Source: Flavobacteriia bacterium (GTDB lineage Bacteria > Bacteroidota > Bacteroidia > Flavobacteriales_D > Crocinitomicaceae). Taken from it: a stretch of 61,597 nucleotides of DNA. Position numbers and translations under genes: made by a program. The notes under the pieces are model-generated. The model was not told the origin of the DNA. It was given only the letters and a program-made list of their open reading frames with translations, and searched no databases. The stretch is taken from contig CANHVK010000004.1 of the NCBI GenBank assembly GCA_947464135.1, positions 1 through 61,597 of the forward strand. Reading direction: 5' to 3'. The number at the start of each line of letters is the position of its first letter. Position 1 is the stretch's first letter. Shown one piece after another: positions 1-61,597 of this stretch.

Positions 1-74
1 CACAAGTGACAAATAAAATTGGATTCATGTATGGTTTCTCTAGAACAAATTATACATTCATCTGGGAAAAGTAA
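1..74 (+). CDS. C-terminal fragment of an unidentified protein (5' truncated)
   Basis: The third frame is open from the window edge to a TAA at 72-74 and encodes about 23 residues ending TNYTFIWEK. The other two plus frames hit stops within 15 bases. The alternating aromatic and polar residues would suit the last strands of an outer-membrane beta-barrel, but the fragment is too short to identify. It lies upstream of nrdB and is separated from it by over 400 bases, so it is probably not in the same transcript. Confidence 0.4.
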   Translation, partial: QVTNKIGFMYGFSRTNYTFIWEK

Positions 75-500
75 ATGGTTTATTTCTCCAATGAATTTAT
101 TATAGTGTTGATATAATTGATTTAGGAATTGAGTAAACAATTTAATGTTAAAATGTAGTAAAACAAAACTATTGACACAGCTTCAATATTAAAGTAAATT
201 TACATAAATCTTTTTGTTAAATGAAGTTGATTTAGTTTTGTTTTTTTTCAAAAAAATTATTGACAATTTAATCTTTTTGATTGTTAATATCATTTTGTAA
301 ATGAATATTTTCCGATTAACTCAACAAATTCAAGGGTTTCAAAAACTCATGTTGATAAACTTGATGTTTATGTGAATTTCTTTTGTTGCACAAACTGATT
401 TAAATAACAATTTTTGTAGTCCGATAATTTATATTGAATTATTGGTTTTATGTTTTGATTTTCAATTGATTCTGAATTTAAACGATTAAATAAACAAGAG
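75..500. other. AT-rich intergenic region upstream of nrdB
   Basis: No open frame with coding character and no RNA gene is visible in these 426 bases. A possible promoter -7 box, TAGTTTTG at 233-240, matches the Bacteroidota TAnnTTTG pattern, but the nearest TTG (214-216) is only 16 bases upstream of it and the leader would be about 250 bases. No NrdR-box pair was recognised. The length suggests a regulated leader for the nrd genes, but nothing specific can be shown. Confidence 0.4.
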
Positions 501-1475
501 ATGAGTTACGAGCCTATTTTAGAACCAAATGATGGAAGATTTGTATTATTTCCTATACAACACAATGATATCTGGTCATTTTATAAAAAAGCTGAAGCTA
601 GTTTTTGGACAGCGGAAGAAATTGATTTATCCGCGGATATCATTGATTGGGAAAATAAATTAAATGAAAATGAAAAACATTTTGTGAAGCATGTTTTAGC
701 ATTTTTTGCAGCGTCTGATGGTATTGTGAATGAGAATTTAGCTGAAAATTTCTTGTCTGAAGTACAATATACTGAAGCTAAGTTTTTTTATGGATTCCAA
801 GTTGCAATTGAAAACATTCATTCTGAAACATATTCATTGTTGATTGATTCTTATATCAAAGACTCTGCTGAAAAAAATTACTTGTTTAATGCAATTAATA
901 CAATGTCATGCGTTCGTCGTAAAGCTGATTGGGCATTAAAGTGGATTGAAAAAGGTTCTTTTGCTCAGCGATTGGTTGCTTTTGCAGCGGTAGAGGGTAT
1001 TTTCTTTTCAGGATCTTTTTGTTCTATATTTTGGTTAAAGAAAAGAGGTTTGATGCCTGGATTAGGATTCTCAAATGAATTAATTTCTCGTGATGAAGGA
1101 TTGCATTGTGATTTTGCTTGTTTGCTTTATAACAATCATTTAGTAAATAAATTATCTAAAGATGAGGTGCTTGAGATAATATTAGATGCGGTTGAAATAG
1201 AAAAAGAATTTATACTTGAGGCTCTTCCTGTAAAGTTAATCGGTATGAATAGCGATCTAATGTCGCAGTATATTGAATTCGTAGCGGATAGATTATTGTT
1301 AGAATTAGGCAATGACAAAGTATTTAATGTAACAAATCCGTTTGATTTTATGGATATGCTTTCAATTCAGGGTAAATCTAACTTCTTTGAAAAGCGTGTT
1401 TCAGAATATCAAAAAGCAGGGGTGTTAAATTCAGGACAAGAAAGTCATGGGTTTACGCTTGATGCGGATTTTTAA
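501..1475 (+). CDS. nrdB: Ribonucleoside-diphosphate reductase, beta (radical) subunit
   Basis: Small subunit of class Ia ribonucleotide reductase. It houses the di-iron centre and the stable tyrosyl radical used to reduce ribonucleotides for DNA synthesis. The 324 residues carry the full ligand set: D73, E104, H107, E165, E199 and H202. Radical Tyr111 lies in the ENIHSETY segment, spaced exactly as Glu115-His118-Tyr122 of E. coli R2, so this is a tyrosyl-radical enzyme and not a Phe-type class Ic one. The ATG at 501 gives the normal family N-terminus. nrdA follows after 46 bases, so the two subunits are very likely co-transcribed, in the order beta then alpha. Confidence 0.96.
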
Positions 1476-1521
1476 TAAATAAATTTTAAAAAAATAAAAA
1501 CACAAAGATTAAAAAGAAATT

Positions 1522-3894
1522 ATGTACGTAATTAAAAGAGATGGTCGTAAAGAGTCTGTAAAATTTGATAAAATTACAGCACGTATTATAAAAATGTGCT
1601 ATGGGTTAGATCCATTAGTGAGTCCAGAAGCTGTTGCAATGAAAGTTATAGAAGGTATCTATGATGGTGTGACTACTTCTGAATTAGATAATTTGGCTGC
1701 TGAAGTTGCCGCTGCTAAAACAATTGACCATCCTGATTATGCATTATTAGCTTCAAGAATTGCAGTTTCTAATTTGCATAAAGAAACTAAAAAATCTTTT
1801 TCTGATGTAATGGAGGATCTTTACAATTATATTGATCCAAAAACAAATCAAAGAGCTTCATTATTAGCTGATGATGTGTATGAAGTAATTCTTAATAATA
1901 AAGATTTTTTAGATTCAAGTATTATTTATGATAGAGATTTTAAATATGATTACTTTGGATTTAAAACGTTATCTAGATCATATTTATTGAAGGTTGATGG
2001 GAAAATTGCAGAGAGACCACAACAAATGTTGATGAGAGTTTCTGTTGGTATTCATAAAAATGATATTCAATCGGCTGTTAAAACTTACAACTTAATGTCT
2101 GAGGGGTGGTTTACACATGCTACACCTACTTTATTTAATGCTGGAACACCAAAACCACAAATGTCTTCTTGCTTTTTATTAACAATGAAAGAAGATAGTA
2201 TTCATGGAATTTATGATACATTAAAATCGTGTGCTCAAATTTCTCAGTCTGCTGGAGGTATCGGTCTTGCTATTCATGATATAAGAGCGACAGGTTCATA
2301 TATTAAAGGAACGAATGGTACTTCAAATGGTATTGTACCAATGCTAAGAGTATTTAATGACACAGCTAGATATGTAGATCAAGGAGGGGGTAAAAGGAAA
2401 GGTTCATTTGCAATGTATATTGAACCTTGGCATGCTGATATTTTTGATTTTCTAGATTTAAAGAAAAATCACGGAAAAGAAGAATCAAGAGCTAGAGATT
2501 TGTTTTACGCTCTTTGGATTCCTGATTTATTCATGAAGCGTGTAGAAAGTAACGGAACATGGACTTTAATGTGTCCAAGTGAGTGTCCTGGTCTTTCAGA
2601 AACGCATAGTGAAGAATTTGAAGCATTGTATACAAAATATGAAGCTGAAGGTAAAGGCAGAAAAACGATTAAAGCTCAGGATTTGTGGTTTAAAATTCTT
2701 GAATCACAAATAGAAACTGGAACTCCTTATATGTTGTATAAAGATGCAGCGAATGCTAAATCAAATCAACAAAATTTAGGTACAATTAAGTCTTCGAATT
2801 TATGTACTGAAATAATTGAATATACTGCACCTGACGAAATAGCTGTTTGTAACCTTGCATCCATAGCATTGCCAAAATTTGTTACAGAGGAAGGACAATT
2901 TGATTTTCAAAAACTTTTTGATGTAACTTATCAAGCTACAGTTAACTTGAATAGAATTATTGATGAAAATTTCTATCCTGTTGAAGAAGCAAGAAATTCA
3001 AATATGAGACATCGACCAATTGGATTAGGTGTTCAAGGTTTGGCTGATGCTTTTATTTTAATGCGTTATCCATTCGAATCTTTAGAAGCTCAAACGTTAA
3101 ATAAAGATATCTTTGAAACAATTTATTATGCTTCAATGACCGCTTCAAAAGATTTAGCTAAAATTGAAGGTCCATACGAAACTTTTGCTGGTTCTCCATT
3201 ATCCAAAGGAGTTTTCCAATTTGATATGTGGGGTGTAAAACCTTCAAATAGATGGGAATGGGATTTGTTAAAAGAAGAAGTTATTAAACATGGAACAAGA
3301 AACTCATTGTTATTAGCTCCTATGCCAACTGCTTCAACAGCACAAATTTTAGGAAATAATGAATGTTTTGAACCATATACTTCTAATATTTACACAAGAA
3401 GAGTTTTATCAGGTGAATTTATTATTGTAAATAAGCATTTATTGAAAGATCTTGTCAAAGAAGGACTTTGGAATAAAGAAATGAGATCAAAATTAATGGC
3501 TTCTAATGGTTCTGTTCAGAATATACCAGAAATTCCAGCTCATTTAAAAGAACTTTATAAAACAGCTTGGGAAATTTCTCAAAAAGCGATTTTGGATTTA
3601 GCTGCTGATAGAGGCGCGTTTATTTGTCAGTCTCAATCTTTAAATATCTTTATGGAAAATGCAAACTTTGGTAAATTGACATCGATGCATTTTTATGGAT
3701 GGAAAAAAGGGTTGAAAACAGGGATGTATTATTTAAGAACAAAAGCAGCGACAGATGCTATTAAATTTACCTTAGATAAATCATTTATTCAGGAGCCTGA
3801 AGTTAAGTCAACTATAAATTCTAATAATAACACGCCAGAAGCAGTTGCTTGTTCATTGGATGATCCAGATTCATGTGAAATGTGTGCTGGATAG
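1522..3894 (+). CDS. nrdA: Ribonucleoside-diphosphate reductase, alpha (catalytic) subunit
   Basis: Large subunit of class Ia ribonucleotide reductase, 790 residues. One ATP-cone allosteric domain occupies about residues 1-90. The active site is intact: C217 and C443 form the redox pair, and N426, C428 and E430 lie in the NLCTE motif. The radical-transfer tyrosine pair is Y736/Y737. The C-terminal CEMC (C785 and C788) is the mobile dithiol reduced by thioredoxin or glutaredoxin. It pairs with the upstream nrdB, and a strong terminator follows 29 bases after the stop. No nrdI, nrdH or nrdR is adjacent. Confidence 0.97.
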
Positions 3895-3922
3895 AATGTA
3901 ACAAAATGTAAAAAATTTGAAA

Positions 3923-3953
3923 TGCCCCAAAATTATTTTGGGGTATTTTTTTT
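3923..3953 (+). terminator. Rho-independent terminator of nrdBA
   Basis: An 8-bp perfect stem, CCCCAAAA (3925-3932) and TTTTGGGG (3936-3943), with a 3-base loop, extended by a G-T and a T-A pair. A run of T residues follows. It lies just after nrdA and separates it from the opposite-strand regulator gene. Confidence 0.85.
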
Positions 3954-4028
3954 GAATAGTTTAAAAATAACTTAAAATTTATAACATTTAATTTTTTTTC
4001 AAATTTGAATTTTATACATGGAATTGTA

Positions 4029-4382
4029 TTATAGATTATTTAACTCATTTTTCTTCAAACGTTCTACTTCAGCTTCTAAAATTTGAATGTATTTGTCCTT
4101 GTAGGGGTCGGAATAATTATTTGTTTGAGATTGAATGTCTACATTGGCAACACCATAGTCTTTGATATTGAATATTTTAGAAGCGTCAAAATTGAGAATT
4201 TGAGAAACATCAATTTCTAAAATATCAGCAATTTTATAGAGTTTATTAACCGTAAGTTCAACATCTCCTCTCTCTAGTTTACTATAGCCAGATAAACTCA
4301 TTTCCAATTTGTCCGCCATAATTTCTCGAGTATAATTTTTTAATTCTCGAAACTTTTTGATGTTTTCAGTTATTTCTTTCAT
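4029..4382 (-). CDS. XRE-family helix-turn-helix transcriptional regulator
   Basis: A 117-residue protein with an N-terminal Cro/CI-type helix-turn-helix over about residues 7-62: ENIKKFRELKNYTREIMADK, then SGYSKLERGD and a third helix region reading LYKIADILEI. The C-terminal third is hydrophilic and probably helical (YKDKYIQILEAEVERLKK), which may be a short coiled coil for dimerisation. It is divergent from the lipoprotein gene at 4541, and the shared 158-base spacer carries a 20-bp-phased direct repeat that may be its operator (inference). Small solo XRE proteins of this kind are common in Bacteroidota and their targets are rarely known. Confidence 0.88.
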   Translation of the reverse strand: MKEITENIKKFRELKNYTREIMADKLEMSLSGYSKLERGDVELTVNKLYKIADILEIDVSQILNFDASKIFNIKDYGVANVDIQSQTNNYSDPYKDKYIQILEAEVERLKKNELNNL

Positions 4383-4395
4383 TCCTCAAAGGAAT
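4381..4395 (-). promoter_or_regulatory. Inverted repeat over the XRE ribosome-binding site
   Basis: ATTCC-TCAAA-GGAAT is a perfect 5-bp inverted repeat directly abutting the start codon of the XRE gene. In the minus-strand mRNA it reads ATTCCTTTGAGGAATG, so the AGGA and the first start-codon base lie in one arm. A short hairpin here could hide the start site, or the DNA palindrome could be a binding site. Five base pairs is weak. Confidence 0.3.
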
Positions 4396-4408
4396 ATAAA
4401 TAATCTTT

Positions 4409-4438
4409 ATTAGGATTAAAAAGTACAAATTAGGATTA
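4409..4438. repeat. Phased direct repeat in the divergent spacer (possible operator)
   Basis: The 10-mer ATTAGGATTA occurs twice, at 4409-4418 and 4429-4438, exactly 20 bases apart, which is about two helical turns. The repeats sit 27-56 bases upstream of the XRE start, where an autoregulatory operator would be expected. The surrounding DNA is very AT-rich, so chance is possible. Confidence 0.4.
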
Positions 4439-4540
4439 TTTTTTTTATTCAGTTATAATAATTTTAATCCATTAAATTTCACATGATAGCGTAAACCGAA
4501 AAGCTATAATAGAGTAGGTAACAAAACAAATAAAAAAAAA

Positions 4541-5203
4541 ATGAAGATTAAGTTATTGATTAAAACTTTATTGTTCGCGATGATTTTACAATCTTGTAGT
4601 GAACAACCTGATGTTCCTAAAAATGAATCCAAAAAAGTTGAACAAAAATGTAGCTGTTCAGATATAATTGAATCTAATAATAGATATTATTTGGACGGAG
4701 AAAAATACACCGGAAGTTGTGAAGAATTTGATGCTTCAAATCAGATAGTTAAAGCAGCCAAATATAAAGACGGATACGCTTTAGAACGTCAAAGATGGAA
4801 AGAAGTTGTTAGGGGTGAAGAATATGTTAAAACTGAAGATATAAAATTTCATAACAACAGAAAAGATGAAGGCTATAAATTAACTATTTCTAAATTATCT
4901 GCTTTAAATAAAAGTTTTAGCTATGTAGTAAAAAGAGCTTCGATTTATGAACGTGGTATTGAGAAACATTATTGGGTAGATTTTACTGGAGAAGTTCAAG
5001 TCGGCGGTGATGATGAGTTTTCGAAAGTAGGAGAAGCGTGTGCAGAAGGAATTAATCTTGGTTATTTTGTTGAAACTAATGATGTTTTTCAAAGTTTAAA
5101 TTCATTGAGTGAAGATGAAAGAAATAATAATATTATTTCATATTTAAAATGTTTAGAAAATTCTAAATCATTACCAATGTTTCGTACATGGAATTTAAAA
5201 TAA
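4541..5203 (+). CDS. Predicted lipoprotein with a YTGSC motif, function unknown
   Basis: A 220-residue protein with a lipoprotein signal: Lys-rich start, hydrophobic stretch LLIKTLLFAMILQSC, lipobox LQSC and Cys19. A Cys-rich segment CSCSDI is followed by a single MORN-like unit, DGEKYTGSCEEFD, resembling the repeat unit of YwqK-type proteins. The same YTGSC signature occurs in the truncated gene at the right edge (60925). The C-terminal half is polar with no recognised domain. It is divergent from the XRE regulator and may be its target (inference). It is expected to be anchored in the outer membrane. Confidence 0.75.
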   Translation: MKIKLLIKTLLFAMILQSCSEQPDVPKNESKKVEQKCSCSDIIESNNRYYLDGEKYTGSCEEFDASNQIVKAAKYKDGYALERQRWKEVVRGEEYVKTEDIKFHNNRKDEGYKLTISKLSALNKSFSYVVKRASIYERGIEKHYWVDFTGEVQVGGDDEFSKVGEACAEGINLGYFVETNDVFQSLNSLSEDERNNNIISYLKCLENSKSLPMFRTWNLK

Positions 5204-5218
5204 ATTTATACAATTTAT

Positions 5219-5246
5219 AAATGGCCAGGTACGATCTTGGCCATTT
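5219..5246. terminator. Bidirectional terminator between convergent genes
   Basis: AAATGGCCA (5219-5227) pairs with TGGCCATTT (5238-5246), a 9-bp perfect stem. T-rich sequence follows on the plus side and an A/T-rich tail on the minus side. It sits between the lipoprotein gene and the opposite-strand small membrane protein gene and could serve both. Confidence 0.65.
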
Positions 5247-5265
5247 CATTTTAAAATTAAAGGTT

Positions 5266-5577
5266 TCATTTATTCCTAATATAAGTTCTATACGCCAATA
5301 TACCTGGGAAACCTAAAATCAAAATACAAGCCAATATATAACCACGAGGAAGCAAGTAAAAATCTTTTACTCCAAGTTGCTCTAATTGTTCTTTTTCAGC
5401 CCCTATACCAAAAAAATAAGAAAGACTAATGTTGGCTTTTTCTTTCCATGTTTTCATACCAATTTCGAAGACAATTTCACCATCGAATAGATTGATTGGG
5501 AATAGGAAGAAGATTGCAGAAGTAAGAATTACTCCAAATGCAAAAACGAAAATTGGGTTTTTAAATTTTTGTTTCAT
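5266..5577 (-). CDS. Small two-segment membrane protein, function unknown
   Basis: A 103-residue protein with two hydrophobic segments: residues about 7-28 (PIFVFAFGVILTSAIFFLFP) and about 79-97 (YILACILILGFPGILAYRT). Between them is a roughly 50-residue polar loop containing a second, weakly hydrophobic stretch. No family was recognised. It lies downstream of the sensor kinase gene on the same strand with a 106-base gap that holds a hairpin, so co-transcription is uncertain. Confidence 0.6.
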   Translation of the reverse strand: MKQKFKNPIFVFAFGVILTSAIFFLFPINLFDGEIVFEIGMKTWKEKANISLSYFFGIGAEKEQLEQLGVKDFYLLPRGYILACILILGFPGILAYRTYIRNK

Positions 5578-5614
5578 GTTTTTTAGTTTTTAATTCGTTA
5601 TTTCTCATTTTTCC

Positions 5615-5642
5615 TTCCCCTTGGTCCCCTCCAAAAGGGGAA
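5615..5642. repeat. C-rich hairpin between the kinase and small membrane protein genes
   Basis: TTCCCCTT (5615-5622) and AAGGGGAA (5635-5642) form an 8-bp perfect stem around a 12-base C-rich loop. It is strikingly GC-rich against its background and resembles the short C/G-tract spacer elements found between Bacteroidota genes. A related but degenerate C/G-tract stretch precedes the DUF349 gene near 8344-8360. It could act as a terminator or be a remnant of a dispersed palindromic repeat. Confidence 0.45.
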
Positions 5643-5683
5643 AGATGAAGTCATTCATCTTAAGTCTAATAATCTTTTATCTT

Positions 5684-7249
5684 TTAGTCTTTTGTATAAC
5701 GTCTAATAGTCTTCAAAGTTATTCTAAATGTTGTTCCTTTATCAATTTCGGAGTGTAAAACAAATACATCTCCTTTGTGGTATTCTTTAATAATACGTTT
5801 TACTAAAGATAATCCCAATCCCCAACCACGTTTTTTAGTGGTGAACCCTGGTTTAAAAATGGTTTTAAATTGTGCATGAGTAATTCCTTTTCCTGTATCA
5901 GTTAAGTCAATATAAACTTCACTTTCAGATGTGTGTATATTTATTTTTAACTTTCCTTCTGTTTCCATGGAATCGACTGCATTTTTACAAATGTTTTCGA
6001 TTACCCATTCAATTAATGCTGGATTATGCGGAACTAGTATTTTTGGATTGATAGATTCAAATTGAAATTCAATTTTGCTCGAAACTCTTGTTTTGAGGTA
6101 ATTAAATACTGTTTGAACTGTTTGAACGATATCTTTATTTTCAAGTTGTGTGGTTGAACCAATTTTTGAGAAACGGTTTGCTACTTGTTCAAGTCGTGCA
6201 ACATCTTTTTGCATTTCTGAGATTATAGATTGATCGATTTTTATTGATTCTAAATATTGAACCCATGCCAAAAGCGAAGACAAAGGAGTACCTAACTGAT
6301 GCGCTGTTTCTTTTGCCATCCCTGCCCAAACTTGATTTTGTTCTGCTTTACGAAACGTGTTTAAAATCAGATATCCTACAAAAATGAATAAAGAGAAAAT
6401 AATGAATTGAATATATGGAAAATATTGTAATTGTTTTAGTTCAGGGCTGTCATCATAATAAAGTAAACTATTTTGTTTTGAACTAAATATGATAGGAATA
6501 GGTTTGTTATTTATTTTTAATCGTTGAATATGTTCTGATACTGTTTTTTGATTAATATCTTTTATGTTGGAAGCAAGTATTTCATTGTTTTCTGCATTAA
6601 CTAATAAGATAGGAACAGCACCCTTATTAATCTTTAATTCTTTATTAAATGCTGTAATCAGCGAATCTCTGTTATTTTCTAATTTAGTTATAGCTTTAGA
6701 ATCTGTATATGCACATATAATTGTCCAATTTTTATCAATTTCAATACTAATTTGTTTTTTCCATGAATTTGCAATGTGAATTAGTCTTTTGTTAAATAAT
6801 CGTTTTAAAACACTGTCTTTTAGGTTTGGATGTTCTTTTTTGAAATCTTTAAAATCAAAACTTAAATTTATAAATTCACTTACATCTTTACTTTGATTAT
6901 CATACAAGATTACAGGAATGTTTTTATTTTGATTGATGATACTAAAAGGAAGTTCGTAATCTGGCATCGTATTTTCATCGGTAGGTTTTAATATTTGTTT
7001 GGTTGCTAAAGCCCAAAGTTCCATTTTATCTTTTTCTTGATCTCTAAGCTGAGTAAAAGCTTGATTTGTAAGTTGAACTAATTCCGCTTTTTTCTTTATC
7101 GCTTCAGCCCATTGCTTTACACGGTATCTCTCCCTTATACTTACTTTGTTCACTATTGAATTTGAAAAATATAAGGATAACGCTATCAATATCAGGGCTA
7201 TTGATAAAAGGGCGATTTTCCATCGTTGTTTTTTCGAATATAGATTCAT
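5684..7249 (-). CDS. Membrane sensor histidine kinase (orphan)
   Basis: A 521-residue kinase. TM1 is about residues 12-30. A large extracytoplasmic sensor region of about 245 residues follows, then TM2 at about 278-297. The cytoplasmic part holds the phospho-acceptor H317 in AKETAHQLGTPLSS, the N box (ENICKNAVDSME), the DTGKG G1 box and the GWGLGLSLVKRI G2 box. The transmitter is complete and should be active. The HQLGTPL form of the H box is typical of Bacteroidota HisKA kinases. No response regulator lies next to it, so its partner is elsewhere. The sensor region matches no fold I recognise. A possible -7 box on the minus strand (7266-7273, CAAAGATA on the plus strand) lies 17 bases upstream of the start. 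Confidence 0.9.
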   Translation of the reverse strand: MNLYSKKQRWKIALLSIALILIALSLYFSNSIVNKVSIRERYRVKQWAEAIKKKAELVQLTNQAFTQLRDQEKDKMELWALATKQILKPTDENTMPDYELPFSIINQNKNIPVILYDNQSKDVSEFINLSFDFKDFKKEHPNLKDSVLKRLFNKRLIHIANSWKKQISIEIDKNWTIICAYTDSKAITKLENNRDSLITAFNKELKINKGAVPILLVNAENNEILASNIKDINQKTVSEHIQRLKINNKPIPIIFSSKQNSLLYYDDSPELKQLQYFPYIQFIIFSLFIFVGYLILNTFRKAEQNQVWAGMAKETAHQLGTPLSSLLAWVQYLESIKIDQSIISEMQKDVARLEQVANRFSKIGSTTQLENKDIVQTVQTVFNYLKTRVSSKIEFQFESINPKILVPHNPALIEWVIENICKNAVDSMETEGKLKINIHTSESEVYIDLTDTGKGITHAQFKTIFKPGFTTKKRGWGLGLSLVKRIIKEYHKGDVFVLHSEIDKGTTFRITLKTIRRYTKD

Positions 7250-7346
7250 GGTGAAGCAATCCGTTCAAAGATAAATAAAAATAATCCTAGAAGAAATCAG
7301 TAAAAATAAAAGCCAATTAATCTGAACTTAATTCGTGTTTTATTTG

Positions 7347-7376
7347 TTGCAAATAGTGAGTAAAGTCGTAAATTTG
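7347..7376 (+). promoter_or_regulatory. Promoter of the PfkB-type kinase gene
   Basis: TTG at 7347-7349, a 19-base spacer, then TAAATTTG at 7369-7376. This matches the Bacteroidota sigma-factor pattern TTG-N19-TAnnTTTG exactly. Transcription would start near 7384, about 17 bases before the ATG at 7401, which argues for that start over the GTG at 7335 that lies upstream of the promoter. Confidence 0.6.
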
Positions 7377-7400
7377 ATTCAAAATTTTAGAAAACACAAC

Positions 7401-8330
7401 ATGAGTTTATTAACAGTAGGAAGCGTTGCCTTTGACGCAATCGAAACACCTTTCGGAAAAACAGATAAAATTATTGGTGGAGCAGGAACATACATCGCAC
7501 TTTCTTCTTCATTTTTCAAAAAAAATCAAAACATAGTTTCAGTTGTAGGTGGCGATTTCCCTCAAGACATGTTGGATTTATTATCTAGTAAAGGAGTTGA
7601 TTTGAATGGTTTACAAATCAAAAAAGACGAGAAAACGTTTTTTTGGTCTGGTAAATACCACAATGATATGAATACTCGTGATACATTAATTACGGAATTA
7701 AATGTATTGGAAAACTTTGATCCTATTATTCCAGCTGAATACCAAGATGCATCTTATTTGATGTTAGGTAATTTAAGTCCTCAAGTACAACGTGCAGTGA
7801 TTGAGCGTTTGACTGAGAGACCAAAATTAATTGCAATGGATACGATGAATTTCTGGATGGATATTGCACTAGATGAATTGAAAAAAACAATGGCATTGGT
7901 AGATGTATTGATAATCAACGACGAAGAAGCACGTCAATTGTCTGGAGAAAGTTCGTTGGTAAAAGCTTCCAAAGTGATTCGTGCATTTGGTCCTAAGTAT
8001 TTGATTATTAAAAAAGGGGAGCACGGAGCATTATTATTTCACGAAGAGAAAGTATTCTTTGCACCAGCTTTACCTTTGGAAGAAGTATTTGACCCAACAG
8101 GGGCTGGAGATACTTTTGCAGGTGGTTTTATGGGGTTCCTAGCTAGTACAGATGATATTTCTTTTGAGAATATGAAACGTGCAATTATTGCTGGATCTGC
8201 TTTAGCTTCTTTTTGTGTAGAAAAATTTGGAACTCAACGTTTAGAAGAAATTAACCAACAAGATTTGGACAATAGAATTCAAGAGTTTGTTGCGTTATCA
8301 AATTTTGAAATGGTATATCAAGCAAATTAA
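7401..8330 (+). CDS. PfkB-family sugar/nucleoside kinase
   Basis: Ribokinase/PfkB-fold kinase, 309 residues. It phosphorylates a hydroxyl of a sugar or nucleoside using ATP. The N-terminal GGAG (residues 26-29) is the substrate-side glycine motif. DPTGAGDTFAGGF (231-243) is PfkB signature 2, with D237 as catalytic base and the GAGD anion hole. The ATG at 7401 was chosen over an upstream GTG at 7335, because the longer form would begin inside or before the predicted promoter and add a non-homologous 22-residue tail. Substrate cannot be told from sequence; Bacteroidota relatives are often labelled ribokinase or adenosine kinase. Confidence 0.9.
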   Translation: MSLLTVGSVAFDAIETPFGKTDKIIGGAGTYIALSSSFFKKNQNIVSVVGGDFPQDMLDLLSSKGVDLNGLQIKKDEKTFFWSGKYHNDMNTRDTLITELNVLENFDPIIPAEYQDASYLMLGNLSPQVQRAVIERLTERPKLIAMDTMNFWMDIALDELKKTMALVDVLIINDEEARQLSGESSLVKASKVIRAFGPKYLIIKKGEHGALLFHEEKVFFAPALPLEEVFDPTGAGDTFAGGFMGFLASTDDISFENMKRAIIAGSALASFCVEKFGTQRLEEINQQDLDNRIQEFVALSNFEMVYQAN

Positions 8331-8409
8331 TATTTTAAATTTTCTCCTCCCTTGATGGGGTATTTAGTAAGGTGAATTTTGCCTTCTTACACACTAACTT
8401 TTTACAAAT

Positions 8410-10122
8410 ATGGAAAAGAAAGATTTCGTAGTAAAATTACAAGCACTAACATCTACAGAAGATGTATTATCAGTATCTCGCGATGTCAATGAATTACGTT
8501 CGCAATTTGAAGATTTTTGTTTAGAAGAAGATCGTAAAAAACAAGTTTCTTTACTTGAAGCTCAGGCAAATGGTGAACAAGTAGAGTTTGTGGATGAGCC
8601 TGATTCAGTAAAAGAAGAATTTTACACTATATACACCGAGTATAAAGAAAAACGAAATAAACTTGTTTCTGAACAAAAGTTAGAGCAAGAGACCAATCTT
8701 CGCAAGAAAAAACATTTAATTGAAAGATTAAAAGAATTGATTGCAAATGAAGAACACATTGGTGCTGCTGTTCATACTTATAAAGAAATACACGAAGCTT
8801 GGAAAGAAGTTGGTGAGATTCCTCGTGAAAAGCGTCAGGATATACATTCTGAATATTCTAAATTGTTGGAATCATTCTTTTTTAATTTAAAGATTTACAA
8901 AGAACTTAAAGAGCATGATTTCAAACGAAATTTACAATTAAAGAACGAAATTATTCAGAAAGTTGAGGCATTATTAGCTGTTGAAAATATTAAAGAACTA
9001 GAAGGTCAAATCAAGGTTTATCAGAATGAATTTGATGATGTTGGACCTGTTGCCCGAGAATTGTGGGAAGAAATTAAGGAGAATTACTGGACTGCTGTAA
9101 AAGCTGTTTATAAGAAAATTAATGAATTCTACGAATCTAAAAAAGAAGCACAGCGTGTTAATATTGAGAAAAAACAGGTTCTAGTAGCAGGTGTTGAAGC
9201 TTTATTACAACAAGTTGATTCTTTCCAAACGACTAAAGATTGGGAAAATGCTACACAAACACTTTTAGGTTTACAAGAAACTTGGAAAACAGTTGGTATT
9301 GGTCCTAAAAAAGAAAATGAAGAAATTTGGGTTTCTTTTAGAGGAGTTTGTGATGCTTTCTTTGAAAAGAAAAGAGCATTTTATCAAGTAATTAGAGAAA
9401 AATTCGATGTTATTGCTGAAAAGAAACAAGCTATCATCGATAAAATGGAAGCGTTAAAAGAGAGTACGGATTGGAAAATCACTACTGATAAAGTACTTCG
9501 TTTACAAGAAGATTGGAAAAAATTAGGAAGTGCTGGTCAACGTAATGAACAAAAACTTTGGAGAGAATTTAGAAGTTTATGTGATGCTTTCTTTGAAAAT
9601 AAAAAGAAACATTTTGAAGATGAAGACAAAGCAAATATTGAAAACTTAGAATTGAAAAAAGGCTTAATTACTGAAATCGAAGCTTATGAAGTAAGCGAGG
9701 ATAAACAACAGGTAATTCAAGATTTAAAAGAGTTTGCTAATCGATTCAATGCAATTGGCAAAGTTCCATTCAAGGAGAAAGATGGTATTTATAATGCTTA
9801 TAAAAAGGCAATTGATGCACACTATACAAAAATTAAATTAGATGGTGAAGAGAAAGCTAAAGTACTTTTTGAAGCACATTTAGACACTCTTAAAGCGAAT
9901 CCAAACGCATCTAAATTGATCGAAAAAGAGCGTCGTGATTTGGAACAACAAATTACAAAACAGCAACAAGAGATTTCTCAATTAGAAAATAATCTTGGAT
10001 TTGTATCTCGTTCAAAAGCAGGAGATGCTTTACGTAAAGATGTAGAACATAAAATTGCTATAGCAAAAAATAGAATCAAAGACATGAAAAATAAAATCAA
10101 GTTATTGAAAATAAATGAATAA
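8410..10122 (+). CDS. DUF349-repeat coiled-coil protein
   Basis: A 570-residue, highly charged, alpha-helical cytoplasmic protein with five DUF349 repeats, each marked by a W/F-x-x-V/I/L-G core: WKEVG at residue 131, FDDVG at 208, WKTVG at 292, WKKLG at 369 and FNAIG at 446. A Lys/Glu-rich coiled coil fills about residues 490-565. DUF349 proteins are widespread in Bacteroidota and in actinobacteria, and their role is not settled. It overlaps the next gene by 8 bases, so the two are translationally linked. No signal peptide or catalytic motif is present. Confidence 0.9.
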   Translation: MEKKDFVVKLQALTSTEDVLSVSRDVNELRSQFEDFCLEEDRKKQVSLLEAQANGEQVEFVDEPDSVKEEFYTIYTEYKEKRNKLVSEQKLEQETNLRKKKHLIERLKELIANEEHIGAAVHTYKEIHEAWKEVGEIPREKRQDIHSEYSKLLESFFFNLKIYKELKEHDFKRNLQLKNEIIQKVEALLAVENIKELEGQIKVYQNEFDDVGPVARELWEEIKENYWTAVKAVYKKINEFYESKKEAQRVNIEKKQVLVAGVEALLQQVDSFQTTKDWENATQTLLGLQETWKTVGIGPKKENEEIWVSFRGVCDAFFEKKRAFYQVIREKFDVIAEKKQAIIDKMEALKESTDWKITTDKVLRLQEDWKKLGSAGQRNEQKLWREFRSLCDAFFENKKKHFEDEDKANIENLELKKGLITEIEAYEVSEDKQQVIQDLKEFANRFNAIGKVPFKEKDGIYNAYKKAIDAHYTKIKLDGEEKAKVLFEAHLDTLKANPNASKLIEKERRDLEQQITKQQQEISQLENNLGFVSRSKAGDALRKDVEHKIAIAKNRIKDMKNKIKLLKINE

Positions 10123-10792
10123 GTCTATCAATATATTCTTAATTCTATTTTTAATTCCTGCAATTGCTTTTTCAATTGTTGTTGGTTTTGATATTTCGAT
10201 AGAGTTTTTAAGAACGACTGGAAAGTACATTCCATACCAACAAACTATTTTTGCATCTTTTGCTGGTTTATTTTTTTTGATGGGAATTAGGCGGTCTTCT
10301 AAACGTTGGTCAGGTGTTCGTATGGTAAATCAAATTTCAAAATACCAATGGAATGAACCTATTGATAAACAACGAGTATCTCAAGTAAATTTATATTTAT
10401 TGATTGAGTCTATTACTCATTTAATGGTATCCATCACGTTTTTGATTTTGACACCTAAGTCAATATGGGTTTCTTGTGTGTTTTTTGCCTTAGGTTTTGA
10501 TCACCTTATTTTCTGTATTCTAGGAAACGTTAAAAAGCTTTGGAGAGTAGGGATTACAAATAAAGCGTTAGTAGTCGTTGATAGAGATTTTAAAGTGTTG
10601 TATTTTTCAGGTTTAAGAAAGGTTTCTGTTCATCAGCAAAGTGTCTTTTTTGATTATATCAAAGAGCTTCAGTTGTCTTTTCCTGTACAATGCATTAAAT
10701 CAGATAATAGACAATCATTTGTCGCTAAACTCGAAGAGAAAGTAGACAGAGATAAAGTCTTTTTTTCAGAAAGTATTAAAGATTTTAAATAA
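10115..10792 (+). CDS. Integral membrane protein with cytoplasmic C-terminal domain, function unknown
   Basis: A 225-residue protein with four likely membrane segments: about residues 6-26, 43-60, 94-112 and 117-137. A soluble region of about 85 residues follows with alternating strands (ALVVVDRDFKVLYFSGLRKV), which could be a PH-like or small beta domain. It starts 8 bases inside the DUF349 gene, implying translational coupling and a possible physical link to that protein. No named family was recognised. A strong terminator follows directly. Confidence 0.65.
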   Translation: MNKSINIFLILFLIPAIAFSIVVGFDISIEFLRTTGKYIPYQQTIFASFAGLFFLMGIRRSSKRWSGVRMVNQISKYQWNEPIDKQRVSQVNLYLLIESITHLMVSITFLILTPKSIWVSCVFFALGFDHLIFCILGNVKKLWRVGITNKALVVVDRDFKVLYFSGLRKVSVHQQSVFFDYIKELQLSFPVQCIKSDNRQSFVAKLEEKVDRDKVFFSESIKDFK

Positions 10793-10795
10793 AAC

Positions 10796-10824
10796 AAAAA
10801 AGAGCTATTAAAAAGCTCTTTTTT
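10796..10824. terminator. Bidirectional terminator between convergent genes
   Basis: AAAAAAGAGCT (10796-10806) pairs with AGCTCTTTTTT (10814-10824) around a 7-base loop, giving an 11-bp stem with A-run and T-run flanks on both sides. It lies between the membrane protein gene (plus) and the LOG gene (minus), and is built to stop transcription in both directions. Confidence 0.85.
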
Positions 10825-10828
10825 GTTT

Positions 10829-11518
10829 TTAAAAGTTTGGTGATAAATCGTGACTTTTATAAAAGTCTTCGATGTATTTTACTGCTTCATCAGCGGTATC
10901 AACTATTTTAAATAAGTTTAAATCTTCTGCTGAAATATTTGCTTCTTGTTCGAGCATTTGTTCTTTAATCCATTCAATTAATCCATCCCAGTAACTGTGA
11001 CCAATAAGTACAACAGGTCTTTTATTAATCTTTTTAGTTTGAATTAAAGTTAATGCTTCAAAAAGTTCGTCTAAAGTTCCAAGACCACCAGGTAAAATCA
11101 CAAAACCTTGAGCATACTTAACAAAAATCACTTTACGTACAAAGAAATAATCAAATTCTAAATTATGTTCTTGGTCGATATATGGATTGTGATTCTGTTC
11201 GAAAGGTAAATCAATATTAAGTCCTACTGAACGACCTTTTCCCTCTTGTGCACCTTTATTACCAGCTTCCATAATCCCTGGACCACCTCCGGTGATAATT
11301 CCGTACCCAGCTTGTGTTAGTTTTAAGGCAACTTCTACTCCTAATTGATAGTATTTGTTGTCAGGTTTAGTTCTTGCAGATCCAAAAATCGATATACATG
11401 GACCAATTTTTGACATGCGTTCATACCCCTCCACAAATTCTGACATTATCTTGAATATGGCCCAGCTATCGTTTGTCTTGATATCTGTCCAATCTTTTCT
11501 AGTTCTGTTCATGATCAT
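10829..11518 (-). CDS. LOG-family (TIGR00730) Rossmann protein, putative cytokinin riboside 5'-monophosphate phosphoribohydrolase
   Basis: A 229-residue protein with both LOG-family hallmarks: GGGPGIME (77-84) and PGGLGTLDE (143-151), the nucleotide and phosphoribose-binding elements. Characterised LOG proteins cleave the N-glycosidic bond of nucleoside 5'-monophosphates; in most bacteria the physiological substrate is uncertain. The start at 11518 is preceded by an alternative ATG two codons in. It is the last gene of the minus-strand run behind uvrA (75-base gap), possibly with its own promoter. Confidence 0.9.
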   Translation of the reverse strand: MIMNRTRKDWTDIKTNDSWAIFKIMSEFVEGYERMSKIGPCISIFGSARTKPDNKYYQLGVEVALKLTQAGYGIITGGGPGIMEAGNKGAQEGKGRSVGLNIDLPFEQNHNPYIDQEHNLEFDYFFVRKVIFVKYAQGFVILPGGLGTLDELFEALTLIQTKKINKRPVVLIGHSYWDGLIEWIKEQMLEQEANISAEDLNLFKIVDTADEAVKYIEDFYKSHDLSPNF

Positions 11519-11593
11519 ATTTTTTAACTAAACGCTCAAAATGCGTATTAGTTGTGTAACGATGTAAATTAAGAATTTGTTTCGAGTATTTAC

Positions 11594-14404
11594 TTAACTT
11601 TTATGATTTTTTAAGAGTGATTTAATATAAGGAGCAGTTTGAGATCGGGAATTCTTTTGCTTAGCCATTTCTTCAGGTGTTCCACAAAATAATATTTCAC
11701 CACCATTTTTACCACCCTCAGGTCCTAAATCAATAAGATAATCAGCTACTTTTATGATATCTAAATTATGTTCAATAACTAAAACAGTATTACCCTCATC
11801 AACTAATCTTTGTAAAACTATAAGCAACAAACGAATGTCTTCAAAATGCAAACCAGTTGAAGGTTCGTCTAAAATATAGATTGTTTTTCCGGTACCTTTC
11901 TTAGCTAATTCAGTAGCTAATTTAATTCGTTGCGCTTCACCACCAGATAGAGTAGTAGAAGCTTGACCAAGTTTTACATATCCTAATCCAACAGATAGTA
12001 AAGTCTCTAATATTCGATGAATTTTAGGAACTTTATCAAAAAACTGTGTTGCTTCTTCAATGGTCATTTCCAGTACATCACTGATTGATTTTCCTTTAAA
12101 ACGTACTTCTAAGGTTTCACGATTGTATCTTTTTCCATTACACTCATCACAATTAACATACACATCAGGAAGGAAATTCATTTCAATGACCTTAACACCA
12201 CCACCACCACACGTTTCACATCGTCCACCAGCTACATTGAAAGAAAAGCGACCTGGTTTATATCCTCTTATTTGAGATTCAGGTGCAGAAGCGTACAATG
12301 TTCTAATTTCAGTAAACAAATTTGTGTAAGTTGCAGGATTAGATCTTGGTGTTCTTCCAATAGGACTTTGATCAATTTCAATTACTTTATCTAAATGTTC
12401 CAATCCATCAATTTTATCGTAAGGCATTGGTTTTTTTACACCTTTGAAAAAATGAGCATTTAGAATAGGATATAATGTTTGATTTATTAAAGTAGATTTA
12501 CCACTTCCAGAAACTCCTGTAACACAAGTTAAAGTTCCCAAAGGGATTGAAATAGAAACATTTTTTAAGTTGTTCCCAGTTACACCTTTAAGGCTTAAAA
12601 ATTGTCCATTTCCACTACGTCGCTTTTTAGGGACTTCAATTTCTTTTTTTCCTAGTAAATATTCTGTTGTAAGAGAGTTTGCGTTTGTTAGTTCTTTAAA
12701 ATTGCAAGCATTTAAAATTTGCCCCCCATGAATACCTGCTCCAGGACCTATATCAACTAAAAAATCCGCTGCTTCTATCATTTCTTGATCGTGTTCAACT
12801 ACGATAACTGAATTTCCTCGATCTCGTAAATTCTGTAAAGATTGAATCAGTTTTGTATTATCTCGTTGATGTAAACCTATACTAGGTTCATCAAGTACAT
12901 ATAATACATTCATTAGTTCTGCGCCTATTTGTGTCGCTAAACGAATGCGTTGCGCTTCTCCACCAGATAAACTTCCTGCTGGTCGATTTAACGCAAGATA
13001 GTTTAGACCAACTTGTAAAATAAATGATAAACGGGATTTTATTTCTTTTAAAATTTCGGTAGCAATGGTTTTTTGTGCTGAATTTAATTTGTTTTCTAAA
13101 TTTTCAAACCATTGATAAAGCTCTTCGATATCCATTTTGGCTAAATCGCCTATATTTTTATTGTCTAGTACAAAATATAACGCTTCTTTTTTAAGTCTTG
13201 CACCATGACAAGAAGGACAGATCACTCTATTCATAAACGTTTGTGCCCAACGTTGAATACTAGCGTTTCCTTCATCAGAATGCCTTGTTATGAAATTAAT
13301 AATTCCTTCAAAGGTTATTTTTTGATATTTTTTTTGGTATTCAATACCTTCATTTCCGTAAAGGATAATTTGAAGAATATCTTGTGGTATTTTTTCAATT
13401 GGAGAATCTAAACTAAGATCTTCTCTATTTAAAATTGTTTGAAGTTTTTCAAAAATCCATGTTTTTTTGTATTCACCTAATGGAATAATACCTCCTTTTT
13501 TAATGCTTTTTGATGTATCTGGGATAATTTTAGAAATATCTGCTTCAGTTACTTCCCCTAAACCATTACAATGTTCACATGCACCATAAGGTGAATTAAA
13601 TGAAAATAGATTTGGTTCTGCTTCTTGGTAACTGATTCCTGAAGATGGACACATTAATAATCGACTAAAATGTCTTAATTCATTTGTATCAAAATCTAGG
13701 ATTGAGATGGTTTTTTCACCATGTTTCATTCCTGTTACTACAGAGTCGTAAACTCTTTTTCTATCTATATTTTGTATGTGTAATCGATCAACAACAATAG
13801 AAATATCGTGTATTTTGTAACGATCTAATTGCATTCCTGCGGTAATGTCTATCACTTGTCCATCTACCATTACTTTCGAGAATCCCATTTTTGAAATCTG
13901 TTCAAATAGCTCTCTGTAATGACCTTTTCTACCTCTAATTTTTGGAGCTAGGATACTGATTTTTTTGTCTTTGTATTGTTCTAAAATTAAATCGACAATT
14001 TGATCGTCAGAATATTTTATCATTGCTTCACCAGTGTTGTAAGATATTGCAACACCAATCCTAGCATATAATAATCTCAAAAAATCGTAAATTTCGGTAA
14101 TTGTTCCAACAGTTGATCTGGGTGATTTTGAAACGGTTTTTTGTTCAATTGATATAACAGGACTTAAACCATTAATTTTATCTACATCAGGACGTTCTAG
14201 ATTTCCTAAAAATTGCCTTGCATAAGCAGAGAATGTTTCAATGTACCTACGTTGTCCTTCGGCAAATATTGTATCAAAAGCAAGTGATGATTTTCCAGAA
14301 CCTGAAAGTCCTGTAAACACTACTAGTTTGTTTCGTGGAATGGTGAGATCTATGTTTTTAAGGTTATGTTCACGTGCACCAAAAATTTCTATGTTATTTT
14401 CCAC
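11594..14404 (-). CDS. uvrA: Excinuclease ABC subunit A
   Basis: Damage-recognition ATPase of nucleotide excision repair; it forms the UvrA2B2 complex that scans DNA. The 936 residues match the family length. There are two ABC ATPase halves, with Walker [10 protein letters not shown] (32-40) and GVSGSGKST in the second half, two LSGGEAQRI signatures and two LDEPS Walker B motifs. Zinc-binding pairs are visible (CEHC and CPSC in the first half, CETC and CDEC in the second), so both zinc modules look intact. It is preceded by the lytic transglycosylase gene with only 12 bases between, which suggests read-through from the exopolysaccharide operon. Confidence 0.97.
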
Positions 14405-14416
14405 GATTTAATTTGT

Positions 14417-15334
14417 TTAGTAGTTATGGTAGGGCTTCAAATTTTCTGTATTTAAAGGTAACAATAAAGTATAGTATTTGTTTTTAATAGTAAGTCTAGT
14501 TGTTTTAATCCAAGGATTTAATTTTCGAAGAATTTTAATATTTATCCCTTTTGAAATTGACCATTCAGCTAGATTTGAAATAGATTGTTTTATTTTAATA
14601 CTGGTCGTTTTTAATGAAGGATAGCGGTGTTCTACTGGTATGTTAAATCCATATTTATCTGGGTTTTCTAGGATTAATTTTATTGCTAAAATACGGAAAA
14701 CATATCTTGCTGTTTCTTCATTTTGTTCTAGGTCAAAGTAACTTTTCGCTTTTTGCCAAGTCTTATCTTGTAAGACTCCATGAATACCCCTGTTGTATGC
14801 TGCTGCTGTCAATACCCAATCATTTAATTTTTCTTTTGCTGTTTTCAAATATGCACACGCAGCTTTAGTACTTTTTGTAACATCTAATCTTTCATCTACT
14901 TCATCATTGATCGTAAGATTAAACTCTTTCGCTGTAAATGGCATAAATTGCCAAAATCCTTGCGCTCCAACTTGACTTGTAGCTTGTTCAACTAAAGCAC
15001 TTTCAATTACTGCAAGATATTTGAAATCAGAATGAATGTTTGATTTTTTTAAAAGCCTTTCTAGTATTGGAAACCATCTATTAGATCGTTTTATTATTAA
15101 GCTAGTTGCTGATTGAAAATAGGTGTTAACTAAAATTTCACGATCTAATCGTTCTCTTATATCCCAGTCTTTTAAGATAATTTTCTCACCAGCAAAATAC
15201 ATATACTCAGGAATTGCTGGTAAAGTTTTTACCTCGGTTGAAACTTTAGGTTCTTTTTTTATAATGACTTGGTTACAAGAAATAAGTGTTATTGACAATG
15301 ATAATATTGTCAATACAATTAATCTGAAAAACAT
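14417..15334 (-). CDS. Lytic transglycosylase lipoprotein (MltD-like, SLT domain)
   Basis: Cleaves peptidoglycan glycan strands in the periplasm. The 305-residue protein has a lipoprotein signal with lipobox LISC (Cys20). The SLT domain covers about residues 95-215: catalytic E111 in AVIESALVE, GFWQFMP, and AAYNRGIHGV near its end. The remaining C-terminal region looks like a degenerate LysM-type module rather than a clear repeat. It is one base from the upstream WecA/MraY-type gene, so co-translation with the polysaccharide genes is likely. A lytic enzyme here may open the wall for the export machinery or act in general wall turnover. Confidence 0.88.
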   Translation of the reverse strand: MFFRLIVLTILSLSITLISCNQVIIKKEPKVSTEVKTLPAIPEYMYFAGEKIILKDWDIRERLDREILVNTYFQSATSLIIKRSNRWFPILERLLKKSNIHSDFKYLAVIESALVEQATSQVGAQGFWQFMPFTAKEFNLTINDEVDERLDVTKSTKAACAYLKTAKEKLNDWVLTAAAYNRGIHGVLQDKTWQKAKSYFDLEQNEETARYVFRILAIKLILENPDKYGFNIPVEHRYPSLKTTSIKIKQSISNLAEWSISKGINIKILRKLNPWIKTTRLTIKNKYYTLLLPLNTENLKPYHNY

Positions 15335-15335
15335 T

Positions 15336-16391
15336 TTAAGGTTGTTTAAATTTTAAAGTAATCCTGTATAAAGGAATAAAAATCAATAAAAAGAATGTAA
15401 CAAATATTGCTACAGGAAAATAAGTTTTATTTAATGTAAAATGTATCATCAATAATGAAATTATAGATGATAATAAACTAATTCCTATAAATAAGTACCA
15501 AACTTGTTTGTCTTTTAAACCTGCATAAACTAAATGATGAGTTGTATGGTCTTTACCACCTACCATTGGAGATTGTCCTCTTTTTAATCTATTAATTACA
15601 ACAGTTAGTGTGTCAGAAGCAGCTGGAGTAAATGCAACTAAACAAATAGCAAAACCTGTCCAAGAAGGGGCAAAACCATTTGTTCCAATATTCCATAAAT
15701 TGTGTGTTGTTACAAACGCTACAAATAAACCTATGAATTGACTACCTGCATCTCCCATAAATAATTTTGATGGGTTGATATTATAATATAAAAAGCCACA
15801 TAATGCACCAATTACAGCAACAATTGAAATTGAACTTATATCAAAATGAAATCCTTCTACCATAAATCGTGCTGTTAAGGAAGTTCCAAGAATAAATAAA
15901 CATACAGTTCCAGTAATACCATCCATATTGTCCAACATATTCAGTGAATTCATTAAAATAATCACCCACGAGATTGTTAACAAAGAATCTAAAAGATAAT
16001 TATGAGTAAGATCAATGATAGATCCTGTGAAAACAAATATTACCCCACATAAAATTTGTACTAATAGTTTAGCAATAGGTTTCGTATTATATGCATCGTC
16101 TGCTAAACCCATTCCAAAAGCAAGAGTTCCAGAAAGTAAAAGCCCTATAAATTCTTGATTATGAAATAATTTATCTGAAACAAAGCTGTAAACAATAAAT
16201 GAAAAAAGAAAAACAATGTAAAAACTCACACCACCTAATGAAGGTTTAGATTGATTACTCCATCTAACAACAACATCATTTTTATTTCTTATACCTAATG
16301 ATTGTGAAAAAGTAAGTAATAATTTATTTGCTGATAACGAGAAAATTATTCCTCCAACAAAAAAGGCTATGTATGCTAAAATGTTTTCCAA
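15336..16391 (-). CDS. Undecaprenyl-phosphate sugar-1-phosphate transferase (WecA/MraY family)
   Basis: An integral membrane enzyme of the polyprenyl-phosphate glycosyl-1-phosphate transferase family, 351 residues and about ten membrane segments. Family motifs are present: the DDAYN segment near residue 98, LNMLDNMDG near 148 and FMGDAGSQFIG near 211, which supply the Mg-binding and catalytic aspartates. Being in an exopolysaccharide operon and not a mur cluster, it most likely starts the repeat unit by loading a sugar phosphate, often GlcNAc, onto undecaprenyl phosphate (inference). It follows rfbC with a 2-base gap. Confidence 0.88.
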   Translation of the reverse strand: MENILAYIAFFVGGIIFSLSANKLLLTFSQSLGIRNKNDVVVRWSNQSKPSLGGVSFYIVFLFSFIVYSFVSDKLFHNQEFIGLLLSGTLAFGMGLADDAYNTKPIAKLLVQILCGVIFVFTGSIIDLTHNYLLDSLLTISWVIILMNSLNMLDNMDGITGTVCLFILGTSLTARFMVEGFHFDISSISIVAVIGALCGFLYYNINPSKLFMGDAGSQFIGLFVAFVTTHNLWNIGTNGFAPSWTGFAICLVAFTPAASDTLTVVINRLKRGQSPMVGGKDHTTHHLVYAGLKDKQVWYLFIGISLLSSIISLLMIHFTLNKTYFPVAIFVTFFLLIFIPLYRITLKFKQP

Positions 16392-16393
16392 AA

Positions 16394-16935
16394 CTAAAAT
16401 TGAGTCGCAAATTTAGAAAATTCTGTTGCAATTTGATCTTTTTCTGAAATAATTGGTGATTTAACCTTCCAATCTATTCCTAAATCTGTATCGTTCCATA
16501 ATATTGCACCTTCAGATTCTTTATTGTAATAATTAGTGCATTTGTATGATAAAATTGAGTTTTCTTCTAACGAAACAAATCCATGTGCAAAACCTTCCGG
16601 AATCCATAATTGTAGTCCGTTTTCATCGGACAATTCAATAGAAAAATGTTTACCAAAGGTTGGTGAATTTTTACGAATATCTACAACTACGTCGATAACT
16701 TTTCCAAATGGTACACGAACTAATTTCCCTTGAGCATAAGGCGGATTTTGAAAGTGAAGGCCTCTAACTACATTTTTTATTGAAAGCGATTCATTTTCTT
16801 GAACAAAATCTAACGAATAACCAATGTATTCATCAAATTTTGCTTTATGAAAACTCTCAAAAAAATACCCTCTTTCGTCATTGAATTTTTTAGTGTGTAT
16901 AACGACTAATCCTTCTATTGATGTTGATTCAAATT

Positions 16936-16939
<4 letters not shown>
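16394..16939 (-). CDS. rfbC: dTDP-4-dehydrorhamnose 3,5-epimerase
   Basis: Third enzyme of dTDP-L-rhamnose synthesis: epimerises C3 and C5 of dTDP-4-keto-6-deoxyglucose. The 181-residue cupin has the catalytic base H62 in RGLHFQNPPYAQGK, the IPEGFAHGF motif (113-121), the YKCTNYY segment with the catalytic tyrosine and a C-terminal WNDTDLGIDW. Length is normal. It overlaps the tyrosine-kinase gene by 4 bases (ATGA-type). The partner genes rmlA, rmlB and rmlD are not in the window. Confidence 0.94.
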
Positions 16940-19379
<2,440 letters not shown>

Positions 19380-19383
<4 letters not shown>

Positions 19384-20132
19384 TTCGAAAAGATTTTAAA
19401 AAACGTGTAAGCTGAAATTGCTGTAGTAACTAGTGATAAATATGGAGTATATTCTTTTGTTAATTCTAATGGAATATTCACTCTCTCTTCGATAAATATA
19501 TAGTCGTTAGCTTGCACTAACATTTCACCTGCTTCAAGTTTATCTATAGTTGATAAATCAATGATATAGACTTTACGTTTATTATTTTCTGTGCGCACAA
19601 TGCGAATGTTATCAGCACTTCCCCTTTCAGGTATTCCCCCTGACATTGCTATAACTTCTAATAATGTAGTTTTAGCATTATTTAGTAAGATAATTGAAGC
19701 AGTACTTCCATTACCTTTAAATACAATTACACGGGAGTTAGAAATTGTTAATTTTATGTATGGATCATTAATATATTTTGAAAACTCTTTAGTTAGCAAT
19801 TCTTCACACTCTTTTACTGTTAATCCTTGTAATTCTAGATCTCCAATTAACGGAATATAGGTTTTACCATCTTTTCTAATAGTGAAATCACCAGTTCCAA
19901 GTGAATTTTGATTGTTTCCTAAAAATAGCTTTTCTCCATTATTAGCCATTACGTTAAATGATATTTTATCATCTACTGCAATTTTATAATCAGGATATGG
20001 AGCACGAGCCAATGTGTCAAATTTAAAATCACTCCCCTTAGGAATTTTGAAAAGTTTGTTTCTTTGTAAAGAACAAGATTGAGATGATATTATTAATATT
20101 AGGAGAATTAATGGATATATTAGTTTTTTCAT
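19380..20132 (-). CDS. Wza-like polysaccharide export lipoprotein
   Basis: Outer-membrane or periplasmic partner of the tyrosine kinase, providing the export conduit. The 250 residues begin with a lipoprotein signal ending SQSC (Cys20). A polysaccharide export (Poly_export) domain spans about residues 45-130 and an SLBB-type domain follows to about 205. Near the C-terminus is a hydrophobic segment (YLSLVTTAISAYTFFKIF), which in the Bacteroidota form replaces the amphipathic barrel helix of E. coli Wza. It overlaps the kinase gene and the glycosyltransferase gene by 4 bases each. Confidence 0.9.
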
Positions 20133-21295
20133 TTATTTAATAATTTATAGTAAAGTTCTTCCACATCTTTTACCAATCTAGTGTAATGAAATTTGTCTTT
20201 AACAAATTCCCAACCATTTTTTGAAAAAGATTCTCTTTTTACTTTATCATTAATTAGTTCCAATAGTTTTATCGAGAATAAATTAATATCGTTTTTAGGT
20301 ATTATATATCCGGTTTCACCATCTAAAACAATATCTCTTATTCCTCCAACGTCAGTTGTTATAATAGGAATACCTGAAGCTTGTGCTTCAATTAAACTGA
20401 CTGGTGTACCTTCGTTATCAGATGTTAAAGATATTATATCCATACCAGGATTAAATGTTGCTATATCAAATATCCAAGAAGTTAGTATTACTATATCTCC
20501 AAATTTATTATTGATTTGAGAAGCTCTTATGGAAATATGTTCAGTTAAATCTCCATCTCCAACTATAAAGACTTTGATTTTAATGTTTTGATTTTCTTCT
20601 AAAATTTTATTGATTACATCTAGGAAAAAATCATGGTTTTTTATTTTGGTAATTCTACCGATGATTGCGATGGCAATTTCATCATCTTTTATTCCAAATT
20701 CATTTCTAGTTTTAGTTCTTTTTTCTTCTCTATTTAGATTAAATTTAACTAGATCAAATCCTAACGGAATTACGAACGTTTTATCTGGTGCAGAAATTTT
20801 ATGAATATCACAAATTTCCTTTTTTTGTTTTTCGCTAATTGTAATAACCGCTGAGGTTTTTTTCGCTAGGTTTCTTTCAATTAATTTTATTAGTGCTGTT
20901 TTCCATTTAGAAAAATATGAATGGAAAACATGTCCGTGATAAGTGTGTACTACTATTGGTACTTTACATGCGAAAGCAGCTCTTCTGCCTAATGCACCCG
21001 CTTTAGAAGCATGAGTATGAACTATGTCTGGTTTAAATTCTTTTATGATTGCTTTTATTTTTTTGTAGGCCTGTCTATCAGTTTTAAAATTTGGAATTCG
21101 TTTAAGTTCTTTTACTAAAGTAGGTTTAATTTGGTATTCTTCAGGGATATGAAATGAATCAGTTTCACCTTCTTCAGGTAGACCACCAATTAGAACTGTT
21201 TCAAAATCATCATTTAAAAAACGCGTTAAAAAAGTTGCATTGTAGGTAGGACCTCCAAGATTAAACCTGTTTATTATGCGTAAAACTTTAGGCAT
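20129..21295 (-). CDS. Family 4 glycosyltransferase
   Basis: GT-B fold enzyme, 388 residues, probably adding a sugar to the lipid-linked repeat unit on the cytoplasmic face. The C-terminal half has the GT4 donor-binding region EAQASGIPIITTDVGGIRDI, with the E-x7-E type glutamates, and an upstream IAIIGRITKIKNHDF. The N-terminal half has the acceptor domain with HTHASKAGALGRRAA. It is the first gene of the minus-strand operon. A -7-like CAAATTTA (21321-21328 on the plus strand, TAAATTTG on the minus) lies 25 bases upstream of the ATG without a clear TTG at the right distance. Donor and acceptor cannot be told from sequence. Confidence 0.9.
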   Translation of the reverse strand: MPKVLRIINRFNLGGPTYNATFLTRFLNDDFETVLIGGLPEEGETDSFHIPEEYQIKPTLVKELKRIPNFKTDRQAYKKIKAIIKEFKPDIVHTHASKAGALGRRAAFACKVPIVVHTYHGHVFHSYFSKWKTALIKLIERNLAKKTSAVITISEKQKKEICDIHKISAPDKTFVIPLGFDLVKFNLNREEKRTKTRNEFGIKDDEIAIAIIGRITKIKNHDFFLDVINKILEENQNIKIKVFIVGDGDLTEHISIRASQINNKFGDIVILTSWIFDIATFNPGMDIISLTSDNEGTPVSLIEAQASGIPIITTDVGGIRDIVLDGETGYIIPKNDINLFSIKLLELINDKVKRESFSKNGWEFVKDKFHYTRLVKDVEELYYKLLNK

Positions 21296-21448
21296 TAAAT
21301 TAAATAATAAAATTAATCTGCAAATTTAATTTTTTATATTGAAACATACTAATGCACTTTTATAACTATTTATTTGTTCACAACTTATTTGTATATACTC
21401 TAATTGTATTTTTAAAAATCTAATTTTTGTATATCAAATACATTTGTT

Positions 21449-22900
21449 GTGAGAATTTTATTACTCATTTTTTTCTTATTGCTTTTTTCTTTTTTAGATG
21501 CACAGATTAAAATTGATAGTGTTTTCAATGAGTTTAAAAAAGATAAAGCATTACAATTTTCTACAGTTAGTTTTGTAGTTAAGGATTTAGTTTCAGATTC
21601 TGCTTATTTTAATTTTAACGATTCTTTACCGGTTGTTTCTGCTTCTACAGTAAAGTTATTTTCAACTGCATCAGCAATTGAGATGTTAGGCGAAGATTAT
21701 CGTCCTAGAACTAGTTTTTATGTTGATAAACTACCCGACACTTCTGGGGTTATTTTTGGCGATTTGATTATAAGAGGAGGAGCTGATATATCTTTCGGTA
21801 GCCAATATTTTTCTAAAAATGATTCTGTAGAAAAACAAGTACTTAAAATTGCTGATACGCTTTACAACCTTGGTGTCAGAGTAATTAGAGGGAATTTGGT
21901 TGGTGATGGCTCATCATTTGGATATCAAGGTGCGCCAGATGGTTGGGCTTGGGAAGACTTAGGTAATTATTATGGGGCATTTCCTTCTGGTTTATCGATT
22001 TATGATAACATTGTTAAATTTCAATTTTACGTAGGTGCTCCTAGAACTAAACCAATATTGTCATCTAGTTTTCCTGAAATTCCAAATTTATTATTAAGAA
22101 ATTCACTGCTTTCTATCAATGGTGTAGGGGATAATTCATGGGTTTATGGCGGTCCTTATTCATATGAACGCTCTATTCGTGGTTCTTTAGGTTCTTACAA
22201 TAAAGCTTTTATAGTTAAGGGTAGTATGCCTGATCCCGAAATGCAATTTTTACAGGCAATTAAAAATGCGTTTATTAAAAAGGGGATAATTTTAGAAGGG
22301 AATTTAATTGGTATAAGAACAAATCCTGATTCTAATAAAATACAGTACGGAGTCAAAACAAATATATATACTCACTTAGGAGCATCGGTAAAAGAAATTG
22401 CTTATTGGACAAATTTAAAAAGTATTAATGTTTTTGCAGAAACATTAACTTCTTGGATTGGTTTTGAGAAAACAGGTTTAGGTACAGTTGAAAATGGTGT
22501 AAAGTCAATTCAAGATTTTTGGAAAGGAAAAATATATACAGATGGATTAAATTTAACTGATGGAAGTGGCCTATCTCGATCTAATAGTGTAAGTGCTATG
22601 AATTTTTATTCATTACTAAAGTATATGTACTTTTCTAAAAACAAAGAAACATTTTTGAATACATTACCTATTACTGGTCAATCAGGTACCTTAACCTATT
22701 TTTGTAAAGGTCAATGTTCAGAAGGAAAGATACAAGCCAAAAGTGGTACAATGAAAAGAGTAAAGTCATATGCCGGATATGTAACAACAACTTCTGGAAA
22801 AAAGCTCGCATTTGCTTTAATTGTTAATAATTATAATTGTGGAAATAATGCGATTATGAAAAAAATGGAATCATTAATGAATGCAATGTATTTGCAATAG
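21449..22900 (+). CDS. dacB: D-alanyl-D-alanine carboxypeptidase/endopeptidase (PBP4 family)
   Basis: Peptidase family S13 enzyme that trims or cuts peptidoglycan peptide cross-links in the periplasm. The 483 residues include a signal peptide (about 1-18, ending LDA), the SxxK nucleophile motif S66-T-V-K69, the SxN motif in LKSINVFAETL, the DGSGLSR element and KSGT near the C-terminus. Length and motif order match PBP4. The start is GTG at 21449; there is no in-frame ATG before the signal peptide. It converges on ddl, whose end is only 2 bases away. Confidence 0.93.
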   Translation: MRILLLIFFLLLFSFLDAQIKIDSVFNEFKKDKALQFSTVSFVVKDLVSDSAYFNFNDSLPVVSASTVKLFSTASAIEMLGEDYRPRTSFYVDKLPDTSGVIFGDLIIRGGADISFGSQYFSKNDSVEKQVLKIADTLYNLGVRVIRGNLVGDGSSFGYQGAPDGWAWEDLGNYYGAFPSGLSIYDNIVKFQFYVGAPRTKPILSSSFPEIPNLLLRNSLLSINGVGDNSWVYGGPYSYERSIRGSLGSYNKAFIVKGSMPDPEMQFLQAIKNAFIKKGIILEGNLIGIRTNPDSNKIQYGVKTNIYTHLGASVKEIAYWTNLKSINVFAETLTSWIGFEKTGLGTVENGVKSIQDFWKGKIYTDGLNLTDGSGLSRSNSVSAMNFYSLLKYMYFSKNKETFLNTLPITGQSGTLTYFCKGQCSEGKIQAKSGTMKRVKSYAGYVTTTSGKKLAFALIVNNYNCGNNAIMKKMESLMNAMYLQ

Positions 22901-22902
22901 TT

Positions 22903-23871
22903 TTAATGATTTATTTCATATTTAATTATTTCATTCCAAAAATCACTGATAGTTAAATTTTTGTGTTTAAGCATTCTAGGTACTATACTTGCAGGAGAGA
23001 AACCCGGAGTAGTATTTACTTCAATTACATATGGTTCGTTATTAACAAGCATAAAATCAATTCTAGCCACAGATTTTAAATTTAATAACGAGTAAATTTT
23101 CTTTGTCAGATTTTCTACTTTTTGGGCTTCTTCTTCTGAAATTCGAGCAGGAATTATTTCTTCTGATTTCCCCATATATTTTGCTTCAAAATCAAAAAAA
23201 TCATTTTCACTTACGATTTCAGTAATAGGAAGGGTGTGAATCCCATTACTTGTTTGGTATACACCACAAGTTACTTCGGTACCTTTCAAAAAAGATTCAA
23301 TAACAACTGTTTTACCTTCATTAAATGCTTTATTCAGCGCTGGTTTTAATTCGTCTTTAGTTTTTACTTTAGAAATTCCATAGGACGAACCAGAATCAGA
23401 AGGTTTAACAAAACATGGGAGACCTAATTCTTCAACTATTTTATCTTCATTGATAGTTTCTTTGTTGTTTAGCAATATTGATTTTGCTACTTGGATATTA
23501 AAGCTCTTTAAAAATTGATTGCAATACCATTTATCAAAAGATAAAGCAGATGCTAAAGACCCTGAGTTGATACAAGGAACTTGATTCATTTCAAATAATG
23601 CTTGAATCTTACCGTTTTCACCAGGATTTCCATGAATATATATAATTCCCGCATCTAATTTTATGATTTTATCATCATTACTAAATGATAAAGTCCAAGG
23701 GTCAAACGCTATGTTTTTATTTTGATATTGTGCTATCCATTTATCTTTTTCAACGAAAATTAAAAAGGAATCATATTCTTTTGGGAAATTTGTTAAAATT
23801 GTTGTTGCGCTTTTTATAGAGATCTCATATTCAGAAGAGTATCCACCACAAAGAATTCCTATTTTTTTCAT
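22903..23871 (-). CDS. ddl: D-alanine--D-alanine ligase
   Basis: ATP-grasp ligase that makes the D-Ala-D-Ala dipeptide of peptidoglycan precursors. The 322 residues have the N-terminal GGYSSEYEISIKSA loop, GSSYGISKV in the central domain, and ARIDFML then IEVNTTPGFSP at the C-terminus (Mg and D-Ala binding). Normal length. It is divergent from the PASTA protein gene and convergent with dacB, placing three peptidoglycan-related genes together. No terminator is visible in the 2-base gap to dacB. Confidence 0.96.
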   Translation of the reverse strand: MKKIGILCGGYSSEYEISIKSATTILTNFPKEYDSFLIFVEKDKWIAQYQNKNIAFDPWTLSFSNDDKIIKLDAGIIYIHGNPGENGKIQALFEMNQVPCINSGSLASALSFDKWYCNQFLKSFNIQVAKSILLNNKETINEDKIVEELGLPCFVKPSDSGSSYGISKVKTKDELKPALNKAFNEGKTVVIESFLKGTEVTCGVYQTSNGIHTLPITEIVSENDFFDFEAKYMGKSEEIIPARISEEEAQKVENLTKKIYSLLNLKSVARIDFMLVNNEPYVIEVNTTPGFSPASIVPRMLKHKNLTISDFWNEIIKYEINH

Positions 23872-23974
23872 ACACTAATTTTTCACTAAATTAAATATCC
23901 ATTTTAATTGTTCCATTATAATTTTTTAAAGTTTTAAGCATTTCTTTTTTAAAAAAATTGATTTTAAGTTTTCT

Positions 23975-23982
23975 TATATTTG
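23975..23982 (+). promoter_or_regulatory. -7 element upstream of the PASTA gene
   Basis: TATATTTG matches TAnnTTTG exactly and lies 20 bases before the ATG at 24003. The nearest TTG (23958-23960) is only 14 bases upstream, shorter than the usual 17-21, so the -33 element is weak. The position fits a short leader for the 24003 start. Confidence 0.35.
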
Positions 23983-24002
23983 TTAACTATAATCTAAATC
24001 AG

Positions 24003-24833
24003 ATGAGCAGATTTAACAATATTAAAGCTTTTATAAGTTCAAAACATTTTGTAAAACAGGTTGGATACTTAATCTTAACTTATTTATTAATTGTAGGAGG
24101 TACACTTTTATATCTAGATATTCGAACACACCACGGTGAGAAAATAGCAGTTCCAAATTTAATAGGTAAGCATATAGATAATATAGAAGAGCTGTTGGAT
24201 GAGTCTGGATTAGAACATATTATAATAGATTCGATTTATAGACCTGAATTACCAACGGGTACAATTGTGAAACAAATTCCTGAAGCTACTTCAAGAACTA
24301 AAGTTTTTGTTAAGAGTTCCAGAATTTTAGAGATAAGCTTATCAAAGAAAGTAAGGTTAGTAGCAATCCCTGATTTAGTACATAAATCTAAAAGATATGC
24401 TGAAAGCATATTAAAGAATAGAGGTTTAAAATTCAGATTAAAATATTCAATTAGTCCCAACGATATAGATGCTGTAATATCTCAAAGATTTAATGGTCGA
24501 AATGCAACTGAAGGTTTGAAGGTGCCTTATGGTTCAGTTATAGATTTAATAGTTGGAAAGGCTTCTAAAGATGAACCTTTTGATGTTCCTGATTTATATG
24601 GAATGACCTTAGCTCAAGCAGATTCTATTGTTTACGAATTACCGTCAGTAAATTTAATCATAGGTGAATGTTTAGGGTGCAAAACCAAGAAAGATAGCCT
24701 TTCAGCAAGAATTACTGGTCAAACACCTGAATATTTTGAAGGTAATACTAGACCGCCAGGTTCTGATATTGTGATTTTTTTAGATAAAAATTTCAACGAT
24801 AATAGAGACAATTCAGATGAAGATGCAGATTAA
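24003..24833 (+). CDS. Membrane-anchored PASTA-domain protein
   Basis: A 276-residue protein with a short cytoplasmic N-terminus, one TM segment (about residues 19-38, VGYLILTYLLIVGGTLLYLD) and three PASTA domains (about 43-110, 110-180 and 183-260) in the periplasm. PASTA domains bind peptidoglycan or its precursors; here no kinase domain or penicillin-binding domain is attached. The start at 24003 was chosen because the upstream TTG at 23958 would precede the predicted promoter. It is divergent from ddl and upstream of rluD, a grouping often seen in Flavobacteriia. Its last 17 bases overlap the longest reading of the next gene. Confidence 0.9.
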   Translation: MSRFNNIKAFISSKHFVKQVGYLILTYLLIVGGTLLYLDIRTHHGEKIAVPNLIGKHIDNIEELLDESGLEHIIIDSIYRPELPTGTIVKQIPEATSRTKVFVKSSRILEISLSKKVRLVAIPDLVHKSKRYAESILKNRGLKFRLKYSISPNDIDAVISQRFNGRNATEGLKVPYGSVIDLIVGKASKDEPFDVPDLYGMTLAQADSIVYELPSVNLIIGECLGCKTKKDSLSARITGQTPEYFEGNTRPPGSDIVIFLDKNFNDNRDNSDEDAD

Positions 24834-24858
24834 TACTAAGTTTTCTTTTTTCTTTAAG

Positions 24859-27096
24859 ATGAAATTTTTCTTTATTTTCTACTTATTTATTTTTTCATTT
24901 TCTTCTTTAGCACAAGATGAAATACTTCAACCAATTTATAGAACATCTGAATTAAAATCGAACAAAAGGAAATTAAATGATACTTTGTTTATATATACAA
25001 CTGATACTCTAACTTTACCTTTTATTGATGATTTTTCTGAAAACCATTTTCAAAAATATACTAAAAATACAGCTGGTATTAATGTTAAAAAAACCTTGTT
25101 TTACAAGTACTTGATTTCAAATTCACTTAAAGTGAATTTAAATAAATTTTCAAGTTCATTACCAATTAAGTATATCCACTCCATCCAAACGAAAAAGGAT
25201 TCCATTATTCAAATTAAGGTTCCAGAAGTAAAACTTAAAGTTGCTGATTTTTCATTGTATCCTGTTAAATATTCGGATCTTATTGTTTATCCAAATTTTA
25301 AAGTTTATGATACTATTGATAAAGTAGATATTCCTGATACAATTTGGTATAAAAATCAAGAGTTTTTTCAAGATTCTTTACTAGTTTTCGAAAGTAAAAT
25401 AGATGATAAAAACGCCTATTGGTTAGATTCAAACGTTTACATTAATGATCATTTCCCAATTAATCCATGGACAATTGGAGTTGCTACTTTTGACGGTTTA
25501 AATTCGGAAGGGTACCCTTATTTTATAAACTCTTCTATTCGAGGCTATGGTGATTATTTGACTTCTAAACCTTTTGATTTGGCTGGTTTAAAATTAAGTG
25601 ATTCTGTATATTTTAGTTTTTTATACCAACCTAAGGGATATGGAGATGCACCAGAAAATATAAATATTGGATCGACATCTAAACACGACTCTTTGTGTTT
25701 ACAATTTTTTAATCCAACTTACAATAAATGGTTTTCAGTTTGGTCAGAAACCGTGAGTGATGATCCGATAATTAGAAATAAACAGTTTATTAATTTTAAA
25801 AAAGTTCATTTTAGGATTAAAGATTCAACGTTCCTTAAAAAGAATTTTCAATTTCGATTTGTGAATTATGGAGATTTATCTGGTAGTTTGGATCATTTTC
25901 ATTTAGATTATGTCAAGTTTAGAAAAAATTCAGGTTATCAAGATACTCTTTTTAAAGATTTTGCTTTTGTATATCCTATAAAATCAATTTTGAAAAAGTA
26001 TTATTCTGTACCTTGGAAGCATTTTGTTAATGTGCCTAATAAACCTATTAATGATTCAATTCTTTTTACCATACGAAATGGAAGTAATATTGATGAAAAT
26101 AATGATCAAAATGGTTCATTAATATTATTTAAAAATGGTAAAGAGTTTAATAAGTTTAATATTGCAGGTCAGACTTTAACCAATGGTCAGGTAAACTATT
26201 CAAAGTTTACATTTTATTCATCATTTGTGAATTTTAAAGATAAAATCAATATTCCTTTTAATGGAGAAGATTCAATGTCTGTAAATATAAAAGCAACGAT
26301 TAACGCATCATTTAAGAATCTACCAGAAAACGATACATCAGACTATACGCAACATTTTGCCGATTATTATTCTTACGATGATGGATCAGCAGAGGCTGGA
26401 TATGGATTAAAATTAGCTCAATCATCCGTAGCATATAAATATAAATCACTTATTTCTGATTCGATTTTAGGAGCTTACATTTATTTTTTACCTTCTGTAA
26501 TTGATAATAAACAAAAACAGTTTGCATTAACGATTTGGAAAGATAACAAAGGAGTCCCAGGCGAAATTATATATGAAGATGATGACTTTTCTTTACATAG
26601 TCCTGTTTATGGAAAAACTAGAGATGATTTTAAACCTTATTATTTAAAAGATTTCAAACGAATATTACTTGACACCACTTTTTTTATAGGTATAAGACAA
26701 ATTGATAAGGATCCTATAAATATAGGCTTTGATAGAAATACTAAAACGATAGGTCAAATTTTTTATTCCTTGGATAAAAATACCTGGAAAAAATCACAAG
26801 TTGATACCGTTGGTTCATTGATGATTAGACCAATTTTTGTGTCGAATATTAACAAAAAAGTTTACATAGAAAATAATTTACCAAATCCAGATTTTCTTGT
26901 ATATCCTAATCCATTAAAAAATAGATTGTATATATTATCAACGGAGTCAAATTTTAGAATTTCAGATATCCAAGGAAGAGAGGTATTAAATTTTTATAAT
27001 AAAGCAGAAGGAGAAGACATCTCTGATATTACCCCAGGAGTATATTTTATAACTGAAATAAAAACAGGAGCTTCTCAAAAAATAATTATAGAATAA
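24859..27096 (+). CDS. Secreted protein with T9SS type A sorting domain
   Basis: About 745 residues, exported through the Sec pathway and then the type IX system. The signal peptide starts at MKFFFIFYLF and ends near SSLAQ; in-frame ATGs at 24817 and 24823 would add 12-14 residues before it, so 24859 is preferred but not certain. The last ~80 residues are a T9SS type A sorting domain: LVYPNPLKNRLYIL, ISDIQGREVLNF, ITPGVYFITE and a terminal QKIIIE. The middle is Asn/Lys/Asp-rich and beta-rich with no recognised catalytic motif. It sits between the PASTA gene and rluD, and its stop shares a base with the rluD start. Confidence 0.85.
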   Translation: MKFFFIFYLFIFSFSSLAQDEILQPIYRTSELKSNKRKLNDTLFIYTTDTLTLPFIDDFSENHFQKYTKNTAGINVKKTLFYKYLISNSLKVNLNKFSSSLPIKYIHSIQTKKDSIIQIKVPEVKLKVADFSLYPVKYSDLIVYPNFKVYDTIDKVDIPDTIWYKNQEFFQDSLLVFESKIDDKNAYWLDSNVYINDHFPINPWTIGVATFDGLNSEGYPYFINSSIRGYGDYLTSKPFDLAGLKLSDSVYFSFLYQPKGYGDAPENINIGSTSKHDSLCLQFFNPTYNKWFSVWSETVSDDPIIRNKQFINFKKVHFRIKDSTFLKKNFQFRFVNYGDLSGSLDHFHLDYVKFRKNSGYQDTLFKDFAFVYPIKSILKKYYSVPWKHFVNVPNKPINDSILFTIRNGSNIDENNDQNGSLILFKNGKEFNKFNIAGQTLTNGQVNYSKFTFYSSFVNFKDKINIPFNGEDSMSVNIKATINASFKNLPENDTSDYTQHFADYYSYDDGSAEAGYGLKLAQSSVAYKYKSLISDSILGAYIYFLPSVIDNKQKQFALTIWKDNKGVPGEIIYEDDDFSLHSPVYGKTRDDFKPYYLKDFKRILLDTTFFIGIRQIDKDPINIGFDRNTKTIGQIFYSLDKNTWKKSQVDTVGSLMIRPIFVSNINKKVYIENNLPNPDFLVYPNPLKNRLYILSTESNFRISDIQGREVLNFYNKAEGEDISDITPGVYFITEIKTGASQKIIIE

Positions 27097-28157
27097 TGGA
27101 GGAAAAACTTTTAGAAAGTTGGGAAGAAGACGATTTTAATACAGGAGATGAGTTATTTGAACACCATAAATTTATAGTAGATAAAGGACAAGATATTGTT
27201 CGTATCGATAAGTTTTTGATGGATAAATTAGCAAATACATCCAGAAATAAGATTCAAATCGCCGCTAGAAATGGTAATATACTTGTAAATAAAAAAGAAG
27301 TTAAGCCAAATTATAAAGTTAAACCCAGTGATGAAATTTCTGTAGTTTTTCCTTATCCCGTTAGAGAAATTGAATTAATTCCACAGGAAATTCCTTTACA
27401 TATAGTATTTGAAGATGAACATTTAATTGTGATTAATAAGTCTTCAAATATGGTTGTTCACCCTGGTTATGGTAATTATAAAGGTACTCTAGTCAATGCA
27501 TTAGTTTATCATTTTGAAAATCTACCTATGCGAACAGATGACTATTACGGTCGGCCTGGTTTAGTTCATAGGTTAGATAAACATACCACTGGTATAATGG
27601 TTGTTGCTAAAACAGAGCATGCATTGACTCATTTAGCAAAACAATTTTATGATAGAACAACAGATCGAAGATATCATGCTTTGGTATGGGGGAATATAGA
27701 AGAAGATTCTGGTACTATAACAGGAAATATAGGTCGTTCATTGAAAAATAGGAAGATGATGACTGTTTTTCCAAATGGTGATTTTGGCAAGCATGCTGTT
27801 ACACATTTTACTGTTTTGAAACGTTTTGGATTAGTTACATTGATCGAATGCAAATTAGAAACTGGTCGAACCCATCAGATTCGTGCTCATATGAAGTTTT
27901 TAGGTCATCCTTTGTTTAATGATTTAGAATATGGTGGCGATCAGATTTTAAAAGGAATGACAAGTTCAAAGTATAAACAGTTTATTGACAATTGTTTCCA
28001 ATTGATACCAGGACAAGCTTTGCATGCTAAAACATTAGGATTTAATCATCCTGAATCAGGAGAACGATTATTCTTTGATTCTGAATTACCACAAGGGTAT
28101 AAAGACATTTTATTAAAATGGACAAATTATACAAATAATAACATTGAAGCAATTTAA
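27096..28157 (+). CDS. rluD: RluA-family 23S rRNA pseudouridine synthase (RluD-like)
   Basis: Converts uridine to pseudouridine in rRNA. The 353 residues include an N-terminal S4 RNA-binding domain (about 33-85, VRIDKFLMDKL through KKEVKPNYKVKPGD-like turn) and the RluA catalytic domain with D161 in HRLDKHTTGIMVV. ETGRTHQIRAHM is present in the second half. The S4 domain and length favour RluD over RluA or RluC, but specificity for 23S positions 1911/1915/1917 is inferred. The ATG overlaps the previous stop by one base. Confidence 0.92.
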   Translation: MEEKLLESWEEDDFNTGDELFEHHKFIVDKGQDIVRIDKFLMDKLANTSRNKIQIAARNGNILVNKKEVKPNYKVKPSDEISVVFPYPVREIELIPQEIPLHIVFEDEHLIVINKSSNMVVHPGYGNYKGTLVNALVYHFENLPMRTDDYYGRPGLVHRLDKHTTGIMVVAKTEHALTHLAKQFYDRTTDRRYHALVWGNIEEDSGTITGNIGRSLKNRKMMTVFPNGDFGKHAVTHFTVLKRFGLVTLIECKLETGRTHQIRAHMKFLGHPLFNDLEYGGDQILKGMTSSKYKQFIDNCFQLIPGQALHAKTLGFNHPESGERLFFDSELPQGYKDILLKWTNYTNNNIEAI

Positions 28158-28242
28158 GTTTTAATAGAAATACAATTGCTTGTTGTGTATTTCTTTAAAT
28201 ATTTTTAACTTCATACTTTTTACACATATTCACTTGAAAAAT

Positions 28243-30390
28243 ATGAAAATTAAAATTTCTATCTTATTGTTATTGTGTACGTTTTTATTTTTAAAAGCAA
28301 ATGCACAAGAACCAAAAGAAATTAGAAAAGCAAACAAATATTATAATAATGAAAATTATTGTGAAGCAATAAAGTATACAGTTGAAGCATTTGAAAAAGT
28401 TAATCCTAAAAGTAGAAAAGCAATTGAACGAAAAGGTGAAATGGCCTTTAAAACTGGGGAATGTTATCGAAAATTAGAAGATTTTAAAAATGCAGTTGAT
28501 TGGTATCAAAAAGCAATCATTCTTAACTATCAAAAATTTAATCCGGAAGTTTTGTTTTATTCAGCTGAAATGATTCGTTTTTTAGGGGATCATAAAATGG
28601 CAATGGATAATTATAATGCTTACAAAGTATTGGTTAATAATGATTCGAGGGCTGATGCTGGCTTACAAGCGTGTAAAAAGGCAGCTGAATTTGCTGCAAA
28701 TAAGACAAATCATTTAGTGTCTAATATTACTATCTTGAATAAAGATGGATTTGATATGTCTCCTATTTTTGGAGATAAAAAGAAGTCTTCTGTTGTTTTT
28801 AGCTCAGATAGAACAAGTCCTAATTCAGGAGAAATTGATCCAAGAACTTGTTCAGGTCATATGGATTTATGGATATCTCAACAAGATAAAAAAGGGAACT
28901 GGGGTGAGCCACAGTTACTTGGTGGTGATAAAATTAATACGGAAAATAATGAAGGGACTGTCTCATTTGACGGGAAATTCAAAAAAATGTTTTTCACTAG
29001 ATGTCCATTTGAAAAGAATAAAAATTTTGGTTGTGAGATTTGGGTTTCAGAATCTAAAGGTAAAGATTGGGCTGAACCTGTGAAGGTAGTAGTTAAAACA
29101 TCAGATTCTATTTCGATAGGACATCCTTGCGTTACTTTAGATGGAAATATGTTGATTTTTGTATCTGATATGCCAGGTGGACAAGGAGGATTAGATTTAT
29201 GGTATTCTTCTTATTCTAAGAAAGCAGATCTTTGGACTCAACCTGTTAATATGGGGCCTGAAATAAATACTGCTGGTAATGAGATGTTTCCTTCATTTAA
29301 TTCTTACGAAGATTTGTTTTTTGCGAGTGATGGTCATCCAGGATTAGGAGGATTGGATATTTTTAGAGCTACTAAAAAAGATGGAAAATATCAGTGGGAA
29401 TCACCTGTTAATATTGGTTCTCCAAGGAATACAGAAGGAAATGAATATAGTTTAATTGAAATTAATGATACTGAAGGATACTTTACTTCAGAAAGAAAAG
29501 GGAATACAGGTGGGAATATGAAGCCAGACTTATATAAATATCAAATGCCACCTAATATTTTTGATTTGAAAGTAATTGTTAGTAAGCTAGGATCAATCGA
29601 TAAAAAATTAGGTAATATAAAAGTAATTATAATAGGTTCTGATAGCTCTAAATTTGAAGGGTTTACAGATAGAAAAGGGAATGTGTTTTTTGACTTAAAA
29701 CCAAATGGAGAACGTATTATCAAAGAGAATACTGATTACCTGATTACTGCTTTTAAAGTTGGTTCAGAGAAAAATAAAAGCGAAACTCAATTTACAACTC
29801 GAGGCCTGAACCGTGACCAAAATTTTATAATAGATGTACCATTATTAATTCCTGAAGAAAAAATTAGAATACCTGAAGTTAGGTATGCATTTGGAAAATG
29901 GGAATTATTACAGGACTCAACAATTAGCTCAAAAGATTCCCTTAATTTCGTTTATGATGTTTTAATGAAATACCCTAAAATGATTCTTGAATTAAGTTCC
30001 CATACAGATTGTCGAGGTAGTGATGATTTAAATTTAATGTTGTCAAATAATCGTGCGAAAGAGTGTATTCGTTATTTAGTTGAAGAAAAAGGAATCGATG
30101 TAAGAAGATTAATTCCTGCTGGTAAAGGAGAAAAAGAACCAGTTAAATGGATTGATGAAAAAGGAAAATCAATACTTTTAACAGAAAAGTATATTAATCA
30201 GTTTAAAGATAAAGATGCTGTTAAATATGAGAAATTACATTCTTTAAATCGACGTACTGAAGGATTTGTAAGAGGTATGGATTTTGATCCTGATTTAGCT
30301 GAACAAAGACTTATTCAACCTATGGATGATTTGTCTAAAGCTAAAAAAGAGAAAAAAGAAAAGAAAAAGAAGAAGAAGAAAAAATCTTAA
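28243..30390 (+). CDS. PorE-like TPR/PD40/OmpA peptidoglycan-binding protein
   Basis: A 715-residue periplasmic protein. Domains in order: signal peptide (about 1-22, ending ANAQ), TPR repeats (about 25-150), PD40/WD40-like beta-propeller blades (about 170-440, with SSDRTSPNSGE, FVSDMPGGQGGLDLWY and FASDGHPGLGGLDIF), a carboxypeptidase-regulatory-like domain (about 445-560), and a C-terminal OmpA domain (LSSHTDCRGSDDLN then NNRAKECIRYL). This is the order described for PorE of the type IX secretion system, which binds peptidoglycan. The OmpA domain has an insert, and the tail is almost pure lysine. The start at 28243 was chosen because it begins the signal peptide; an upstream in-frame TTG at 28180 does not. 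Confidence 0.85.
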   Translation: MKIKISILLLLCTFLFLKANAQEPKEIRKANKYYNNENYCEAIKYTVEAFEKVNPKSRKAIERKGEMAFKTGECYRKLEDFKNAVDWYQKAIILNYQKFNPEVLFYSAEMIRFLGDHKMAMDNYNAYKVLVNNDSRADAGLQACKKAAEFAANKTNHLVSNITILNKDGFDMSPIFGDKKKSSVVFSSDRTSPNSGEIDPRTCSGHMDLWISQQDKKGNWGEPQLLGGDKINTENNEGTVSFDGKFKKMFFTRCPFEKNKNFGCEIWVSESKGKDWAEPVKVVVKTSDSISIGHPCVTLDGNMLIFVSDMPGGQGGLDLWYSSYSKKADLWTQPVNMGPEINTAGNEMFPSFNSYEDLFFASDGHPGLGGLDIFRATKKDGKYQWESPVNIGSPRNTEGNEYSLIEINDTEGYFTSERKGNTGGNMKPDLYKYQMPPNIFDLKVIVSKLGSIDKKLGNIKVIIIGSDSSKFEGFTDRKGNVFFDLKPNGERIIKENTDYLITAFKVGSEKNKSETQFTTRGLNRDQNFIIDVPLLIPEEKIRIPEVRYAFGKWELLQDSTISSKDSLNFVYDVLMKYPKMILELSSHTDCRGSDDLNLMLSNNRAKECIRYLVEEKGIDVRRLIPAGKGEKEPVKWIDEKGKSILLTEKYINQFKDKDAVKYEKLHSLNRRTEGFVRGMDFDPDLAEQRLIQPMDDLSKAKKEKKEKKKKKKKKS

Positions 30391-30397
30391 TATTGTT

Positions 30398-30424
30398 AGC
30401 CGTTTTTAAAACGGCTTTTTTATT
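30398..30424 (+). terminator. Terminator of the PorE-like gene, abutting the next start codon
   Basis: AGCCGTTT (30398-30405) pairs with AAACGGCT (30409-30416) around a 3-base loop, followed by a T-rich tract to 30425. The next gene's ATG is at 30426, immediately after the tract. The placement leaves no room for a promoter or a ribosome-binding site between terminator and start. Confidence 0.8.
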
Positions 30425-30425
30425 T

Positions 30426-31505
30426 ATGCCTTTTAATAAATCAACAAATTATCTAATTAAATTTTTACATTTCGGTTTTTGGATTGCTTTATATTTAGTT
30501 CCATATTTCGATCCCAGAGGAGCACGCCCTATTTCTGCATCGAATATTTATTTTTTATTAAATCCACACATTCTTTTCAATCACTTATTATTTATAATTC
30601 TTTTTTATTCAAATTCAGAAGTTTTTGTACCAAGATTGTTACTTAGTAAACGTACTGTGGTTTATTATTTAGTAATTTTTTTCTCTGTAATAGTAATTTT
30701 GTTGGTAGCGTTTTTGATTTTTCCCTTATTTAAATTACCACACTCAGATTTTCCTAAACCTAATTTACCAAATATTGAAATACTTCATTTGCACCAAACT
30801 ATTTCCTTGGTATTCCCTTTACTTTTTATTTTACTTGTAAGTACTCTTTATCGTTTGTTAATTCATAAATACAAATTCGAGAAAAAACAAAAAGAAAAAG
30901 AAAACGAACAATTAAAAACTGAACTATCATTTTTACGTTCTCAAATTAGTCCGCATTTTATTTTCAATGCATTGAATAGTAGTATAATATTAGTTAGAAA
31001 GCAAAGTGAAAAAGCTGAGGAATCTCTCATTAAATTAGCATCATTAATGAGGTATATGCTTTATGAATCTGATAATGAAAAAATAGCAATTGAAGATGAA
31101 ATAGAGTACATCGAAAACTTTATTGATTTACAAATCATTCGTTTTGAAAAGTCAATTAAAATAAATAAAAAGATTGTATTCGACGAGACTTATTCATCTG
31201 ACTTTATCGAATCAATGCTTTTAATTCCATTTATTGAAAATGCTTTTAAACATGGTTCTTTAGTTTTGAAAGAGCCTGAAATTCAAATTGAAATAAGCAT
31301 TGAAAATAATATTCTGATTTTAAGAACAAAAAATAAATTTTCAACTAAAACCAATATTCATGGAGAAACTTCTAAAAATCATGGAATCGGTTTGTCAAAT
31401 GTGAAAAGAAGATTAGAATTGTTATATCCAAATAGGCATGAATTAAAATTGGATAAGGTTGGCGAATATTTTAATGTATATTTATCAATTCAAATAAATA
31501 AATGA
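30426..31505 (+). CDS. LytS/YpdA-type sensor histidine kinase
   Basis: A 359-residue histidine kinase of the LytS family (His_kinase domain) with four TM segments: about residues 15-28, 45-62, 78-99 and 125-143. The H box is LRSQISPHFIFNALN with H177, and the C-terminal ATPase carries the N box (IPFIENAFKHG) and GIGLSNVKRRLELLYP. There is no periplasmic sensor domain, so it likely senses membrane or turgor-type signals, or a small ligand within the membrane. It overlaps the LytTR regulator by 4 bases (ATGA), a clear two-component pair. The ATG at 30426 was preferred over the TTG at 30393, which lies ahead of the terminator hairpin. Confidence 0.9.
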   Translation: MPFNKSTNYLIKFLHFGFWIALYLVPYFDPRGARPISASNIYFLLNPHILFNHLLFIILFYSNSEVFVPRLLLSKRTVVYYLVIFFSVIVILLVAFLIFPLFKLPHSDFPKPNLPNIEILHLHQTISLVFPLLFILLVSTLYRLLIHKYKFEKKQKEKENEQLKTELSFLRSQISPHFIFNALNSSIILVRKQSEKAEESLIKLASLMRYMLYESDNEKIAIEDEIEYIENFIDLQIIRFEKSIKINKKIVFDETYSSDFIESMLLIPFIENAFKHGSLVLKEPEIQIEISIENNILILRTKNKFSTKTNIHGETSKNHGIGLSNVKRRLELLYPNRHELKLDKVGEYFNVYLSIQINK

Positions 31506-32230
31506 TTCGCTGTATTTGCATAGATGATGAGCCTTTAGCGCTAGAAATGATGGAGGATTTTATTCGTAAAGTTCCTTTTCTTAATCTTGTCGCATCATGT
31601 AATAATGCTATCGAGGCATATGAAATACTGAATTCTAATCAAATTGATTTACTTTTTGTAGATGTAGAAATGCCTGAAATTAATGGTGTTCAGTTTGTTC
31701 AATCCCTTAAAAATCGACCCTTTATTATATTTTCAACAGCATATAAAAAATATGCTATTGAAGGATTTGAATTAGATGTAATTGATTTTTTAGTTAAACC
31801 TTTTTCTTTTGATCGTTTTTATAAAAGTGTTTTGAAGGTGAAGGAAACTTATAATCTAATTCATAACTCTACACCAACAACATTGAAACAATTACCACCT
31901 GATTATTTGTTTGTTAATGCAGATTATAGTTTGGTGAAAGTCATAATTCCTGAAATTTCTTTTATTGAAGGATTGAAAGATTATATTAAAATTTATTTAT
32001 CTGGCCAACAAAAACCTATTGTAACTCGTATGAGTATGAAAACAATAGAGGAGAGACTTAATTTGTTAGGGTTTATTCGAATTCATAAGTCTTACATTGT
32101 TAATCTTGGAAAAATCACTTCCATTAAGAAAACGCGATTATTCGTTCATGATACAGAGATCTTTATTGGAGATAATTACAAAGATCCTTTGTTTAAAGCT
32201 TTAGGATTAGATATTCCTGAAGAAAATTAA
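31502..32230 (+). CDS. LytTR-family response regulator
   Basis: Two-component response regulator, 242 residues, partner of the LytS-type kinase. The receiver domain (about 1-118) has acidic residues D8/D9, phospho-acceptor D54 in LLFVDVEMPEING and K99 in FLVKPFSF. The LytTR DNA-binding domain (about 145-240) has the family pattern ISFIEGLKDYIKIYL, then FIRIHKSYIVNLGKI. Regulons of this family are often adjacent; here the PqqD/ATP-grasp cluster starts 121 bases downstream on the same strand, which makes it a candidate target or co-transcribed unit (inference). Confidence 0.93.
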   Translation: MIRCICIDDEPLALEMMEDFIRKVPFLNLVASCNNAIEAYEILNSNQIDLLFVDVEMPEINGVQFVQSLKNRPFIIFSTAYKKYAIEGFELDVIDFLVKPFSFDRFYKSVLKVKETYNLIHNSTPTTLKQLPPDYLFVNADYSLVKVIIPEISFIEGLKDYIKIYLSGQQKPIVTRMSMKTIEERLNLLGFIRIHKSYIVNLGKITSIKKTRLFVHDTEIFIGDNYKDPLFKALGLDIPEEN

Positions 32231-32351
32231 TTATTCGCAGAATATCAGCTATTCGTCGTAACTTTTCTCTGTTTGGTATCTTTTAAAAATTTTGTTTTCA
32301 TTAATTTTTCATATTTGTTTTATAAAATAAGTTGAACTAATATTCCAAATA

Positions 32352-32597
32352 ATGAAAATAAAATCAAATTTAGCAGTGAGTGACAGCGGATTTATCTTTA
32401 ATCCATCGAATGGTGACTCTTTCTCAACAAATACTGTTGGTGCAGATATTATTTTACTCTTAAAATCGGGTAAATCATTTGAGGAAATTAAAAAAGAAAT
32501 TGGTAATAAATACGAAGTGGATGATATTCTATTTGAAAAAGATTTTCATGATTTTGTATCACAGTTACAAGACTATTATTTAGTAAGCAATGACTAA
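32352..32597 (+). CDS. PqqD-family small protein (RRE-like)
   Basis: An 81-residue protein with the PqqD fold pattern: an N-terminal beta hairpin (GFIFNPSNGDSFSTNTVGADI), then helices with SFEEIKKEIGNKY and a C-terminal helix (VSQLQDYYLV). PqqD proteins bind precursor peptides (RiPP recognition element) and hand them to a modifying enzyme. The stop overlaps the ATP-grasp start by 8 bases, so it is translationally coupled to it. No precursor peptide was seen beside it. Alternatively it could bind the ATP-grasp enzyme as a regulatory subunit. Confidence 0.7.
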   Translation: MKIKSNLAVSDSGFIFNPSNGDSFSTNTVGADIILLLKSGKSFEEIKKEIGNKYEVDDILFEKDFHDFVSQLQDYYLVSND

Positions 32598-33648
32598 TCA
32601 ATCAACTAAAAGAAAATTGACTGTAGCCGTTACAGGGTTAAATGCAGTTGACAGTCCTGGTCCTGGAGTTGCTGTTATACGAGGCATTCGTGATTGTGAA
32701 GATTTTGACGTGCGTATTATTGGATTGTCATATGAATCACTTGAGCCAGGAATTTATATGGAAGGAATTGCTGATAAAGTATATCAAATACCTTACCCTG
32801 CAGCAGGTTCTGAATCGCTTCTTGGAAGAATTGAATACATTCATGCCATTGAAAAAATCGATGTGATTATTCCCAATTTTGATGCCGAATTACATAATTT
32901 CATTAAGATATCAGATCGTCTTAAAGCGATGGGAATAGGAACGTTTTTGCCTTCATTAGAACAATTTGAAGCAAGAGATAAAATCAATCTTTTTAAGTTT
33001 GGTGAAAAGCATGATTTATTAGTTCCAAGAGATAAAACGATTTATGATTTATCTGAATTACCCCAAGTTGCTAAAGATTTTGGTTATCCAATCGTAGTTA
33101 AAGGGAAGTACTATGAAGCAACCATAGCTTATACATTGGAGCAAGCACAAAAAGCTTTTCATAAGTTAAATGCAAAATGGGGTTTACCAATAATCGTTCA
33201 GGAATTTATTACTGGAACAGAAGTAAATGTAGCCGCATTAGGAGATGGAGAAGGAAACACGATTAGTGCTGTTCCGATGCGAAAGTTGTTTATCACAGAT
33301 AAAGGAAAAGCTTGGGCTGGTATTACAATCGAAGAGAATAAACTAATTGATTTATCAAAAAAATTCATCTCTGCAACAAAGTGGAGAGGAGGATTTGAAA
33401 TAGAGATTATGCTTACGCAAGATGGTAAACCATATATTATGGAAGTGAATCCCCGTTTTCCTGCTTGGATTTATCTTACAGTTGGTGCAGGTCAAAATCA
33501 ACCTGCTTCATTAGTGAAAATGGCATTGGGTCAAAAATTAGAACCTTTTACATCCTATGAAGTTGGTAAACTTTTTATTCGTTATGCTTGGGATTTAATC
33601 ACAGATGTATCTGAATTTCAAAAAATTTCAGCTTTCGGAGAGTTATAA
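32590..33648 (+). CDS. ATP-grasp carboxylate-amine ligase
   Basis: A 352-residue ligase of the ATP-grasp superfamily, most like the carbamoyl-phosphate synthase large-subunit module. The N-terminal Rossmann-like domain reads VAVTGLNAVDSPGPGVAVIRG. The ATP-grasp domain spans about residues 125-320, with YPIVVKGKYYEA (adenine/phosphate lysine), PIIVQEFITGTEVNV, and MEVNPRFPAWIY (E285 and N287 are the Mg ligands). It would activate a carboxylate as acyl phosphate and join it to an amine; substrate unknown. It is the second gene of the PqqD cluster and overlaps the first. Confidence 0.88.
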   Translation: MTNQSTKRKLTVAVTGLNAVDSPGPGVAVIRGIRDCEDFDVRIIGLSYESLEPGIYMEGIADKVYQIPYPAAGSESLLGRIEYIHAIEKIDVIIPNFDAELHNFIKISDRLKAMGIGTFLPSLEQFEARDKINLFKFGEKHDLLVPRDKTIYDLSELPQVAKDFGYPIVVKGKYYEATIAYTLEQAQKAFHKLNAKWGLPIIVQEFITGTEVNVAALGDGEGNTISAVPMRKLFITDKGKAWAGITIEENKLIDLSKKFISATKWRGGFEIEIMLTQDGKPYIMEVNPRFPAWIYLTVGAGQNQPASLVKMALGQKLEPFTSYEVGKLFIRYAWDLITDVSEFQKISAFGEL

Positions 33649-33702
33649 AATATAAATTATTAAACAAACCTTCCCTATAAGTCACACCGTTTAAAGGTAT
33701 CC

Positions 33703-33720
33703 GACTGAGCGAAGTCGAAG
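33703..33720. repeat. Dispersed Bacteroidota intergenic palindrome
   Basis: GACTGAGCGAAGTCGAAG, with a 4-bp GACT/AGTC inverted pair and an overlapping CGAAGTCG-type core, sits in the 90-base gap between the ATP-grasp and decarboxylase genes. I know the same core (GAGCGAAGTCGAAG) as a common short dispersed repeat in Bacteroidota genomes. It is GC-rich against its surroundings and does not look like a terminator, as no T-run follows. Confidence 0.5.
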
Positions 33721-33738
33721 TAACTAAAAATTAAAATT

Positions 33739-35103
33739 ATGAGCACTGAAAAATTAAAATATGAAAGACCTGCGATTCGCAAGATGAATACAGGATTAAT
33801 GAACAAGTTTGGAACGAGAACTGAATATGCCCCTTTTACGCACATTGATGGTGTTTCTGTTAAAGAACTAATATCTAACTATGGATCGCCTTGTTTTGTC
33901 ATTTCTGAAAGAACTATAAGGAGGACTTATCAAAATGCAGTGAGAGCCTTTAAAACACGTTATCCGAAGGTTCAATTTGCTTGGAGTTATAAAACAAATT
34001 ATTTAGATGCAGTTTGTAATGTTTTTCACCAGGAAGGTTCTTGGGCTGAAGTAGTTTCAATTTTTGAATATTCGAAAGCAATTGCTAATGGTGTTCCTGG
34101 AAATAAAATTCTTTTCAATGGTCCAGAGAAAACAAAAGCAGACATGACAATTGCTATAGAAAATGGTTCATACATTCACATTGATCATTTTGACGAATTA
34201 TATGATTTAATTGAAGTTACCACTGAATTAAAGAAATCAGCTAAAGTCGCAATCCGTGTGAATATGGATACGGGGGTTTATCCAATGTGGGACCGTTTTG
34301 GATTTAATTACGAATCAGGACAAGCATGGAATGCAATCAATAAAATTATGGCTTCTGAATATTTAGATTTAGTTGGTTTGCATTGTCATATCGGAACATT
34401 TATGTTGACCCCAAGTGCTTATGGAGTTGCTGCATCAAAACTTTCTGATTTGGCTGTAAATATTAAATATGTTTACAATAAAGCAATTCAATATTTAGAT
34501 TTAGGTGGAGGTTTTCCTTCTGCAAATACGTTAAGAGGTTCTTATTTACCTGGTTCGGATGTGATTCCTACAATTGATGAGTTTGCAGAAGTAATTACTT
34601 CAACGATATTGAATTACGGTTACAAAAAAGAAGAGCTTCCGTTATTAATTTTAGAAACAGGTCGTGCTTTAATTGATGATGCTGGATATTTGTTAGGGAG
34701 TGTTATTGCAAACAAACGTCTTTCAGATGGTAGAAGAGCAACAATAATGGATTTTGGTGTAAATATTTTATTTACAGCGTTTTGGTATGAGCATAAAATT
34801 ACTCCAGCGCAAGAATTTTCAACACATACGGAAGATATGGTGTTATATGGTCCACTTTGTATGAATATTGATGTGGTGCGTCAAAGTGTTACTTTACCAG
34901 CATTAAATAAAGGAGATAATGTGGTAGTTCATAAAGTGGGTGCTTACAATATGACGCAATGGATGCAGTTTATCGCAATGAGGCCAAAAGTTGTTTTGAT
35001 AGACACTAATGGAAATCATCACATAATTCGTGAAAATGAAACTGTTGATACATTGAAAGAAATGGAACGTTTACCTGAACACCTAAATACATTCGATTTA
35101 TAA
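33739..35103 (+). CDS. Fold-type III PLP-dependent decarboxylase, divergent LysA relative
   Basis: A 454-residue enzyme of the diaminopimelate/ornithine/arginine decarboxylase 2 family. K85 in SYKTN is the PLP-lysine. GLHCHIGT and LDLGGGFP bind the cofactor phosphate, and ETGRALIDDAG and C374 (GPLC) match the family. The loop after the cysteine reads CMNID where meso-diaminopimelate decarboxylases have CESGD, and the tyrosine segment reads GAYNMTQW. The substrate-binding edge has therefore changed. I infer a decarboxylase (or racemase) for another amino acid or conjugated substrate. It lies between the ATP-grasp and channel genes, 15 bases from the latter. Confidence 0.85.
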   Translation: MSTEKLKYERPAIRKMNTGLMNKFGTRTEYAPFTHIDGVSVKELISNYGSPCFVISERTIRRTYQNAVRAFKTRYPKVQFAWSYKTNYLDAVCNVFHQEGSWAEVVSIFEYSKAIANGVPGNKILFNGPEKTKADMTIAIENGSYIHIDHFDELYDLIEVTTELKKSAKVAIRVNMDTGVYPMWDRFGFNYESGQAWNAINKIMASEYLDLVGLHCHIGTFMLTPSAYGVAASKLSDLAVNIKYVYNKAIQYLDLGGGFPSANTLRGSYLPGSDVIPTIDEFAEVITSTILNYGYKKEELPLLILETGRALIDDAGYLLGSVIANKRLSDGRRATIMDFGVNILFTAFWYEHKITPAQEFSTHTEDMVLYGPLCMNIDVVRQSVTLPALNKGDNVVVHKVGAYNMTQWMQFIAMRPKVVLIDTNGNHHIIRENETVDTLKEMERLPEHLNTFDL

Positions 35104-35118
35104 CTCTAAATTCGTTTA

Positions 35119-37332
35119 ATGTTAACGTTTAAAAATATAAACCAAAGGCTATTGCATGCTATTGATTCAATCATTAATAGTTATGCAGTAGTCTTTTTTT
35201 CAAACAACCGTTTTTTTGGCATTTTGTTGCTTTTGGCTTCTTTTGTAGACCCAATAGCAGGAGGATGTGGTTTGTTGGGACTGGTTTCTGCAAATATTTT
35301 TGCTTTTGTTTTAGGTTTAAATTCTGATTTTATTCGTAAAGGATATCATGGTTATGATGCAATGCTTGTTTCTATAGGTATAGCTCATTTTTATCAGTTT
35401 AATATTACCTTGCTTATAGTAATTATTTGCGTAGGCATTTTTTCAATTTTAATAGCTTCGTTAATTCACGGAGTGCTTCATAAGTATCATTTGCCGTCTT
35501 TAAGTTTTCCGTTTTTAATTTCAATTTGGTTAGTTTTTAGTGCGATTCCATCTATGCATACCATTCAAATAAATAATGAATTACTGTATGAACTGAATGA
35601 GATTCAAAAGTCAGGAGGTTTTTCCAATATAAAATGGCTTCAATTTATTGAGAATACACAACAGGAATATCTTCATCTACCAAAAATTAGTATTGTTTAT
35701 CTTAAATCACTTTCTTCTTTATTTTTTCAGTCGAATGTGTTATCTGGTTTATTGATTGCTATTGGGTTAATTATTTATTCAAGAATTGCTTTTACCCTTT
35801 CAATTTTAGGATATACTACTGCATATTTCTTTTATCCTTTGTTAGGTGGAGATATTTCAGATTTTTATGAAAAATTCATTGGTCTTAATTTTATTTTTCA
35901 AGCGATTGCAATTGGAGGTATTTATTTAGTCCCTTCCTTATGGAGTTATCTGACAACTATTGTATTGACTCCTTTGTTAATTCTTGTTTTATTTGGGTTT
36001 AATAAGATATTATATATGATTGGATTAGCTCCTTATTCACTTCCTTTTACCGTAATTACTATTCTGTTTTTATATGTTTTAAATCATCGAACAAAAATTA
36101 AAGGCATTCATAAAGTTTTAAATCAAACCTATCAACCAGAACAAAATTTATATGGATTTTTAAATTCAAATCACAGGTTAAGGCAATTCAATTATTTTCC
36201 AATTCATTTACCAATTTGGGGTGAATGGATGGTCTCACAAGGACATGATGGTAAAATCACTCATTTAGCTGAATGGAGTAAAGCATTTGATTTCATTGTG
36301 TTGGATGATGAATTAAAATCATATCAATTACCCGGAATCGTTACAGAAGATTTTTATTGTTACAATAAACCTGTATTGGCATGTGCTGATGGATATATAG
36401 TTGCTGTTCAGGATAATATTGATGATAATGACCCAAATGAGGTGAATACCCTTCAAAATTGGGGAAATACAATCGTTATATATCACCTGGATGGTTTATA
36501 TAGTCAGGTAAGTCATTTGAAAAAGGGTTCAATAAAATATGCAGTTGGTGATTTTGTTAAACGAGGAGAAATAATTGCTTTATGCGGAAGTTCTGGTCGT
36601 TCACCTGAACCACATCTACATTTTCAATTACAGTCAGTTCCTACAATAGGAGCTAGGACACTTGATTTTCCTTTAGCTTATTACTTGTTGAGAGATAACA
36701 ATAAATTAGAATTAAAAACTTTTGATAAGCCAGTTGAAGGGCAATTTGTAAGTTCAATTGATGTGAATCCGTTGATGAGGTCTGCATATGACTTAATTCC
36801 AGGAAAAAAAATATGTTGGACAATAAATCAAAATAGTTCAACCACTTACGAAAATTGGGAAGTATTTACTGATAGCCTAAATCATTCATACATTTTCTGC
36901 CATGAATCTAAAGAAATAGCTTATTTCTACAACGATGGAAATATGATACTTTTTACAAGTTATATCGGAAATAAATCGGGATTGTTATATCATTTTTATC
37001 TTGCTAATTACAAGGTTGTTTTAGGGTTTTATAAAGGCTTAACGATAGAAGAAAAGTATCCTATGGCAACGATTTCATTAAAGTTAGTTTCTGTATTACA
37101 GGATTTTATTGCTCCTTTTTATCAGTTTGTTAAGACTTCTTTTATATTAAATTATGACGAAATTGATGATATAAATCTGACGAATAAGATTAGAATTTCT
37201 TCATCCGCAGAGATAAAAATTGCTGGAATAAAACAAAAAGCATTTAATTATAATATTTTCTTGGAGGATAATAAAATTTCAAAATTTGAAATTCGTTCCA
37301 AAAAAGGTAAAATCGAGGCAATATGCGAATAG
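35119..37332 (+). CDS. Urea-transporter-fold channel fused to M23 peptidase domain
   Basis: A 737-residue fusion. Residues about 15-345 are a two-fold repeated membrane domain of the urea transporter (UT) family: FFSNNRFFGILLL and GYHGYDAMLVSIG in repeat one, FFQSNVLSGLLIA and FIFQAIAIGG in repeat two. Residues about 375-515 are an M23 metallopeptidase domain with candidate zinc ligands H382 (ITHLAE), D391 (AFDF) and HLH at H499/H501 (PHLHFQ), plus the GxxVxxGxxIAxxGxSG segment. The last ~220 residues are unassigned. The M23 domain is expected to act in the periplasm. No urease gene is nearby, so urea need not be the substrate. It overlaps the next gene by 10 bases. Confidence 0.85.
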   Translation: MLTFKNINQRLLHAIDSIINSYAVVFFSNNRFFGILLLLASFVDPIAGGCGLLGLVSANIFAFVLGLNSDFIRKGYHGYDAMLVSIGIAHFYQFNITLLIVIICVGIFSILIASLIHGVLHKYHLPSLSFPFLISIWLVFSAIPSMHTIQINNELLYELNEIQKSGGFSNIKWLQFIENTQQEYLHLPKISIVYLKSLSSLFFQSNVLSGLLIAIGLIIYSRIAFTLSILGYTTAYFFYPLLGGDISDFYEKFIGLNFIFQAIAIGGIYLVPSLWSYLTTIVLTPLLILVLFGFNKILYMIGLAPYSLPFTVITILFLYVLNHRTKIKGIHKVLNQTYQPEQNLYGFLNSNHRLRQFNYFPIHLPIWGEWMVSQGHDGKITHLAEWSKAFDFIVLDDELKSYQLPGIVTEDFYCYNKPVLACADGYIVAVQDNIDDNDPNEVNTLQNWGNTIVIYHLDGLYSQVSHLKKGSIKYAVGDFVKRGEIIALCGSSGRSPEPHLHFQLQSVPTIGARTLDFPLAYYLLRDNNKLELKTFDKPVEGQFVSSIDVNPLMRSAYDLIPGKKICWTINQNSSTTYENWEVFTDSLNHSYIFCHESKEIAYFYNDGNMILFTSYIGNKSGLLYHFYLANYKVVLGFYKGLTIEEKYPMATISLKLVSVLQDFIAPFYQFVKTSFILNYDEIDDINLTNKIRISSSAEIKIAGIKQKAFNYNIFLEDNKISKFEIRSKKGKIEAICE

Positions 37333-38717
37333 TTCTAATTATTATATGTTTGATATTCATCAAGGTAAATGCTCAAACAAATAAGACTTTAAAAGAGTCG
37401 TATGTTGATAGTGTTTCTTATGTTTATTCAATGAAAGGAAATCACAAAGAATTAGTATCTATAGCAAATCAAGCTTTTGATTCAAAAATTGATTTTTATT
37501 ACTTGAGATATAGATTGGGTGTTTCGTATTTTAATCAAAAGAAATACCTACTCGCTATTGAACATTTTAAAAAAGCATTAGCATTTTATCCTGCAGATTT
37601 CTATACAAAAGAGTATCTATTTTATGGTAATTTATATCTAAATAATATTTCTGAAGCAAAACAAATACTTGCTAAATTTCCTTCGAATTTACAATCTAAT
37701 TATCAAAAGTTGATTGGTAAAGAAAGATTAATTAATATAGAATCAGGCTATCAAACAACAAGTTATGTTTCTTCTCAAGATACCGCTACTTTCCTAGGTC
37801 CTGATGGTCTATATGCTGAATCGGATAGGATGAAATCATTACAATATTATCAGTTGGGCGCTAATTTTCCAATTTCAAAAAAGATACAAGTTTATACAGG
37901 GCTCTCCTACGTTCAAAATAATCGAACAAGACATATTTATTCAAAGGATAATTATTATTACAATGATTATTTAAATAAAATTTTTAAAAAACAAGTTAAA
38001 ACGAAAGATACGGCTCAAGATTATAGTTTAAATCAATACCAAGCTTATCTAGGTGCAACAATTTCATTACCGAAAAAGTTCAATTTACAATTTGGTTTCC
38101 AAAACATGTATTATTCTCAAAATAAATTGGTTGCGGCTAGTGATTCGATGAAATCAACGTTGTTAGATACCCTGATTTATAATTATAGATACCAAACAAT
38201 TACCAGTTCTTTGAATAATTATGTGTCATCAATTTCACTGTCTAAATCATATTCTAATATAAACACGATTTTAAATCTTGGTTATTCACGAATTGATAAT
38301 ACTAATATTTATCAAATGGGTACTCAATTCACATATAGTCCATTGGGAAATTATAACTTAAATATTACGGGAGGATATTATATTTCAGCTGATTCTACTA
38401 AACGGAATATTCTATTCGCAAAGATTCTGGGTAAAATTTCAGATTCTTGGTGGTATGAAGTATATCATTATCAAGGAAATTTAAAGAATTATCATGAATC
38501 AAATGCTTATGTGGTTTATAATATTTCAGATGTTATTAAATCAAAGTCAGGAATAAACATTGCTTATTATTTTCATCCAAATTGGACGTTAAATATGAGG
38601 TATGACTTTTTAGTTCGATCAGCATCTTTTACTAAATATATCCCCGGTTCACAAGTGAAATTGTTGGATGATTACATTAATAATTCATTTATAATTAATT
38701 TGATATGGAAATTCTAA
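37323..38717 (+). CDS. TPR protein with outer-membrane beta-barrel (YaiO-like)
   Basis: A 464-residue protein with signal peptide (1-17, ending VNA), two to three TPR units (about 35-125) and a C-terminal beta-barrel of about 300 residues rich in alternating aromatic strands, ending IINLIWKF with a terminal Phe as in outer-membrane proteins. The pattern resembles YaiO-family barrels. Likely an outer-membrane partner of the channel/peptidase encoded just upstream (10-base overlap). Its end overlaps the next TPR gene by 13 bases. Confidence 0.75.
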   Translation: MRIVLIIICLIFIKVNAQTNKTLKESYVDSVSYVYSMKGNHKELVSIANQAFDSKIDFYYLRYRLGVSYFNQKKYLLAIEHFKKALAFYPADFYTKEYLFYGNLYLNNISEAKQILAKFPSNLQSNYQKLIGKERLINIESGYQTTSYVSSQDTATFLGPDGLYAESDRMKSLQYYQLGANFPISKKIQVYTGLSYVQNNRTRHIYSKDNYYYNDYLNKIFKKQVKTKDTAQDYSLNQYQAYLGATISLPKKFNLQFGFQNMYYSQNKLVAASDSMKSTLLDTLIYNYRYQTITSSLNNYVSSISLSKSYSNINTILNLGYSRIDNTNIYQMGTQFTYSPLGNYNLNITGGYYISADSTKRNILFAKILGKISDSWWYEVYHYQGNLKNYHESNAYVVYNISDVIKSKSGINIAYYFHPNWTLNMRYDFLVRSASFTKYIPGSQVKLLDDYINNSFIINLIWKF

Positions 38718-39325
38718 GTAAAAGAATCTTTTTTGTTTTATCATTTATTGTGTTTTCTTTTAATACTTTATCTCAATCAGATAATGCCATAAGAGACGCG
38801 TTAAAAAGGAGTTATGATGCAGAATACCAACTAAAATATGCAAGAGCAATTGAGGAATTAATGGGGGTATATGAATCTTCATCTTATGAATTAAATCTTC
38901 GTTTAGGTTGGCTATGTTACAAGAACAATAAATTTGTAGAATCTATAGCATATTATAAAAAAGCAATCATAAAAATGCCTTTGAGTATTGAAGCTAAATT
39001 GGGAATTGTATATCCTTTAGCAGCTTTAGAAAAATGGGATGAGGTTGTAAACCAATATAAATCAATATTAAAAATAGATGTATATCATGCTACTGCAAAT
39101 TATCGATTGGCATTAATTTATTACAATCGATTAGATTATGGAAACTCCTGGAAGTATTTAAAAAATTATATTAATCTATATCCTTTTGATTATGATGGAA
39201 ATAGTTTAGCAGGTTGGATTAAGTATAGTGTTGGTAAAAAGGAAGAAGCTTACGTTTTTTTCAAAAAGGCTCTTATGGTTAATCCATATGATACAAGTTT
39301 TAATAAAGTTTTAGGAATCAAATAA
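38705..39325 (+). CDS. TPR-repeat periplasmic protein (paralogue 1)
   Basis: A 206-residue protein with a signal peptide (about 1-24, ending LSQ) and about four TPR motifs, e.g. YELNLRLGWLCYKNNKFVES and ATANYRLALIYYNRLDYGNS. It is clearly related to the next gene: both share a nearly identical motif order, ALEKWDEV-type and IYYNRLDY-type segments and a final FFKKALMVNP-type repeat. Likely a scaffold protein, secreted to the periplasm or attached to the inner face of the outer membrane. Overlap with the previous gene is 13 bases. Confidence 0.8.
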   Translation: MEILSKRIFFVLSFIVFSFNTLSQSDNAIRDALKRSYDAEYQLKYARAIEELMGVYESSSYELNLRLGWLCYKNNKFVESIAYYKKAIIKMPLSIEAKLGIVYPLAALEKWDEVVNQYKSILKIDVYHATANYRLALIYYNRLDYGNSWKYLKNYINLYPFDYDGNSLAGWIKYSVGKKEEAYVFFKKALMVNPYDTSFNKVLGIK

Positions 39326-39340
39326 TTTAATTTTTTTATT

Positions 39341-39973
39341 ATGAAAAAAGTTTTAATGAATGGATTGGTTTACGGAATGTTAACTTTTACATCAAGTCTA
39401 GTTTTTGGTCAAGTTTCACAATCTGATTTAGATTTAAGGACAGCTTTTAAAAAGAGTTATGAATCAGAAGTGGGTTTAAAATATACTAAAGCGATTGAAG
39501 ATTTAATCCTTTTTGCAAATAATAATACATATGAGGTAAATATTCGCTTAGGTTATCTGAATTACCTAAATGCAAAATTTCTTCAATCTACTTCTCATTA
39601 CAAAAAATGTATTGAGCTTGCTCCTAAAAGTGTTGAAGCTCGTTTTGGATATATTAATGCCTTGGCAGCACTTGAAAAATGGGATGAAATAATTCTTCAG
39701 TATAAAGAAATTTTAAAAGTAGATGCTGGTAATGCAAAAGCCTTATATAACCTTGGCTTGATTTATTATAATCGTTTAGATTATACGAATGCTCAATCTT
39801 ATTTAAATACATACGTAGCTTTGTATCCTTTCGATTTTGATGGTGTAAATTTAATGGGTTGGATTAAATATTACATGGGTAATAAAGACGAGGCATTCGT
39901 ATATTTTAAAAGGGCTTTGCTATTAAATCCTACTTCAACCTTGTATGATAAAGTATTATCAAATAAAAAATAA
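39341..39973 (+). CDS. TPR-repeat periplasmic protein (paralogue 2)
   Basis: A 210-residue TPR protein with a signal peptide (about 1-24, ending LVFGQ) and about four TPR motifs such as YEVNIRLGYLNYLNAKFLQS and YNLGLIYYNRLDYTNAQ. It is a tandem duplicate of the preceding gene at the protein level. It lies 15 bases downstream of it and 3 bases before the SixA-like gene, so all belong to one transcript. Confidence 0.8.
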   Translation: MKKVLMNGLVYGMLTFTSSLVFGQVSQSDLDLRTAFKKSYESEVGLKYTKAIEDLILFANNNTYEVNIRLGYLNYLNAKFLQSTSHYKKCIELAPKSVEARFGYINALAALEKWDEIILQYKEILKVDAGNAKALYNLGLIYYNRLDYTNAQSYLNTYVALYPFDFDGVNLMGWIKYYMGNKDEAFVYFKRALLLNPTSTLYDKVLSNKK

Positions 39974-39976
39974 AAT

Positions 39977-40435
39977 ATGTTAACACTTTTTTTAATTCGA
40001 CATGCTGATGCTGAAATTCATTCCACTACAGGAAAAGATATCAATAGATGCCTTTCTTTAAAGGGTAAAAAACAGTGTGTCGAATTGAAAAATCGAATTG
40101 ATAACAATGATTGGAGTAATGTAGATTTTTATGTCTCCGCAAGCGAAAGAACAAAGCAAACCTTTAATCTTATTTTTCAGGACAATTTTTGTTCTTATCA
40201 TAATGAACTCTATTTAGCATCTGCTGAAAATTTATTGAGTTTTATTAATAAGTTAAATTCTCCTAAATCAATTTGTATTGTTTCTCACAATGAAGGTATT
40301 TCGGCTTTAGCTTCACTTTTAACAGGTCAGCGTATTTTAATGAATACAGCTTCGTTTTTAGAACTTCGTTTTGATTTTGAATCAACTGAATATATCTCTG
40401 CTGAAACTGCGTTGATTGATGATTTTATTTTTTGA
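39977..40435 (+). CDS. SixA-like histidine phosphatase
   Basis: A 152-residue member of the histidine phosphatase superfamily, branch 1. The RHG-type motif appears as LIRHADA at the N-terminus, and the second catalytic histidine is in IVSHNEG. SixA-type enzymes dephosphorylate phosphohistidine in phosphorelays, though small members of this superfamily have broad roles. It begins 3 bases after the second TPR paralogue, so it is probably the last gene of the cluster. It converges on and overlaps the rhomboid gene by 11 bases. Confidence 0.88.
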   Translation: MLTLFLIRHADAEIHSTTGKDINRCLSLKGKKQCVELKNRIDNNDWSNVDFYVSASERTKQTFNLIFQDNFCSYHNELYLASAENLLSFINKLNSPKSICIVSHNEGISALASLLTGQRILMNTASFLELRFDFESTEYISAETALIDDFIF

Positions 40436-41135
40436 TATACGTGTAGGTAATACTTGTGTTTGAATCTGATATATGTTGATTTCTTATATATTCTTTTTCA
40501 TAATTTTTCAGTTGATTTTCAATGTTTTCTCTAGGTATATAGCTAGGATTTTCACTAATTAATATTTTTTCTTGTTCTACATATAATAGAGCAAGTAATA
40601 CACCTGTTATTACCCCACTTAAATGACCTTGCCAAGAAATTTTTTCTTCCACAGGAAAAATACCCCACACTAAACTACCATAGGTAAGAATAATTAACAT
40701 GGATATCGCTTGATATTTCAATTGTTTTTTAATGATTCCACTGACAAATAAAAAAATGATAAGAGCGTAGATAATACTACTCATTCCAATATGGTAACTA
40801 CCTTCATTTTCAGCAATCAACCAAGTGAGAAATCCGCTTATAAACCAACTCAAAAAGAAAATTTTGTAAGCTATTTTAGGATAAAAGAAGAATAGTGTAA
40901 CTAACGTTAAAAATATCGGAATAGAATTATTTATGATATGATTTATGTCTGTTTTTGAATGGAGTAGGGGGGAGAAAATCACCCCAAAAACACCTGATAA
41001 TGTTCTTGGTAAAATTCCCAATCGTGTTAGCTCAATAGGAGAAACAAATTCACCCCAATATACGATCCACATTAAAGAAATTAAAAGGAAAGGAATAATA
41101 ACTATCTCGTAATTAATACTAATTTTTGATTTCAT
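40425..41135 (-). CDS. Rhomboid-family intramembrane serine protease
   Basis: A 236-residue polytopic protein with about six membrane segments. Catalytic S119 lies in HIGMSS (the family GxSx) and H171 in WQGHLSG. The conserved loop with LLHSKTDINHIINN matches the rhomboid first-loop histidine region. It cleaves transmembrane substrates; the target is unknown. The C-terminal ~40 residues are polar. It is transcribed alone on the minus strand, with no operon partner within 100 bases. Confidence 0.88.
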   Translation of the reverse strand: MKSKISINYEIVIIPFLLISLMWIVYWGEFVSPIELTRLGILPRTLSGVFGVIFSPLLHSKTDINHIINNSIPIFLTLVTLFFFYPKIAYKIFFLSWFISGFLTWLIAENEGSYHIGMSSIIYALIIFLFVSGIIKKQLKYQAISMLIILTYGSLVWGIFPVEEKISWQGHLSGVITGVLLALLYVEQEKILISENPSYIPRENIENQLKNYEKEYIRNQHISDSNTSITYTYIKK

Positions 41136-41195
41136 TCTTTTTAATTCTCAATAATAATGCCTTTTGTTTTTTACTGACAGAATGACCTATAACAA

Positions 41196-41222
41196 AAAGT
41201 GTCGGCTATTAACCGACACTTT
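41196..41222 (-). terminator. Terminator downstream of the beta-helix lipoprotein gene
   Basis: AAAGTGTCGG (41196-41205) and CCGACACTTT (41213-41222) form a 10-bp perfect stem with a 7-base loop. On the minus strand the hairpin is followed by a T-rich tract (plus-strand A-run at 41194-41198). It lies 39 bases past the stop of the minus-strand lipoprotein gene. Confidence 0.8.
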
Positions 41223-41260
41223 ATGAATAAATCAATTAGATTTATTTATAAATATTGTTT

Positions 41261-42553
41261 TTATTTAACTTCTCCTCTTTTACCAGCACATGTCCATGCA
41301 AATGTACTAGCTGTAATGGTTGCTCCTGCACCTTCAGCAATTTTGTCTAATTCGGTTTGAGTAGCTTTTAATGCATCTGCACAAGTTGTAGCAGCTGTGT
41401 AAGCGGTAACTTTATTAGTATTATACTTATTATTTGTAAATACTAATTTCTTGTCAATGTAGTTGCTGTAAGCATCTGTTTTACCTATACATGAAGCAGC
41501 AGCATCAAATGAAGCAGAAACTTTCACTTGTTTTTTTGTAGCGTTAGCGTATTCAAAAGTAATATTTTCTAATGTACCTTGCGCTTTTGCCTTTATATCA
41601 GCTCCTGTCCCTTCTAAACCTTCTCCTTTACAAATTCCATTTTTTAATGTGAATTTTCCTTCAATATATGTTGAACCTTCTGGGCCATCAAGTTCTAAAC
41701 CTTCATCTGTACCAATTCCGTCACCATGTATTACCATGAATCCATCAACTGTACCAGCATAGTTTTGATCTAAATCAATACCATCATCACCTTGATAATA
41801 AACTAAGATGTTTTTACAATTAACTGTTCCTCCAAAAAACTCTACTCCATCGTCTAATGTAGCATAAATCTCAATATTTTCTATAGTAGTTCCACTTCCA
41901 ACTCCACCAAGAGTCAAAGCATTTATTTCATTTCCTTCACCAATTAATGCTCCACCGTGTCTTATAGAAACGTATTTCAAACTTCCAGAATTATCATCAG
42001 TTTTATCTCCACCATAGCTTCCATAAGATTCAGAAGCAGGTATTCCTTCTATTTGTGCTTTAGTATTTCCTGTTGCTGCACTTACAGGTGCATTACCTAA
42101 AATTACTAACCCACCCCATTTTTGACTGTCAGTTTTCTTTAAGTTAGTACCAATTGTTTCACCTGATTTAATATTATCTAATTCTGATGTAAATATAATT
42201 GGCTTGTCAGCTGTTCCTTCTGCTATCAACTTTCCTCCTTGTGCAATAATAAGCGCAGACGCTAAAGAACCAGTACCTTGTTTACCTTTAATAATAGTAC
42301 CAGGTTGAATCGTCAAAGTCACTCCAGCTTGAACTACAACTTTACCTCCCAAATAATATACTGAATCAGCTGACCACGTTTCATTTTTTGAAATTAAACC
42401 AGCTTTAGTTACAGATTTTGATCCGGTAACAGTAGGTGTTGTAGGTGTTGTAGGTGTTGTAGGTGTTGTTTCTTCTTTTTCACAAGATGAAACTAAAACC
42501 AAAGTTCCAAGAGCTAAGCTTGAAAAAATCATTTTTAAGTTTTTTCTTTTCAT
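41261..42553 (-). CDS. Secreted beta-helix lipoprotein with Thr/Pro linker
   Basis: A 430-residue lipoprotein: signal with lipobox VSSC (Cys24), then a short acidic EKEE segment, a repeated TPTTPTTPTTPT linker and a large beta-rich domain with short repeats of hydrophobic strands (GTIIKGKQGTG, KWGGLVILGNAP, KYVSIRHGGALIG, NIEIYATLDDGVEFFGG, NILVYYQGDDGIDLD). This pattern suggests a right-handed parallel beta-helix. It has no recognised catalytic signature. It lies 251 bases downstream of the TonB receptor gene on the same strand, and receptor plus surface lipoprotein is a typical uptake pair, but a terminator lies between them. It could bind or trap a ligand at the surface. Confidence 0.75.
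   Translation of the reverse strand: MKRKNLKMIFSSLALGTLVLVSSCEKEETTPTTPTTPTTPTVTGSKSVTKAGLISKNETWSADSVYYLGGKVVVQAGVTLTIQPGTIIKGKQGTGSLASALIIAQGGKLIAEGTADKPIIFTSELDNIKSGETIGTNLKKTDSQKWGGLVILGNAPVSAATGNTKAQIEGIPASESYGSYGGDKTDDNSGSLKYVSIRHGGALIGEGNEINALTLGGVGSGTTIENIEIYATLDDGVEFFGGTVNCKNILVYYQGDDGIDLDQNYAGTVDGFMVIHGDGIGTDEGLELDGPEGSTYIEGKFTLKNGICKGEGLEGTGADIKAKAQGTLENITFEYANATKKQVKVSASFDAAASCIGKTDAYSNYIDKKLVFTNNKYNTNKVTAYTAATTCADALKATQTELDKIAEGAGATITASTFAWTCAGKRGEVK
42432..42467 (-). repeat. Nine-base tandem repeat, 4 copies, coding Thr-Pro-Thr linker
   Basis: The unit GTAGGTGTT (plus strand) occurs four times head to tail at 42432, 42441, 42450 and 42459. On the minus strand it encodes the TPT repeat of the lipoprotein linker. 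Perfect identity favours slippage, which would change linker length in steps of three residues. Confidence 0.9.
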
Positions 42554-42752
42554 TTTCTGTTTTTTTTGTCAAATTTCTAATTTTCTTGCTTTGTAGATGT
42601 TAGCATTAATTTACTTATAGGTTAATAATTGATTAATAGATATGACCTTAAGTTATGATAATATAAAGCCGGATTTAATTAATTATTATATCAATATAAG
42701 GTATCTACTTTTTGTTATTATAAAACATTGTTAAATAATTATTTAAATAAAA

Positions 42753-42777
42753 AAAGCTATCTTATAAAGACAGCTTT
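42753..42777 (-). terminator. Terminator downstream of the TonB receptor gene
   Basis: AAAGCT (42753-42758) and AGCTTT (42772-42777), with three more pairs inside after one mismatch (TCT with AGA), form a stem 28 bases past the minus-strand receptor stop. The A-run at 42748-42755 gives a T-run on the minus strand. The receptor and lipoprotein genes are therefore probably separate transcripts. Confidence 0.65.
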
Positions 42778-42804
42778 AAATTGATAATTAAGTTAACTTA
42801 TTGC

Positions 42805-45639
42805 TTAAAAAGTATAGTTGTATTTAATTGAAAATTGAATACCAGGATTGTACGAAGAGTAAATCTCATCGTTAGTACCATATGATCTATAAAGTAAAGC
42901 AATTCTATCTTGTAATATATTATTAACCGTAACAGTGACTTTTGAGTTCTGTTTTACACCAAATTTTCTATACATATTTAAATTCAAACTATTGAATGGA
43001 TCAGTATAAACATCTGGTACTCTTCCAGAAGAAATTACAGTTAATTGTTCCCCTTGAATGTTGTAAGATAAAGAGATGTTTGTTTCATTTTGTGGGATCT
43101 CATAACTAATTGTCCCATTGATTGAGTATGGAGACTGCCCAGCCATTGGTCTGTATTGCCCAATTTCAGGTTGATCTTTTCTTCTATTATTATTTCTTAA
43201 TTCAAGTTCGTTTTGTCCTTTTTCATCAACAATTACAGAAGTTAAATCTACTTTTGAACTTACTAAAGATGCATTAACACTTAATTTGAAACGATTTAAT
43301 ATTTTATTTGTTTCAGCTTTTGCTAAAGCTTTTTTAAATTCAATCTCTGTTCCCAATATACTTGCATTCCCCGAGTTTCTTGGTTTAACGTTGTTAGGTG
43401 CAGTTGCAAATGAAACAAGTTCGATATGACCTTCAAATTGTTTGTAAAATCCAGAAACAGCAAATAATTCTAAATCTCCTATGTAAAATTCATATCTAGC
43501 ATCAAAATTTGAAATGTTCGTTTGTTTCAAATTAATATTTCCATTGTAAATTCTTTTGGTGATTGGGTCATAAATTTGTGCAATTGATACTTCTTTGAAT
43601 GATGGTCTAGCTACAGAATTACCTGCGGCTAAACGTAAATTCATTTTTTCATTTAATTTAAGATTCAAATTTATTGAAGGTAATACATTGAAATTTTCTA
43701 ATGTTTTCTGATTATTTAAAACAATTGTTCCTGTGTTATTTTGTCCCGTATAGTACATTTGAAAATTTTCAATTCTAACACCATATGACAAGTTTAGACG
43801 CTCTTTTATTGGATGAATCAATTGTATGTAAGCACCTACTGTATTTTGATTTGCTTTATAATTGTTAGTAGGCTCATAATTTCCGATTGTATACGTACCT
43901 TGTCTTGTTGTTGCGTTCCAAATTTGATTTTCACTTAAGAACCAGTTAGGGTCAATTTCAATTTGATTTAAGTTACTAGGTCTATGTCTGTATGCAAATA
44001 CAGAAAAATCTCTGCTTTTGTATGTTCCTGTCATACCAAGTTTCAGTTTAGTTTTATCTGTAAAAGAGTGAATGACATCTGTTTTTAAAGAGTTCGTAAT
44101 TTCATCTAATTCTCTCCAAAATCGATCAATACCAGCTCCATTACCTGTGCTTAGTGTAGTATCTCCATCTGTGATAGATATTTTTGTTTCTCTGAAATCA
44201 GGCTCATAAACATTGGATAAAGAGAAAGCATTTCCCCAAGTAATACTTGTCTTTCCAATTTCGTGAGCTCCAGTTAAAATTGCTGTACTTAACCTTTTAC
44301 TAGCGTAACTAATTATATTTTCATCAAGTAAAGATATATTATTAATGTAGTCTTGACTTTTTCTTCTCATTGATGTTGACTCACCATTTTGTAAGTGTAA
44401 TAATGTCAGATCAAACATATTTTTTTTGTAAGCTATCGAGCCAGAAGCTAATAAATTCCAGTTTACATTATTTCTACCAACATTTCCTATTCTTGATGAC
44501 CACTTTTCTAATTCATTAACTTCACTTTTTTCATTCTTAAGAAATTCGTTGGATTCGAATTTATCATAATATATGTTATCATTTGAGTAACTTAATGAAG
44601 TGTAATAACCTGTTGTTAAGTTGTCTTTTTTAGAAAATTTATTCCCATGGTTTATTGAAAAAGAACCATTTGGTAAGCTAGTAGTGTTTTTTGTCCCTAG
44701 TTCACTATTGAAAGAACGAGTAACTTTCTCCAAAATTGGGTCAGCTAATACTTCGTCTGGCAGATTCATAGTTGAAATTTTAGCGCCATCAACAGTCGGC
44801 AAGCTTCTTTGTCCATCATCAAAACCTAACCAATCTGTTTTGCTAGGGGAATAGCTTAAAAAGTTTTTATTAAAGTGCATTGAAGGGTTGTAATCTAAGC
44901 CCAAACCTATTTCAGTTGTTTTTTTTGATGGAAATTTTTTCGTAGTTATACCGACTAATCCTCCTGTAAAGTCACCATAAAGATCTGAAGACATTGTTTT
45001 GTATATGTTTAAATTGTCTATGATTGACGTTGGGAAAATATCTAATGGTATAGCGTTAACATCTGGATCTAAACCAGGTATTACTAAACCGTTTAAAGTA
45101 GTTTGTGTATATCGATCTCCTAAACCTCTTACATAGATGTATTTACCGTTTTGAATAGTAACACCTGTAATTCTCTTGGCTGCTCCAGAAACATCACTAT
45201 CACCAGTTTTCTTCATGGATTGAGCCGATACACCGTCTGTTACTGTAACAGCATTTTTTCTTTCCATCAACATTCGTTTGTCTGTACTTCCTTTGTTTGG
45301 ATCATTTCCTTTAATTATAATTAGTTTTCCTTGAATGGCTTTCTTTTCAAGATTAATTTCAAGTTGAACATCTTGATTTGTAATCGTTAATGTATCGTTT
45401 TTCAGTTCATACATCGGATATTTATAAGTAAGAGAATATTGCCCATTTGGGATATTTTCAAAAGTAAATTTCCCATCTAAATCTGTTTTAGCTACTTTTT
45501 TGATTGTATCTAGTTTGATTAATACACCTGGCAAAGTTTCTTTTGTGTCGTAATCTTTGATGATTCCTTTAATGGTGTTTTGTGAGTAAACAATAATTGA
45601 ACACACACTGAAAAGTGAGAGAATTAATAACTTTTTCAT
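42805..45639 (-). CDS. TonB-dependent outer-membrane receptor
   Basis: A 944-residue receptor. In order: signal peptide (1-19, ending VYSQ), a carboxypeptidase-regulatory-like beta-sandwich (about 22-100, NTIKGIIKDYDTKETLPGV), a plug domain (about 130-235, with ITGVTIQNGKYIYVRGLGDR and LNGLVIPGLDPDVNA) and a 22-strand barrel ending SIKYNYTF with terminal Phe. The plug type GLGDRYTQTTLNG suggests the large TonB receptor class used for varied substrates. Substrate unknown; no iron or vitamin B12 genes nearby. The lipoprotein downstream is a plausible surface partner. Confidence 0.92.
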   Translation of the reverse strand: MKKLLILSLFSVCSIIVYSQNTIKGIIKDYDTKETLPGVLIKLDTIKKVAKTDLDGKFTFENIPNGQYSLTYKYPMYELKNDTLTITNQDVQLEINLEKKAIQGKLIIIKGNDPNKGSTDKRMLMERKNAVTVTDGVSAQSMKKTGDSDVSGAAKRITGVTIQNGKYIYVRGLGDRYTQTTLNGLVIPGLDPDVNAIPLDIFPTSIIDNLNIYKTMSSDLYGDFTGGLVGITTKKFPSKKTTEIGLGLDYNPSMHFNKNFLSYSPSKTDWLGFDDGQRSLPTVDGAKISTMNLPDEVLADPILEKVTRSFNSELGTKNTTSLPNGSFSINHGNKFSKKDNLTTGYYTSLSYSNDNIYYDKFESNEFLKNEKSEVNELEKWSSRIGNVGRNNVNWNLLASGSIAYKKNMFDLTLLHLQNGESTSMRRKSQDYINNISLLDENIISYASKRLSTAILTGAHEIGKTSITWGNAFSLSNVYEPDFRETKISITDGDTTLSTGNGAGIDRFWRELDEITNSLKTDVIHSFTDKTKLKLGMTGTYKSRDFSVFAYRHRPSNLNQIEIDPNWFLSENQIWNATTRQGTYTIGNYEPTNNYKANQNTVGAYIQLIHPIKERLNLSYGVRIENFQMYYTGQNNTGTIVLNNQKTLENFNVLPSINLNLKLNEKMNLRLAAGNSVARPSFKEVSIAQIYDPITKRIYNGNINLKQTNISNFDARYEFYIGDLELFAVSGFYKQFEGHIELVSFATAPNNVKPRNSGNASILGTEIEFKKALAKAETNKILNRFKLSVNASLVSSKVDLTSVIVDEKGQNELELRNNNRRKDQPEIGQYRPMAGQSPYSINGTISYEIPQNETNISLSYNIQGEQLTVISSGRVPDVYTDPFNSLNLNMYRKFGVKQNSKVTVTVNNILQDRIALLYRSYGTNDEIYSSYNPGIQFSIKYNYTF

Positions 45640-45762
45640 ACCTGTTTTTTTCTAGTACAAAGGTTATTATTCTTGTTTTTCTTTAATAGGGTTGTATATT
45701 AAACCTATGTTAATTTAAATTAACAAGACTTAACTTCAAGGTAATTTAGCGTTTAACTTTTG

Positions 45763-46482
45763 TTAAGATTTAATTTTATTAAATTCTTGTAAAAAGTCGA
45801 TGTTTTCTTCTATGTGATTTCCAACTATAATGATATTTACACCTAAATTTTTAAGATTAATTATTTCTTTAGTTGATTTTATGCCTCCACCAGCGATTAT
45901 AGGTAAGTTTGTTGTTTCTCTAATATCTTTAAAATAAGATTTTTGATTACTTTTTTTAGCGCCACTTCCTGCATCAAATAAAAGTATTTTTTTTCCTAAA
46001 TATTTAGCTGTTAACGATAAATTTAGTAGTTCTTTTTTTGATGTTATTTTGGGCGAGTTGTTGGTTATTTTTGATGTGCTTGAGTTCCCTTTTTCATCAA
46101 GTAAAAAATAACCGGTAGGTATCACCTCAAGATTGGTTTTTGCAATTTTATCCGTGCTTTTGATTTGCTCTTCTATTAAGTATTTTGGATCATTCGATGT
46201 TAATAAACTTAAATAGAAGATAGCATCTGCATAAGTTGAAACCTGTGTATGATTTCCAGGGAAAATAATTACGGGAATCTTTGTGTATTTTTTAATTTGA
46301 ATTATAATCGGATCTAAATGAATTTCATTTAAAGTGCTCCCACCAACGAATATAAAGGTCACATTTGATTCGTTGATTTTATGAATTAATTTTTCAATTT
46401 CAGCAGGTTTATTTGTCTTTTCTGGATCGATTAAAACTGCAATAGCACCTTTACACGAGCTAATTCTTTCAAGTATTGTCAT
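45763..46482 (-). CDS. Geranylgeranylglyceryl/heptaprenylglyceryl phosphate synthase
   Basis: TIM-barrel prenyltransferase that joins sn-glycerol-1-phosphate to a long polyprenyl diphosphate, making an archaeal-type ether lipid precursor. Bacteroidota homologues are known. The 239 residues (from ATG at 46482) show AVLIDPEKT, FVGGSTL, FPGNHTQVS, SLLTSNDPKYLIEEQ, PTGYFLLDEKG, FDAGSGAKK and IIAGGGIKS, covering the conserved substrate- and phosphate-binding loops. The longer reading from 46512 overlaps the phosphopantetheinyl transferase gene and adds non-conserved residues, so 46482, one base from that gene's stop, is preferred. The two genes form one operon. Confidence 0.9.
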   Translation of the reverse strand: MTILERISSCKGAIAVLIDPEKTNKPAEIEKLIHKINESNVTFIFVGGSTLNEIHLDPIIIQIKKYTKIPVIIFPGNHTQVSTYADAIFYLSLLTSNDPKYLIEEQIKSTDKIAKTNLEVIPTGYFLLDEKGNSSTSKITNNSPKITSKKELLNLSLTAKYLGKKILLFDAGSGAKKSNQKSYFKDIRETTNLPIIAGGGIKSTKEIINLKNLGVNIIIVGNHIEENIDFLQEFNKIKS

Positions 46483-46483
46483 A

Positions 46484-47101
46484 TTATTTTTTTTCTGCAT
46501 GGCAAAGCACATAATCTTTATCGATTTTAAAAAACATTAGTCTGTAAAAGTCAGTTCCAACATAGCTTTCTCCTTCTATACAGTTTGAAAGTGAAACATT
46601 AATATTATTTAAAAAAATGTTTTCTTGATTCTCCAAACATTTATATGTTGCTTCCTTTGCACACCAAAGCATAGTCAAGAATTCTTTTTCTTCTATTAAA
46701 TCTGAAGTCTTCCATTTCTGTTTGATTTCATTTTCTGAACAAAATTTATTCTTTAAGTAAATAATTTTTTCGTCGATTTTTTCAACGTCAATTCCAATTT
46801 GATTTTTTAAATTGGTTGCAACTATTACATGTTCCTTTTTATGACTAATTGAAATATATGATTTGTTTTTCAGTTTTGGTTTTTTATTCGAGTAATATAG
46901 TTCTCCTTTATGATTGTAATAATTATAAAGTAAAGTTCTAATAGCTATGAACTCATTTTTTCTAGATTCACTTATAATCTTTTTGTAATCATGAATTTCT
47001 TCTGCAGTTAAAAAAGATTCGACTGGTTTTTTCTTGATCTTATCTGAATTCAGATGCAAAAAAACGCTATTTAAATCTTTGTTTATAAATAAAGTACTCA
47101 T
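46484..47101 (-). CDS. 4'-phosphopantetheinyl transferase
   Basis: Transfers phosphopantetheine from CoA to carrier proteins (acyl or peptidyl). The 205 residues contain the family's magnesium motif IGIDVEKID (D105, E107) and the WCAKEATYK helix (W146, K149, E150). Length (about 200) fits the AcpS/Sfp-type pseudo-two-domain form and not the short AcpS. No carrier protein or synthase is nearby, so its target is elsewhere, most likely the fatty-acid ACP or a polyketide/peptide carrier. It leads the two-gene operon with the GGGP synthase. Confidence 0.9.
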   Translation of the reverse strand: MSTLFINKDLNSVFLHLNSDKIKKKPVESFLTAEEIHDYKKIISESRKNEFIAIRTLLYNYYNHKGELYYSNKKPKLKNKSYISISHKKEHVIVATNLKNQIGIDVEKIDEKIIYLKNKFCSENEIKQKWKTSDLIEEKEFLTMLWCAKEATYKCLENQENIFLNNINVSLSNCIEGESYVGTDFYRLMFFKIDKDYVLCHAEKK

Positions 47102-47123
47102 AATAATGTGTGAAATGTAGAAA

Positions 47124-47152
47124 CAAACTTACATTTTTTGTTATTGATTCAA
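47124..47152 (-). promoter_or_regulatory. Promoter of the phosphopantetheinyl transferase-GGGP synthase operon
   Basis: On the minus strand, TTG (47152-47150), an 18-base spacer, then TAAGTTTG (47131-47124). This matches TTG-N17-21-TAnnTTTG. Transcription should start near 47117, leaving a leader of about 16 bases before the ATG at 47101. Confidence 0.6.
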
Positions 47153-47276
47153 TTTATTTAATTCTTTTCTTTTATCTAATTTTTTTAAAAAGCTTTAACA
47201 TTTAGTTAAAATTATATAATTTTACACACTTGCGGAAGAAGGTATTTTTCTGTTTTTTGAATTATAATTAAATATT

Positions 47277-50200
47277 ATGTTGAAGAAATTTAATTTAATT
47301 GTCTTAGGCTTACTTCTAACAGTAGGAGAAGTTTTTGCTCAAGAAGGCTCCGGTATTATTAAAGGTGTTGTTGTTGATGAATCTAAAGGTAATGCTCCTA
47401 TTTATGGTGCAATTGTTGTTTTGAAACAAAACGGAAATGAAAAGGGGAAACGAAAAACTCAAGACAAAGGTCAGTTTCGTTTTGATAACCTTTCTGCGGG
47501 AAAATATGAGATTATCGTAGGTTACGCTACTTATCCTAAATTGAATTTAACAGATATAGTTGTTAAAACTGAAGGAGTTGTTTTCCTTGGTGAATTAAAA
47601 GTTGGTCCTAAGAAAACTCAAACTGTTGTCATTAAAAAGAAACCGCCATTAATTAATCCTTCAGGTCCGTCTATTACATCTTATACTGCTGAAGATATGG
47701 AAAACATGGGTACGCGAAATCCGGAAGATGTCGTTGCTCAGTCTGCAGCTGTAACAAAGCAAGAAGGTGGTAGTGGAGTGAATATCAAAGGAAGTTCTAC
47801 TGATGGTAACTTAATTATGATGGATGGTGTTAAAGTCCGCGCAACTCCAAATTTACCTAAAGGTGCAATGCAAGAAATTTCAGTTATTACAGGAGGTGTT
47901 CCTGCTAATTATGGAGATGCTGTTGGAGGTGTAATTTCTATTACTACGAAAGGTCCAACCGCGTATTATTTTGGAGGAGCTGAATTTCAAACATCAGGTC
48001 TTTATTTTAGAGGTAAAGATCCTAGTGGTTATGATGACAAAGTTTATGGGTTAGATAAATATGGGTATAATTTATTTGAAGGTTTATTGTCTGGTCCACT
48101 TTGGATGAAAAAAGATTCAACTGGTAAAAAAACATCTCCAATTTTAGGATTTATGTTAACTGCAAACTATACTAGTCAGTTAGATAATTCACCCATAGCC
48201 TATGGAGGAGCCTACAGAGTTAAAAAAGATGTAAGAGATTTTTTATTAGCAAATCCCCTTCAAGTGAGACCTGATGGACAGGTTCCAGTTAGTAATGCGT
48301 TGTTTTTAACTAAGGATGATTTTGAACAAAATCCTTGGAGAATGAATGCTGCATCTGCAGCTTTGTCTGGTACTGCTAAAATTTCTGTAAAGCTTCCAAA
48401 AAACATGAATTTAGTTTTTGGTGGGAACTTTTCCTATTCTTATGGAAAAGCGTATTCTAGAAACTCATCGTTGTTGAATTTTACGAATAACGGTGATTAC
48501 AACAGTAGAAGTTTAAATACATATGTTCGTTTATCTCAATATTTTAGTGCAAAAGAATCAAAGGAAGGAGTTAGACCACTCATTCAATCTGCAGGTTATA
48601 ATTTAATGATTGATTATTCAAATAGTGGTGGACAAACTTACGATGAAAGATACAAATTTGATGCTTTTAATTATGGTCATATTGGAACTTTTACTACTAC
48701 TAGGACGCCGACTTATGCATATGACTTACCAAATTCAACAGCTTTTTTAAATGGGTATAGAGATATCTCTGTTGACTTTGTACCAAATCCTAATAATATG
48801 GAATTAGCAGCTACTACTATCCAATATTATAATATGTATAAGGGACAACCTGAAGGTCATTTTGAAAATATTACGCAACTCCAATCTGGAAATGCTTTGA
48901 TAAATGGTACCTTGCCTCAAGATGTATATGGTCTTTGGGGAAATTTAGGTACTCCTTACACTTCTATGAGTAAAACAAACTTAGAGCAGTTCCGTGTGAC
49001 TGGTTCTGGTAATGCAATTATTGGAGAACATGCTCTTACAATTGGTTTTGAATATGAAAAAAGATGGGATAGAAGTTGGTCTGTAAATCCAATATCTCTA
49101 TGGACATTAGCAAGATTAAAAGCTAATTCACATATTAATCCAGTTGGTACTGAAGTTGAAAAAATCGAGGTATTAAATGGGATTAATAAAATAACATATA
49201 AACCTATTAATGCATCTTTTGCTGCTTCAAATAATGGAGTGTTTGGAGGAGAAAAGAACCTTGATGTTCAGTCATTTTTTGATTATAATTTAAGAAATAA
49301 ATTAAACCTTTCTGGTGGAGGAGCTAACAGTTCACATATTGATGTCTTGAGTTTAAATCCATCTTTACTTTCTGTTGATATGTTTTCACAAGACGAATTA
49401 TTAAATAATGGTAATTCATATATTGCTTATTATGGTTATGACCTTGCTGGAAATAAAGTGTCAGGTAGTACTTCTATTCAAGATTATTTTACTGCTTTTG
49501 ATAAAAATAATAACTACAAGCGTTTTGTAGGAGCTTATCAACCAATATATGTTGCTGGTTATATCATGGATAAGTTTGCAGTAAATAATCTAGTTTTTAA
49601 TGTTGGTGTTCGTGTGGATGTTTTTGATGCAAACCAACCTGTATTAAAAGATCCATATTTATTATATCAATCAAGAACAGCAGGTGAAGTTCGCAACTTA
49701 ATTAAAGAAAATCCTCAAACATACTCTTGGGCTGTTGTACCTGCTTCCGTTGATGATAACTCAATTGTTTATGTTGATGATTTAAATAATCCAACACAAA
49801 TTAATGGATTTAGATCAGGATCGCAATGGTATTTAGCAAATGGAAATCCTACTGAAAAATCTAGTGAAATTAGAGGTCCTGGTGGAATTACTCCTTGGTT
49901 ATTAGATCCTACTGATAAGGAAAAAAATAATGTTAAATCAGACGCTTTTAAAAATTATACACCTCAGGTTAATGTAATGCCACGTTTAGCTTTTTCATTC
50001 CCTATTGCAGAAAAAGCAGCATTCACTGCTCATTATGATATCCTAACAATTAGACCAAATAATAGTATCACCAGATTTGATCCTACCGACTACCAATTTC
50101 TATCTTCTACATCAACTCCTACTATAAGTAATCCAGGATTGAAACCTAAACAAACAATTGATTATGAAGTAGGTTTTCAACAAGAGTTGTCAGAAAATTC

Positions 50201-51026
50201 AGCATTAAAAATTGCTGGATTCTATAGAGAGCAAAGAAACGACATTCAATTAGTTAGAATTATAGATGCTTATCCTAGCTCTTATTCTACTTATGGTAAT
50301 ATTGACTTTGGTACAGTTAAAGGGATGACATTATCCTATGATTTGAGACGTGTTAATAATTTAAGAATGACAGCAAATTATACTTTGCAATTTGCTGAAG
50401 GAACAGGTGCAAATTCTTCTATTACACAAAATGTAACTAGTATCGGTTACAATTTTAGATATATTTTCCCTTACAGTTATGACATTAGACATCAGTTAAA
50501 TATAGTTGCTGACTATAGATATGATGTTAAACCTGGTAAAAAATACGAAGGCCCAATGATTGGTAATTTTGAATTATTAAAGAATACAGGATTGAATCTT
50601 ACTACAAATATTTATTCTGGTTCTCCTTATACTGCTCAGGGTGGCCCTGCGACTACTCAATATGTGGGTATGACTGGTACTGTTAATGGTTCTCGTTTAC
50701 CATGGACTTATAGATTAGATTTAGTTTTAGATAGGAATTTTGTAAAAGAAATTAAAAAATCAGAAAATGAAGAGCCAACTAGATTAAATATAAATGTATA
50801 TATAAGAGCTACAAACTTATTCAATCAATTAAATTTATTAGGAGTATATCCAGGTACTGGTAGTTGGAAAGATGATGGTTTTTTAGCTGCTGCTCAAAAT
50901 CAAAATGCTATTCAAAATCAGTTAAATGTTAAGTCATATATTGATTACTATACTATGGCTATACAAAATCCTGGAAATTTGAGTGCTCCAAGAACGGTTA
51001 GATTAGGAGTGAGAGTTGATTTTTAA
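47277..51026 (+). CDS. TonB-dependent outer-membrane receptor, large form
   Basis: A 1249-residue receptor. Signal peptide about 1-21 (VGEVFAQ), a carboxypeptidase-regulatory-like domain (about 25-110, GIIKGVVVDESKGNAPIYGA), a plug domain (about 125-230, with DVVAQSAAVTKQEGG and GGVPANYGDAVGGVISITTKG) and a long beta-barrel to the C-terminal RLGVRVDF with terminal Phe. It is longer than typical (~800-1000) because of extended extracellular loops. It precedes a 1395-aa secreted protein and a PorV-like barrel with gaps of about 22 bases each, so the three are probably one operon. Substrate unknown. Confidence 0.9.
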   Translation: MLKKFNLIVLGLLLTVGEVFAQEGSGIIKGVVVDESKGNAPIYGAIVVLKQNGNEKGKRKTQDKGQFRFDNLSAGKYEIIVGYATYPKLNLTDIVVKTEGVVFLGELKVGPKKTQTVVIKKKPPLINPSGPSITSYTAEDMENMGTRNPEDVVAQSAAVTKQEGGSGVNIKGSSTDGNLIMMDGVKVRATPNLPKGAMQEISVITGGVPANYGDAVGGVISITTKGPTAYYFGGAEFQTSGLYFRGKDPSGYDDKVYGLDKYGYNLFEGLLSGPLWMKKDSTGKKTSPILGFMLTANYTSQLDNSPIAYGGAYRVKKDVRDFLLANPLQVRPDGQVPVSNALFLTKDDFEQNPWRMNAASAALSGTAKISVKLPKNMNLVFGGNFSYSYGKAYSRNSSLLNFTNNGDYNSRSLNTYVRLSQYFSAKESKEGVRPLIQSAGYNLMIDYSNSGGQTYDERYKFDAFNYGHIGTFTTTRTPTYAYDLPNSTAFLNGYRDISVDFVPNPNNMELAATTIQYYNMYKGQPEGHFENITQLQSGNALINGTLPQDVYGLWGNLGTPYTSMSKTNLEQFRVTGSGNAIIGEHALTIGFEYEKRWDRSWSVNPISLWTLARLKANSHINPVGTEVEKIEVLNGINKITYKPINASFAASNNGVFGGEKNLDVQSFFDYNLRNKLNLSGGGANSSHIDVLSLNPSLLSVDMFSQDELLNNGNSYIAYYGYDLAGNKVSGSTSIQDYFTAFDKNNNYKRFVGAYQPIYVAGYIMDKFAVNNLVFNVGVRVDVFDANQPVLKDPYLLYQSRTAGEVRNLIKENPQTYSWAVVPASVDDNSIVYVDDLNNPTQINGFRSGSQWYLANGNPTEKSSEIRGPGGITPWLLDPTDKEKNNVKSDAFKNYTPQVNVMPRLAFSFPIAEKAAFTAHYDILTIRPNNSITRFDPTDYQFLSSTSTPTISNPGLKPKQTIDYEVGFQQELSENSALKIAGFYREQRNDIQLVRIIDAYPSSYSTYGNIDFGTVKGMTLSYDLRRVNNLRMTANYTLQFAEGTGANSSITQNVTSIGYNFRYIFPYSYDIRHQLNIVADYRYDVKPGKKYEGPMIGNFELLKNTGLNLTTNIYSGSPYTAQGGPATTQYVGMTGTVNGSRLPWTYRLDLVLDRNFVKEIKKSENEEPTRLNINVYIRATNLFNQLNLLGVYPGTGSWKDDGFLAAAQNQNAIQNQLNVKSYIDYYTMAIQNPGNLSAPRTVRLGVRVDF

Positions 51027-51048
51027 TTATAATTTACAATAGAAAGTT

Positions 51049-54000
51049 ATGAAATATTTAATTTTAGCTGTAACATTTGTTTTTTATGTCGTGGGGTTAT
51101 CTTACAACCATGATAAAATAGTTGTTTCACAAGATAAAATTTTGAAGGCTAGTTGTGCACCTAGTAACACACGTTTGCAGTTTCAGTACAATGATGTTTC
51201 TGCTTTAATGGAACCTGCTGGATTAATGTTTCTTGATAGAGCAAATGGAAAAGGTTTTTATGAAGTACCTGCTGGTTCAGGATCATCTGCAATTTATGCA
51301 GCTTCACTTTGGATGGGGGGTGTTGACGTAAATGACCAGTTGAAAATTGCGGCTCAAAAATTTAGAGCAGCAGGTAACGATTTTTGGACTGGACCTTTAA
51401 CAACAAAGGATGGATTTGCTGGTGACTATGATCCTTCTAAACCTGTTGGTGATGGTGCTATACACAGCTATGGAGATGGAAATGTCTCTGCAGAAACATG
51501 TAAGGCATTTGATCGCTTTTTTACTATTCGAAAATCTGAAGTAATTCAATTTATTACATGGTTTGAATGTAAATCTAAAAACGAAGCAAATTGTACTTCC
51601 CCTTCAAATGAAATACTAAATCGTATATATGCATGGCCAGCTCATGGTGATGTTTCTTTGTATCAAGATTATTATTTGGCACCTTTTAAAGATGTAGATA
51701 ATGATGGTAAATATGATCCGCTTAAAGGAGATTATCCTTGGTATGATGATATTTTAGGTAGAGATGATATTAAATGTGGATCTGATAGAAGAATTTCTTT
51801 ATTTGGGGATGAAACTCATTGGTGGGTATTCAATGATAAAGGAAACATACATACTGAAACAAATGGTGAGCCTATTGGTATGGAAATTCGTGCACAAGCA
51901 TTTGCTTTTGCTACATCTGATGAAGTAAATAAAATGACATTCTATAACTATGAAATGATTAACCGTGGTACCCAAACACTTTATAAAACTTATTTTGCAC
52001 AATATGTAGATAGTGATTTAGGTGGTGCACCAGATGATTTTGTAGGATGTGATGTTACTAGAGGTTTAGGATATTGTTATAATGGTGATCCTACAGATGA
52101 AGATTATAGAAATCAAAAAGGATATGGAATTAATCCGCCTGCAGTTGGAGTAGACTTTTTTGAAGGTCCATATCAGGATGCTGATGGTAAAGATAATATT
52201 GGTCCTAAATATGTAAATAAAGCTTGGGTAATTCCTTCAGTTCTTGATGCTATTGCTGATAACGGTATAGTATATGGTGGATTAGGTATTGGTTACGGTG
52301 ATGGTATTATTGATAATGAACGTTATGGTATGAAGCGATTTACTTATTATACAGGTGGTGCGGCTAATAATCAAAGTGATCCAACATTTGCGCCACAATA
52401 TTATAACTATATGAGTGGTAAATGGAGATATGGAGATGATATGGTTTATGGTGGTACTGGCTTCCCGTTGAGTAAGGGGGCGACTAATATTCATTCTGAT
52501 CACATGTTTCCTGGTGATTCAGATACTTTAAATTGGTCTACAGCTGGTACAAATCCTGGTTCAAAAAAATGGGATGAAAAATCTAGTGGTAATACTCCTG
52601 GTGATAGAAGATTTGTTCAATCCGCTGGTCCATTTACATTAAGACCTGGTGCAGTTAATAATATTACTGTTGGTATAGTTTGGGCAAGAAGTTCCGAAGG
52701 TGATGGTTCAGTAGCTGCTCTTAAACGTGCAGATACTAAAGCACAAAATTTATTTGATAACTGTTTTAAAATATTAGAGCCACCTAGTGCACCAAAACTT
52801 GATATACAAGAATTGGATAAAGCTTTTATTTTGACTTTATCTAATCCTAAAACATCAAATAATTTTGGTGAGCAATACGAAGAAGATGATAAAAATATAG
52901 ATCCTTTGTATTCTGATAAAAAATACAGATTTGAAGGATATTTAATTTATCAATTAAAAACCAAAGATGTTAAAGTTGATGAACTTGAAAATTCTGATAA
53001 AGCAGCTTTAGTTGCTAGATGTGACATTAAAAATGGAATAAATAGGATTGTAAATTTTGAATATGATGAAGAACTTGGGTTTGCTACTCCTGTAGAGAAA
53101 GTTGATAAGTCTGGAGATCAAGGTATAAAACATTCCTTTTTAATTAAAGAAGATAAGTTTTCTAAATCAAGAACTTTAGTAAATAATAAAACATATTATT
53201 ACGTTGCTGTTGCTTACGCTTACAACAATTATAAAATGTATGTTCCTGACGAACCAACATCATTGGATGGACAAAAAACTCCATTTATTCGTTCTAGAAA
53301 TTCATATGATGGAAGTACAATTAAAGTTAGTTCTGCAATACCGCATATCACTATTGTTGAAGATAAAATTATCAATACAAATTATGGTTCAACTCCTTCT
53401 ATTAAAAGAATTGATGGTAAAGGTAATGGAAATAGATGGTTAGAATTAACTGATAAATCTAGACAAGAAATTGTTACTAACGGTTTTTCTAAAGTTGTAG
53501 AATATAAACAAGGGAAAGGTCCATTAAATGTTAAAGTTATTGATCCTTTGAATGTAACATCTGGATACTATGTTTGTAAATTTAATGGATACATACGAGA
53601 TACTTCTAAGACTTTTTCCAATTTTGATGGATCTAATGTTGATAAGAGTTTGTGGACAGTTTATAAATATAATAAAGAGGGTGGAGTTTTAATGGATAGT
53701 GTAACTTCAGATTTAACAATTGCTTCTGATAATGAGCAAATAATCCCTAAATGGGGTATATCTATAAATATTTATCAATATCCTTATTACTTTGCTACAG
53801 ATACTTATTTTCAAGAATATTTAAGATATACAGATCCTATCTCACCAACTGTTTCTGATGTTTCCATTTTGTATAAAGATTCTACTAAAAAGTGGTTAAA
53901 TTTTATTACTGATGAAGATACATATGAGCCTACAAATTGGATAAGATCTGGGGATTACACTCCACTACAAGCTGAAAATAAACCAAGTTTAGGTTGGAAT

Positions 54001-55236
54001 AATCCTTTCTTATTTCCTGATGAAAAAGGGTTAGATCCAGATAAAAAATATACTAAATTACTAAATGGTGGAATTGCACCGCACTGTTTAGTTGGTTATC
54101 AGTCTGATTACATGCCGCTTGCATATCCTTCTTTTCTCCCTAAATCGCAAATTTCATCTGCTAGACAATATTCTAGTATTTCTAGATTAAATAGTATTGA
54201 TGTCATATTAACTTCAGATACAACTTTATGGACTAGATGTCCTGTAATTGAGTTAGGAAGAAATAAAATGCTAAATGAAGGGGGGGCTGAAGCTGGTACT
54301 TTAAGAAGGGGTAAAAGTGTTGATAAAAAAGGTAATAGGTTAAAAGATTCTGTTGGCATGGGATGGTTTCCTGGGTATGCTATTGATATTGAATCAGGAA
54401 TGAGATTACACATGGCTTTTGGTGAAAATTCTAGTCTTGTTATCGATAACGGTAGAGATATGATTTGGAATCCAACTTCTACTATTTATGATGGAAACTC
54501 TCAACCGCACATGGGTGGACAGCATCCTATATATATATTTGGTTATAATGTTCACGGTTACAGAGATGATTTGTCAAGAAACTGTCCATATTATGATGGT
54601 AAAAATAATTGGGTTTATGAAAATTTAGCTCTTTATAATTCACCACAAAATTATGATAGGTATTTTGATGTATATCATAGTCTTCAATGGATTTTGAACC
54701 CTGTATTATCTCAAAAGCAAATACTACTATCTACAGATGTGACTTTAAAAGTTAGAGTCAATAAAGAGTACTCTGATTTTAAAGCTACAGACCTTAATGA
54801 TAGTAAACCAATGTATGCTTGGTCTATGGATAATCTTGCTACACAGATAGCAAGTCAGGATACTAAGAAAGAAGCTTTGTCATTGATAAATGTGGTTCCT
54901 AATCCATATTATGCTTATTCTGCTTATGAAGCTACATCTAATATTGAACGTTCTCAATTTGATACTAGAGTAAAAATAACTAACTTACCTAGAAAATGTG
55001 ATATCAAAATTTACAATTTATCAGGTAAATTAATTAAATCTTTTAAGATTGATGTATCTGCTGGTTATGATGAAAATCAAAGACAAGTAACTTCTATTGA
55101 TTGGGATTTAAAAAATTCTCAAGGAATACCTATTTCTGGAGGAGTATATTTAATTCATGTTGAAGTTCCAGGTGTGGGTGAAACTATACTTAAGTTTTTT
55201 GGTGGAATGCGTCAACCTGATTTAGAGAATATTTAA
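51049..55236 (+). CDS. Giant secreted protein with T9SS-like C-terminal domain
   Basis: A 1395-residue secreted protein with a signal peptide (about 1-17). Aspartate-rich loops such as DVDNDGKYD (from residue 215) look like calcium-binding turns. The mature part is rich in aromatic, Gly and Asp residues and beta structure. The last ~110 residues (NVVPNPYYAYSAYE, VKITNLPRKCDIKIYNLSGK, SGGVYLIHV) resemble a T9SS type A or FlgD-Ig-like sorting domain, followed by an unusual ~15-residue extension ending DLENI. No catalytic signature was recognised. It sits between a TonB receptor and a PorV-like protein, whose family member PorV is a T9SS outer-membrane shuttle, so surface delivery by T9SS is likely. 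Confidence 0.75.
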   Translation: MKYLILAVTFVFYVVGLSYNHDKIVVSQDKILKASCAPSNTRLQFQYNDVSALMEPAGLMFLDRANGKGFYEVPAGSGSSAIYAASLWMGGVDVNDQLKIAAQKFRAAGNDFWTGPLTTKDGFAGDYDPSKPVGDGAIHSYGDGNVSAETCKAFDRFFTIRKSEVIQFITWFECKSKNEANCTSPSNEILNRIYAWPAHGDVSLYQDYYLAPFKDVDNDGKYDPLKGDYPWYDDILGRDDIKCGSDRRISLFGDETHWWVFNDKGNIHTETNGEPIGMEIRAQAFAFATSDEVNKMTFYNYEMINRGTQTLYKTYFAQYVDSDLGGAPDDFVGCDVTRGLGYCYNGDPTDEDYRNQKGYGINPPAVGVDFFEGPYQDADGKDNIGPKYVNKAWVIPSVLDAIADNGIVYGGLGIGYGDGIIDNERYGMKRFTYYTGGAANNQSDPTFAPQYYNYMSGKWRYGDDMVYGGTGFPLSKGATNIHSDHMFPGDSDTLNWSTAGTNPGSKKWDEKSSGNTPGDRRFVQSAGPFTLRPGAVNNITVGIVWARSSEGDGSVAALKRADTKAQNLFDNCFKILEPPSAPKLDIQELDKAFILTLSNPKTSNNFGEQYEEDDKNIDPLYSDKKYRFEGYLIYQLKTKDVKVDELENSDKAALVARCDIKNGINRIVNFEYDEELGFATPVEKVDKSGDQGIKHSFLIKEDKFSKSRTLVNNKTYYYVAVAYAYNNYKMYVPDEPTSLDGQKTPFIRSRNSYDGSTIKVSSAIPHITIVEDKIINTNYGSTPSIKRIDGKGNGNRWLELTDKSRQEIVTNGFSKVVEYKQGKGPLNVKVIDPLNVTSGYYVCKFNGYIRDTSKTFSNFDGSNVDKSLWTVYKYNKEGGVLMDSVTSDLTIASDNEQIIPKWGISINIYQYPYYFATDTYFQEYLRYTDPISPTVSDVSILYKDSTKKWLNFITDEDTYEPTNWIRSGDYTPLQAENKPSLGWNNPFLFPDEKGLDPDKKYTKLLNGGIAPHCLVGYQSDYMPLAYPSFLPKSQISSARQYSSISRLNSIDVILTSDTTLWTRCPVIELGRNKMLNEGGAEAGTLRRGKSVDKKGNRLKDSVGMGWFPGYAIDIESGMRLHMAFGENSSLVIDNGRDMIWNPTSTIYDGNSQPHMGGQHPIYIFGYNVHGYRDDLSRNCPYYDGKNNWVYENLALYNSPQNYDRYFDVYHSLQWILNPVLSQKQILLSTDVTLKVRVNKEYSDFKATDLNDSKPMYAWSMDNLATQIASQDTKKEALSLINVVPNPYYAYSAYEATSNIERSQFDTRVKITNLPRKCDIKIYNLSGKLIKSFKIDVSAGYDENQRQVTSIDWDLKNSQGIPISGGVYLIHVEVPGVGETILKFFGGMRQPDLENI

Positions 55237-55258
55237 TTTGATTTAAAAAGTAATTGTT

Positions 55259-56311
55259 ATGATTAATTTTAAAATAAAACCTTTAATTACCCTGTTTTTT
55301 ATTGTATTAGCAAATGTTTTACTTGCTGGTAATGAAGATAGGGTTGGTTCTGCTGGTGCTTCTCAATTATTGATTAATCCTTGGGCAAGAAGTATTGCTT
55401 TAGGTGATGCATCAGTTGCTTCAGTTACTGGTATTGAGTCATCATATATCAATATTGCCGGTTTGACATCAATTAAGAAGACTCAGATAAAGTTAAATCA
55501 CACAAATTGGCTATCTTCTGCTTCAATTGGATTTTATTCAGTAGGTTATGGTCAAAGATTGGATAGCACTAGTTTTATTTCAATTGCTGTTCAATCTATG
55601 AGTTTTGGAGACAATAATATAACAACTGTTGAAAATCCTGAAGGTGGCATCGGTGTTTTTTCACCAAAAACCAGTATTATTAATTTTGGTTACGCAAAAT
55701 TATTTACAAAGAATGTATCAGGAGGTTTAAATTTTAAACTTATTTCTGAATCAATTTCTAATCTTTCTTCTACTGGGATTGCTTTTGATGCTGGAATTAA
55801 ATATATCATGGATAATCAACGTCTTAAAATAGGTATTACTTTAAAGAATTTAGGACCAAAAATGAAGTATTCTGGTGATGGTTTAGCTACTCAAGTTACT
55901 TACAATTCAACTGAAAAAAATGCTACTCTTGAACAAAGATCTCAACCTTTTGAAGTTCCTTCGTTATTAAATATGGGCTTAGCTTATGACTTATTAAAAG
56001 ATTCTATACAGAGTCTTAATACTATGTTTTCATTTACAGCTAATTCTTTTTCTAATGATCAATATAGATTTGGTGTTGATTATGGTTTTAAATCTAAAAG
56101 TTTAGCCTTTAATATCAGAGCTGGATATGTTTATGAGAAAAATTTATTAAATTCTGTTACTAATACAAATGCTTTAACTGGTTTAACTTCTGGTTTCTCT
56201 ATGGATTTTAATGTTGGTAAAACAACAGCTATTGGTCTTGAATATGCGGTTAGAACATCAACTCCTTTTGGTTTAATCCATACATTCGGAACAACTATTG
56301 CAATTAAATAA
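55259..56311 (+). CDS. PorV/PorQ-family outer-membrane barrel protein
   Basis: A 350-residue protein with signal peptide (about 1-23, ending LLAG) and a FadL-like 14-strand barrel pattern: AGASQLLINPWARSIALGDA at the N-terminus, characteristic of PorV/PorQ/UPF0164, and a C-terminus GLIHTFGTTIAIK. In the type IX system PorV shuttles cargo proteins to the attachment complex. Here a PorV paralogue follows its likely cargo, the giant secreted protein, by 22 bases, so it may be a dedicated shuttle. Confidence 0.85.
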   Translation: MINFKIKPLITLFFIVLANVLLAGNEDRVGSAGASQLLINPWARSIALGDASVASVTGIESSYINIAGLTSIKKTQIKLNHTNWLSSASIGFYSVGYGQRLDSTSFISIAVQSMSFGDNNITTVENPEGGIGVFSPKTSIINFGYAKLFTKNVSGGLNFKLISESISNLSSTGIAFDAGIKYIMDNQRLKIGITLKNLGPKMKYSGDGLATQVTYNSTEKNATLEQRSQPFEVPSLLNMGLAYDLLKDSIQSLNTMFSFTANSFSNDQYRFGVDYGFKSKSLAFNIRAGYVYEKNLLNSVTNTNALTGLTSGFSMDFNVGKTTAIGLEYAVRTSTPFGLIHTFGTTIAIK

Positions 56312-56339
56312 ATTTTTTTAATTTTGTTTCTATTGTTTT

Positions 56340-56362
56340 AGAGAGTCACTATATGACTCTCT
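56340..56362 (+). terminator. Terminator after the PorV-like gene
   Basis: AGAGAGTCA (56340-56348) and TGACTCTCT (56354-56362) form a 9-bp perfect stem with a 5-base loop, followed by TCCTTTTT. It ends the TonB receptor-giant protein-PorV-like operon, 29 bases past its last stop. Confidence 0.8.
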
Positions 56363-56388
56363 TCCTTTTTAAATTCAAATAAATTATT

Positions 56389-56862
56389 ATGTCACAGGTT
56401 ACCTATTATACTGAGGAAGGTTTAAAAAAATTAAAGGATGAATTACATGAAATGAAAACTGTATTACGTCCCCAAATTTCCGATCAAATAGCAGAAGCTA
56501 GAGATAAAGGTGATTTATCTGAAAATGCTGAATATGATGCTGCTAAAGAAGCTCAAGGTCTATTAGAGATGAAAATTGCTAAACTTGAAGCTGTAATTGC
56601 TAATGCTAGAATTATAGATGAATCTACAATTGATACATCAAAAGTTTTTATCCTTTCAAGAGTTAAAATAAGAAATATTTCTAACAAATTAGAAATGGAA
56701 TATACGATTGTTGCAGAAAATGAAGCTGATTTAAAAGCGAAGAAGATATCTATTGATTCTCCTATTGGAAAAGGTTTACTAGGAAAGAAAATTGGTGAAG
56801 TCGCTGATGTTACTACGCCAAATGGTATAATTCAATTTGAAGTACTTGAAATTTCTAGATAA
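56389..56862 (+). CDS. greA: Transcription elongation factor GreA
   Basis: Stimulates RNA polymerase to cleave backtracked transcripts. The 157 residues show the N-terminal coiled-coil hairpin (about 1-75, EEGLKKLKDELHEM then DLSENAEYDAAKEAQG with the acidic tip residues DLSENAEY) and the C-terminal FKBP-like domain (SPIGKGLLGKKIGEVADVTTP). Normal length. HIT protein gene follows 3 bases later. Confidence 0.95.
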   Translation: MSQVTYYTEEGLKKLKDELHEMKTVLRPQISDQIAEARDKGDLSENAEYDAAKEAQGLLEMKIAKLEAVIANARIIDESTIDTSKVFILSRVKIRNISNKLEMEYTIVAENEADLKAKKISIDSPIGKGLLGKKIGEVADVTTPNGIIQFEVLEISR

Positions 56863-56865
56863 ATC

Positions 56866-57261
56866 ATGTCAACCATTTTTTCAAAAATAATTAATGGAGA
56901 TATTCCATGTTATAAAGTTTTAGAAAACAATAATTTTCTTGCTTTTTTAGATATTAATCCACTTGTTAAAGGACATGTTTTAGTAATTCCAAAAATTGAA
57001 ACAGATTATTTTTTTGATTTAGATGATGATTGTCTTTCAGAAATGATTTTATTTTCTAAAAAAGTTGCAATGAAGATCAAAGATGTTTTTCCTTGTAAAA
57101 AGATTGGAGTTTCTGTAATTGGACTTGAAGTTCCTCATGCCCATATTCATTTAATACCAATAAACAACATTAATGATATGAATTTTTCAAATCCAAAGTT
57201 AGTTTTATCGAATAATGAGTTACAAGATATTTCTAATATATTTTTAAATCATAATAACTAG
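56866..57261 (+). CDS. HIT-family nucleotide hydrolase/transferase
   Basis: A 131-residue HIT protein. The histidine triad is H91-A-H93-I-H95 in VPHAHIHL, and the N-terminal IFSKIINGDIPCYKV and KGHVLVIPK match the Hint/PKCI branch. It hydrolyses aminoacyl- or adenosine-phosphoramidates. It starts 3 bases after greA, so it is co-transcribed with it. It overlaps the opposite-strand acyltransferase gene by 4 bases. Confidence 0.93.
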   Translation: MSTIFSKIINGDIPCYKVLENNNFLAFLDINPLVKGHVLVIPKIETDYFFDLDDDCLSEMILFSKKVAMKIKDVFPCKKIGVSVIGLEVPHAHIHLIPINNINDMNFSNPKLVLSNNELQDISNIFLNHNN

Positions 57262-58658
57262 TTTTTCATATTATTTTTTATTTTTTTAATCGTTTCAATG
57301 TATCCATTGTTTTTTTGTACATATACAATAATTCTTGTTTGAATGTACATTAGAATAAACATAATGATAATGCATATAATTGTCGTAGGAACGTTAAATC
57401 TCGTATTATAGCCAATTATCGGTTTTACAATTTGATATATTATAATTAGATGACCTACATATAACCAAAGTGTATTTCTGCTCATTTGTTTCATGAATTT
57501 TGGTAGGTTTCTTACATATAGACTAAGGAAAGCCATTGCAGATCCGACAGACAAAACTACACCAATTCTATGGTAAATCAGGTTAGGGCTATCATGCCAA
57601 AAGTAACTTCTTCCATAATAACTTCTTTCAAATTCATCTCCAATAATAGATAGAAATAAAAACGATGCTCCAACCGCAATTAATTTAAAACCTATTTTTC
57701 GCTCAAAGTCGTCTTTTTTTATTTCATAATTTAACCACAACCCCAATAGTGCTCCTGCAAAAATATAAGCTAACCATGGGGTTAGTGGAAACATTGATTT
57801 TGTATCATAATCGTTAAGATATGGTGCAACGAAAATAGGTAGGTGTGATAAATCTACATTATTAATTAGTGGAAACATTGAAATTATTATAAGCATCAAA
57901 AGAAAGTATATGAATGCCATAATTATTCTTTTTTGTTTTGATGCAAAATATACTAGCATAATAGTTAATAGTCCCATTGCAATAATGTGTAATACATCTA
58001 CTCTTAAAGCTCTTTGTAATTCTTCTTTTGATAAAACATTTGATATTATTAAAAATGGTATACTTATAATTAGCCCCCAAAATACGGAAGACATTATTCT
58101 TTTTTTTCTGTGTTCAGATTTAAAATAAGAATAATTAAATAATGTTGTTCTGAATCTAGTATGTTTTAATGCATCTTCTCTGAAGATATTTTTGATTTCA
58201 TTTTCTTGAAATATTTTTTCTGTATTTGTAATAGATTTGTAAATATATAGACATATAGAAATCCAAAGAATTGTAATTAGTGTTTCACCTACTTTTGCAC
58301 TTAAAAAATGATTCAACCCATCTGAAGTAAAGATTTGCTTAATTTCGTAAACAGGGAAATTTAATAAATACCCCCAAAACAAAAGAGTGAAAATTCTGTT
58401 TATTCCTGTTCTAACTCTTGGATTTGATCCGTCAGATTGTTCTTGTGACAACATTAAAAAAGTAAAAACAGCTCCTGAAACCATCATAAAAAAGGGAGCT
58501 GTATAGCCCCTTAAACTGGTCCATATTTTAATTCCATAGCTATGACCATCTCTAATTGTTAAATCCAAAAAATCATAGGTTGTATGTCCTTGAATCATCA
58601 TAAATAATGCAATTACTCGCATTAAATCAAGAAAAAGTATTCTTTTAGGTTTATCCAT
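57258..58658 (-). CDS. Polytopic membrane acyltransferase (HGSNAT/DUF1624-like)
   Basis: A 466-residue integral membrane protein with about ten segments. The N-terminus RILFLDLMRVIALFMMIQGHT matches the heparan-alpha-glucosaminide N-acetyltransferase-like/DUF1624 and acyltransferase family 3 type, with an active-site histidine candidate in the GHT. The C-terminal part (MSRNTLWLYVGHLIIIYQIV) continues the pattern. Such proteins transfer acetyl groups to sugars across the membrane. It is next to a sugar nucleotide dehydratase gene (58919), so it might acetylate a surface glycan (inference). No catalytic residue can be confirmed from sequence alone. Confidence 0.7.
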   Translation of the reverse strand: MDKPKRILFLDLMRVIALFMMIQGHTTYDFLDLTIRDGHSYGIKIWTSLRGYTAPFFMMVSGAVFTFLMLSQEQSDGSNPRVRTGINRIFTLLFWGYLLNFPVYEIKQIFTSDGLNHFLSAKVGETLITILWISICLYIYKSITNTEKIFQENEIKNIFREDALKHTRFRTTLFNYSYFKSEHRKKRIMSSVFWGLIISIPFLIISNVLSKEELQRALRVDVLHIIAMGLLTIMLVYFASKQKRIIMAFIYFLLMLIIISMFPLINNVDLSHLPIFVAPYLNDYDTKSMFPLTPWLAYIFAGALLGLWLNYEIKKDDFERKIGFKLIAVGASFLFLSIIGDEFERSYYGRSYFWHDSPNLIYHRIGVVLSVGSAMAFLSLYVRNLPKFMKQMSRNTLWLYVGHLIIIYQIVKPIIGYNTRFNVPTTIICIIIMFILMYIQTRIIVYVQKNNGYIETIKKIKNNMKN

Positions 58659-58918
58659 AATTTCTAAATTTATAAAAAAAATTAAATAATCATTAAATCT
58701 TAGTTTTAATTTTTTAATTAAATAGATATAAATTAATTATTTATTACAGATTATACTTTTTATTTTTTTGAATTTAACACCTTTAAATAAGCGGCATATA
58801 TCTAATCTAATAGTGACTCATTACTAGTTAAATAAAGTTGATAAAAAATGTGAAATAAAAAAATCTATTCAATGAAAATAACTAATTTTGTTCTAAATTT
58901 TATTTAAACTAAGTATAA

Positions 58919-60799
58919 ATGCTACTTCCAAATGAAAAAACCCCAAGGTGGGTAGTTTTACTTATTGACTTAACCTTAATAACTTTATCAATTTCAATTT
59001 CATTTATCTTAAGGTTTGAATTTATATTCAATTTGATTAAAGTACAATTATTTGAAATTTATGTTACTAATATTGTTGTCTTTTTATTTGTTAAATGTTT
59101 GATATTTATTTTATTTGGAGTTTATCAGAATATTGTAAGATATACTTCCTTACAAGATATGAAGAAAATATTTTTTGCAATATCTACTATAAGTATATTT
59201 GCTATTTTATTAAATTTATTTAGCAATATTTTTAATACAAATCATTTCTTACCAACTTCAATCGTTATTGTAGACTTTTTTGTAAGTATATTTTTAATTA
59301 TTGGAATTCGATTAACTATTAAAATTTTATTTATAGAATTTAAAAAAAGGGTAACATCTTCAACTAAAACTGAAAATGTAATAATTTATGGTGCAGGTGT
59401 TTCTGGCTTAATAACTAAAAGGACAATAGAAAAAGATTCTGATTCAAATTTTAAAATTGTTTGTTTTATTGATGATTCGTTAAAATTAAAAAATACCAGA
59501 TTACAAGGAACTAAAATTTATCATACAGATCAATATGAACAATTAGTAAAAAGTTTTAATGTGAAAAGTGTAATTATAGCTATGCAAAAGCCAGATTATG
59601 AGTTTCAAAATAAAATCATTAATTTAAGTATTAAAAATTCTGTATCTGTATTAAAAGTACCTAGTTCGAAAAGTTGGATTAATGGTGATTTTTCAACAAC
59701 ACAGATTAAAAACATTAAAATAGAGGATCTGTTAGGAAGAAATCCAATTTACCTAAATCCTGATAAAATTAATGAAGATTTAAAAGATAAAGTTATTTTA
59801 GTTACTGGTGCTGCTGGTTCTATCGGTAGTGGTATTGTTAAGCAAATTACCAATTACAAACCTTCAATTATAATTTTACTTGATCAAGCTGAATCTCCAT
59901 TGTATGATCTCGAACAAGAATTAATACAAATGGGGGTAAAAGTAAATTTTGATATTGTTATTGGAGATGTAAGTAACAAAATTAGAATGGAACGTGTTTT
60001 TGAATTTTATAAACCTGAAATAGTTTTTCATGCAGCTGCTTATAAACATGTACCACTTATGGAAGACAATCCATCTGAAGCTATTTACACAAATGTTTTA
60101 GGTACAAAAAATCTAGTTGATTTATCTGTAAATTTTAAAGTTCATAAATTTGTTTTAATTTCTACAGATAAAGCGGTAAATCCTACAAACGTAATGGGGG
60201 CATCAAAAAGAATAGCTGAGATTTATGCCCAAAGTTCTACGAATACTAAAACAAAGTTCATTACTACAAGATTTGGTAACGTATTAGGTTCTAATGGTTC
60301 TGTTATTCCATTATTTAAAAAGCAAATAGAACAAGGAGGTCCAATTACAATAACAGATGCTAGAGTTAATCGATTTTTTATGACTATTCCTGAAGCTTGT
60401 CAATTGGTTTTAGAAGCTGGTACAATGGGAGAAGGAGGTGAAATCTTTGTATTTGATATGGGGGAATCTGTAAAAATTATTGATCTAGCTAAAAAAATGA
60501 TTAGACTTTCTGGATTAGTAGAAGGTAAAGATATTGAAATTAAAGTTACTGGATTAAGACCAGGTGAGAAATTGTATGAAGAGCTACTGTCAAAAGAGGA
60601 GAATACAATTCCAACTCATCATCCTAAAATTCTTAAAGCGAAGATTAGAGACAATAAAGTAGACATTAAAAAAGATATTGAATTATTGATAGAATTATTT
60701 GATAATCAAAATAATATTCAAATTGTTAGTTTAATGAAGAAAATAGTCCCTGAGTATATTAGTAACAACTCTGAGTTTTCACAATTAGATAATAAATAG
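58919..60799 (+). CDS. Membrane UDP-sugar 4,6-dehydratase (CapD/PglF/FlaA1-type)
   Basis: A 626-residue protein: four N-terminal TM segments (about 12-140), a CoA-binding-like Rossmann domain (about 150-270), then a short-chain dehydrogenase/reductase epimerase domain (about 285-590) with VTGAAGSIGSG (about 294-304), HAAAYKHVPLMEDNP and STDKAVNPTNVMGASKR. In the position of the YxxxK motif the family has MGAxK, here M426 and K430, as in membrane PglF/CapD dehydratases. It makes UDP-4-keto-6-deoxy sugars from UDP-GlcNAc-type donors for surface glycans. A -7 box TAATTTTG (58883-58890) lies 29 bases upstream of the ATG, without a clear -33 element. Confidence 0.92.
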   Translation: MLLPNEKTPRWVVLLIDLTLITLSISISFILRFEFIFNLIKVQLFEIYVTNIVVFLFVKCLIFILFGVYQNIVRYTSLQDMKKIFFAISTISIFAILLNLFSNIFNTNHFLPTSIVIVDFFVSIFLIIGIRLTIKILFIEFKKRVTSSTKTENVIIYGAGVSGLITKRTIEKDSDSNFKIVCFIDDSLKLKNTRLQGTKIYHTDQYEQLVKSFNVKSVIIAMQKPDYEFQNKIINLSIKNSVSVLKVPSSKSWINGDFSTTQIKNIKIEDLLGRNPIYLNPDKINEDLKDKVILVTGAAGSIGSGIVKQITNYKPSIIILLDQAESPLYDLEQELIQMGVKVNFDIVIGDVSNKIRMERVFEFYKPEIVFHAAAYKHVPLMEDNPSEAIYTNVLGTKNLVDLSVNFKVHKFVLISTDKAVNPTNVMGASKRIAEIYAQSSTNTKTKFITTRFGNVLGSNGSVIPLFKKQIEQGGPITITDARVNRFFMTIPEACQLVLEAGTMGEGGEIFVFDMGESVKIIDLAKKMIRLSGLVEGKDIEIKVTGLRPGEKLYEELLSKEENTIPTHHPKILKAKIRDNKVDIKKDIELLIELFDNQNNIQIVSLMKKIVPEYISNNSEFSQLDNK

Positions 60800-60924
60800 A
60801 ATTTATTATTTTTTACATTACAGTTATACATATTAAATTCTAAGGTAAATAAATCTTTAGATTTTATTATTTGATTTATACTTTTAAACAAAAGTAAAGT
60901 TTACGAATCATCAAATATTTTATA

Positions 60925-61597
60925 ATGAGTAGAATTTCACTAATCATTTTTTCTTTATTTCTATTAAATTTCGTTTGTTCTTCTCAAATAGATAATAATG
61001 AAAAATTGAAATGTTTTGAAAAAGGTAACAGACAAAGAAAATATACTGAATGGGAGTGTGGAAAAACGCCAGGGGTAGTTGATTGTAATGAAAAAATAGA
61101 TTTTGAAGAGAGTAACAAAACATTTTTATCAAAATCTGGTGGGAAACCATATACTGGTTCATGTGAAACATGTTTTGAAAATGGAATTAGAGAAAGAAAA
61201 ATTACTTTTTTAAATGGTAAAGAACATGGTCAAGATACAACTAAATATTATTCTGGATGTCCAATGGTTGTTAGAAATCATATAAATGGTTTTGAAAATG
61301 GCAAATGGACTTATTTTTATGATAGTACTTCGGTACTTGCTTGGGAAATGAATTATTTATTAGGTCAAAAGCATGGAAAGCATGTTTATTTTAGTAGGTA
61401 TGGCGATACCACATTACTTGAGAATTATAAAAATGATATTTTAAATGGTGTAAAAAGAACTTTTTATAAAGGTGGGAAAATCCATCGTCATATATATTAT
61501 ACAAATGGTATAATTAATGGTTCTTTTATTTCATATAATAAAGAAGGCAAAGTTTTAGAAAAACTAAATTATAAGAATGGTAAAAAAGATGGTGTTC
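60925..61597 (+). CDS. MORN/YwqK-repeat secreted protein (3' truncated by window edge)
   Basis: An open frame from the ATG at 60925 to the window end, 224 residues so far. Signal peptide about 1-19 with a Cys (FVCSSQ) that may be a lipobox cysteine. Then repeated short units of the MORN/YwqK type: PYTGSCETCFENGIRERK, KEHGQDTTKYY, ENGKWTYFYDST, GQKHGKHVYF, LNGVKRTFYKGGK, INGSFISYNKEGK. Each has a G-x-x-[HNK]G-type turn followed by an aromatic strand. Related in one unit to the lipoprotein at 4541. YwqK-type repeats occur in bacterial toxin/antitoxin and in surface proteins; function here is unknown. Confidence 0.75.
   Translation, partial: MSRISLIIFSLFLLNFVCSSQIDNNEKLKCFEKGNRQRKYTEWECGKTPGVVDCNEKIDFEESNKTFLSKSGGKPYTGSCETCFENGIRERKITFLNGKEHGQDTTKYYSGCPMVVRNHINGFENGKWTYFYDSTSVLAWEMNYLLGQKHGKHVYFSRYGDTTLLENYKNDILNGVKRTFYKGGKIHRHIYYTNGIINGSFISYNKEGKVLEKLNYKNGKKDGV

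Follow-up and report, generated by a model that had tools for sequence, protein, structure and literature searches.

The window, that is, the whole 61,597-nt stretch of DNA analysed from the Crocinitomicaceae contig CANHVK010000004.1 (GCA_947464135.1), holds eight plus-strand genes at 32352-40435. Their coordinates and overlaps of 8, 10 and 13 bases were reproduced as given in the preliminary description, while the span measures 8.1 kb and not the nine kilobases named there. The short gaps amount to 15, 15 and 3 bases, and the sole long intergenic gap, 90 bases at 33649-33738 between the ATP-grasp and the decarboxylase genes, contains CGACTGAGCGAAGTCG. The gene families are backed by Pfam and NCBIfam profile matches:

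30393..32230, plus strand: LytS-type kinase and LytTR regulator (Pfam), a possible regulator in some lineages
32352..32597, plus strand: PqqD-like RRE protein, 81 aa, core gene 1 (Pfam PqqD, 33.6 bits)
32590..33648, plus strand: ATP-grasp ligase, 352 aa, core gene 2 (ATP-grasp_3, 44 bits; ATPgrasp_Ter, 47 bits)
33739..35103, plus strand: PLP decarboxylase of alanine-racemase fold, separate from LysA, 454 aa, core gene 3
35119..37332, plus strand: fusion of UT channel, M23 peptidase and C-terminal all-beta domain, core gene 4 (Pfam UT, 186 bits; Peptidase_M23, 57 bits)
37323..38717, plus strand: predicted outer-membrane TPR and beta-barrel protein, 464 aa, core gene 5 (AlphaFold)
38705..39325, plus strand: predicted secreted TPR protein, 206 aa, core gene 6 (TPR_2, 33 bits)
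39341..39973, plus strand: second TPR copy, 210 aa, lineage-specific
39977..40435, plus strand: SixA-like histidine phosphatase, 152 aa, outside the conserved unit (sixA, 34.9 bits versus a cut-off of 74.5)

The first six genes, from the PqqD-like RRE to the first TPR protein, constitute the conserved unit as judged by sequence comparison. The ATP-grasp and decarboxylase genes occur in an identical set of 34 of the 396 genomes of a Bacteroidota sample, all 34 of which encode a UT homologue, and the same gene order is found in about 75 further contigs, so that the association lies far above chance. Gene overlaps are conserved as well. Carriers make up approximately 9% of the sampled genomes and are spread over several classes. 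The distance matrices of the cassette proteins correlate with r 0.73-0.87 (permutation maxima ≤0.23). Two MAGs with a scattered operon, in which no cassette partner adjoins any single cassette gene, still retain the PqqD, ATP-grasp, decarboxylase, UT-M23 and barrel genes. By sequence, the six genes are one functional, co-inherited system. The search of the neighbourhood across Bacteroidota thus bears out the single system proposed in the preliminary description, as order is conserved in many genomes and even scattered loci keep all genes tested; of the eight genes listed there, the first six stand as the unit, while the last two are local extras. Also in agreement with that description, literature searches turned up no named system that combines these genes; a closely related study, reportedly that of Iyer and colleagues in 2009, deals with amidoligase gene neighbourhoods. 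PADLOC returned no anti-phage defence match and a role in such defence was rejected.

The second TPR gene (39341-39973) duplicates the first, the adjacent pair being confined to the genus-level loci L032-L036 and a few others, and the SixA-like gene was found at one of 80 loci; on these counts both were rejected as core genes. The palindrome at 33702-33717, initially regarded as a relevant element, occurs once in the window and is missing from the locus of every relative, including a 97%-identical one; being unique to the window's genome, it was rejected as a regulatory element and placed outside the system. The scan for sigma-70 and terminator signals gave matches at chance level. The window's genus has the LytS/LytTR pair, and so does about one locus in four overall (RR at 22-23 and HK at 16-17 of some 80 loci, usually directly upstream of the cassette); it is not universal and possibly regulates the cassette in some lineages.

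With respect to the biosynthetic genes, 74 of 80 loci have a PqqD-like hit preceding the ATP-grasp gene. The encoded small protein is PqqD/RRE-like and does not qualify as an ACP with a phosphopantetheine Ser; the best PDB match of its profile is the lasso-peptide RRE TbiB1 (52 bits), with TfuB1 also matched. The ATP-grasp ligase shows 46 residues invariant phylum-wide. Small-ORF clustering within 2.5 kb of the cassette at about 80 loci retrieved mostly PqqD shadows and unfiltered PqqD copies and no conserved precursor peptide, as had already been noticed for the window, and a precursor in gaps or flanks was rejected since no small ORF is conserved across lineages. As no conserved precursor gene lies nearby, a peptide carrier is unproven and the PqqD-like protein may act otherwise than on such a carrier. 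The earlier placement of a ligase, an altered decarboxylase and envelope components in one system is supported.

The decarboxylase matches in the PDB the N-citrylornithine decarboxylase FslC (7kh2, 200 bits), a DAP decarboxylase (165 bits) and BtrK (98 bits), and the nearest solved relative, N-citrylornithine decarboxylase, acts on an already-conjugated amino acid. In the tree, the cassette enzymes form their own clade with the motifs LFTxFWY, GPLCMNID and GAYNxTQWxQFI, apart from the LysA branch (SH-aLRT 100); the placement of FslC, on a very long branch, is not firm. The DAP-binding Arg of the RPxxY specificity helix and the CES/CET that follows the catalytic Cys are absent from 24 of 24 aligned cassette decarboxylases, which are of the LFTxFWY and CMNI/CMQI type instead. 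Met stands at the position of FigC M355, and DAPDC R343 is missing. The citrate-contacting H357 and R387 of N-citrylornithine decarboxylase are replaced by Ile and Gln. The catalytic set K85 (PLP Lys), G256-G258 (Gly-rich loop), E306/R309 (ExGR), C374 (catalytic Cys) and Y403 (GAY) is invariant. The enzyme scores below the cut-offs of both the lysA equivalog model (216 versus 298 bits) and the FslC model NF041039 (229.6 versus 500 bits). A separate true LysA accompanies the cassette in 13 of 23 cassette genomes, while none above cut-off was found in the window's genus, including 99-100% complete genomes, where a dual role is conceivable. FigC, SbnH, AcsE, MccE and BtrK constitute one decarboxylase clade (PMC7857480). 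By its sequence features, the cassette enzyme is thus not LysA, and its nearest kin are enzymes that decarboxylate conjugated amino acids; the preliminary description was correct on the alteration of the decarboxylase and not on its grouping with LysA.

The fusion protein consists of a UT domain (about residues 15-320), an M23 domain (about 365-505) and a C-terminal all-beta domain (about 510-737), the last with no separate match in the Foldseek list. The AlphaFold model has a mean pLDDT of 91, and its UT part aligns with 3k3g at TM 0.83 (Foldseek); the stand-alone UTs of the phylum, about 300 aa, occur in genomes without the cassette. The Zn ligands and catalytic His of M23 (H382, D391, H466, H499 and H501) are invariant in 52 of 52 homologues, indicating an intact active site. 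The phenylalanine-slot residues F27 and F190 of the UT domain are retained, whereas at the dvUT E187 position A, S or G predominates and none of 52 sequences has Glu; Gln is present at the position of Q24 in 31 of 52. Q24 and E187 are the urea-binding Gln/Glu pair beside the phenylalanine slots, and the pore has lost a key urea-binding residue. Net charges over 52 homologues are +1.6 for the N-terminus, -2.0 for the middle loop and +2.2 past the last TM, a signal peptide is absent from the protein, and the M23/C-terminal part contains 1.31 Cys per 100 aa compared with 0.36 in the exported partners. From these features, the M23 and C-terminal domains most likely face the cytoplasm, which argues against an ordinary cell-wall peptidase, the activity of the M23 relatives retrieved by Foldseek. 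The 'channel with peptidase' initially described accordingly holds for fold and domains, and is modified by the lost urea-binding residue and the probable location of M23. The topology analysis leaves out the UT/M23 splits in G063 (L143) and L039, frameshifts in single-contig assemblies, which were rejected as proof of separate proteins as they could be sequencing errors. As known UT pores are narrow, about 2-3 Å (PMC10541013), a UT-like pore would admit none but very small products. An amine-tailed product would carry charge, which counts against this passage.

Gene 5 is predicted to encode a signal peptide, TPR and a 14-stranded beta-barrel (AlphaFold mean pLDDT 92) with weak Foldseek matches to FadL, OmpG and BcsC. 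Gene 6, which follows the barrel gene at most loci, possesses a signal-peptide-like N-terminus; by sequence, both proteins carry export signals.

Cumulatively, the unit probably couples an amino acid to an acceptor, decarboxylates the conjugate and exports the product. In the cytoplasm, the ATP-grasp ligase would link an amino acid, through its side chain, to the acceptor, with the PqqD-like RRE presenting the substrate, and the decarboxylase would remove the free alpha-carboxylate of the conjugate to leave an amine tail, as N-citrylornithine decarboxylase and BtrK do. The cytoplasm-facing M23 domain would then cut the conjugate where the UT-like pore opens, the freed small product would cross the inner membrane through this pore, and the TPR protein and TPR-barrel would carry it over the outer membrane. 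This route, with ligation and decarboxylation in the cytoplasm, M23 release at the pore mouth and exit by the outer-membrane TPR barrel, is put forward tentatively. A bolder proposal, which we regard as rather doubtful, is a phylum-wide export machine coupled to biosynthesis: a peptidase of a cell-wall-hydrolase family, turned to the cytoplasmic entrance of a urea channel put to new use, would cut the ligated, decarboxylated conjugate presented by the RRE and pass the small product directly to the pore.

Alternatively, the product could decorate the envelope and not be released: the ATP-grasp ligase and decarboxylase would make an amine that is fixed to a glycan, lipid or protein of the surface, and the TPR/barrel proteins would put it in place at the outer membrane, as happens when polysaccharides are secreted. 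The TPR and barrel layout resembles exopolysaccharide secretins, with BcsC among the Foldseek matches, the cluster encodes at least two TPR proteins, and the cell wall is the target of the M23 relatives; as the cassette has no conserved glycosyltransferase, flippase or lipid enzyme and M23 appears cytoplasmic, such decoration is somewhat unlikely. The barrel and UT-like pore could instead import a small amide or urea analogue for processing by the cytoplasmic enzymes. UT family members are channels working in either direction, the barrel weakly resembles the uptake proteins FadL and OmpG, and F27 and F190 are kept, but ATP-grasp ligation is synthetic chemistry and the pore has no Glu at the E187 position and a variable Q24, making import improbable.

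A RiPP-type pathway would see in the PqqD-like protein a leader-binding RRE, in the ATP-grasp and decarboxylase modifying enzymes of a ribosomal precursor encoded elsewhere, and in M23 the leader protease. The profile matches to the lasso RREs TbiB1 and TfuB1, a cytoplasmic M23 suited to maturation and MccE, which shares its decarboxylase clade with FslC and takes part in making microcin C7 (PMC7857480), are in line with it; with no conserved small ORF beside the cassette at about 80 loci, core-gene gaps of mostly a few bases and no ABC exporter in the cassette, this pathway is quite unlikely. That the decarboxylase is a plain lysine-biosynthesis enzyme in a loose neighbourhood could be read from its lysA score and from the window's genus being without a separate LysA over cut-off. 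The score is, however, below cut-off, true LysA coexists in more than half of the genomes compared, the DAP-binding Arg and CES are missing from every cassette member examined and co-occurrence with ATP-grasp and UT is exact; the LysA role was rejected and this reading is highly improbable.

The six-gene unit, undescribed in the literature searched, is shared within Bacteroidota, and as it is kept all-or-nothing across several classes, what it makes or handles should be of real value to its carriers. It points to a conserved metabolite yet to be described, a new substrate for a decarboxylase, a peptidase family at work where it is not expected in the cell, and another use of the urea-channel fold.

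Single components have relatives in known systems. The PqqD-like protein matches the lasso RREs TbiB1/TfuB1 over the RRE fold, whereas lasso cyclase, lasso leader peptidase and precursor gene are missing from the cassette. Like the BcsC/PgaA secretins, gene 5 combines periplasmic TPR with an outer-membrane barrel, but with 14 strands, a short TPR part, a weak structural match and no polysaccharide synthase alongside. The UT domain shares the fold and phenylalanine slots with dvUT and UT-B and its charge pattern is consistent with N-in/C-in, while it departs from them at E187 and Q24 and by its fusion to M23 and the C-terminal beta domain. The decarboxylase has GPxCM and GAYN in common with FslC/FigC of rhizoferrin synthesis and likewise lacks the Asp/Arg that bind free diamino acids, but has Ile/Gln at H357/R387 and is accompanied by ATP-grasp instead of an NIS synthetase. 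In the butirosin pathway, BtrI is the carrier and BtrJ the ATP-grasp ligase. Although the cassette has a PqqD-like RRE where butirosin synthesis uses an acyl carrier protein, is free of aminoglycoside genes, and has a UT-M23 fusion and barrel without butirosin counterpart, it shares with BtrI/BtrJ/BtrK a small carrier-like protein, an ATP-grasp ligase and a LysA-like decarboxylase, which in butirosin synthesis works on the attached amino acid.

Eight plus-strand genes overlapping by 8, 10 and 13 bases had been described in the preliminary description, and both their placement and the overlaps are borne out by the gene coordinates. Pfam and NCBIfam assign the products to the PqqD, ATP-grasp, Orn/DAP/Arg decarboxylase, UT (urea channel) plus M23 metallopeptidase, TPR and SixA-like phosphatase families. 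The source genome is an 84%-complete Bacteroidota assembly of 2.3 Mb in 104 contigs.

32352-40435, plus strand: the cluster, namely a six-gene cassette (PqqD-like RRE, ATP-grasp, PLP decarboxylase, UT-M23 fusion, TPR-barrel, TPR), a second TPR copy and the SixA-like gene
33702-33717: palindrome CGACTGAGCGAAGTCG, single copy in the window
35119-37332, plus strand: UT-M23 gene
36646-37329, plus strand: C-terminal all-beta domain of UT-M23 (about residues 510-737)
40428-41135, minus strand: rhomboid-family protein gene bordering the cluster on its 3' side, where it overlaps the last bases of the SixA-like gene

The palindrome was not found in any relative's locus, a 97%-identical one included, and is probably a mobile REP-like element.

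When genome contigs were searched with the decarboxylase as query, tblastn located ATP-grasp at 78, UT-M23 at 76 and PqqD at 74 of the 80 loci retrieved, in the same order and with the TPR-barrel and then the TPR gene downstream. Automatic gene calling recovers the canonical order of all six at 50 of 70 loci with sufficient flank, many of the others missing only PqqD through the gene caller's overlap filter or having a barrel so diverged that the profile misses it. Overlaps of about 13-19 bases at the UT-M23/barrel and barrel/TPR junctions recur across lineages. Across 396 evenly sampled Bacteroidota genomes, hits to ATP-grasp (E<=1e-40) and hits to the decarboxylase (E<=1e-100) fall in the identical set of 34, and a UT domain adjoins the decarboxylase in all 34. 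Nearly all remaining UT genes of the sample encode about 300 aa, leaving no room for M23, and lie in genomes without the cassette; such stand-alone genes (G262, G266, G322, G165, G351, G188, G242, G373, G381, G254) are presumably ordinary urea channels. For ATP-grasp, decarboxylase, UT-M23 and TPR the correlation between distance matrices is r = 0.73-0.87 and clearly exceeds that of 500 permutations in each case, as co-inheritance would predict.

Passive neighbourhood is disfavoured by two MAGs, counted as one event as they may be close relatives, in which the decarboxylase gene is isolated from the cassette (L040 in G453, L041 in G452). Both keep ATP-grasp (70-71% identity), UT-M23 (39-41%), PqqD (E about 1e-31) and TPR-barrel (E 9e-53 and 7e-61), and the five retained genes lie on separate contigs, with none of the other four found alongside (L040, L041, L192-L201); no small TPR gene turned up next to any of the five. 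As the operon was broken up without loss of these members, its dispersal argues for joint function, and on comparative sequence grounds the cassette is a single system.

A GNAT acetyltransferase gene lies immediately 5' of PqqD at 19 loci (e.g. L050:8060-8563), where it may acetylate the product, and an AHSA1/START-like gene 3' of the cassette at six (e.g. L067:15411-15827). In genome G180 a single 3.74-Mb contig has the cassette at each end (L153, L154), with the UT-M23 frame broken in one copy; these are probably unmerged ends of a circular assembly. The frame is also interrupted in single-contig assemblies (L143:9944-12198, L039:11466-13609), natural split and sequencing error being indistinguishable.

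The AlphaFold model of UT-M23 (mean pLDDT 91) has an all-beta C-terminal part, and Foldseek recovers both the UT fold and M23; the C-terminal domain belongs to no Pfam family, and the PDB Foldseek list contains no separate hit for it. Across 52 sequences none of the five M23 active-site residues varies. The pore retains its phenylalanine slots; Q24 is variable, and Glu never occurs at the position equivalent to dvUT E187. Mean charge in these homologues is +1.6 at the N-terminus, -2.0 in the long middle loop and +2.2 past the last TM helix, which by the positive-inside rule probably places both ends, and hence M23, in the cytoplasm. Cys content is 1.31 per 100 residues in the M23/C-terminal part (0/83 sequences lack Cys), against about 0.36 in the exported barrel and TPR proteins, many of which have none. 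A signal-peptide-like N-terminus is absent from UT-M23 and present in the TPR proteins. The predicted TPR-barrel structure (mean pLDDT 92) comprises 14 strands and a short TPR part and weakly matches FadL, OmpG and BcsC. In some distant lineages (L147, L148, L150, L158) the order starts with the TPR gene, and the next gene encodes a secreted protein of roughly 270 aa which looks like a barrel.

Against the lysA model the cassette decarboxylase reaches 216 bits, under the 298-bit cut-off, a separate LysA exceeds that cut-off in 13 of 23 cassette genomes tested, and in a tree an SH-aLRT 100 branch separates LysA from the cassette enzymes. No LysA over the cut-off was found in the window's genus (G000, G001, G007, G010, G012), 99-100% complete genomes included; these bacteria may be lysine auxotrophs or use another enzyme, or the cassette decarboxylase may have a second role there. 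Among solved structures the best match is to N-citrylornithine decarboxylase (7kh2) at 200 bits, ahead of M. jannaschii DAPDC (165 bits) and BtrK (98 bits). The study describing this enzyme, FigC (PMC7857480), places FigC, SbnH, AcsE, MccE and BtrK in one clade and notes that FigC has replacements at DAPDC Arg343 and at the Asp residues binding free basic amino acids. Compared with DAPDC/LysA, the Arg is missing from the cassette enzymes too, with LFTxFWY in place of RPxxY, and they share Met at the position of FigC M355; unlike FigC, they have Ile and Gln for the citrate-contacting H357 and R387. Throughout the phylum the pocket motifs GPLCMNID and GAYNxTQWxQFI hardly vary, suggesting a single conserved substrate other than citrate.

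For PLP chemistry the alpha-amine and alpha-carboxylate must both be free, and coupling by the ATP-grasp would therefore have to involve the side chain. Solved enzymes resemble the ATP-grasp only distantly (2pn1 matches at 28 bits by sequence, and the profile points to the carbamoyl-phosphate-synthase type), so its substrates are not readable from sequence. The PqqD-like protein matches the lasso-peptide RREs TbiB1 (E 4e-13) and TfuB1; no conserved small ORF was found near the cassette.

No description of this gene set was found in the literature searched, and as most subscription papers lay outside reach its novelty is provisional. The parts comprise synthesis genes without export signals, an inner-membrane pore whose peptidase probably faces the cytoplasm, and an outer-membrane protein pair. 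M23 would release the product, which would leave through the pore, and, by analogy with BtrI/J/K and FslC, the preceding chemistry would be side-chain ligation followed by decarboxylation.
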